Shown here: positions 1-40,046 of the stretch, one piece after another
How the letters are laid out: each line of letters begins with the position of its first letter
Position numbering within the stretch: position 1 is the stretch's first letter
Translations under genes and position numbers: made by a program
The notes under the pieces: model-generated
The model's database searches: none
What the model saw: only the letters and a program-made list of their open reading frames with translations
What the model was told of the DNA's origin: nothing
From: Candidatus Methanophagales archaeon
GTDB taxonomy: Archaea > Halobacteriota > Syntropharchaeia > Alkanophagales > Methanospirareceae
DNA length: 40,046 bases
Direction of reading: 5' to 3'
NCBI GenBank assembly: GCA_025435355.1
Contig: JANJFQ010000006.1
Location: 1-40,046 of the forward strand

Positions 1-3000
1 ATGTTGACCCCTCATTCTTGATATATCCGGAGAGAGGTGTTGCTAAAAATTACATAGAGCTGCATACCGTTCATCAGAATGGAGGGCATTATCTGGTTAG
101 CTCTGATGTAGAAGTGCGTCTCAATCTCGAGAATTATGAAACATGGGTTATAGCCTCAAGCCAGGAGGAAGCCAATCAGATAGCTGCGGATAATCTACCC
201 CCAGGCTTTTATGAGTCTCCCGATAGCATAACCATTGGAGAAGTGGAAATAGTCCCTGAAGCAGGTGGTTCCGCGTCGTTAGGTGCTACCTCGACAACCC
301 CTCAGGTATATATAAGCAGACCGACAACGATTCGGGCAACTGCAGAACCACATCTTGATGTAACGGCTACATTCAGTAACGGAGATGGAGCAGTACACCT
401 TGCTGAGGTTCCCTCTGGTAGCGGTGTATATAGAGGCACATGGACACCCCGGAATCAAGGAGACACGCCCACTGGAACATGTGTTATCACCATCCGTGCT
501 AAGGGCTCTGGTGTTAAGGGCGAGAAAACTCAGACTGTCAAAATAAATGAGCCCACAAAATTAGAGGTGACGATTCTTAAGCCTGATGATGGTATCACTG
601 TTTCTGTTGGTGACGCTGTGATTGTTTCAGCATATGTAGCAGGAACTTATGACTATGTCCCTGCAGCTGTTTCCGCAAATGCAGCAAGAGCCGATGGCCA
701 GGGAGATGATTATGGCAACCCCGACAGTTCTCAAATACGTGTCAAGGCGCGTTTCAGCAATGGAGATGCTGATCTAACGTTATATGGAGAGGGTAATATC
801 TTTACCGGTCTATGGACTCCCAAGAATTCCGGAGATTGTACTATAACTGTCAAAGCTGAAGAGAACAAAGGTAAGCTTGGATCCGATACCATTAGCGTGA
901 GGGTGGAAGAGGAGCTTAATTTAAAAATAATATATCCCAGGGAAAGCTTTGAGGTTTTGCAGTACGTTCAGTCTAAGGTTCCTAAGTATGAGATTCGCGT
1001 AAAAGTAACAGATGGAGAAGGTAAAGGTGTTAAGGGTGCTCAGGTATCGGCAGAAATCACCCCCCCAAACGATTGCCCCACGTTTTACCCAGGGGAAGGA
1101 GATGGTGAATATTTGGCCGACTGGTACCCCCGTATTATAGGTAAATATCCGTATACGTGTAAGATCGAAGTTACTGCTGAAAAGACCCAAGATTCAGATA
1201 AATCCACTGTTACTGAATCAGTGACAGGAACGGTGGACCCTGAAATTGAGATTACAGATATAGGGGCAGAAGGTGTTTATCACTGGACGGGCGAACGATA
1301 TAAAAAATTACCTTCAGGCTACGGATTACGGCATAATACATACGACCCCCTATGGGATGACTACCCAATAAATCCCAGCGACAATGATTGGGTCTTCTTT
1401 ACCTACACGTTGAATAAAGATGTTGACAAAGTAACCATTACTGAATATAGGGATGATTGGCCATTTGATGAACCAATAGGCAAGCCGTACACTTACGATG
1501 CCGAAAGTTTTACATCCAAAGGCAAACATATCCACCTCGTAAACGTGAAAGATTTTGATCAAGATGAGTATTACATCGAAGTTAAGGCACGCAAAAAATA
1601 TGAGCATCAGAAATATGAAGACAAGGGTAGCGAAGATTGTGCTTCGAATAGTCTTTTTATTAGGCGAGAATCATTTGCCCAGATATATATCGAAGATGTA
1701 AAAGATGGAGGGACGGGCGTCATCTCCGAACGCGAATTGCTAGCGAAGTGGCAGAACACACAGGAGTGGAGGAATATAGGCTTGCTCACAGCTAACACAA
1801 TAGTCGCGTTATGTTCACCTCCGCTCATATGGGTCACGGTAGGGTATGCCACCGCCTATCTAAACTACGATGACCCCGATCGCCTGGGATGTATCAAGGA
1901 GACTTGGAAGAACGGCAAACACCGCGTACTGGATAGAGCTGAGGTAGTGCGCTTTACGGGCAGAGTGTACGAGTGGGATAGAGGTAAGTATCGCTCTGGA
2001 TACCCAGAATATGATCGCTGCTGGCTGAATGGTGAATTCATATATGGTAATCTGTACCGGGCGTTTTATGATACGGATGGGAAGCCGATATATGATGAAT
2101 TCCTCTTCTTTGATCATTCACCACACGATTTCCTGGCAAAGAAAGCGGACAACAAGTGGGACGCGGCGTTTTATAATCGTCAAGAATGGAACCCACGTGT
2201 CCCTTGGACACCCTTCAAGTTTCAGAAAGCGACGTTTCTGCATCTAGACGATTTCTGGGGGTGGAGCGTCCCCGGAAAAAGGTTTCCTCCTGAAAACCGC
2301 CGAGTCTATTCAAGGATATATTTCAAGAGATATTTTAGATGGGATGGTTCGCGTGATCTTTTTGAAAGTAAGATCGGAGACCCAAATCCTTTTCATGGCA
2401 GGGACACGAGCAATCCTTCTCTAAGCGAGAAGAACACCAAAGCTTTTGAATCCACCTCAGGTAGTGCTGCCTTTACTGACCTCTATGACGATCATGGCAC
2501 TGATACTGATGGTGACGGTCTATATAACTCTTTGACGCTTGAAGTAGGATTAAATGTAACCACCTCCGGGTATTACACAATACATGGGGCACTAACCGAC
2601 AGTAATGGTGAGCTGATAGGCATGGAAACAAAGGGAGCCGAGTCGACATCAGGGGTGCAGATGTTGGAGTTAGATTTCAATGGTAAGAGCATCCATCAAA
2701 ATGAGGTAAACGGCACATTTAGCTTAATGTATATTGCATTATATAATGAAAACGGAGATGAGATGGATTACAGATCTGATTTTGCTGATGGAATATATAC
2801 TACGGCAGCATATAACAATACAGAATTCCAAGAACCAACCATAAGCTTTACTGACAACTATTCTGAGGAAATAGTTGACACTGACGGTGACGGGTCATAC
2901 GACTATCTAACCATAAATGCAGAGGTAAACGTTAGCGAAACAGGAAATTACAGTATAGTTGGATGGCTGAGCTGTGAAGACCATAGGTCGGTTGTGCAAA

Positions 3001-6000
3001 GTGCAGACTCTTCTCAGTTAGAGAAGGGGCTACACGAAATTCAACTCAGCTTTGATGGAACGATTATTCGTCAGAAAAGAGTGGACGGACCATACAGTTT
3101 GAATATGGCTGCATATGATGAAAGCCTCCACATTCTAGGCCACAGATACGATGCCTATACCACTACAGCCTATCATGGCAGCAACTTCCAGAGAACCGCA
3201 GCTGAATTTAATAATGCTTACTCGGATCAAGGAACAGATACAAATACAGATGGATTATATGATTATCTGACAATAGATGTAGGAGTAAACGTCACAAAGG
3301 CAGGAAATTACACCTTATCAGGGCTGTTGGTGGACTCTGCCGGGATTTTCGTAGGGAGTGCAGACAGTGAAGCCTCTCTGGATGTAGGCACGCACACACT
3401 CCATCTAAACTTCGATGGACAGATCATTCGCCAGCGTGGCGTGGATGGGGCATTCAATTTGTCTGCGTGCTTGTACAACACAGACACGCTGACGAAAGTT
3501 GGCGAGATGTTCAATGGTTATACCACAGCGGCCTACAGCCACATGGATTTCCAGGCAGCTCTTGCCGAATTCAGTGGTACCTACTCCGATTACGGGGTCG
3601 ATACAAATGGAGACGGCCTTTTCGATTGCCTAACGCTGGAAGTGGGAATTGATGTCATGGCGGCGGGAGATTATGGCGTAAGCGGGTTGTTGTATGATCA
3701 AAATGGGGCCTATGTTGGCTCAGCAAGTAATTATCTTAGTTTAGACAATGGCACACAAACAGGTCAACTTGATTTCGATGGTCAAACAATTCGTGAACAC
3801 GACCTCAACGGGCCATATAACCTGACAGGTCTTACATTGTATGATAAAGCCGGCAGACAAATTGATTACCAGGATATCGCATACACGACCTCAGCATACA
3901 GCTATACTGACTTCAAAACCCCGTTCGTGGAGTTCAATGATGTTTACTCTGATTACGGAACAGACACAGATGGCGATGGAAAGTACAATTATCTGGTGGT
4001 TGAGGTGGGGGTTACTGTCGCAACCCCAGGAAATTATGCTATTAGCGGGACACTGAATGATTATAACGGAAATCATACAGTCTGGACTGCCAACCACAGT
4101 TTCTTGGATGCAGGTACCCAAGCAGTACAGCTAAACTTTGACGGGCAAACTATTCGTCAGCATGGCGTAGATGGACCTTACAATCTAACCTATCTGGAGA
4201 TATACAATGCGGATGTCAGGGACATCGACCGCCGAGATGGTGTGTACACCACTTCAGCATACAGTTATACCGACTTCGAAACACCATCAGCTCAATTCAA
4301 CGACATATTATCTGACCACGGAACAGACCTTGACGATGATGGACTTTATGACCACCTCACAGTAGATGTGGGTGTAACGGTTATAGAGGCAGGAAATTAC
4401 TCTTTAGAAGGACGATTAGCGGATAACAATGGAAATTTCATAGTGTCTGTCTATAATTATACTGCTGGCTTAGATACCGGAAGTCAAACGATACAACTTA
4501 ACTTTGATGGAATGGCGATTAGAAAGCATGGTATGGATAGCCCATATTATGTAAGAAATCTTAGACTATGTGATGAGAGTGGGACAACGATCGATTACCG
4601 GAGCGATGCATACATAACCTCAGCATACAACTTTACTCAATTCGAAGGCTACCCGGTAGACCTGACCCTCATTGAATCAGACATTACGTTCGATCCAGAA
4701 ACACCAACAGATGGTGAAACTGTGATCATAACAGCAACAATCCGCAATACAGGAACTGATAATGTTAGCTCTGTTGTTGTCCAGTTCTTCGATGGCGATC
4801 CCGATACCGGTGGAGTTCAGATTGGAACAGACCAGACAATCACAGAGATTGCTCATGTAAGCACTGGAACCGCACAGGTGAATTGGACTGCAATCGCGGG
4901 GACGCATGATATTTTTGTGCGAGTAGACCCATACGATTCAATAGAAGAAGCCAGAGAGGATAACAATCAGGCTTATAAACAGATAACCGTAAGTGGCGTA
5001 AAAACAATTTACGTTGATGATGAGTTCACCGATGATCCTGTAAATCATAGATGGAATACGATACAAGAGGGGGTAAATGATGCAAATGATGGAGATACCG
5101 TTTTGGTTTATAATGGCACATATACTGAAAATGTAATTTTGAATAAGACGTTAACACTAACAAGCGTTGAGATGCCCACGATAGATACTCACGGTTCTGG
5201 AAATGCAATCACTATAACGGCAGACAACTGTACCGTCAGAGGATTCAGTTGTGTCAATGCACATCAATCGTCTTATGTTGGAATACGTGTGGAATCCAAT
5301 AATAACGCTATTGAAGGCAACAGCTACAAGAACAACAGTGCAGGCATCTACGTGTTGGGTTCCTCGAATGTGATTCGTAATAATATCGTAAAATATAACC
5401 CTTACTATGGTATTATACTCCGTGCATCAGACGACAACATAATAACAAACAATACTGCTAAGAACAATGGAGGCTATGGCATCTACTTAACCTCGTCAAA
5501 CACCAACAGGATAACCGATAATGATGCTTCAAACAATGACTATCATGGGATATTTTTAAATTCATCAAACACTAATGAGATTCGTAATAACCGTGCAACC
5601 ACTAACCATTACCAGGGTATTAGACTTCAGACATCAGATGACAACATAATAACAAACAATACTGCTAAGAGCAATGGAGACAATGGCATCTACTTAACCT
5701 CGTCAAACACCAACAGGATAACCGATAATGATGCCTCAAACAATAACCATCATGGGATATCTTTAAATTCATCAAACACTAATGAGATTCTTAATAACAA
5801 TGCAACCTCTAACCATTACCAGGGTATTGGACTTTGGAGTTCAAACGGTAACATAATAGCGAATAATACTGCTAAGAATAATGGAGAGCGTGGAATCTAC
5901 CTCAGGGATTCAATGAACAACAAAATATACCTGAATAATTTTATGGATAATAATAATAATAATGTCTATTCCGCGGAATCAATCAACATCTGGAACTCCA

Positions 6001-6176
6001 CATCAAAAATGACTTACACCTTTAAAGGCAGTACATACACAAACTATTTAGGCAACTACTGGGCTGATTATACTGGAAGCGATGGAGATAATGATGGAAT
6101 AGGAGATACACCTTACAACATAAATTCAGACAGGGACAATTATCCACTAATAGAGCCTCGGGAAAATTACTTGTAG
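1..6176 (+). CDS. Giant repeat-rich surface/secreted protein, 5' end outside window: Ig-like N-terminal repeats, six ~120-aa DxDxDG-containing repeats, a CARDB domain, and a C-terminal NosD-like parallel beta-helix
   Basis: ORF 18..6176 (2052 aa) has no in-frame stop back to base 3, so it is probably 5'-truncated. Repeats such as DTDGDGLYxxLTxxVGVNVTxAGNYxxxGxLxD; CARDB-like DLTLIESDITFDPETPTDGETVIITATIRNTG; NosD-like NxITNNTAKNNGxxGIYLTSSNTNRITDN; terminal YLGNYWADYTGSDGDNDGIGDTPYNI. Confidence 0.85.
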   Translation, partial: VDPSFLIYPERGVAKNYIELHTVHQNGGHYLVSSDVEVRLNLENYETWVIASSQEEANQIAADNLPPGFYESPDSITIGEVEIVPEAGGSASLGATSTTPQVYISRPTTIRATAEPHLDVTATFSNGDGAVHLAEVPSGSGVYRGTWTPRNQGDTPTGTCVITIRAKGSGVKGEKTQTVKINEPTKLEVTILKPDDGITVSVGDAVIVSAYVAGTYDYVPAAVSANAARADGQGDDYGNPDSSQIRVKARFSNGDADLTLYGEGNIFTGLWTPKNSGDCTITVKAEENKGKLGSDTISVRVEEELNLKIIYPRESFEVLQYVQSKVPKYEIRVKVTDGEGKGVKGAQVSAEITPPNDCPTFYPGEGDGEYLADWYPRIIGKYPYTCKIEVTAEKTQDSDKSTVTESVTGTVDPEIEITDIGAEGVYHWTGERYKKLPSGYGLRHNTYDPLWDDYPINPSDNDWVFFTYTLNKDVDKVTITEYRDDWPFDEPIGKPYTYDAESFTSKGKHIHLVNVKDFDQDEYYIEVKARKKYEHQKYEDKGSEDCASNSLFIRRESFAQIYIEDVKDGGTGVISERELLAKWQNTQEWRNIGLLTANTIVALCSPPLIWVTVGYATAYLNYDDPDRLGCIKETWKNGKHRVLDRAEVVRFTGRVYEWDRGKYRSGYPEYDRCWLNGEFIYGNLYRAFYDTDGKPIYDEFLFFDHSPHDFLAKKADNKWDAAFYNRQEWNPRVPWTPFKFQKATFLHLDDFWGWSVPGKRFPPENRRVYSRIYFKRYFRWDGSRDLFESKIGDPNPFHGRDTSNPSLSEKNTKAFESTSGSAAFTDLYDDHGTDTDGDGLYNSLTLEVGLNVTTSGYYTIHGALTDSNGELIGMETKGAESTSGVQMLELDFNGKSIHQNEVNGTFSLMYIALYNENGDEMDYRSDFADGIYTTAAYNNTEFQEPTISFTDNYSEEIVDTDGDGSYDYLTINAEVNVSETGNYSIVGWLSCEDHRSVVQSADSSQLEKGLHEIQLSFDGTIIRQKRVDGPYSLNMAAYDESLHILGHRYDAYTTTAYHGSNFQRTAAEFNNAYSDQGTDTNTDGLYDYLTIDVGVNVTKAGNYTLSGLLVDSAGIFVGSADSEASLDVGTHTLHLNFDGQIIRQRGVDGAFNLSACLYNTDTLTKVGEMFNGYTTAAYSHMDFQAALAEFSGTYSDYGVDTNGDGLFDCLTLEVGIDVMAAGDYGVSGLLYDQNGAYVGSASNYLSLDNGTQTGQLDFDGQTIREHDLNGPYNLTGLTLYDKAGRQIDYQDIAYTTSAYSYTDFKTPFVEFNDVYSDYGTDTDGDGKYNYLVVEVGVTVATPGNYAISGTLNDYNGNHTVWTANHSFLDAGTQAVQLNFDGQTIRQHGVDGPYNLTYLEIYNADVRDIDRRDGVYTTSAYSYTDFETPSAQFNDILSDHGTDLDDDGLYDHLTVDVGVTVIEAGNYSLEGRLADNNGNFIVSVYNYTAGLDTGSQTIQLNFDGMAIRKHGMDSPYYVRNLRLCDESGTTIDYRSDAYITSAYNFTQFEGYPVDLTLIESDITFDPETPTDGETVIITATIRNTGTDNVSSVVVQFFDGDPDTGGVQIGTDQTITEIAHVSTGTAQVNWTAIAGTHDIFVRVDPYDSIEEAREDNNQAYKQITVSGVKTIYVDDEFTDDPVNHRWNTIQEGVNDANDGDTVLVYNGTYTENVILNKTLTLTSVEMPTIDTHGSGNAITITADNCTVRGFSCVNAHQSSYVGIRVESNNNAIEGNSYKNNSAGIYVLGSSNVIRNNIVKYNPYYGIILRASDDNIITNNTAKNNGGYGIYLTSSNTNRITDNDASNNDYHGIFLNSSNTNEIRNNRATTNHYQGIRLQTSDDNIITNNTAKSNGDNGIYLTSSNTNRITDNDASNNNHHGISLNSSNTNEILNNNATSNHYQGIGLWSSNGNIIANNTAKNNGERGIYLRDSMNNKIYLNNFMDNNNNNVYSAESINIWNSTSKMTYTFKGSTYTNYLGNYWADYTGSDGDNDGIGDTPYNINSDRDNYPLIEPRENYL
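2460..4650 (+). repeat. Six tandem ~360-nt (about 120 aa) protein-coding repeats with Ca-binding-like DTDGDG motifs
   Basis: Motif recurs at about 2499, 2878, 3237, 3598, 3959 and 4322 nt: DTDGDGLYNSL, DTDGDGSYDYL, DTNTDGLYDYL, DTNGDGLFDCL, DTDGDGKYNYL, DLDDDGLYDHL. Confidence 0.85.
5433..5880 (+). repeat. 207-nt (69 aa) near-identical tandem repeat within the beta-helix domain
   Basis: gacaacataataacaaacaatactgctaag at 5433, repeated at 5640 and (diverged) 5847; exact 207-nt spacing. Confidence 0.85.
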
Positions 6177-6241
6177 TTTCCACAGACATGTTGTCGCAAT
6201 ACATGTGAATCATGCCCACCTATGAAAGAAAAAAACAGGTT

Positions 6242-6700
6242 TTACTGTTTTCCAATTTCCGGTTCTATCTCTTTGATTCTCTTCAATACATTGTGCCAGA
6301 AAGAAACTATAATGACTTTACTGCTCAACCCTTCTTCCGTTACAATCTTTAATATCCCCTCCAAGGTATCCGGTTCCTTTATCTCAATTGCAATCCTTTG
6401 CTTTCCTTTCTTAAATAATTCTATGGCTTCCTCCAGGGATGGAATCTTTTCGCCTTTTCCAGCATCTAAGTTCCTTATCTCCTCAAAAGTAAGCTGCCTG
6501 ACGTAACCGTTACCATTTGTTGTTCTATCCACATTATCATCATGTATGACCACCAATTTCTTATCCCTGCACATCCTTACATCCAGTTCGATAACATCCA
6601 AACCTAAATCCATTGCTCTCTTAAAAGCCCTAATCGTGTTCTCAGGCTCTATGCCCGCACAGCCCCTGTGACCCAAGACTTTTACCATATCTTTTACCAT
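6242..6700 (-). CDS. Glycerophosphodiester phosphodiesterase family protein, apparently C-terminally truncated
   Basis: GHRGCAGIEPENTIRAFKRAMDLGLDVIELDVRMCRDKKLVVIHDDNVDRTTNG is a GDPD signature. Ends at 152 aa, without the distal part of the TIM barrel. Confidence 0.8.
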   Translation of the reverse strand: MVKDMVKVLGHRGCAGIEPENTIRAFKRAMDLGLDVIELDVRMCRDKKLVVIHDDNVDRTTNGNGYVRQLTFEEIRNLDAGKGEKIPSLEEAIELFKKGKQRIAIEIKEPDTLEGILKIVTEEGLSSKVIIVSFWHNVLKRIKEIEPEIGKQ

Positions 6701-6793
6701 ATATATTATGGAAAGAGAAAACGCGAGAAAAATAAAATTGTGAATATGATATATAAAAGCTTTCTGTTTTTTTTCGACATTTCATTTCTAATT

Positions 6794-7651
6794 TCACCGT
6801 TTCAGCGCTTCTGCAACCATTTTCGCTACACTTACCTTGCTGAACTCCGATTCAATCGTATCAGTTGCAATTAGTTCTTTAACGCCGGCATTGAGCATTC
6901 GCGAGATTGCATTTTGCGCAAAAACGCCATGTACGCATGCGACATAAATATCGTTCGTTCTTTGTGCTTTTAACAGAGAAGCTGCTTCTGATATTGTCCC
7001 GCCTGTGGAAATTATATCGTCCACGATAACGACCTCTTTACCTTCTACGTTTAACTCCTTTGGTTTTATTTCCACTTCCTCACCACTTATCCGCTTCTTC
7101 GCAAGCACATCGTAATCAAAGCCATAGGGAGCTGCAACTGCTTTTGCTAACCCCATTGCCCCTTCATCAGGTCCTATTATCACCGGATGCGCTATTTCCT
7201 TTTTCGTTACATAATCACCGATTAAAGGAGAAGCATCCAGCTCCGTAGTATCTACATCAAAATACTTCAATACGGCTTTGTTGTGCACGTTAACCACGTA
7301 AATTGTATCAAGATCAGCAACGCTTAGACACCTTGCAATTGCCCTTATGGATATAGCTTCGCCTAGTTTAAACTTTTTATCCTGTCTCGCATAGCCCAGA
7401 TAAGGGATAACAACTTTTGTTTTACCTGCTTCTTCCACGGCATCTATTAACTGCAATAAGCATATCAAGTCGGAATCTGTTCTGATGCTCTGCACGATGG
7501 TTACTTCTTCGTCTTTTATATCGTCTACTATTCTCGTATATAATTCGCCGTCCGGAAACTTTTTAAACGTGCATACCGAAACTTTACAGCCCAACTCCGC
7601 TGCAATTCTCGTTGCCAAAACCTGCGTGGAAATTCCCGGTATTATTTTCAT
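6794..7651 (-). CDS. prs: Ribose-phosphate pyrophosphokinase
   Basis: FPDGELYTRI, PYLGYARQDKKF, and the PRPP-binding loop VVIVDDIISTGGTI. Confidence 0.93.
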   Translation of the reverse strand: MKIIPGISTQVLATRIAAELGCKVSVCTFKKFPDGELYTRIVDDIKDEEVTIVQSIRTDSDLICLLQLIDAVEEAGKTKVVIPYLGYARQDKKFKLGEAISIRAIARCLSVADLDTIYVVNVHNKAVLKYFDVDTTELDASPLIGDYVTKKEIAHPVIIGPDEGAMGLAKAVAAPYGFDYDVLAKKRISGEEVEIKPKELNVEGKEVVIVDDIISTGGTISEAASLLKAQRTNDIYVACVHGVFAQNAISRMLNAGVKELIATDTIESEFSKVSVAKMVAEALKR

Positions 7652-7671
7652 TTATGAACCCCCCTGCTCTT

Positions 7672-8709
7672 TTATTGTTTTTCACCGCTATAAAAAGCCG
7701 CTATCCCCGCAGACGTGTTCTTCAAAACCAGATATGCCAGCTCCTGACTGGGAAAAGTACCCAATCCGCAGTCCGGTCCCGCATATCTTATCCTGTCACC
7801 AAAAATGGAATATGCTTTCTCCAGCCGCTTCTCTACTTTCTCTGGGCCGTCATACTCATTAACTACGGTCTCCAAAACGCCCTTATCCTTAAATGCGTTT
7901 GTATGGTGTATTTCGTCGTATTCCGCAGCCATGCTGAGTATATCAGTTCTTGAGACACCGATGCGGAGAAATTTGTCATATGTATCGAGTTGTTTTTTGT
8001 CTATTAGCGCTAAAAGAGAGGGATTAGCTGCCGATTCCAGCCCTATCACCTTTAGCCCTTCGACCTGACACACGGTCTCGTAAAAAATAGGAGAATGGAG
8101 GTGTATTTGTGTATCAACATTTTTTTTGTATGCATATTCAGAGGCGAGTTCAAGTGCCGTAATTATACCTTCCTCTTCTATACGTGGGTCTAAGCCCATG
8201 CTCGGCTCATCTATTGACACGCATTTCACTTCGTAATTCTTCGCTTCTTCTATCGCATGCTTTATAAACCTGCCTACGGATTTCGCAAGGTTTGATAACA
8301 CGTCGATATATACGGGAGGCGGAAATTGGTTATAAAACAGCTCTATCGGACCGGTAACGCATATCCGGAGGTTCAATTTTTCTCCGTTCTTTTCCATATA
8401 CTCCTCAGCCATTTCCTCTAAAGCATCCATTTCGACCACCTTAGCCTCTTCCTCTTTTATAAGTAGTGGCGCTTCTGTTCTCCCCCCGTTCAGGATTGGC
8501 TCGATAAATTGAGAAATCATGTTCTGAAATTGCGGATAATTCGGGACCTCAACGCCTGCGTTTATTTTCTGCCACATTGCTTCTCTTATTAGTTCGTAGA
8601 GTTTATTTTTGTAGGGTTCAACATTAGCAAAGGCTTCTTTTAGCCACTCTTTTGTCGTTCCTTCGGGCAAAGGATAACTTCCAATGTCGTCAAATATTGC
8701 TCTTTTCAT
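7672..8709 (-). CDS. MetE C-terminal-like (cobalamin-independent type) methionine synthase/methyltransferase, archaeal core-MetE family
   Basis: 345 aa; starts FDDIGSYPLPEGTTKEWLKEAF; CVSIDEPSMGLDP; IHLHSP; GPDCGLGTFPSQELAYLVLKN. Confidence 0.8.
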   Translation of the reverse strand: MKRAIFDDIGSYPLPEGTTKEWLKEAFANVEPYKNKLYELIREAMWQKINAGVEVPNYPQFQNMISQFIEPILNGGRTEAPLLIKEEEAKVVEMDALEEMAEEYMEKNGEKLNLRICVTGPIELFYNQFPPPVYIDVLSNLAKSVGRFIKHAIEEAKNYEVKCVSIDEPSMGLDPRIEEEGIITALELASEYAYKKNVDTQIHLHSPIFYETVCQVEGLKVIGLESAANPSLLALIDKKQLDTYDKFLRIGVSRTDILSMAAEYDEIHHTNAFKDKGVLETVVNEYDGPEKVEKRLEKAYSIFGDRIRYAGPDCGLGTFPSQELAYLVLKNTSAGIAAFYSGEKQ

Positions 8710-8782
8710 TCTTCCTTCATATCCCTTTTTGTACTTATTTATGTGATTTTTTAAAATTTAGTCCTTATTTAAATATAGAGAC

Positions 8783-10798
8783 ATGGACGAGAACGAATAC
8801 ATAAGGCATTTCACAGAACTCGTGGAGTTGGAGCGAGAGGAACAGATGAAGCTGTACGAAGAGGAGATGAAAAGATTGAGTGGACGTGAGAGGGAGGAGA
8901 AGGGTAGAGCTTTTCTGCGAATGAAGGGGAAATCTAAAGGCTTGGGATTGGGCGAAAAGCACTTAGTGAAGTTTGGAAAGCCAACCTTTGATGCTACACT
9001 GCCGGAGAGCGAAATAGAAGTTGGAGACCTCGTTTTGGTGAGTAAACCCGGCACAAGCCCGTGGGATGAGGACAACCCTACAGGGACGGTTGCTGAGAAG
9101 ACCACATACACTATCACGGTTGCTTTTGATGAAGCGCCGCCCGGATTTGTTTTCCGTAAAGACCTCAGAATAGACCTTTTTGTAAATGACATTACGTTTC
9201 AGAGGATGATTGAAGCACTAAAGAAATTTAAAAGACTGTCGAGGTGGAGAAAGGATAAATTGCTTGGTAATACGCCTCCAGATTTCGAGAAAATACGTAA
9301 AATTGAATTTTTAAACACGGAATTGAACAATAGCCAACGTGAAGCGGTTTCGAGGAGTTTAGCGGCACGTGATTTCTTTCTTATACATGGACCGCCGGGA
9401 ACGGGGAAGACGATAACATGCGTAGAAGCTATAGCACAACTCGTCAGCCGTGGCTGTAAGATTTTAGCCTCTGCCGACTCAAATGTGGCTGTGGATAACC
9501 TGGTAGAACGATTAGACAAGATAGGCGTGAACGTGGTGAGGATAGGGCATCCGGCACGTGTAATCGCTTCTTTAAGGCGAAGAAGCCTTGATTATTTGGT
9601 TCTGAACGTGCCGGACTATATAAAGGCGCAGGAGCTCAGGGAGAGAGCTTATGAGATAAAAGAACGTATGAAAGGGTTTGTTGTGCCCGAAATGCGATGG
9701 AGAAGGGGTTTAAGTGATGAAGCGATAATGGAGCTCGCAAGTGAAGGGAAAACAACAAGGGGGATATCGAGGAAAAAAATAGAGGGTATGAGGAAGTGGC
9801 TCGATTTGAAGCCCCGCGTAGATAAGTTATTCGGCGATGCAAGGGAACTGGAAGAGCGCGCAATAAAAGGTATTATAGAGGATGCAGAAGTAATTTGTGC
9901 GACGAACAGCACTGCGGGTTCCGAGTTACTCAAACGCGAAAAGTTCGATTTTGCTGTTATTGACGAGGCAACGCAGTCCACGGAACCTTCTTCTTTGATC
10001 GCAATGCTCAAGGCGAAGAGGTTTATCATGGCTGGCGACCACAAGCAGCTTCCACCTACGATTTTGAATGAGGAAGCAGCGAGGAGGCGTTTTACCAGAA
10101 GTCTATTTGAGCGGCTTTTGGCGTTGCACGGTGACCGGATAAGGGTTATGCTTGACGTGCAGTATAGAATGAACGAAGAGATAGCGGAATTCCCGAATAG
10201 TGAGTTTTATGACGGTAAGCTAAAAGCAGATGAAAGCGTGAAGAGGCGAACAGTGGAAGATTTACTGCAATCAATGCCAGGTCCAATTGCGGAGTATGTT
10301 GACCAAACGTTATTAAATTTTGTCACGGGTAAGAAACCATTTTTGTTTATTGACACAAGTGGTAGTGATGAGTTCAGGGAAAGGGTAAGAAGCGGGTCTA
10401 CATCGAGAGAAAACCGAGGAGAAGCGAAATTGGTTAAGGATGTTGCAGAACGGTTGTTAAGTCAGGGTATAAGACCTGAGGATATAGCAATTATATCGCC
10501 TTATGTGGACCAGGTTGCGCTCATTAGAAAGATGCTCCGGGTGGATGGATTGGAGATAAAGACAGTGGATGGGTTTCAGGGTCGCGAGAAAGAGGTTGTT
10601 ATTGTGTCGTTTGTAAGGAGTAACAAATCAGGAGATATAGGATTTCTCCGCGATTTGAGAAGGCTTAATGTGTCTATAACGAGAGCGAAGAGGAAGCTGG
10701 TTTTAATTGGGGATTCTCATACGCTTGAAAACGAAGGATGTTACAAAAGGCTTGTTGAGCTGGCGAAGGAAAGAGGCGCGTATAAAGGGGTGGTTTAG
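8783..10798 (+). CDS. SF1 helicase, IGHMBP2/SMUBP-2/DNA2-like
   Basis: LNNSQREAVSRSLAARDFFLIHGPPGTGKTITCVEAI, DFAVIDEATQSTEPSSLIA, GDHKQLPPT, VDGFQGREKEVVIVSFVRSN, LNVSITRAKRKLVLIGD. Confidence 0.92.
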   Translation: MDENEYIRHFTELVELEREEQMKLYEEEMKRLSGREREEKGRAFLRMKGKSKGLGLGEKHLVKFGKPTFDATLPESEIEVGDLVLVSKPGTSPWDEDNPTGTVAEKTTYTITVAFDEAPPGFVFRKDLRIDLFVNDITFQRMIEALKKFKRLSRWRKDKLLGNTPPDFEKIRKIEFLNTELNNSQREAVSRSLAARDFFLIHGPPGTGKTITCVEAIAQLVSRGCKILASADSNVAVDNLVERLDKIGVNVVRIGHPARVIASLRRRSLDYLVLNVPDYIKAQELRERAYEIKERMKGFVVPEMRWRRGLSDEAIMELASEGKTTRGISRKKIEGMRKWLDLKPRVDKLFGDARELEERAIKGIIEDAEVICATNSTAGSELLKREKFDFAVIDEATQSTEPSSLIAMLKAKRFIMAGDHKQLPPTILNEEAARRRFTRSLFERLLALHGDRIRVMLDVQYRMNEEIAEFPNSEFYDGKLKADESVKRRTVEDLLQSMPGPIAEYVDQTLLNFVTGKKPFLFIDTSGSDEFRERVRSGSTSRENRGEAKLVKDVAERLLSQGIRPEDIAIISPYVDQVALIRKMLRVDGLEIKTVDGFQGREKEVVIVSFVRSNKSGDIGFLRDLRRLNVSITRAKRKLVLIGDSHTLENEGCYKRLVELAKERGAYKGVV

Positions 10799-10830
10799 AT
10801 TATCATCTAAAAATGAGTTAAGCATGAAGT

Positions 10831-11871
10831 ATGGAATGTAAGCTAATTAAGCAGGGATTCGAGCAAGGGAGTTGTCAGGTGTTTGATGCAAAGGATTTGC
10901 GATTGCGAAAAGCTTGTGACTCTACGCTTAAATATGAACAGGGGATTCCATACAGGTTGATAAATGCAATCCTTCTTTCAAGACCTGAGAATTACCTCTC
11001 TATTTACCAATCGGGATGCAACCTCTCATGCAAAAAATGCCACTCATGGCAGTTCACTCAACATGCGGTGGGCGAATGGATGTCTCCTTATGACATGGCT
11101 AAAGAAGCCGAGAAATACTTGAGTGAATACAAAATTACTCTTGTGCGTAGAGAGCATGCAACGAGCTGGCATGCACACGAGCTTTGTAAATCATGCGGAA
11201 GTTGTGTTATGCATGGCAAGAGGAGCAAACGATGCCCGGGGGTTCTCAGCGTTGACAAAATTGAATTAAGTCCGCAAGGCTGGGGACCTGCCCGTAACAT
11301 AATTGCATTCACCGGTGGCGACCTCGCATGCCAGCCTGATTTCTATGCAAAGTCCGCGGAATTGATAAAAGAGTTAAATGGAAATGTTTGGGTGCTTTTT
11401 GAAACTAATGGATATGGACTAACGCCAGGTACTCTGGATTGTTTTCAACAGGCAGGTATAGATTCTTTCTGGCTGGACATAAAGGCTTTTGACGATTTGA
11501 CACATAGAAAACTTACAGGAGTGTCAAATTCTCGTATTTTGAAACTTCCAGAAGAGATAAAAGAAGGAGGATTCGTTTTAGAAGTTCTCTCACTCTATAT
11601 TCCCGGCTGGGTAGATACAGACCAGATTAGTAAAATTGCGGTAGACATAGCATCTGTGGATGCAGAAATTCCTTTCACCATCCTCGCTTTTTTCCCGGAG
11701 TATAAAATGAATGACGTCCCTTCGCCTACTATGTGGCAAATGATAGAGGCATATAACGCGGCAAAGGATGCTGGATTGAGAAAAATCAAACTTGGGAATG
11801 CCCATTTATTCGTGAAAACGCGTGAAGATTATGCGGTTTTAGAAAAAATCGTTGGAAGAGAAAGTCTTTAA
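10831..11871 (+). CDS. Radical SAM protein (activating-enzyme-like) with an extra Cys cluster
   Basis: CNLSCKKCHSWQFT (CxxxCxxC), CKSCGSCVMHGKRSKRCPG insertion, FTGGDLACQPDF (GGE-like motif), WLDIKAF. Confidence 0.85.
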   Translation: MECKLIKQGFEQGSCQVFDAKDLRLRKACDSTLKYEQGIPYRLINAILLSRPENYLSIYQSGCNLSCKKCHSWQFTQHAVGEWMSPYDMAKEAEKYLSEYKITLVRREHATSWHAHELCKSCGSCVMHGKRSKRCPGVLSVDKIELSPQGWGPARNIIAFTGGDLACQPDFYAKSAELIKELNGNVWVLFETNGYGLTPGTLDCFQQAGIDSFWLDIKAFDDLTHRKLTGVSNSRILKLPEEIKEGGFVLEVLSLYIPGWVDTDQISKIAVDIASVDAEIPFTILAFFPEYKMNDVPSPTMWQMIEAYNAAKDAGLRKIKLGNAHLFVKTREDYAVLEKIVGRESL

Positions 11872-11930
11872 AAACACGTTTTATAACAAAACCTTTTTTA
11901 AGAAAAGCTTTCTCACCCCGATAAAACATG

Positions 11931-12146
11931 TTAGTTCGTTTCTTCTATCTCCACAATTTTCCGCCTGCTTTTCGTTCCCGCAACGATTCTTACGTTGGCA
12001 TTGAAGTGTCTCGACAATAACTTAATCACAGCTTTATTTGCCTTATCTTTTGTCGGTGGCTCTTTTACTCTTATTATTAATGGTTCAGCTTCTATTAGCT
12101 CCTCCACGTTTGAATTGGGAATAACTTTTATCTCGATTTTTTTCAT
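11931..12146 (-). CDS. DUF167 (UPF0235/YggU) family protein
   Basis: 71 aa, KVIPNSNVEELIEAEPLIIRVKEPPTKDKANKAVIKLLSRHFNANVRIVAGTKSRRKIVEI. Confidence 0.85.
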   Translation of the reverse strand: MKKIEIKVIPNSNVEELIEAEPLIIRVKEPPTKDKANKAVIKLLSRHFNANVRIVAGTKSRRKIVEIEETN

Positions 12147-12303
12147 CTTAACGTAGCAAGCGAATCATATTTATCGGGGGTATTTAAATACAAATACAAT
12201 AACTATACTTATTTACCATTGAACCCGCAGAGAATCAGAAAAATCATTTATCTCATATCATCTCAGCGCTCTCCGTGATCTAGGCGGTAAAAATACGCGA
12301 AAA

Positions 12304-12603
12304 ATGGACTCAAAAGTAAGAGCGCAGGTGTTGGTCAAGGGGCGAGTGCAAGGCGTTCTCTTTCGATATGTAACAAGAGACGAAGCGAATATGAGAGGCG
12401 TAAAGGGCTTGGTGCGCAACCTGAAAGATGGGCGGGTGGAAGCGGTATTTGAAGGCGAAAAGGGAAAAGTGGACGAAATGATAGAATATTGTCATTATGG
12501 TCCACCTGCGGCGAAGGTGTCATCGGTAAAGGTTACATGGGAGGAATATACAGGTGGGTTTAAGGGTTTTTCCATTCGCTATCGCGAAAACAATAATCGT
12601 TAA
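12304..12603 (+). CDS. acyP: Acylphosphatase
   Basis: VLVKGRVQGVLFRYVTRDEANMRGVKGLVRNLKDGRVEAVFEGEKGKVDEMIEYCHYGPPAAKVSSVKV. Confidence 0.92.
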   Translation: MDSKVRAQVLVKGRVQGVLFRYVTRDEANMRGVKGLVRNLKDGRVEAVFEGEKGKVDEMIEYCHYGPPAAKVSSVKVTWEEYTGGFKGFSIRYRENNNR

Positions 12604-12614
12604 AATATTACATT

Positions 12615-12884
12615 TTGGTGCCCATTTCTTTAGAAAGAAGTCGTACAGAAGTAGTATGCGTCTATCAGTCCCATATTCTCCTTAGTTTAGTGAATGAGTT
12701 TTATTTTAAAGATTTAATTTCAAAGGCGGAACTTGAAGAACTAAAAGCAAAGGAGTTTATTTTGGATTTTTCTGCTCCTGGAAGCGAGACATTCTTTGAA
12801 AATTTAAATGTAGAGGAGAAGATTGAAGTGGTTCGATTCATGGTTCCCATAGAGGAATGGAAAGAGAAGGGGGTGAAAGCATGA
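12615..12884 (+). CDS. Hypothetical protein
   Basis: 89-aa ORF followed directly by GTGAAAGCATGA overlap with the next small ORF; family not recognised. Confidence 0.45.
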   Translation: MVPISLERSRTEVVCVYQSHILLSLVNEFYFKDLISKAELEELKAKEFILDFSAPGSETFFENLNVEEKIEVVRFMVPIEEWKEKGVKA

Positions 12885-12944
12885 TTAAAAATCTTCCGGC
12901 TAAAGAGATACTTCGTAGTATTGATTCCATTTTAGCATCGCTAG

Positions 12945-13193
12945 AAACTAATAGATGTACTCCATCGAGCGCTGCTTTTGTGGGAAGAAGGAAAAAGAGA
13001 CGAAATGAAAGAAGTGCTTGCAGAAACGGAGTGGGGGAATAAAGATGCTTTTTACCGCGTTGCTCAGGCAATATCTGAGACATTACCGCTGGACAGCAAA
13101 AAGAAGAAACTACTCGATGGTTTTCTTTCAGGTAAGGAAAGGTTAATAAATGAAGTAAAACAAACAACTATACAAAGGAGGTTGTTTGAATGA
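12945..13193 (+). pseudogene. C-terminal relic of a DUF1156-type (COG1743) DNA methylase
   Basis: Open frame from 12945 reads KLIDVLHRALLLWEEGKRDEMKEVLAETEWGNKDAFYRVAQAISETLPLDSKKKKLLDGFLSGKERL, resembling the C-terminus of DUF1156 methylases. Catalytic part absent. Confidence 0.6.
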
Positions 13194-14149
13194 TAAAGAA
13201 CCTGGAGATTGAGAATTTTAAGTCAATAAAACACTTGAAATTGGACTGCAAGAGAATAAATATCTTTATAGGAGAGCCAAACACAGGGAAGTCTAATATT
13301 TTGGAGACATTTGGACTATTATCACATACATACTATGGGGATATTGAAGATTTTGTTAGACTTGAGAGTATGACTAATTTGTTCCATGATGAGAATCTGG
13401 AGAATAAGATAGAAATAAAGTTTGATGGAAATACTTTCCATGTAGAATTTAAAGATGGGCAGTTTATGGGAATTTACAATATTGAAAGAAGGGTTTTTAG
13501 TTATAATTACGGCGCTCGAGGGAACAGGTCTTCTTTGCCTGAACTTAAATCGTTCAAATTTTACAGATTTAAAGTAAGAAGAGACTTCCCCAGTCCAGGA
13601 TCAGAATTTCTCCTTCCTCCTTCTGCTGATAACTTTTCAGCAATTATTTTAACTCATAAGGAACTAAGAAAACTGATGAAGCAAATATTTGATGCATATG
13701 GGCTCAGGGTTGTTCTTAAACCGCAAGAAAACAAAATAGAAGTGCAAAAGGAACTCGAGGACATAATAATTTCTCATCCCTATTCATTAGTTTCTGATAC
13801 TCTTCAAAGAATCGTCTTTTATCTCACAGCAATCGATTCTAATAGAGATTCCGTAATCGTATTTGAAGAACCAGAAGCTCATGCGTTCCCCTACTACACA
13901 AAATTTCTCGCTGAGAGAATAGCCCTAGATAAGACGAACAACCAGTATTTCATTTCAACACACAATCCGTATCTCCTCCTTTCAATCCTCGAAAAAGCAC
14001 ATAAAGACGAAGTGGCTATTTTCATAACATATTTTGAAGACTATCAAACGAAAGTAAAACCATTAAGTGAAAAAGGAAAGAAAGAAATATTCGATGCCGA
14101 AATAGATGTGTTCTTCAATATTGAAAGATTTTTAGAGGAGGAAAAATGA
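13190..14149 (+). CDS. AAA family ATPase (AAA_15/AAA_21, OLD/RecF-like)
   Basis: MIKNLEIENFKSIKHLKLDCKRINIFIGEPNTGKSNILETFG (Walker A), DSVIVFEEPEAHAFP (Walker B), FISTHNPYLLLSI. Confidence 0.88.
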   Translation: MIKNLEIENFKSIKHLKLDCKRINIFIGEPNTGKSNILETFGLLSHTYYGDIEDFVRLESMTNLFHDENLENKIEIKFDGNTFHVEFKDGQFMGIYNIERRVFSYNYGARGNRSSLPELKSFKFYRFKVRRDFPSPGSEFLLPPSADNFSAIILTHKELRKLMKQIFDAYGLRVVLKPQENKIEVQKELEDIIISHPYSLVSDTLQRIVFYLTAIDSNRDSVIVFEEPEAHAFPYYTKFLAERIALDKTNNQYFISTHNPYLLLSILEKAHKDEVAIFITYFEDYQTKVKPLSEKGKKEIFDAEIDVFFNIERFLEEEK

Positions 14150-14236
14150 TAAATTTGAAAAGCTAATAAACGATTTGAAAGGAAGGAGCAAGATGATGAA
14201 AGCTCTGGAAAAATCTATAAAGGAAAGGAGGATGAA

Positions 14237-14791
14237 ATGAAACCTTTCTCCACGATAGCTATACCACACAGGGATATTCTTGAAGGAAGGCTTACAATGG
14301 ACGTTTTCGCCGCTAACCTCTGGGAGGTGTATAAAGGCAGAGCGCATGAGGATTATCGTGATTCAAACATCTTCTTCAGGAAAACCTACATCACAGAGGG
14401 CTTAAAAAATCTCTTGAGTATTACGGAGAAAAGACTCAAAGGAGAAGGTGGAGACCCACTTATTCAACTTCAAACACCTTTTGGAGGTGGAAAAACACAT
14501 TCCTTGATTGCTCTTTATCATAAGGTAAAGGAATGGAAAGCATAAATGACGAAAAACTTAAAGCCGAGGAGAAAGATCTTATAACGAACAACCTGAAAAA
14601 GGAACATTTTGAAATATTTCTCTGGCCTGGTAACTTTAAAGACATTCCTGATACGAAGATGTTGAAATTAATCTTGCAGAAAAGTCAGAAAGAAGAGAAA
14701 ACTCGCATGGCAACTTATAGAAGAAGATAAAATCAAGGAGGCAATCAAGCAAGCAGAAGTCGAGATAGAAGATGAAGTATTGGATGAGTGA
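14237..14791 (+). pseudogene. DUF499 family ATPase relic (N-terminal Walker A fragment plus shifted/deleted remainder)
   Basis: KPFSTIAIPHRDILEGRLTMDVFAANLWEVYKG...DSNIFFRKTYITEGLKNLL...QLQTPFGGGKTHSLIALYHKVKEW stops at 14545. FLWPGNFKDIPDTKMLKLIL and KIKEAIKQAEVEIEDEVLDE follow in other frames. Confidence 0.65.
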
Positions 14792-14809
14792 ATAAGTGCA
14801 TCAAAGCAA

Positions 14810-15058
14810 ATGAAAGAAGAGTCTGAGGGAACAATGGAAAAAGCGAGAAAACCAATTCGCCATATTGCTGATAAATTAAAGGAAAGTTACAACCCGGAGA
14901 AAATAATCTTATTTGGCTCTTATGCATGGGGCTTGCCTGACGAAGACAGTGACATTGACATTTTGATTATTACACCAGAAGAGTTGAAATCGAGGCTTGA
15001 AATTGGCGACCAATTTCTTCAAGAAATCATTTCAAGAGGAGAAGTTGCATATGGCTAA
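14810..15058 (+). pseudogene. MNT-type nucleotidyltransferase with apparent in-frame internal deletion
   Basis: KLKESYNPEKIILFGSYAWGLPDEDSDIDILI runs directly into the C-terminal ITPEELKSRLEIGDQFLQEIISRGEVAYG; 82 aa in total. Confidence 0.7.
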
Positions 15059-15284
15059 AGAATCTCGCTACTGGAAAGACTTTTAGATGATGCTGTTCAG
15101 TTTGAAAGCGATTTTGAGAGATTTAGGGAGGGTTTGCCAAGAGATTACTTCTTATTATACGGAAGAACGTTATCCTTTCTTCGTTTCAGAGCCAAGCAAA
15201 GAAGAAATTGCGGAAGCTTTGGCGATGGCTAAGGAATTGGTTAAAATGATTTTAGAGAAGATAAAATACCATTATATTACCTAA
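15051..15284 (+). pseudogene. HEPN-domain protein relic, frameshifted
   Basis: MAKESRYWKDF* start, then (other frame) LLDDAVQFESDFERFREGLPRDYF, then SYYTEERYPFFVSEPSKEEIAEALAMAKELVKMILEKI, a HEPN-like C-terminus. Confidence 0.55.
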
Positions 15285-15431
15285 ATTTAAGAGAGAGGGT
15301 AGTTATTTAATGCTTCAAAAGAATAAAAATAATAGATGTTTCAAAAGAGGAATTATCCCCAAAAAGAAAATTGTCAACTTCATATATCGTATAATAAAAA
15401 GACATGATCTCTCACAGGAGAACATTGAAAA

Positions 15432-16919
15432 ATGGAAAATAGAGAAATTGAAAAGGTTGAAAACAATAAAATACTATTTTTCTTAGGTGCTGGGGCATCT
15501 GTTACTGCGGGAGTCCCTGATACTGAAAGCTTCATTTATGGGATGAATAATAAAGAATTGGAAATTTTACCTGATTTTTATGATGAGAACACTTTAAAAT
15601 TCAAGGAAAAAGAAGAGAGCCTAAAATCATTAGAAAAGGAGTTAAGGGGGTTTATTCGTGAGAAAACAATTGTCAGCAAAGATAAAATAGATTATATAGC
15701 ACCGCTGAAAGAGTTTATAGACAAATACAAGACTCTCGATATTTTCTCTGTTAATTACGATACGTGTATTGAGCAATTTTGTAAAGAATATAGTCTAAGA
15801 TATACAGATGGCTTCGAATTATATTGGCATCCAGAATTATTTGACGGTGATTATGATGTAAAACTACACAAGATTCATGGTTCGGTGATGTGGTATCTAA
15901 CAGATAGAGGCACGTATGTTAAGATTCCGATAGCATCAAAAGAGAAGGATGAGATAAAGCTCATTACTGGAGAAACTGCTAAAACGCTCATGGTTTATCC
16001 TAGGGGTGGTAAATGGGAGTATGCAGAACCTTTGTTAGAACTGATTCGCAGACTGCATGATGGATTAGAAAATGCAGGTGTTTGTATCATCATTGGTTAT
16101 AGCTTCAGGGATGATTATATTAGGAGAATATTTTTTGAGGCTGCGCAAAAGAATAAAGATTTGACTATATTTTTAATTTCACCACACGCAGGTAAAATTT
16201 ATGATGATAAATTAAAATTTATTGATAAAGATAAAATAAGACCTTCGTCGTTAGAAGGAAGGGTAATCTGTTGGAATTATCCAATGGAGATTGTTTTGAA
16301 GGATTATTATCTGTATCGAAGCTTGAGGAAATTATCTGATATTCTAAAAGGGCTTGAAGTGGCACACGAGTTCAAACGAGAGCGAGGAAGTAAGGTTGGT
16401 GCATTTCAACACGGAGTGCAAGAAGTTGTATCAAACTGCATAGAAATAGGGTACACATCAATGGCAGAAAAGGTTTTAGAAAAGGAGTTAGGTATAACCG
16501 TGAACAATCTAAAAGAGAGCGCATTATTCGTAGATAAAAAACCAATTGATAAGTTAAGAGTTTTGTGTGGTTTGGGTGTAAATCATCTTTATAGTGGCCG
16601 TTATGACAAAGCGAAGATATATTTTGAAGTATTAAAAGAGGTACTCGAACAATCCCTCGAAGTGGGAAATGAATATTTTGAGTTAAATCGTCAATTAACC
16701 GATTTAGTAAAAAATGGTAAAGAAGGAAGGGCGGAGATAGAGCAGAAGATAGAGAAAATAAGGCGGAATAATGAAGTTTTACCGTTCTATGGTTGGTTTG
16801 GGAACCATTCCGATTTGAATTGGACGAGACGTTTAGAATATAGTTTTATTGTTTTTTTAAACAAAGAGATCACGCTGCGTTCAAGAAAAGATGAGGATAA
16901 CATCCTGTTAAAATACTAA
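15432..16919 (+). CDS. SIR2-domain protein copy 1 (putative NADase effector); C-terminus frameshifted relative to copy 2
   Basis: ILFFLGAGASVTAGVPD, DIFSVNYDTCIEQF, LHKIHGSVMWY. Continuation at 16934..17125 is in another frame. Confidence 0.8.
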   Translation: MENREIEKVENNKILFFLGAGASVTAGVPDTESFIYGMNNKELEILPDFYDENTLKFKEKEESLKSLEKELRGFIREKTIVSKDKIDYIAPLKEFIDKYKTLDIFSVNYDTCIEQFCKEYSLRYTDGFELYWHPELFDGDYDVKLHKIHGSVMWYLTDRGTYVKIPIASKEKDEIKLITGETAKTLMVYPRGGKWEYAEPLLELIRRLHDGLENAGVCIIIGYSFRDDYIRRIFFEAAQKNKDLTIFLISPHAGKIYDDKLKFIDKDKIRPSSLEGRVICWNYPMEIVLKDYYLYRSLRKLSDILKGLEVAHEFKRERGSKVGAFQHGVQEVVSNCIEIGYTSMAEKVLEKELGITVNNLKESALFVDKKPIDKLRVLCGLGVNHLYSGRYDKAKIYFEVLKEVLEQSLEVGNEYFELNRQLTDLVKNGKEGRAEIEQKIEKIRRNNEVLPFYGWFGNHSDLNWTRRLEYSFIVFLNKEITLRSRKDEDNILLKY

Positions 16920-16933
16920 ACAAATGCGCCGAT

Positions 16934-17125
16934 ATGAAAAAACTTTTAGAGATATCATTTGACAGGGGCATATACAAAGGTAGTGATAAGATTAATATAG
17001 GTACCCGCCCGGTAGAAACACGCAGGAAAGAAGAGGCAGAGAAAAAATTAACTGAAATATTGAAGGCTTTTGAGGAATTAATAGTTTTTGTGAAGAAAAG
17101 GAGAGACAGACCGTCGAATAGATAA
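16934..17125 (+). pseudogene. Frameshift-separated C-terminal end of SIR2 copy 1
   Basis: MKKLLEISFDRGIYKGSDKINIGTRPVETRRKEEAEKKLTEILKAFEELI aligns with the in-frame C-terminus of the 19647..21710 copy. Confidence 0.8.
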
Positions 17126-17148
17126 TAAATTAAAGAATGTGATAAAAA

Positions 17149-17340
17149 ATGAACCTAAGAGTAAGAAAAATATACGAAGCGTTGTTTGCGTTTGAAGACT
17201 TGCGGGAAATATACAGGCAAGCGATACCCACAGGACTTGACGAACGCGAAGAAGAGCATTTTTCTAACGGCATAGCCCGTTTAGAGACTATCATAAGAGA
17301 ATTAAAAGAGGGGGGAAAGGATAATAATGACATTAATTGA
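17149..17340 (+). CDS. Stand-alone 63-aa duplicate of the N-terminal extension of SepCysS
   Basis: MNLRVRKIYEALFAFEDLREIYRQAIPTGLDEREEEHFSNGIARLETIIRELKEG, about two-thirds identical to residues 1-56 of the 21728..23089 protein. Confidence 0.75.
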   Translation: MNLRVRKIYEALFAFEDLREIYRQAIPTGLDEREEEHFSNGIARLETIIRELKEGGKDNNDIN

Positions 17341-17746
17341 ATCGCATCAAAAATTAATCTCGGAAATAATTGAGATAATAAAAAACATCGTAAAGGATGA
17401 TTTAGTCTCCATAGTTTTATTTGGGAGCTTCATTCGTGGTGAATTTGACGAAAAAAGTGATTATGATGTGCTAATAGTAATTAGAGGCTATGAAGATGAG
17501 AGATGCAAGAGCTATTGGAAAAAAATCAAAGAATTGGTATACGAAGATATTGGAAGACCTGTGGATGTTATCTTTATAGAGGAAAGTGCATTAAAAGACT
17601 TGACAAATCCGTTCAATTTAGATATTCTTGCGGATGGAAAGGTTGTCTATGGAAAAGAAGTTCTGGATAGAGACGTATTTAAAAGGTATGACATCCAACC
17701 AATAATAAAAGAGGGCGTTAGAATTGGATGGAGAGTTCCAGCATAA
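17327..17746 (+). CDS. MNT-type nucleotidyltransferase (antitoxin of MNT/HEPN module)
   Basis: DLVSIVLFGSFIRGEFDEKSDYDVLIVI (GSxxRG..DxD). Confidence 0.85.
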   Translation: MTLIESHQKLISEIIEIIKNIVKDDLVSIVLFGSFIRGEFDEKSDYDVLIVIRGYEDERCKSYWKKIKELVYEDIGRPVDVIFIEESALKDLTNPFNLDILADGKVVYGKEVLDRDVFKRYDIQPIIKEGVRIGWRVPA

Positions 17747-18251
17747 GGAAGAGGCAAGGGCTTTAGCTTATTTACGAGATGCGCTTGGAGATTTAGAACT
17801 TGCTGAGACGGCAATAGAAGCGAAATTATTTGAAGGCTGTCTTTTCCACAGCCAGCAAGGAATTGAGAAGGGTATGAAAGCGATTTTAGCTTTGTTCGGT
17901 ATTTTAATATCAAAAGAGCACCGAATATCGGATTTATTCGGTAATGAGGTCGAAAATTTTGAAGACGAGCTTAAAGAAAAATTCAAAAAGCTCCTTCCAA
18001 GCATTGAGGATATCGAGTGGTATTATATTCCAACAAGATATTCGGTTAGCGTTAGGGGTGATATCCACTTGCGAGCTTTTTCAGAAACTGATGCTATAAA
18101 AGCATATAAAACTTCCAAGGCATTTTTAGATATTTGCTTTAACTTCGTCGAGTTGAAAATCGAAAAGGATATCCCTAAAGGCAGAAAAGAACTGTTTGAA
18201 TATTTGAAGAAGGAATATAAGGATGTTATCAAGAGTTTGCCTGAGAGATGA
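17724..18251 (+). CDS. HEPN domain protein (partner of MNT)
   Basis: EEARALAYLRDALGDLELAETAIEAKLFEGCLFHSQQGIEKGMKAILALFGI; overlaps the upstream MNT gene. Confidence 0.82.
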   Translation: MDGEFQHKEEARALAYLRDALGDLELAETAIEAKLFEGCLFHSQQGIEKGMKAILALFGILISKEHRISDLFGNEVENFEDELKEKFKKLLPSIEDIEWYYIPTRYSVSVRGDIHLRAFSETDAIKAYKTSKAFLDICFNFVELKIEKDIPKGRKELFEYLKKEYKDVIKSLPER

Positions 18252-18352
18252 GGGAATCCGTCAAAAAAGAGAAAGAGCAAATAATGAAAGAAATCAAAAA
18301 GATTAAGAGTCATGAATGTGTGAGGGTGATTGAAGGTGAAGTAGGAAAATGA
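18248..18352 (+). CDS. 34-aa micro-ORF, ATGA-overlapping both neighbours
   Basis: ATG at 18248 overlaps the HEPN stop (18249-18251); TGA at 18350-18352 overlaps the ATG at 18349. MRESVKKEKEQIMKEIKKIKSHECVRVIEGEVGK. Confidence 0.45.
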   Translation: MRESVKKEKEQIMKEIKKIKSHECVRVIEGEVGK

Positions 18353-19611
18353 AAACAAAGGAGAAAATCACCGGAGAGCTACTAAAAGCGATTGAATATA
18401 TAGATAAATCCAATGACTCAACGGATGTGATAGAATTTCCTAAAAGTGGGAAATACTATGAAATTGACATGAATGGGGGGATTGTCATTGCCTATAAACA
18501 AGAGGCTCTTCAACATATGGAAGAAGCCTTGAATCACGTTTTCGTTAGAAAAGATCTTTCTGAGATAGTGAGTGAAGAATTTGTAATGAGGAAATTGAAA
18601 GAGATAATTAAAAATGCTTTGTTAAGCGAAGACCAAAATAAAAACAATTTAATCATAAGTGATGTTGAGACGCTTTTAAGAAATATACGGAATAAAGATA
18701 ATTATATAATTTTTACGCGCGTGTTTAATTTAAAATGCTCTAAAATCTGTGATTTTGGTAATGTGAAATTATATCCGAATAAAACAGTTTTTATGGAGGA
18801 GTTAGGTGACAAGTGTCCTTCAGATAAAGTAATAGACTTTTTAGAGAAATATCTTGAAAAAAATGCGAGTGATAAAGAGTTCTGTATATCAGAGGCGTAT
18901 GTATCCTCTGCTGAAGAAATTAACGCTAAGGAAAGAGCTTTTTGCGGTTTAGACCATTTTTTAAACATATTGAGAGTTTTTGACAGGAGAAATCCAATTT
19001 GGATTGAGGGTGGGAATATCCGTATGCATCGGTTTTATTTTAGCTATAACAGAAATAAGGAGGAATTGTCTGGAAAATTTGAAAGCATCGATGCTAAAAT
19101 AAATCCCTTTGATTTGGACAAGTTATATAGACTTAATCCACGACTAATGAATAAAATTGAAAGTGTATTGAAAAAAGAAAATAGAACTTCGATAGAGAGC
19201 AAGATAGTTAATTCATTAACTTGGTTAGGAGAATCTGTAAAAGAGAAGGACGATGTTCATAAACTATTAAAAATGATAATTGCTCTGGAATGCCTTTTAC
19301 TTGAAAAAGAAGCAAATAAAAAATATTTACTTGCAGAGCGATGTGCTTTTCTATTAAGCAACCGATTCGAGGATAGAATAAAGATAAAAGAACTTATTGA
19401 GGATGTGTATGAGCTGAGGAATGATATAGTCCATGAAGGTAAGAGGCTCAATATAAGAAAAAAGGTATCGAAGGATCTATTTACGCTTATTAGAGAACTC
19501 AATATAAAATTTCTTATGTCGGATGAATTCAAATCTATGAATGATGTGCAGGAGTTTGTGGAAGGGTGTAAATATGGTCCAGAAACAGAGAAGATAAAAA
19601 GTTATGCGTAG
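18349..19611 (+). CDS. APEA-like HEPN protein (putative RNase effector)
   Basis: 420 aa; C-terminal LLAERCAFLLSNRFEDRIKIKELIEDVYELRNDIVHEGKRL contains the HEPN Rx4H motif (RNDIVH). Confidence 0.75.
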   Translation: MKTKEKITGELLKAIEYIDKSNDSTDVIEFPKSGKYYEIDMNGGIVIAYKQEALQHMEEALNHVFVRKDLSEIVSEEFVMRKLKEIIKNALLSEDQNKNNLIISDVETLLRNIRNKDNYIIFTRVFNLKCSKICDFGNVKLYPNKTVFMEELGDKCPSDKVIDFLEKYLEKNASDKEFCISEAYVSSAEEINAKERAFCGLDHFLNILRVFDRRNPIWIEGGNIRMHRFYFSYNRNKEELSGKFESIDAKINPFDLDKLYRLNPRLMNKIESVLKKENRTSIESKIVNSLTWLGESVKEKDDVHKLLKMIIALECLLLEKEANKKYLLAERCAFLLSNRFEDRIKIKELIEDVYELRNDIVHEGKRLNIRKKVSKDLFTLIRELNIKFLMSDEFKSMNDVQEFVEGCKYGPETEKIKSYA

Positions 19612-19646
19612 GTAAAGGAGATTGTGATGGGGTAAAAAGGTGAAAA

Positions 19647-21710
19647 ATGGAGGAAAAAGAGACAGCCAAACTTGAAAACAATAAAATAATATTTTTCTTA
19701 GGTGCTGGAGCGTCTGTTCCTGCCGATGTTCCTCAGATTGTGGATTTTACTAAGAAATTTGAGGAGAATATCAAAAAGAAAAGGGATATACTGGGAAAAA
19801 TAAAGAAGAAGTATGGTGAAATCAACGTGGAGTCGCTCTTAAAAGCAGCGTATAGCACAAATAGTGACAATGAGAATGCTTTTGACAGTTCCGAGTTAAA
19901 ATTATTAAAAAAAGAATTAGAGCAGTTTGTTCATGAAAAGATTGTTTTAAATGCAAGGATATCTGCAAGAATGGGAGATTCTATTACTAAAGAGCTCATC
20001 AATGAATTTGTGGGAACTATTGGGAAGAACGCTGAGACGTTGGAAGAGATACAAAAGATTTTAAGGGAAAAACGTGAAATAGTCGATGTTGATGTAGAAC
20101 TTCTTTTAGAAGCATTACATGAACTAAATAATAGGGGTAAATATGTTTTACCCGATATTTCTGAATTAAATGAAAAGTTAAAAAGGCGTAAATATGAGTT
20201 AGAATCATTAGAAAAAGAGTTAAGACGATTTATTCGTGAGAAAACCATTGTCAGTGAGGATAAAATAGGTTATTTAGCGCCATTGAAAGAGTTTGTAGAT
20301 GAATACAAGACACTCGATATTTTTTCTGTTAATTATGATACGTGTATCGAACAATTTTGTAAGAAACATAATTTCACTTATACCGATGGCTTTGAATTGT
20401 ATTGGAATCCGAACGCATTTAAAAACGATTATAAAATAAAGCTTTATAAACTCCATGGCTCTGTGACATGGTATAAGACAGATGAAGGCGATTATATCAA
20501 AGTTCCAATTGCCTCAGAAAAAGGTGATGAAATAGAGCTCATTACGGGAGAAAAGGCTAAAACGCTCATGGTCTATCCAATGCCAGGGAAATTTGAAGAA
20601 TATTCAACGCCACGATCAGAGTTCATTCCTATCCTCCACAAAAAATTAGAGGAAGTGAAGGTTTGCATCGTCATTGGTTACAGGTTTAGGGATGACGAGA
20701 TCAGAACGATATTTTTCGAGGCTGCAAAAAAAGCTTCACAAAGGAATGAAGGTTTAATCATATTTTTAATTGCTCCAGATGCAGGTAAAATTTATGGCGA
20801 TAAACTAAAATTCATTGACAAAGATAAAAGAAAAATTTCATCGTTAGAAGGGAGGGTTATCTACTGGAATTATCCGGTGGAAAATGTTTTGAAGGATAAT
20901 TATCTGTATCAAAAATTGGAAACCCTGGCGGATATACAAACATTGAGCAAAGAGACAGACAAAATCAGGCGAGAGGGTAAGTATGCATATGAACTTAAAC
21001 TGCAAGAAGTTGTATCAAACTGCATAGAAATAGGGTACACATCAATGGCAGAAAAGGTTTTAGAAAAGGAGTTAGGTATAACCGTGAATAATCTAAAAGA
21101 GAGCGCTTTATTCGTAGATAGTGCTAATGATAAGTTAAGAGTTTTGTGTGGTTTGGGTGTAAATCATTTTTATAGTGGCAATTATGTCAGAGCAAAGAGA
21201 TATTTTACAGAACTAAAAGAGATACTCGAGCAATCTCTCGAAGTGGGAAATGAATATTTTGAGTTAAATCGTCAATTAACCGATTTAGTAAAAAATGGTA
21301 AAGAAGAAGGAAGGGTGGAGATAGAGCAGAGGATAGAGAAAATAAGGCGGGATAATGAAGTTTTACCGTTCTATGGTTGGTTTTGGGACCATTCCGATTC
21401 GAATTGGACGAGACGTTTAGAATATAGTTTTATTGCTTTTTTAAACAAAGAGATCACGCTGCGTTCAAGAAAGGATGAGGATAGCATCCTGTTGAAAATA
21501 CTATACAAATGCGCCGATATGAAAAAACTTTTAGAGAGATCATTTGACAATGACATATACAAAGGTAGTGATAAGATTTATATAGGTACCAGCCCGGTAG
21601 AAACACGCAGGAAAACAGATGCAGAGGAAAAATTAAAAGAAATATTGAAGGCTTTTGAGGAATTAATTGATTTTTGCGAGAAACAAAAAGTCGAACAGTT
21701 TAGAGATTAG
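19647..21710 (+). CDS. SIR2-domain protein copy 2 (full-length)
   Basis: IIFFLGAGASVPADVPQ, DIFSVNYDTCIEQF, LYKLHGSVTWY; C-terminal half nearly identical to copy 1. Confidence 0.88.
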   Translation: MEEKETAKLENNKIIFFLGAGASVPADVPQIVDFTKKFEENIKKKRDILGKIKKKYGEINVESLLKAAYSTNSDNENAFDSSELKLLKKELEQFVHEKIVLNARISARMGDSITKELINEFVGTIGKNAETLEEIQKILREKREIVDVDVELLLEALHELNNRGKYVLPDISELNEKLKRRKYELESLEKELRRFIREKTIVSEDKIGYLAPLKEFVDEYKTLDIFSVNYDTCIEQFCKKHNFTYTDGFELYWNPNAFKNDYKIKLYKLHGSVTWYKTDEGDYIKVPIASEKGDEIELITGEKAKTLMVYPMPGKFEEYSTPRSEFIPILHKKLEEVKVCIVIGYRFRDDEIRTIFFEAAKKASQRNEGLIIFLIAPDAGKIYGDKLKFIDKDKRKISSLEGRVIYWNYPVENVLKDNYLYQKLETLADIQTLSKETDKIRREGKYAYELKLQEVVSNCIEIGYTSMAEKVLEKELGITVNNLKESALFVDSANDKLRVLCGLGVNHFYSGNYVRAKRYFTELKEILEQSLEVGNEYFELNRQLTDLVKNGKEEGRVEIEQRIEKIRRDNEVLPFYGWFWDHSDSNWTRRLEYSFIAFLNKEITLRSRKDEDSILLKILYKCADMKKLLERSFDNDIYKGSDKIYIGTSPVETRRKTDAEEKLKEILKAFEELIDFCEKQKVEQFRD

Positions 21711-21727
21711 AAAAAGGGATACTTAAA

Positions 21728-23089
21728 ATGAACCTAAGAGTAAGAAAATTATACGAGGCTTTGTTTGCACTCGAAGATCTCAGAGATATATTCCGACAGG
21801 CATTACCCGGAGGACTCGACGAAAGCGAAGAGGAGCAACTCTCAAATGGCATAGCTCGTGTAGAGACCATCATAAAAGATTTAAAAGAAGGCAGGGGCAG
21901 CCCAATCAAATACGCTGAGGATAAAATTGAACTGAGGACGAGAGAGGAAGAGTTCATAAACATTAATCCGATTCAACCGGGAGGGAGATTAACGGCAGAA
22001 GCGAGAAAAACACTTATTGCTTACGGTGATGGATACTCGGTCTGCGATATGTGTCTGGAGGGCAGGCTCGATAAGATAAGAAAACCGGCTGTGGACGAAT
22101 TTCATGCGGAATTAGCGGATTTCGTGGGCATGGACGAAGTACGCGTTGTGCCAGGTGCAAGACGAGGTTTCCAGGCTGTTACTTCTTCTCTGCTTGAGAA
22201 AGGTGACGTCGTGATTGTTTCGGATTTAGGACATTATACGGAGTATTTAGCGGTAGAAACCGCGGGAGGCGTAATTAAAGAAGTGCCTTCGGGTCCGAAA
22301 AACATAATTACCGGTGATGCAGTAGCGGATAGAATAGAAAGTGTGAAGAAGGAAACGGGAAAACTACCCAAACTTATCATAATCGAGCATTTTGATTACA
22401 GCTTCGGGAACGAGCATGACGTATATGGCGTGGGGAAGGTTGCAAAGGAATATGACATCCCCTTTTTATACAATGGCGCTTATTCCGTGGGAATGGTGCC
22501 TGTGAACGGTAAAAATATAGGTGCGGATTTTGTCGTGGGCTCCGGACACAAGGGGATGGCTTCCGTGGCGCCCTCAGGCATCCTTGCCACTACGGATGAA
22601 TGGACACCAAAAGTGTTCAGAAGCAGTCAGATTGTTGGCGATGTTACGGGCAGGCGATTCGAGAATAAAGAGCCTGCGATGCTCGGTTGCACGCTGATGG
22701 GCGGAACTTTGCTTTCCATGATGGCGTCTTTTCCTCACGTTAAAGAACGTGTGAAGAGATGGGACGCGGAGGTGAAGAAGTCAAATTACTTTATCAATGA
22801 GTTCTTGCGAATAGCCGGGAATAAAATTTCGAGTGAATATCCTCGCAAGCATACGCTTTCAAAGGTTGATACACGAGATAGCTTTGACAGGATTGCGAAG
22901 ACACATAAGAGACGCGGGTACTTTCTCAGTGATGAATTGAAGAGAAAAGGAATTGTGGGTGAATTCGCAGGCTCAACGAGGGTGTGGAAGCTCAATACTT
23001 ATGGGTTGAGCTGGGACAGGATAAAGTATCTGAGCGAAACGTTCATAGAAATAGCGGAGAAATATGCGTTGTCGGTAAAGCGGAACTAA
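21728..23089 (+). CDS. pscS: O-phospho-L-seryl-tRNA:Cys-tRNA synthase with ~75-aa N-terminal extension
   Basis: INPIQPGGRLTAEARKTLIAYGDGYSVCDMCLEGRLDKIRKPAVDEFHAELADFVGMDEVRVVPGARRGFQAV, GADFVVGSGHKGMASVAPSGIL (PLP lysine). Confidence 0.92.
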   Translation: MNLRVRKLYEALFALEDLRDIFRQALPGGLDESEEEQLSNGIARVETIIKDLKEGRGSPIKYAEDKIELRTREEEFININPIQPGGRLTAEARKTLIAYGDGYSVCDMCLEGRLDKIRKPAVDEFHAELADFVGMDEVRVVPGARRGFQAVTSSLLEKGDVVIVSDLGHYTEYLAVETAGGVIKEVPSGPKNIITGDAVADRIESVKKETGKLPKLIIIEHFDYSFGNEHDVYGVGKVAKEYDIPFLYNGAYSVGMVPVNGKNIGADFVVGSGHKGMASVAPSGILATTDEWTPKVFRSSQIVGDVTGRRFENKEPAMLGCTLMGGTLLSMMASFPHVKERVKRWDAEVKKSNYFINEFLRIAGNKISSEYPRKHTLSKVDTRDSFDRIAKTHKRRGYFLSDELKRKGIVGEFAGSTRVWKLNTYGLSWDRIKYLSETFIEIAEKYALSVKRN

Positions 23090-23102
23090 AAAAGAAAAAG
23101 TG

Positions 23103-23617
23103 TTGTGTAATCTTGTGGTTATAAAAAGGAGATAAATAAATACTAATAAGATATAAAAGATTAACTAACATGGAAAGACTATATATAGGGACGAGAGAAA
23201 GCGCCGAGCTTATTGATATTACAGGGAAAGTAAAGGAAATTGTCAAAAGCAGTGTTGTAGATTCCGGAATCTGCGTGATATTCACAAAACATACGACTTC
23301 GGGAATCATAATAAATGAGAACGAAGCTGGGCTGAAAAGAGATTTCTTAGCGCTTCTGAACGAGTTAATCCCAAAAGGAAGGGGATACCTGCATGATAGA
23401 ATAGACAACAACGCACATTCTCATCTCAGGTCTGTTTTACTCGGCTCAAGTGTAACGATTCCGATAGAAAAAGGTGATTTGGCTCTGGGAACCTGGCAGA
23501 GTATCTTTTTCGTTGAATGTGACGGTCCCAGAAGGAGAGAGGTATATGTAAAAGTCATTGAAGGGTAATATTAACTAACATCAGTGAAAAATAAAAATCT
23601 GTGTAATCTTGTAGTTA
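23103..23617 (+). repeat. Nested direct repeats flanking the yjbQ-family gene
   Basis: TGTGTAATCTTGTGGTTA (about 23104) and TGTGTAATCTTGTAGTTA (about 23600); ATTAACTAACAT at 23160-23171 and 23570-23581. Third, inverted copy of the first repeat at 31632-31668. Confidence 0.8.
23170..23568 (+). CDS. UPF0047/YjbQ family protein (secondary thiamine-phosphate synthase-like)
   Basis: DSGICVIFTKHTTSGIIINENEAGLKRD, AHSHLRSVLLGSSVTIPIEKGDLALGTWQSIFFVECDGPRRREVYVKV. Confidence 0.88.
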   Translation: MERLYIGTRESAELIDITGKVKEIVKSSVVDSGICVIFTKHTTSGIIINENEAGLKRDFLALLNELIPKGRGYLHDRIDNNAHSHLRSVLLGSSVTIPIEKGDLALGTWQSIFFVECDGPRRREVYVKVIEG

Positions 23618-23620
23618 GAA

Positions 23621-23692
23621 GCCCCAGTGTGGTAGTGGAAATCCCTTGGGCTTGCGGAGCCCAAGATCCGGGTTCGATTCCCGGCTGGGGCA
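23621..23692 (+). tRNA. tRNA; anticodon reads GCG (Arg) in a 7-nt loop, no encoded CCA, isotype uncertain
   Basis: Acceptor GCCCCAG/CTGGGGC, T-arm CCGGG TTCGATT CCCGG, anticodon arm TGGGC TTGCGGA GCCCA, discriminator A. D-stem weak. Confidence 0.85.
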
Positions 23693-25525
23693 TTATTTTC
23701 TATGCGCTTCACCCACCACTTCACCAATATTTTTATATTTCTTAGCGATAAGATACGCATTTAACTCCTTCTTTATACACGAAAAAATTTCAATCCCCTC
23801 ACTTACCAGTGCGCTGCCCACTTGAAACAGGCTCGCACCGTTCTTTGCATATTCTATCACGTCCTTAGCGGAAAAAATACCACCCACGGCAATCACAGGA
23901 ATTTTCAACTCTTTATACAGTGCAAAAACAACTCTTTTACCGCCAACCGTCAAATCCTTACCGGATTTACCGCCATAGCCCGTGGGATTGCCTAAAAGAG
24001 GGAAAGCAAGTGTTGGGACTGTTGGTCTGGCTATTACGGTATTAATCGCCGTGATAGCGTCAGCACCCGCCTTTTCCGCCGTCAGTGCCAATCCTGCCGG
24101 GTCGCCCACGTTAGGCGAGATTTTCACTGCAATTGGAATTGGATGCGCAATGCTGCGTATCTCCTTTATTATGCTCTTCAGCAGTTTAGGATTGTTTTCA
24201 ACCGCTATGAAATCCGTATGCGGACATGAGGCATTAAATTCGAGCATGTGTATCGGGTATTTGACAGCAATCTTCGCTACTTCTCTGCATTCCTCCACAC
24301 TTTTACCAAAAATACTCAATATCAATGGCACACCGGCATACTTCGCATCCTCTATTTCCAGCCCATAGTTTCTTATTCCTGGGTTCGGAAGCCCCATCGC
24401 ATTCACGTAGCTACGAGGTGCTATTTCAAAGAATGTGGGGTTCGGATAACCTTCGCGCTCATACAGCCCGACCGATTTTGTCACGACTGCTCCCGCACCT
24501 GCTACCGCATATCTATAAAGTAACTTCCCGGAAACTCCAAATCCCGCTGCATTCGCAATTGGATTAGCGAAATTAATCCCACAGACTTCTGTTTTCAATA
24601 AAGGCTCATATTCCGGCGTGAACTGTGAAGGAGGAGTTGATAATAGCGCACCTGCATTTGGCATAATAGAAATTCTTTTACCGCTCTTTTCTCGCTTCCA
24701 GTTCCCAAATTCCGTTCTTTCTAGCTCTTCTGCATCGAAAACTGGTCCGTCTTTACAAACTCGATACCCACCAAGGTCACAAGAGCCACAAGCACCGCAT
24801 CCGCATTTTACTATTCGCTCTACGGAAACCTGCGTAGGGATTCCCGCGCTTCTCGTAATTTCGCAAACACGCTCCATCATCAGTTCCGGACCGCATGTCA
24901 ATACCTGCTCAAATTTTTCACCTGATGCCAGTACCTCTTCCAATAACCCCGTAACCAACCCATTATAACTTCCTGAGCCATCCTCGGTAGCATCTCTGAC
25001 ATCACAGCCTAAATCGAAAAAATCTTTCATATACAGAAGTTCTGCACTACTTCTTGCACCTTCTAAGACCATTACATGTTTATCTGATTCTTTCGCTCTT
25101 TTCGCTGCAAACCGCAACGGCGCGGCTCCATACCCACCGGCAACCATGCAAATTCTTTCGGCGTGCAATGAAAAGGCATTACCATAGGGACCTCTTAAAC
25201 CTATCAAATCACCCACATGCTTTTGATGTAAGCTATGCGTGCAGTCGCCGACATCTGCAATTGCAACTTCTATTTCTCCTTCTGGCGATGCACCGGCAAT
25301 TGAAATCGGTATCTCGTCTATACCAGGGTCCCAAACCATTACGAACTGTCCTGGTTCGCTTTGTTTGGCAACCTCCTCCGAGTGAAACGTGAAGATTTTT
25401 ACTTCGCTACTTGCTTTTTTTAATTCTTCTATTTCATGTGGTGTAGGGATGTTTTGGGGCATTTTTATCCGGCATCGTTTTAGTAAATGTTTGAACTTTT
25501 TCAGGCATTTCAAGCATTCTTCCAT
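23693..25525 (-). CDS. Fused dihydroorotate dehydrogenase electron-transfer subunit (PyrK) and dihydroorotate dehydrogenase (PyrD)
   Basis: N-terminal PyrK: EPGQFVMVWDPGIDEIPISIA, CGCGACGSCDLGGYRVCKDGPVF. C-terminal PyrD: GINFANPIANAAGFGVSGKL, LEFNASCPHTDF, VGGIFSAKDVIEYAKNGASLFQVGSAL. Confidence 0.92.
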   Translation of the reverse strand: MEECLKCLKKFKHLLKRCRIKMPQNIPTPHEIEELKKASSEVKIFTFHSEEVAKQSEPGQFVMVWDPGIDEIPISIAGASPEGEIEVAIADVGDCTHSLHQKHVGDLIGLRGPYGNAFSLHAERICMVAGGYGAAPLRFAAKRAKESDKHVMVLEGARSSAELLYMKDFFDLGCDVRDATEDGSGSYNGLVTGLLEEVLASGEKFEQVLTCGPELMMERVCEITRSAGIPTQVSVERIVKCGCGACGSCDLGGYRVCKDGPVFDAEELERTEFGNWKREKSGKRISIMPNAGALLSTPPSQFTPEYEPLLKTEVCGINFANPIANAAGFGVSGKLLYRYAVAGAGAVVTKSVGLYEREGYPNPTFFEIAPRSYVNAMGLPNPGIRNYGLEIEDAKYAGVPLILSIFGKSVEECREVAKIAVKYPIHMLEFNASCPHTDFIAVENNPKLLKSIIKEIRSIAHPIPIAVKISPNVGDPAGLALTAEKAGADAITAINTVIARPTVPTLAFPLLGNPTGYGGKSGKDLTVGGKRVVFALYKELKIPVIAVGGIFSAKDVIEYAKNGASLFQVGSALVSEGIEIFSCIKKELNAYLIAKKYKNIGEVVGEAHRK

Positions 25526-25598
25526 ACTTTATTTTTTGAAGATTTCCCCACATCAGTTCAATTTCTCCCTGATAAATTCCCCTTATTGTATCTTTATT

Positions 25599-26108
25599 TC
25601 ATTGTATAACTCTCGCTTTTTTTAGAATATCCTTTATCCAAGCCTCCGTGGGCTGAGGTTTCAAAGAAGCTACAACATGTATAAGTTCATTTTTATCTCT
25701 AACATCGAAATTATCTCGAATAAACAAAGAGGTTGTGATTATTGATAGTTCTATAGCACTAAACTCCCCATATTTATCAACAAGTTCATCTATCACTCTT
25801 TTCTCACCCTCGTTTAGATACTGTTCCCAAGAAGTGTCTTTTGATTTTATGAAATATCCTTTACTTGGTGCCCAATCTATTTCCACTGCACCTATATTCT
25901 CGGTGAAGTCTAATTCTTCCGATACCTGTCCTGAATAAGGTCCGTAGTGATACATGGAATAGTCAAAATCAGCAGTTCCCTCGCGTGCAAGTAGATACAC
26001 CATTTTTTGGATAAAAGTCTTGCCTACCTGTTTTTCTGGATACTTTTCACTTATTGTTTTAACCAAGTGAGATATCATAGCAGGTCCTTTAAATATACTT
26101 TCCCTCAT
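25599..26108 (-). CDS. YwgA/Panacea (DUF4065)-like small protein
   Basis: VGKTFIQKMVYLLAREG...YSMYHYGPYSGQVSEELD; start overlaps the stop of the upstream HD gene (26105-26108). Confidence 0.65.
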   Translation of the reverse strand: MRESIFKGPAMISHLVKTISEKYPEKQVGKTFIQKMVYLLAREGTADFDYSMYHYGPYSGQVSEELDFTENIGAVEIDWAPSKGYFIKSKDTSWEQYLNEGEKRVIDELVDKYGEFSAIELSIITTSLFIRDNFDVRDKNELIHVVASLKPQPTEAWIKDILKKARVIQ

Positions 26109-27418
26109 TTTTTCACCACCCCAATTATTTTTTCTGCTTCATCCCTGTACTTCAATTTTACATACAATCTAATTTGCCTCAATTCTCCTAAATTTTTAAC
26201 TACTTTAGAGTATTCGGAAAGTGGTCTTGCACTTTTATCCTTTCCTATTATCGCTATTTCTTCGCTTCCCCCTTTATCTTTATTTTGTATATACCAAACG
26301 TTCTTTGCCATGTCTTCCCAAGACCAAATACTTTTTAAATCAAGGCTTTCTTTTATTTTGTTTACTATCTCTTCATCTTCCACCGTTGGAATTTCCCTTG
26401 TTTCATAAACTAACCGCAAATGATTTCTTGTCATAATCGAATTACACCAGAATACCTCATCATTTTTTTTCATCTGATGCCAGATTTCATGGTCGTCCAA
26501 CTCTAAATAACTTTCTATTTCATCTGGAGGAGGCAAAGTTTTAATTGTACTTTTTATCGCCTCTTGAAGCATGTAGTCATACGCTCTGCGTGTTTTATGA
26601 AAATATACCTGAGTAAACATTTGATACCGCGTAATTATTAATGACTCCGCCACATGCCATCCACTTTCTTTTATTCCAAGAGTCACATCGTTAGTCTCTG
26701 GATCTATCCCAAGTGCTATTGTGACAATGAGTCTATCAAGATCATATACACCGTATTTTACCCCGCTATGGAGTGAATCCCTGAGGAGGTAGTCGCCTCT
26801 ATCCGCATCCAATTGACTGGCTATAATAATTTTCCAAAAGACTCTTTCTCGTAATGTTGTTGGATTACCTTCGATTAAATCTGCAACCTCATTAGCAGTT
26901 ATATTGAAGTTTTTATTTATATTATGAGTTTCTATTGCATCTCTTAAAGGGCCTCTAATTAACGCAGTCGTATAATCTTCGTGTTTATATGGTTTTCCAG
27001 TTTTTGAACTTTTCTTCAGTATGCTTTCTGAAGCATGAGAAAAAGGAGCATGCCCAACATCGTGAAGGAGAGCAGCAAATCTGACCACCTGCTTGTCTCT
27101 TTGTAAGCCAGCTTCAGTATAATCCAAGTTATCTTTTAAAATTTGTTTATTGGTATCGTCTCCGATAATTGCATTATACATTTTCGTAGCAAGGTGCATA
27201 ACCCCAAGTGAATGTTCAAACCTTGTATGAACCGCTCCGGGATATACCATATCTGTTAGTGCAAGTTGTCTTATTCTTCTCAATCTCTGGAACACGCGAT
27301 GGTTTATTATTTCTCGTTCCCACTCGTTAAATTTTATGAATCCATATACCGGATCTCTTACCTCATATTCCTTCATAGCCTCACCTTCAAATCCATAAAG
27401 TTGACTTGATGTTGTCAC
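26105..27418 (-). CDS. COG1078-type HD phosphohydrolase (dNTPase/SAMHD1-like); likely true start MKEYEVRDPVYG at about 27376
   Basis: HTRFEHSLGVMHLATKM, FAALLHDVGHAPFSHASE, QLDADRGDYLLRDSLHSGV. Confidence 0.9.
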   Translation of the reverse strand: MTTSSQLYGFEGEAMKEYEVRDPVYGFIKFNEWEREIINHRVFQRLRRIRQLALTDMVYPGAVHTRFEHSLGVMHLATKMYNAIIGDDTNKQILKDNLDYTEAGLQRDKQVVRFAALLHDVGHAPFSHASESILKKSSKTGKPYKHEDYTTALIRGPLRDAIETHNINKNFNITANEVADLIEGNPTTLRERVFWKIIIASQLDADRGDYLLRDSLHSGVKYGVYDLDRLIVTIALGIDPETNDVTLGIKESGWHVAESLIITRYQMFTQVYFHKTRRAYDYMLQEAIKSTIKTLPPPDEIESYLELDDHEIWHQMKKNDEVFWCNSIMTRNHLRLVYETREIPTVEDEEIVNKIKESLDLKSIWSWEDMAKNVWYIQNKDKGGSEEIAIIGKDKSARPLSEYSKVVKNLGELRQIRLYVKLKYRDEAEKIIGVVKK

Positions 27419-27547
27419 ATACTATGATGAGAAACTATTTAAGCTTTTCCATCTATCAGGCTTTGGGACACAATTCATGTATCTCTATTCTTTGAGATTG
27501 TTTGAATGATTTCATCTGCTGATGGAGGACATTAAGATGTTTTTGTC

Positions 27548-27690
27548 CCAAAATCTTCGTTGACAGCCATACAAACTCTTTCTGATATAACAGCACGGCA
27601 AGCCCGACGTTATGGAGCAGCAATTTATAAGTAATTGGCGATGACAAAGAAAAAGGTATGCTCGCAACGACTTTATTAAATTCTGGAAGA
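27548..27690 (-). pseudogene. Fragment of a duplicated ksgA with internal deletion
   Basis: PEFNKVVASIPFSLSSPITYKLLLHNVGLAVLLYQKEFVWLSTKIL matches two separate parts of the intact KsgA at 30521..31291. Confidence 0.85.
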
Positions 27691-27853
27691 TATAAATTTA
27701 AATAGACTGAAGAAGGGTAAAGGAGAATGAAAAACAGACATGAGTCCGAATTCGGACAGAGTGGCACTGTGATGCCGCAGGAAGAAGCAGGTGCTGACGA
27801 GCAGAAGCAGATATTTATTATTGGGGACGAAAAAAGTTGGTGTGGGTCAAATA

Positions 27854-28135
27854 ATGGTCCTGGATGAGGAGGAGATAAGCGCAAAAGAAGATGATATTAA
27901 AATGGAGATGGAACGCTTACGTAAGGAGAAGCAATACGATTTGGTCGCTTTCCTCATCACCAATCCATTAAAAAGGGGTGAAGAGATTTTAGTCAAAGGA
28001 GATAAGAGGATAACCGAAAAGGCTTTCGCAGTCAAAATACAGGACGATAAATGTAGTATTCCTGGAACGTTATCGCGGAAGAAAGATTTTATCCCCGCGA
28101 TAGGATACTTTTGCAACACAATATACGAGTTGTGA
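27854..28135 (+). CDS. Hypothetical protein
   Basis: MVLDEEEISAKEDDIKMEMERLRKEKQYDLVAFLITNPLKRGEEILVKGDKRITEKAFAVKI; convergent with and slightly overlapping truncated vapC. Confidence 0.4.
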   Translation: MVLDEEEISAKEDDIKMEMERLRKEKQYDLVAFLITNPLKRGEEILVKGDKRITEKAFAVKIQDDKCSIPGTLSRKKDFIPAIGYFCNTIYEL

Positions 28136-28340
28136 CGGTATGATTCCAACGTAGGAACCTCCTCAGAATAAGATCGCTTACAATCTCCTTTTTCACTTTA
28201 TAAAATCCATAAACAATCTCATGCAGGTTAATTGAAGTAGTTGCAATCTCATGCCCTTCTATTTCTCCGAGGAGCCCCTCTCCCACTGCGGACTTCTTAT
28301 CGAAGATCTCTATCAAGATGTCAGTATCTAAGACAATCAT
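28089..28340 (-). pseudogene. VapC-like PIN toxin, C-terminally truncated
   Basis: MIVLDTDILIEIFDKKSAVGEGLLGEIEGHEIATTSINLHEIVYGFYK; distal PIN acidic motifs absent. Confidence 0.75.
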
Positions 28341-28557
28341 CGAAATCTCTCTTTTCATCTCTTTTTCTATATATTTCCTTAAGAATTGCCTCTTTTTCTT
28401 CACCACTTAGCTCAATGTTTTCTCTAATCTTTTTAAGCACTTCGATTCCTTTTCCACCCTCAATCAATCTTTCAATTAAATCGCTAACCGACGCATCCCC
28501 TTTCAGCATGCGAAGTTTCTCATATACCTCATCCTTTATCGTTATCGTTTTTACCAT
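28321..28557 (-). CDS. VapB-like antitoxin
   Basis: MVKTITIKDEVYEKLRMLKGDASVSDLIERLIEGGKGIEVLKKIRENI. Confidence 0.8.
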   Translation of the reverse strand: MVKTITIKDEVYEKLRMLKGDASVSDLIERLIEGGKGIEVLKKIRENIELSGEEKEAILKEIYRKRDEKRDFDDCLRY

Positions 28558-28761
28558 GTTTACGTTTAACTTCAATATGATATTAAAAGTTTCGGTTAAT
28601 GTTAGATAAACCTTCCTATCAGACTAAGGAGAAAAGAGTGTAACAACTTCATAACTCCCCTCCAAATGCTTTATGAAGAATTGATTCTTTACGCCTTTCA
28701 ATCTCCTTTTCCGTCTCTTTCTGAAGTTTTTGCAGTGTAGAGGCTGTCCCCCAATTCATTA

Positions 28762-30060
28762 TCAACAGTGACACTTAAAGTTAACTATTGTGTGAACACG
28801 TAAAAAGTTCCCTAGTTTAGATGCCGAATTAGCTACTAACGTCCGAATCGTATCGATGACCGGCACATTCCTCTCCAATTTACCCCAGATTACCTTCAGA
28901 TTGTGCGCTGTGCATGCCAGATTATGCTCTACCCGAACCTTCTCTATTCCCCGTGTCAGAAACTCACGAAACTTCATATTCTGCTTAATGTTACCGAAAG
29001 GCCATTCAACAGTCTCCTTACGCTTCTTGTACCCCTCTTTACCCGTCTCCGACCGCATCTTAGCTACCATCCTACGGCGTTCGCCCTCGTAACCGTCACT
29101 GGTGATCTTCCTTATTTTGCCTTCACCTGCGCACTCCGATCTGACCGGGGATTCTGCACAGTTCGCACCGTAATAGGCGTACACAGGCTTACCGTTATAC
29201 TCATACTCTCCCTTTCTGCTGATTATCTCGCCATTGGGGCATAGAAACTGGTCTTTATCTTCGTCATAATAGAACGAATCCTTCGAGAATGGACTCATCT
29301 TCGGCTTATTGCCCTTCTGCTCCTGTGCCTGCTTGCTGTCTGTAATATAGGCATCCAACCCCATCTCTTCCAAATATCGCAGGTTAGCACCACTGAAATA
29401 TCCATTATCAAAACTCATTTTCGCACCTTCGGGCAATTCCCCCACGTTTTCCATCGTACTATTCACCTGCGGCTCTAACTGTGCGTGGTCAGTGCAATCT
29501 TGTGTAGCATCATTGGCGACGATTATCCCCGAATCGTGATCTGCGGTGATTTGCGGGTTGTATGACAATTCGATTCGCTCCTTCTTGTTCTTCATAAATC
29601 TTGCTTCAGGGTCAGTTATACTTACAGCGCTCTGTCCACTCTCATTTAGCTCCTCTTCAGCCTTATCGAGCTTTTCCATGATCCGCTCCTTCTGGCAATT
29701 CATATCATTCTTTTCATGCATTGGAATAATGATTGCCTCTTTTAATACCTGTTCCTTTATCCGGGGTTTAATGGAATTTTTTGTTCCAATGTCCGCCTTT
29801 ATACCTATCAAATCCGTGAGAAAATTTTCTAATTCTACAAGGTGAAGCAGGCTTACAGGCTCATTGAATTCTACAAACATATCCACATCACTCTTTTCCT
29901 TCTGCTCTCCTCTCACATAGGAGCCAAAAATACCCAGCTCTCTAACTTTAAACTTCTCTTTCAAAATAGCCTCGTTCTCTTTCAGTGTTTTCTTTAACTC
30001 TTCAAGTCCCTTTTTTCCCTTTTGTTTCATTTTGGTCTTGGTTATAGTGTTATTTAACAA
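28762..30060 (-). mobile_element. Chimeric ORF: MNT-type nucleotidyltransferase N-terminus joined to the C-terminal part of an IS1182-family-like transposase
   Basis: ELGIFGSYVRGEQKEKSDVDMFVEF then SITDPEARFMKNKKERIELSYNPQITADHDSGIIVANDATQDCTDHAQLEPQ...TVEWPFGNIKQNMKFREFLTRGIEKVRVEHNLACTAHNLK. Confidence 0.8.
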
Positions 30061-30520
30061 TCCTCTGATTTAAAATACCGATCTTGTTAAAGAGATTTAA
30101 TTGCTTTTTATCAATACTCATGCATTTTGCCTCCTATTTTATAATTTAGACATTCCTAAACTGATGCTTAAAGAATATCACTAATAGTGCTATAAGGAGT
30201 CTAATATCACTCAATATTGCAACTAACATTTCATCCATCACCCCCATATTCTTCAACCCCTACTTTTTATTTGCTATTACCCCCACCCTCTTACCTGCTG
30301 TGGGTGTAACAAATCCTGTAATTAATTGATGGAGACTTTTTTCTACCAATTATATCTAACGTTAAGTATACATAAGCTTTACCCTAAACATTTTTGCAAG
30401 CAAAAAAGTTTTTTCTGAAAAAGGAGTTGTATATGAAACAAAAAATTTACATAGGCTGTTCAGGCAGGTAATACGAGCATTGGATAGGTAAATTTTATTC
30501 ATCCAATTTAGAAAATAGTT

Positions 30521-31291
30521 TCATACCAAAATCTTCGTTGACAGCTTTACAAACTCCTCCGGGCTCAACTCCTCCGGCCTCTTCTCCAACTCCTCAAGTG
30601 CCAAGCTCCCCGAAGTTTTAAATATATTCCGCATCTTCTTCCTTCTGTGCTCGAACGCCTCGGTAACGAACTCAAAAAACTTCTTCTTATCCTCTACTAT
30701 TCTTTTTTCCTTCTCCTCCAACCTCACCATCGCAGTTTTAACAGACGGAGAGGGATAAAAAGCATCGCGGTGAACGAACTCAAGAATTTCAATGTCTGCA
30801 AGCGCCTGCGCGATAACCGATAACCGCCCATACAATTTCGATCCTGGTTTCGCAACCATTTTCTCTGCAAACTCTTTCTGATATAACAGCACGGCAAGCC
30901 CGAAGTCCGCGAGCAGCAATTTATACGTGATTGGCGATGACAGAGAAAAAGGTATGCTCGCAACGACTTTATCGAATTCCGGAAGGTCTATTTTCATAAT
31001 GTCGTCTTCTATCACCTCTGTTCTACTTTCTTTATCCCCATATTGTGCTCTTAATATCTCACAAAGTTCTTTGTCCTTTTCCACGGCATAAACTTTCTTC
31101 GCTTTCCTTGCCAATTTCTCCGTGACGCTTCCCACTCCCGCTCCTATCTCCAGCACCGCATCACCACTTCCTACACCTGCATATTCCACCATTCTCGCTG
31201 ACACGCCGTCATCAATCAAAAAATACTGCCCGAGACTTCTCGTAGCTCTTATGCCTCGCTCCATAAGGATTTTTTTTACTTCCATTTGCAA
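30521..31291 (-). CDS. ksgA: 16S rRNA (adenine1518/1519-N6)-dimethyltransferase
   Basis: GIRATRSLGQYFLIDDGVSARMVEYAGVGSGDAVLEIGAGVGSVTEKLARKAKKVYAVEKD, VVASIPFSLSSPI. Confidence 0.93.
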   Translation of the reverse strand: MQMEVKKILMERGIRATRSLGQYFLIDDGVSARMVEYAGVGSGDAVLEIGAGVGSVTEKLARKAKKVYAVEKDKELCEILRAQYGDKESRTEVIEDDIMKIDLPEFDKVVASIPFSLSSPITYKLLLADFGLAVLLYQKEFAEKMVAKPGSKLYGRLSVIAQALADIEILEFVHRDAFYPSPSVKTAMVRLEEKEKRIVEDKKKFFEFVTEAFEHRRKKMRNIFKTSGSLALEELEKRPEELSPEEFVKLSTKILV

Positions 31292-31300
31292 CCAACTCTT

Positions 31301-31597
31301 TTAAATAGTTATACCGGGTCTCCACACCAACTCCCTTTCTCTCGTTCTTAAACCGCTATAATCGCCTTCTACACACCTCTTCACAAGCATCATCTCATAA
31401 TTCTCAATCAAAATGTAAGCCGTATCAGACCTTATCTCGAACTCTGAAAAATACGAATTCTTTAGATGCTTTTCGACTGTTGTTCGTCCGGCATTAACCG
31501 CTTCATTCAACCTTTCTCCTATCCAGTTTTTTGCTCCACTCATTCCAATTGCTTTTTCAAACGTTAACTCCGACTCTTCGGTTAATCTTAACTTCAT
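31301..31597 (-). CDS. Hypothetical protein upstream of ksgA
   Basis: 98 aa, 10 bp from the ksgA start on the same strand; family not recognised. Confidence 0.6.
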   Translation of the reverse strand: MKLRLTEESELTFEKAIGMSGAKNWIGERLNEAVNAGRTTVEKHLKNSYFSEFEIRSDTAYILIENYEMMLVKRCVEGDYSGLRTRERELVWRPGITI

Positions 31598-31845
31598 GAC
31601 TTGTTTTTTAATGTTATTTTGTATCTATTTCTAATTATAACCACAAGATTACACAGATTTACACGAGAAACCTTTTCTTAGAAAGTAAAAGTATTGTGTG
31701 AATCTATATCTTGAAATATTTTTTCAAATAGTTGTTAATAAAATTACAAACTTTAGTTAAAAAAACTCAATTTATCAGAAGCTTTTTATCTACCATTTGT
31801 TATATCAATGTCAATAAGAGCTGTGCAAATACATGGTAAGATAAA

Positions 31846-33261
31846 ATGGTAGTAATTTTTGATTCTTCAGAAAGCGATATTCTTCGCGATCCCGTTCACA
31901 ATTATATCATTGTAAATAAAAAAGAAAAGAAACTCATTGATACAGAACCAGTTCAGAGATTAAGGTATCTAAAACAAACCCCTTCAGCATCATTTGTTTA
32001 TCCAGGAGCGAATCATACACGATTTGAACATTCACTTGGAGTGTGTCACCTTGTCGGCAAAATTGCTAACTCCCTTGAAAATAGCAGCAGTATTCCTAAT
32101 TTGCACTGGAAAGAGGATGTCCAGAAAGCTAGGATAGCAGCTCTTCTCCATGATGTAGGACACGGTCCCTTCTCACATACGTTTGAAAGTTTTTTGAAAA
32201 TGCTTAATATCGAACTAAACCATCAAAAAATGACTCAATTGATAATAGAAAAATGCCTAGCTAAAGAAATCAAACAAATTTTTGGTCTCCAGGACGAAGA
32301 TGTCCAAGATATTTCAAAAATGGCTGTTGGTGAAATAATGGCTGTTGGTGATGGTGGGCCGGGATTGTATTTGGCTCCAATGGTTGGCAGTCAAATAGAT
32401 GCTGATAAGATGGATTTTTTGCAAAGAGATGCGTTACATACTGGCACTACCGAGTATGGGTCAATAGATGTAGAGAGATTGGTACTAAATTTAAGACTTA
32501 TAGAGGATGATAAAGGTGTTAAGAAAATTGGAATATTAGATAGAGCAGCGTTTGCAATAGAATCATTATTCCTATCAAGATATCATATGTATAGAGCTGT
32601 TTATTACCATAGAACCGCTAGAAGTTTTGATTTGATGCTTTGTGATGCAATGATAAAAGCAATCGAAGGAATTCCGGGGTTAAAACGGTTCACTGAGGGG
32701 GCATCAAAAATTAAAAAATTAATAGAAAATGAATCCGATGAGCTTGAAAACTTTCTATCTGATTATCTGCTTATGGATGACTATAGTATGATGTCTGAGC
32801 TAAATAAGCTCGCAAAAAAAGATGAGAAACTCAAAATAATGAATAAAATCAGGAATCGCGAACATTATCGCCACGCTTATGATACAATTTTTTTCCTTGA
32901 TTCTCCCCTCTTGGCAGAATTGTTAGGGGATCCTGTTAAAAAAGCTGAGAAAGAGGAAAAAATAAAAAGCACTGCTAAAGTGAGTAATATGGTTCGTATT
33001 GATATTCCGTACGAGATCGTGATGCTGGATCATTCACAAATAACTATCATTAATGATGAGGAGGGTCAAATGACATTAGACCGATATCTGTCTGGATTGG
33101 GGGAAGAAAAAATGAGGATTTTAAGTCATCTGAGCAAGTTTGGCAAGCGCTTCCTCATCGTTAATGTATTCACCGATACTGGGGATAAGGAGGTAAGAAG
33201 AAAAATAAAGGACGCATCAATAGAGCATTTGTGGGATAGTAGAACGAATCTTCATATTTAG
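31846..33261 (+). CDS. Second COG1078-type HD phosphohydrolase
   Basis: HTRFEHSLGVCHLVGKIA, IAALLHDVGHGPFSHTFE, QIDADKMDFLQRDALHTGT. Confidence 0.9.
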   Translation: MVVIFDSSESDILRDPVHNYIIVNKKEKKLIDTEPVQRLRYLKQTPSASFVYPGANHTRFEHSLGVCHLVGKIANSLENSSSIPNLHWKEDVQKARIAALLHDVGHGPFSHTFESFLKMLNIELNHQKMTQLIIEKCLAKEIKQIFGLQDEDVQDISKMAVGEIMAVGDGGPGLYLAPMVGSQIDADKMDFLQRDALHTGTTEYGSIDVERLVLNLRLIEDDKGVKKIGILDRAAFAIESLFLSRYHMYRAVYYHRTARSFDLMLCDAMIKAIEGIPGLKRFTEGASKIKKLIENESDELENFLSDYLLMDDYSMMSELNKLAKKDEKLKIMNKIRNREHYRHAYDTIFFLDSPLLAELLGDPVKKAEKEEKIKSTAKVSNMVRIDIPYEIVMLDHSQITIINDEEGQMTLDRYLSGLGEEKMRILSHLSKFGKRFLIVNVFTDTGDKEVRRKIKDASIEHLWDSRTNLHI

Positions 33262-34050
33262 TTGCTTAAATTGATTATATAGTATCTCATAGCTTGCGAT
33301 TTCATCTTCAGCCAGTCCGAGCCGCTCTGCTGATCTGAAAACATCGCCTTTATTGTCGGTATCAACTACCCTGCAATATAAAGCAAATCTAAAAGGAGAG
33401 AGACTATTTCTCCTAAGTTCTCTAATTATTTCTCTATTTCTGTCATTTGAACTGTTTGAATTCATAAATGTTTTTCCTTCTCTTGTCAAGGTATATGAAT
33501 GAAATGCAGTCCTCCTGTCTCTTATTAGCCCCTCTCTAATCATTTGTTCGATAGATGCCTTAAGTTTCCATGAATGTAGCCCAGAATATTCTACGATAAA
33601 GTTATTGTCCTTTATGGCGCCTAGAGATCTTAGTATATAGGTTAAGTCATCTAGATCAATTGCATTTACCTCGTTAAATTCGTCTATCACAGTTAGTAAT
33701 GTCAGATCATCTTCATTTTTTTCGACGGCACTTTCTAGTACTGCAAATTCAAACTCAACGATCTTTCTCAGCGCCCCGTAATATCGCTTGCCTCTTCCAG
33801 TGAGGTAGTAAATTCTCTCTTTCGTTAAAGGATGGGTTGTGATAAGCTGATGTTCTATCATTAAAAGTTCCTCTAACTTTGCTAAATGTTTTTCTGCTTC
33901 CTCCTCTAACATATCCAAAGCGTTGCAGAGCTGATGGATGGTGCATTCCTCATCCTCATAGAGCAGGTCCATGATGGAAATCTGTTCCCCTGTATTTATT
34001 GCTGCACCAAGCCTCTTCAATTCCACTACCTCCCCAGATTCTATCTCCAT
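33217..34050 (-). CDS. Winged-helix protein with possible YwgA/Panacea-like C-terminal region
   Basis: N-terminal wHTH-like ISIMDLLYEDEECTIHQLCNALDMLEEEAEKHLAKLEELLMIEHQ; later IVEYSGLHSWKLKASIEQMIREGLIRDRRTAFHSYTLTREGKTF. 3' end overlaps the HD gene convergently by 45 nt. Confidence 0.6.
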   Translation of the reverse strand: MEIESGEVVELKRLGAAINTGEQISIMDLLYEDEECTIHQLCNALDMLEEEAEKHLAKLEELLMIEHQLITTHPLTKERIYYLTGRGKRYYGALRKIVEFEFAVLESAVEKNEDDLTLLTVIDEFNEVNAIDLDDLTYILRSLGAIKDNNFIVEYSGLHSWKLKASIEQMIREGLIRDRRTAFHSYTLTREGKTFMNSNSSNDRNREIIRELRRNSLSPFRFALYCRVVDTDNKGDVFRSAERLGLAEDEIASYEILYNQFKQLNMKIRSTIPQMLY

Positions 34051-34402
34051 TTTTATTCACCATATTTACCTAAAAAATTTATATTTATTTTAGCTTTTGT
34101 AAAGTTCTTTAAATCTTGCGTTTTGAGATTTGCCTTATCTTCAATTTCTTTCATTTTTTCTCCAAAATGTAATTAATTCGAGGTGTTAAAATTATTTTCG
34201 GTAAGTTAGTGCTTATCCCTCAACCAACTTCAAAAAACCTCTCCACCTCTTCCTCTGTATTATCGTAAAAAACAAGTAATGCACCCCTCTGAAGGATACT
34301 GTTCTTATCCTCTTCCCCAGCTCAAAGGCTTCACCGCCATATCCATAAACTTCGATTTTATAAAGCTATTAACTCTCTAACATTCTATGTATTGAAACGA
34401 AA

Positions 34403-35248
34403 ATGAAAAAAGATCGCCATGTGTTTGAAACTTTAGGTAAAGCGAGAGTAGTGGTAGAAAACGAGAACGTAATCGAAGTTGGCAAACCTCTGCTCAAATA
34501 TTGTCCGTTGTGGGAAAAGATACGAGGAATAAAGGAACTGAACGAGAGAGTGATAAAAGAGAATATAGAATTCCGGATACGAGATTTTGGGATGTGTACC
34601 GCGGATAGGAAAGTAGAGATGGATACTTTTGTTGGTTTTGGCGCTTCGGAGACTTTCATGACTGCACTTCGCAGAGGTTTGCTCGACACCACCGTAACGG
34701 TTTGCGAAGGAGCAGGTACTGTAATTGCTTCTAATCCTGCACTTGTGCAGGGAATAGGAGGAAGGCTGAGTGGCGTAATTGAGACCACACCTGTTGAAGG
34801 AATAATAAATAAAATAAAGGATAAAGGGGGGAAGATTCTTGACCCGCCTGCGATAGACCAGACAGCGGGTTTGCAGATGGCTCTTGAGCTTGGATACGAA
34901 AGAATAGGTGTTACAGTGTCCACACTGGCAGACGCTAAGCAATGTAGAGCTATCAGCAAGCATGCAGTGGTATTCGGTGTGCATCTCACAGGCATTGCCA
35001 GAAAAGAGGCTGAAGAGTTCTGCGAATTCGCTGACCTTATTACTGCTTGCGCATCGCCACACATAAGAGAACTCGCAAAGAAGAAAGCTCTTTTACAAGC
35101 TGGCACAGCGATCCAGATATTCGCACTTACGCCCGTGGGCAAGGAATTGCTTTTAGAACGTGCTAAGGAAGTCAATGATACTCTGTTGTTGAATACCATG
35201 AGATTACCTGTGCTTCCGGAAGAAAGGCAGCCTAAACCGCAGGTGTAA
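34403..35248 (+). CDS. DUF2099, putative methanogenesis marker protein 8
   Basis: FRIRDFGMCTADRKVEMDTFVGFGASETFMTALRRGLLDTTVTVCEGAGTVIASNPALVQGIGGRLSGVIETTPV. Confidence 0.8.
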   Translation: MKKDRHVFETLGKARVVVENENVIEVGKPLLKYCPLWEKIRGIKELNERVIKENIEFRIRDFGMCTADRKVEMDTFVGFGASETFMTALRRGLLDTTVTVCEGAGTVIASNPALVQGIGGRLSGVIETTPVEGIINKIKDKGGKILDPPAIDQTAGLQMALELGYERIGVTVSTLADAKQCRAISKHAVVFGVHLTGIARKEAEEFCEFADLITACASPHIRELAKKKALLQAGTAIQIFALTPVGKELLLERAKEVNDTLLLNTMRLPVLPEERQPKPQV

Positions 35249-35292
35249 TCTCTAAACTCGAAATCCAAAACAAACCCAAATTAAATCTTTTT

Positions 35293-35982
35293 TTAGATAT
35301 ACTCAGTCGGGTCTTCCACACCAGCTTCTTTGAACCCTCTCCTCCGGTGTAAACACGACTCGCAAATTCCACAATGCTTCTCCTCGCCGAGATAGCATGA
35401 ATAAGTCAAATGCAATGGTGCTTTTACGTCTATTCCCTTTTTTATTATGTCTGGCTTTAACAAATCCACCAAAGGCGCTTTTACCGCTGGCGGCTGAGAA
35501 AAAGAAGCCACTGCTTTCTCCAATACCGCATTATACCTCTTAACGAATTCTTTACTGTTGTCTGGATATGCTCTCGCCTCCTCTGCATTGAATCCCACGA
35601 AAATAGCATCGGCAGAAATAACCTCTGCATAAGCACTCGCCGTCGCCAAAAGAATTAAATTCCGGCAGGGCACCCATGTAGATGGTGTCTCTTTTTCTTT
35701 ATCTAAATTTACTTCTTCGCCTACCGGGACTCGCATCGTAATATTTGTCAAAGAAGACCCGCCAAGCTCCTTCAAAAATGGTATTTCCACGAACTTCAAC
35801 TCCTTCGCATCTAAATAAGCAGCTATTTTCGCTACCACTTCTTTTTCACGCTCCTCTGCTCGCTGCCCATAGGATGCGTGAAAGAGATGCAGTTCGTAGC
35901 CTTCACGTGAGGCAATCGTCGCTGCAATCGTGGAATCTATACCGCCGGAGCATACACAAACTGCGGTTTTGGTTCTTGTCAT
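35293..35982 (-). CDS. queC: 7-cyano-7-deazaguanine synthase
   Basis: CVCSGGIDSTIAATIA, STWVPCRNLILLATASAYAE, TYSCYLGEEKHCGICESCLHRRRGF. Confidence 0.92.
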   Translation of the reverse strand: MTRTKTAVCVCSGGIDSTIAATIASREGYELHLFHASYGQRAEEREKEVVAKIAAYLDAKELKFVEIPFLKELGGSSLTNITMRVPVGEEVNLDKEKETPSTWVPCRNLILLATASAYAEVISADAIFVGFNAEEARAYPDNSKEFVKRYNAVLEKAVASFSQPPAVKAPLVDLLKPDIIKKGIDVKAPLHLTYSCYLGEEKHCGICESCLHRRRGFKEAGVEDPTEYI

Positions 35983-36049
35983 TAGTTTCTAATAGATTTA
36001 AACTACTAAAAAGGTTGTTCTCAAAGACCCACACACCCCTAGATTTCCG

Positions 36050-36300
36050 GTGGAAGTTGTGTCCTCCGATGACTTGTGCTTCCTACTTCCTTATTTCTAT
36101 CTTTGCCGCTAACTCCTGTGCATCCGGAGAACTTACATGGGCTTCACGATTATCGTTCTCTTCCAGTTCTTTAAAAATAAATGTAGAGTTTCAGCAAATC
36201 AGCAGGATTGTATGGAGGACGACCGGTGGTTTTGAGCTCAGCATGAACAAAATTAGATTGAGCACCGATCTCTTTAATAACCTTATCTCCTTTTGCTACA
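36050..36300 (-). pseudogene. IS1182-like transposase relic, internally deleted
   Basis: KEIGAQSNFVHAELKTTGRPPYNPADLLKLYIYF (N-terminal DUF772-like), then out of frame FKELEENDNREAHVSSPDAQELAAKIEIRK (mid-protein). Confidence 0.65.
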
Positions 36301-36324
36301 TAATAGTTTTCACACAGTCTGACG

Positions 36325-36409
36325 GTTCTGGTATATCTGAAGTTTTGCGGAACGAAGTGGCGCAAAATTTGGGCGAACAAAGTGAGCCAGATATGCTATG
36401 TTATACGCC
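36325..36409 (-). repeat. Structured element A (attC-like)
   Basis: Minus strand: GGCGTATAAC ATA GCATATCTGG...TTCGCCCAAATTTTGCG...CGCAAAACTTCAGATATACC. Outer arms pair, and TTTTGCG/CGCAAAA forms an inner stem. Confidence 0.6.
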
Positions 36410-36418
36410 GTTTTGCCA

Positions 36419-37357
36419 TTATTCACTCTCCTCATTTTTGAAATCAAATAACTTTGGAGATTTAAACTCTATTAGAACCTCTCTAATCCGCCTTTCTGCC
36501 AATTTTGCATAATTTTCGTCTATATCGTACCCTATATAATGCCTATTTGTTTTTACTGCTGCTATTGCCGCTTGTCCACTTCCGATGAATGGGTCTAAAA
36601 CAACTTCTTCTTCATAAGTATAAAGTTGAATTAATCTATAAGGAAGTTCCACTGGGAAGGGTGCTGGATGTCCAATCTTACGAGCTGCCTCTGCTGGAAA
36701 TGTCCAAACACTCTTAGTAAGTTCAAGAAATTCTTCTTTGGAAATGGTATTTTTTCTCTTGTTGCTATTTTTTCTACTAAATGTGCCCTTAGAAAAAACC
36801 AAAATATATTCATGAATATCCCTTAATGTTGGATTAGCGGCAGAAAGCCAACTTCCCCATGCCGTGGAAGGGCTGGAACTTGATGCTTTGTTCCAAATAA
36901 CCTCACCTCTCATTAAAAACCCCAAATCAAGCATATCATTCACTATAAAAGCATGGAGAGGGATATAAGGTTTCCTTCCTAAATTCGCTATGTTGATACA
37001 TGCTCTACCACCTGGAACAAGCACTCTGTGAACTTCTCTCCACACCCCTTTCAAAAATTTTAAGTACTCTTCAAGTGTAAAATCTTCGTCATATTCTTTA
37101 CCCACATTATAAGGCGGTGAGGTCACCATTAGATGAACACTATTATCAGGCAACTCCTCCATGTTTTCAGAAGATTTACAAAAAATTTTATCCATGAACT
37201 GCAAAGGGATAAGATTCTCTACATATTTGACTTTCTGCTCCTTAGGTAACCCTTCATATAATTTGCTCGTGTAAAAAGCGGTAGAATCATGATTTATTCT
37301 ACCTGGAGAACCGAAAGAGCTCGTTTGAGTTCCTCTCTTCCTTTGGTTAGTTTTCAT
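36419..37357 (-). CDS. Site-specific DNA methyltransferase (beta-class, TSPPY)
   Basis: HLMVTSPPYNVGKEYDEDFTLEEYLKFLKGVWREVHRVLVPGGRACINIANLGRKPYIPLHAF, VVLDPFIGSGQAAIAAVKTNRHYIGYDID. Confidence 0.9.
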   Translation of the reverse strand: MKTNQRKRGTQTSSFGSPGRINHDSTAFYTSKLYEGLPKEQKVKYVENLIPLQFMDKIFCKSSENMEELPDNSVHLMVTSPPYNVGKEYDEDFTLEEYLKFLKGVWREVHRVLVPGGRACINIANLGRKPYIPLHAFIVNDMLDLGFLMRGEVIWNKASSSSPSTAWGSWLSAANPTLRDIHEYILVFSKGTFSRKNSNKRKNTISKEEFLELTKSVWTFPAEAARKIGHPAPFPVELPYRLIQLYTYEEEVVLDPFIGSGQAAIAAVKTNRHYIGYDIDENYAKLAERRIREVLIEFKSPKLFDFKNEESE

Positions 37358-37668
37358 CCTTATCTTCCCTCCAATAATCTACCCACCTTTTGTATGGATT
37401 ATAATCTACTTTCGTTTTTTGCCAAGAAATTTCAATAATTTTGGACATTTTGTCTTCAACCAAACTTGACAATGCTTCCTTAGTTATCTCTACACCCCTT
37501 GGGTTTGTTCCAGGTTTAGGAAGTCTCACGAAGAGAACCTACTTCCATTCCAATCTTCCCAGCCCTTGAACTTTCTAACTCTGCAAGTTGAAACAGATAG
37601 GGTAGGCGTGTTTTAATTCTATTTACGAGTTTTGGATCCTCAAATATTTCTATCAAACAGCTGGACAT
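37347..37668 (-). pseudogene. Type II restriction endonuclease relic (N-terminal 50 aa and C-terminal ~60 aa in different frames)
   Basis: 37668..37516: MSSCLIEIFEDPKLVNRIKTRLPYLFQLAELESSRAGKIGMEVGSLRETS*. 37529..37347: RLPKPGTNPRGVEITKEALSSLVEDKMSKIIEISWQKTKVDYNPYKRWVDYWREDKDEN; overlaps the methylase start. Confidence 0.65.
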
Positions 37669-37700
37669 TTTTTATTCCTCCATTTTTTCATAAGCGAAAT

Positions 37701-37811
37701 GGCGTATAACGTTCCGAGCGTATCTGAAGTCCTGCGAAGCAGGATTTGGGCGAAGTGCCGAAGGCACAAAGCCAGAACCAGATACGCTCTGTTGTCCGAG
37801 TGCGTTAGCAC
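37701..37811 (-). repeat. Structured element B (attC-like), homologous to element A
   Basis: 11-bp perfect outer arms GAGCGTATCTG (37716-37726)/CAGATACGCTC (37779-37789); inner hairpins CCTGC-GAA-GCAGG (37731-37743) and GTGCC-GAA-GGCAC (37755-37767); flanked by GGCGTATAAC (37701-37710). Confidence 0.7.
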
Positions 37812-37859
37812 CGAAGCGAAGCTGAGAGTTGAACCTACTGCTCAAATGTATCTCGAACT

Positions 37860-38069
37860 TCACTCTGAATTCCTCTCCATGTCTTCAAGTTTTATTGTTT
37901 TCCCCTCCTCAAACTCTTTCTCAGCTTCTTTTAACATTATTATCTCTTCATCCGTCAAGATTCTATCCATGTCTATCATATGCTCCTTAATGTATGCTAT
38001 CTCCTTCTTTATCTCTCTTATCTCCTTAAGTATCAAAGCAACGTTAGCATCTTCCATGCCTATCACCAT
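37860..38069 (-). CDS. RelB/VapB-type antitoxin-like small protein
   Basis: LILKEIREIKKEIAYIKEHMIDMDRILTDEEIIMLKEAEKEFEEGKTIKLEDME; followed by ATGA overlap with a short MKFEIHLS... ORF. Confidence 0.6.
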   Translation of the reverse strand: MVIGMEDANVALILKEIREIKKEIAYIKEHMIDMDRILTDEEIIMLKEAEKEFEEGKTIKLEDMERNSE

Positions 38070-38101
38070 CCCTTATGCTTATATAAAGCATTCGTTTTTG
38101 T

Positions 38102-38281
38102 TTAATAAAGTCGTAAAGTCTGCAAGGCAATATCAGAAAGCAAAGTGTATCGATCTTTCCTACCTTTTGCCCCTTTTATACGGATCAATTTTCTATTTGT
38201 GTCTATATCTTCTGGCTTTAATTTTATAACTTCTCCAACTCTTAAGCCCGCAGATTCCATCATTCTTAATCCGATACTTTT
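38102..38281 (-). pseudogene. Tyrosine recombinase (XerC/D/IntI-type) catalytic-domain fragment
   Basis: Minus-strand translation KSIGLRMMESAGLRVGEVIKLKPEDIDTNRKLIRIKGAKGRKDRYTLLSDIALQTLRLY*, with the first catalytic Arg region (AGLRVGE) and the KGRKDRYTLLS signature. Not in the supplied ORF track. Confidence 0.75.
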
Positions 38282-38335
38282 TTACTTAAGAGCACAACAA
38301 TATATAAACTCATCGTAAGAAACTATAATGCCACC

Positions 38336-39595
38336 ATGACAAAAATACAAATACCCTACGGCTCCAGGCTGATAGACGTGGACATAGACGGTAAACTATT
38401 AGACCCAAAGAGCAGCAGAAGTAAAGATAATTCTAAAGATCAAGACGTGATAAAGCACGCCCTCGAAAACACCATCGGCACAAAAAGGCTGAAAGAAATA
38501 GTGAATGCGAAAAAGAACGGTAAAATAATAGTCGTTGTTGATGACCATACACGAGACGCACCTACTGAACAAATGCTTGATGCAATAACAGAAGAAGTTG
38601 GAGAAGAACGTAAAGAACGAATCACTCTGCTCGTGGCTTGCGGCACTCACGCACCCCCAACTGAAGAAGAATTAAAGAGGATACTTGGTAACCCTTTTTA
38701 TCAATTTAACGTATTGATTCATGATTGCGATGCGAACGATTTGGTATACCTGGGCACGACAAGCAGAAGGACACCAGTGATATTAAACAGGAACTACGTG
38801 GAAGCTGATATAAAAGTTCTAACCGGCGATATTACCTTACATTATTATGCAGGGTTTGGAGGTGGAAGAAAGAGCATCCTTCCGGGTATATCATCACGAG
38901 AGACGATAAAAAAGAATCATGCGCTTCTGGTGGATGACCATGCGAGAACTGCAAACATAGACAATAACCCTGTGCATCTGGATATGTCCGAAGCGGCATC
39001 CTTTGCACCCCCGGATTTCGTGCTAAACACAGTCGCCGATGCTTCTGGAAATCTGGTAGATGCATACGCGGGTGAAATGAACGCCGTGTTTCTTAAGGGC
39101 GCTGAGATCGCAAAGGGCTTGTTTTGCCATGAAACAGGCGATTTATTTGACGTTCTGGTGGTAAGTGCCGGTGGATTCCCAAAGGATAGAAACCTGTATC
39201 AGGCGACAAAGGCAATCGAGAATTGCTATCGCACAGTAGTCCCGGGTGGCAAGTTAATCTTAGTCGCGGAATGTCGAGAAGGAATCGGCGATGCGTATTT
39301 CGAGGACTGGATGAACAAATATGCGAGCTATGAAGAAGCCGAAGGTACAATCAGAACGAATTTTGTGCTCGGTGGACATAAAGCATTTTATATGAGGAAA
39401 GCAATGAAACGAATCCGCCTGTCTATTGTTTCTGAACTCAGCACGCACGTGCTAAATAGATGGGGAATAAATGCCTACAAATCTGTTTGGAAAGCCGTTG
39501 AAGAAGAAAAGAATATAAAAGACAGAGTTAAAATAGGTATAGTTATAAAAGGTTTGGATATTTTATTAGTTCCGGCGACAAAAATAAATAGATAA
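38336..39595 (+). CDS. larA: LarA-family (nickel-dependent lactate racemase-like) protein
   Basis: VVDDHTRDAPTEQML, LLVACGTHAPPTEEELKRILG, GDITLHYYAGFGGGRKSILPGISSRETIKKNH. Confidence 0.85.
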   Translation: MTKIQIPYGSRLIDVDIDGKLLDPKSSRSKDNSKDQDVIKHALENTIGTKRLKEIVNAKKNGKIIVVVDDHTRDAPTEQMLDAITEEVGEERKERITLLVACGTHAPPTEEELKRILGNPFYQFNVLIHDCDANDLVYLGTTSRRTPVILNRNYVEADIKVLTGDITLHYYAGFGGGRKSILPGISSRETIKKNHALLVDDHARTANIDNNPVHLDMSEAASFAPPDFVLNTVADASGNLVDAYAGEMNAVFLKGAEIAKGLFCHETGDLFDVLVVSAGGFPKDRNLYQATKAIENCYRTVVPGGKLILVAECREGIGDAYFEDWMNKYASYEEAEGTIRTNFVLGGHKAFYMRKAMKRIRLSIVSELSTHVLNRWGINAYKSVWKAVEEEKNIKDRVKIGIVIKGLDILLVPATKINR

Positions 39596-39619
39596 AGGAG
39601 GAAGCAAGGATAAGTAGCA

Positions 39620-40046
39620 ATGGTTAATCTTTCAAAACAGAAGAGGATAGCAGCACAGGTGTTAAAGGTCGGCGTGGGACGGGTTTGGATAGACCCGGAC
39701 CCAGAAGTCACAGGGGATATAGCAGAGGCAATAACGAGAGATGATATTCGAGGACTGGTAGAAGAAGGTATCATAAAAAAGAAGCAGAAAAAAGGTGTTA
39801 GCAGGGGAAGGGCGAGAGAGCGAGCAATGAAAAAATCACTTGGGCGTAGAAAGGGGCATGGTTCCAGAAAAGGTGCAAAAGGTGCGAGGAGTGGCAAGAA
39901 AAGGCAGTGGATAACTAAAATAAGGGCTTTACGCAGAAGGCTGAAAGAGCTCCGGGATGAAGGCCACGTTGGCAGAACTACGTATCGTCAGTTATATAAT
40001 AAAGCGAAAGGCGGTGAATTCAGAAGTGTCGCACATTTAAACGATT
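39620..40046 (+). CDS. rpl19e: 50S ribosomal protein L19e, 3' end beyond window
   Basis: Translated from 39620: [112 protein letters not shown]. Confidence 0.93.

Follow-up and report, generated by a model that had tools for sequence, protein, structure and literature searches.

What kind of element folds on one strand, covaries in its arms and stands on both sides of a DNA methyltransferase gene? The question is raised by two elements, A and B, in the window, the whole 40,046-nt stretch of Candidatus Methanophagales DNA analyzed here. Both are very probably attC sites that delimit one cassette of a decayed chromosomal integron lying 5' of larA in an ANME-1 genome, the cognate integrase of which would be a HARP-like enzyme without an I2 helix.

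Anatomy of the Two Sites

The sequence confirms that A and B are homologous, lie on the minus strand where the original prediction placed them and flank the DNA methyltransferase (Table 1). Read on the methyltransferase strand, a site runs from R'' (ending ..YAAC) through one base, an 11-bp arm, a variable tip of one or two hairpins, the other arm and five bases to R' (GTT...). In B, R'' CGGACAAC (37798-37791) is followed by stem arms GAGCGTATCTG (37789-37779) and CAGATACGCTC (37726-37716), which form an 11-bp L stem with zero extrahelical bases, then by the spacer GGAAC and R' GTTATACGCC (37710-37701), giving spacers of 1 and 5 nt and a cassette junction at G37710|T37709. The extra hairpin claimed for B is there, its tip consisting of two hairpins. 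In A, R'' is CGGCGTATAAC (36410-36400), the stem is TAGCATATCTG/CAGATATACCA, and the spacer GAACC leads to R' GTCAGAC (36323-36317), which has one mismatch to GTTRRRY; since the stem carries two mismatches, A seems to be somewhat decayed. The attC boxes RYYYAAC and GTTRRRY, with a folding, covarying strand, were present in the sites tested. What the original prediction overlooked is that R' of B and R'' of A (GGCGTATAAC) repeat each other exactly in inverted form over a run of 10, a match far beyond chance, and it also missed the integrase remnant, the cassette rule, the missing extrahelical bases and the link to an I2-less integrase. Directly after site A stands a short ORF (TGRPPYNPADLLKLY; window 36171-36380, minus strand) that had no Pfam match and that resembles the N-terminus of an IS-type transposase.

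Table 1. Features of the putative cassette locus in the window (all coordinates are window positions).
Feature	Position	Strand	Evidence
Putative attC site B	37701..37798	-	Sequence; covariance model R1, 92.6 bits; BLAST copies in own genome
Putative attC site A, cassette 3' end	36317..36410	-	Sequence; covariance model R1, 59.4 bits
Putative integron gene cassette, 1,387 bp, from TT of B R' to G of A R'	36323..37709	-	R'(B)/R''(A) run of 10
N6/N4 DNA methyltransferase	36419..37357	-	PF01555 4e-48; PADLOC MTase_II 2.5e-139; 79% identity to Acetothermia methyltransferase
Remains of ThaI-type restriction endonuclease	37350..37668	-	PF15514 positions 1-41 and 150-203 of 203
69-aa antitoxin-like ORF, between integrase remnant and B	37860..38069	-	ORF alone
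Integron integrase remnant, 58 aa	38105..38278	-	TIGR02249 E 3.9e-8; PF00589 1.2e-8

Covariation and Distribution of the Sites

Compensatory changes in the paired arms had been proposed from A and B, and they hold across an alignment of 30 sites. A first count gave two-sided changes at 14/20 predicted pairs; for the full named structure, 18/28 pairs are altered on both sides. Two-sided cells number 85 vs. 36 in shuffled alignments, none of 500 shuffles reached as high a value, and all covariation measures collapse when the partners are slid. The sites beside integrases of other phyla have 27 different L stems, each of them perfectly paired.

A and B are also far from being the only copies. With B alone as the BLAST query, about a dozen more were found in its own genome (best E = 6e-17), and running a custom covariance model over this genome and its relatives, as had been suggested, returned many. 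This model (R1) matched 46/59 relatives at E 0.001, and its matches occur in 56/58 genomes of the archaeal class (Methanophagales/ANME-1 and relatives), with up to ~30 copies each. All 17 good genomes of the class were positive, and among well-assembled genomes one in a single contig (G035) has 16 sites and one in 10 contigs (G022) has 14; the model had no match in 12 other genomes of the phylum (G025-G028, G037, G038, G051-G055, G058). Most of the genomes surveyed are MAGs. An Altiarchaeales genome that we take to be a single-cell genome has 44 R1 matches, so that binning error is unlikely to explain everything. A search of IMG/VR with a near-consensus attC pattern gave no match.

A Chromosomal Locus With a Broken Integrase

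The integrase remnant of the window, a tyrosine-recombinase fragment, has larA on one side and the cassettes on the other; it lies 5' of larA and, read on the cassette strand, upstream of the cassettes. With just 58 aa of it left, the window has a cassette cluster but no working integrase, and its two sites, 1,387 bp apart beside a broken integrase, fit the definition of a CALIN (two or more attC sites separated by under 4 kb, with no integron integrase). A relative (G015) has an intact 347-aa integrase adjoining larA in the same arrangement and another (G005) has attC sites beside larA, which together point to one old chromosomal locus. It is through such relatives that the sites of the window can be linked to an I2-less integrase. 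The genome of the window (G000) carries further degenerate integrases of the family (L042:5082-5513, C199, and L043, C198), one of them with attC directly behind it.

Scanning 84,980 species genomes with five integrases as queries yielded 80 loci. Where a family locus has at least 1 kb downstream, attC was found there in 30/37 cases and was not seen in the other seven, and all 59 of the downstream matches (counted from the locus table) are on the integrase strand. An attI-like junction, TATRAACRA|GTT (core AAACRA|GTT), in which TATRAACRA precedes the R' copy of the first cassette, follows the integrase stop by 17-175 bp in 22/29 loci examined; the same method did not find it in seven, and none was found in the window. 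We claim this junction motif alone and not an attI dyad, the score of which was on average weakly above chance (6.0 vs. 3.9).

In Patescibacteria relatives the sites are on the opposite strand and 5' of the integrase, as in ordinary integrons. Patescibacteria integrases (L194, L191, L173-L176, L183) have no I2, and HARP is absent in those read; the site at L191 seems to have an extrahelical G. Bacteroidota integrases related to the family (L178, L184, L185, L188, L190, L192, L193) have no I2 and no R1 attC nearby.

An Integrase Without the I2 Helix

In the family members measured, patch III and LRHS are 61-64 aa apart, compared with 102 in IntI1 and, among Desulfobacterota IntIs measurable by pattern, 102-105 in nearly all. 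Two of the latter gave values of 59 and 69, probably because the anchor was misplaced, as both match the IntI model over its full length. VchIntIA (2A3V) is the top PDB match in both sequence and fold; the family integrase falls 42 residues short of it at the place of I2, where the predicted model has no helix (residues 248-264). The AlphaFold model built from 33 sequences is fair (pLDDT 84.5, pTM 0.54) and that from five sequences is poor (pTM 0.46), so our conclusions on fold rest on local secondary structure. Judged by sequence and prediction, the family integrase is without the ~40 residues that contain the IntI-specific I2 helix.

The integron integrase model TIGR02249 gives this integrase 237 bits, under its cut-off of 265; the NCBIfam model for archaeal XerA (NF040815) gives it 253 against a cut-off of 220 and is thus passed. 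In a tree built without the insert columns, canonical IntIs form a clade (100/100), the I2-less group stands beside it and XerC/D/A fall outside at 100/99; in the Xer grouping test the integrase does not group with XerA or XerC/D. The fork between the IntI and I2-less rows has no resolved order, and parsimony favors an ancestral absence of I2, as Xer is also without it.

It could be that a Xer-like enzyme acts here on double-stranded sites, and that the fold serves another purpose or is a relic. The XerA score and the Xer-like gap between patch III and LRHS speak for this, but the tree places the enzyme beside IntI and apart from Xer, and neither the 27 different perfect stems nor the tip hairpins with their two-sided changes can be accounted for unless the folded strand is under selection; we therefore regard a Xer-like enzyme of this kind as unlikely.

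attC Sites Without Extrahelical Bases

Two or three extrahelical bases are common to known attC sites (PMC2727003), and I2 docks the extrahelical bases of attC (PMC7790495). Among sites of the family described here, 0/30 and 2/54 have a bulge within 12 bp on the R''-L'' arm. An independent duplex scan near canonical IntI at L231 and L232 gave extrahelical bases on this arm in 6/6 sites, a small canonical control of two loci. The attC sites thus appear to correspond to their enzyme, with no I2 on one side and no extrahelical bases for docking on the other, although R1 was trained on bulge-free sites and may favor such sites. We had also considered asymmetry of the spacers (UCS) as a strong difference from canonical attC, and dropped it: a canonical site (L202) has a 2/3-nt spacer.

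These results bear on the possibility that A and B are attC sites of a canonical integron (a CALIN), with movement driven in trans by a canonical IntI and with the neighboring I2-less integrase unrelated to them. Many archaea have CALINs, IntI1 can recombine archaeal attC sites (PMC9668308), and the window is without an intact integrase. Nevertheless, no IntI over the curated cut-off was found in 39 genomes of relatives, the sites follow the I2-less integrase on its own strand at the 30 loci counted above, and extrahelical bases are missing. R1 was also blank at the canonical IntI loci L196-L215 and L227-L235, as it was at the Xer loci; its sole match in the IntI/Xer control set is in G110 (main contig 2.54 Mb). 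Integrases of both kinds occur in that genome, and there the R1-type attC lies by the I2-less enzyme and not by the canonical IntI. Movement by a canonical IntI is accordingly, in our estimate, very unlikely.

The Cassette Rule and Site Placement

The decisive test for attC identity is the cassette rule, by which the R' at the start of a cassette has to pair with the R'' at its end. For 24 neighboring pairs, from the window's own genome and its relatives, the complementary run had a mean of 8.0 and was at least 9 in 58%, compared with a mean of 4.3 and 3.9% in 2,127 null pairs drawn from different loci. The two boxes of a single site usually do not match beyond the core. The likeness to attC that had been noted from the fold is therefore borne out by the site architecture (R''/R' boxes, spacer, L stem and variable tip) together with this rule, which identify the sites as attC.

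Copies scattered at random, inside genes as well and without covariation, had been named as an outcome that would speak against such a reading. The midpoints of the sites fall in ORFs of at least 150 aa in 8% of cases vs. 63% at random, and a same-strand ORF ends at R'' in 76% of sites vs. 31% of random positions and 34% on the other strand; the arrays have a single orientation, with sites 3' of ORFs. Many dispersed copies, several of them degenerate, would suit a decaying repeat or a MITE-like element built around a palindromic core. Such an origin hardly accounts for copies that avoid genes, follow ORFs in one orientation and covary, nor for R'/R'' complementarity that holds between different neighboring copies and not within one, and we find it scarcely plausible. 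That the elements are transcribed RNAs, either terminators or mRNA stabilizers at gene ends, would suit a stable hairpin 3' of ORFs, but its probability is close to negligible, as an Rfam scan of the window returned one tRNA and no match at A or B, and terminators predict neither a shared inverted R'/R'' nor an integrase and attI-like site at the array start.

The HARP-Like Domain and a Proposed Mechanism

At the N-terminus of the family integrases, PF07443 (HARP) matches 17/33 members at E up to 0.1 (best 5e-5), mostly below the Pfam cut-off; the member shown scores 17.2 vs. a cut-off of 25. The top PDB match of the profile is the HARP domain of SMARCAL1 (4O66, E 0.0056), and the predicted model has five strands and two helices in residues 5-65. 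The HARP domain has five strands and two helices and is important for fork remodeling (PMC4666394). We infer that the HARP-like domain could read folded attC as a substitute for I2. A canonical IntI with an I2-length insert (L203; G088:C1:60-998) has the same HARP-like N-terminal domain and is possibly an intermediate.

Under the proposed mechanism, one strand of an attC site would fold, the integrase would pair this folded strand with attI or with another attC, and cassettes would move in circular form, as they do in known integrons. The folded-strand recognition done elsewhere by I2 and extrahelical bases would most likely come from the HARP-like domain, the 1- vs. 5-nt asymmetry of the spacers or both. 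The window cassette could move solely via an integrase acting in trans, as the window copy no longer encodes a working one. It is rather probable that we are dealing with a second class of integron, present in archaea and subsurface bacteria, in which a HARP-bearing integrase without I2 would recombine attC sites as folded single strands devoid of extrahelical bases.

Relation to Known Systems

Canonical integrons (class 1 or Vibrio-type, with IntI1 and VchIntIA) share with this system the R''/R' boxes, the cassette rule, single-orientation arrays, an attI with an AAACAA|GTT-like junction and a C-terminal SPLD motif in the integrase. They differ from it in that here I2 and the extrahelical bases of the L stem are absent, the N-terminus is HARP-like and the integrase is on the cassette strand. 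The system thus appears, by its sequence features, to have the general properties of an integron and to lack two that define the canonical one, I2 and extrahelical bases. The archaeal Xer enzymes (XerA, NF040815; PDB 4A8E, 5HXY) resemble the integrase in their I2-less catalytic domain and in the NCBIfam cut-off passed, whereas Xer is a separate branch and the family here has a HARP-like domain and downstream attC arrays. The integrases of the reverse integrons of Spirochaetes are, as far as is known, canonical IntIs. These integrons are alike in having the integrase directed as the cassettes, a reverse orientation noted in PMC9668308.

Archaeal integrons were described in 2022 with software for which the IntI domain is obligatory (Ghaly et al., 2022; PMC9668308). 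They are alike in their attC arrays in archaeal MAGs, the order of integrase, attI and cassettes, and the sharing of cassettes across domains. However, IntIs were accepted in that study solely with the IntI-specific domain (two overlapping HMMs), which the integrase here does not have, and integrons were found in 75/6,718 genomes, whereas sites were found here in 56/58 genomes of one class. ANME-1 cassette clusters may be among the genomes listed in that study. None of the papers covered by our literature search describes an integron integrase that is devoid of I2 or that bears a HARP domain. As standard software demands the IntI domain, the I2-less integrase is by design invisible to IntegronFinder. 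On the reading given here, integron cassettes are near-universal in ANME-1, the methane oxidizers of sediments.

Integron integrases are thought to have shifted from double- to single-stranded recombination by gaining I2, an idea that is short of proof, since IntI1 does not function once I2 is deleted (PMC7790495). A natural I2-less integrase beside IntI, with attC sites devoid of the bases that I2 reads, would make the question directly testable. If the proposal is true, this enzyme may reflect the stage that preceded the gain of I2, or single-strand recombination may have been solved here independently.

The Methyltransferase Cassette

The endonuclease of the window cassette has kept its N- and C-terminal pieces and has lost the middle (~109 profile positions) by deletion. 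By its domain content, the cassette carried a type II restriction-modification pair that is now broken and has turned into an orphan methyltransferase. The same pair is intact in a MAG of bacterial Acetothermia (L156:2880-4434; endonuclease 210 aa, methyltransferase 314 aa), between two R1 sites and behind an I2-less integrase, and its methyltransferase is 79% identical to that of the window. This cassette, common to an archaeon and a single bacterial MAG contig, points to gene traffic between the domains. The other cassettes of the arrays encode mostly proteins without known function, together with a Barnase-like nuclease, a DUF5615 protein, a radical SAM protein and a kinase.

The 69-aa antitoxin-like ORF upstream of B had no family match at 0.001 and is possibly the rest of a first cassette, the second gene of which is cut by B. 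An ORF at window 37672-37863 (minus strand) overlaps its end and runs into attC B, and may be a toxin gene cut by that site. In a relative (G009, L067:372-1415, minus strand), a 78% identical methyltransferase follows a truncated attC site, with the endonuclease absent and with a PIN-like, toxin-like ORF and a short ORF upstream. Elsewhere in the window (28762-30060, minus strand), an ORF has the look of a fusion, with an MntA-like nucleotidyltransferase joined to a C-terminal part of transposase type.
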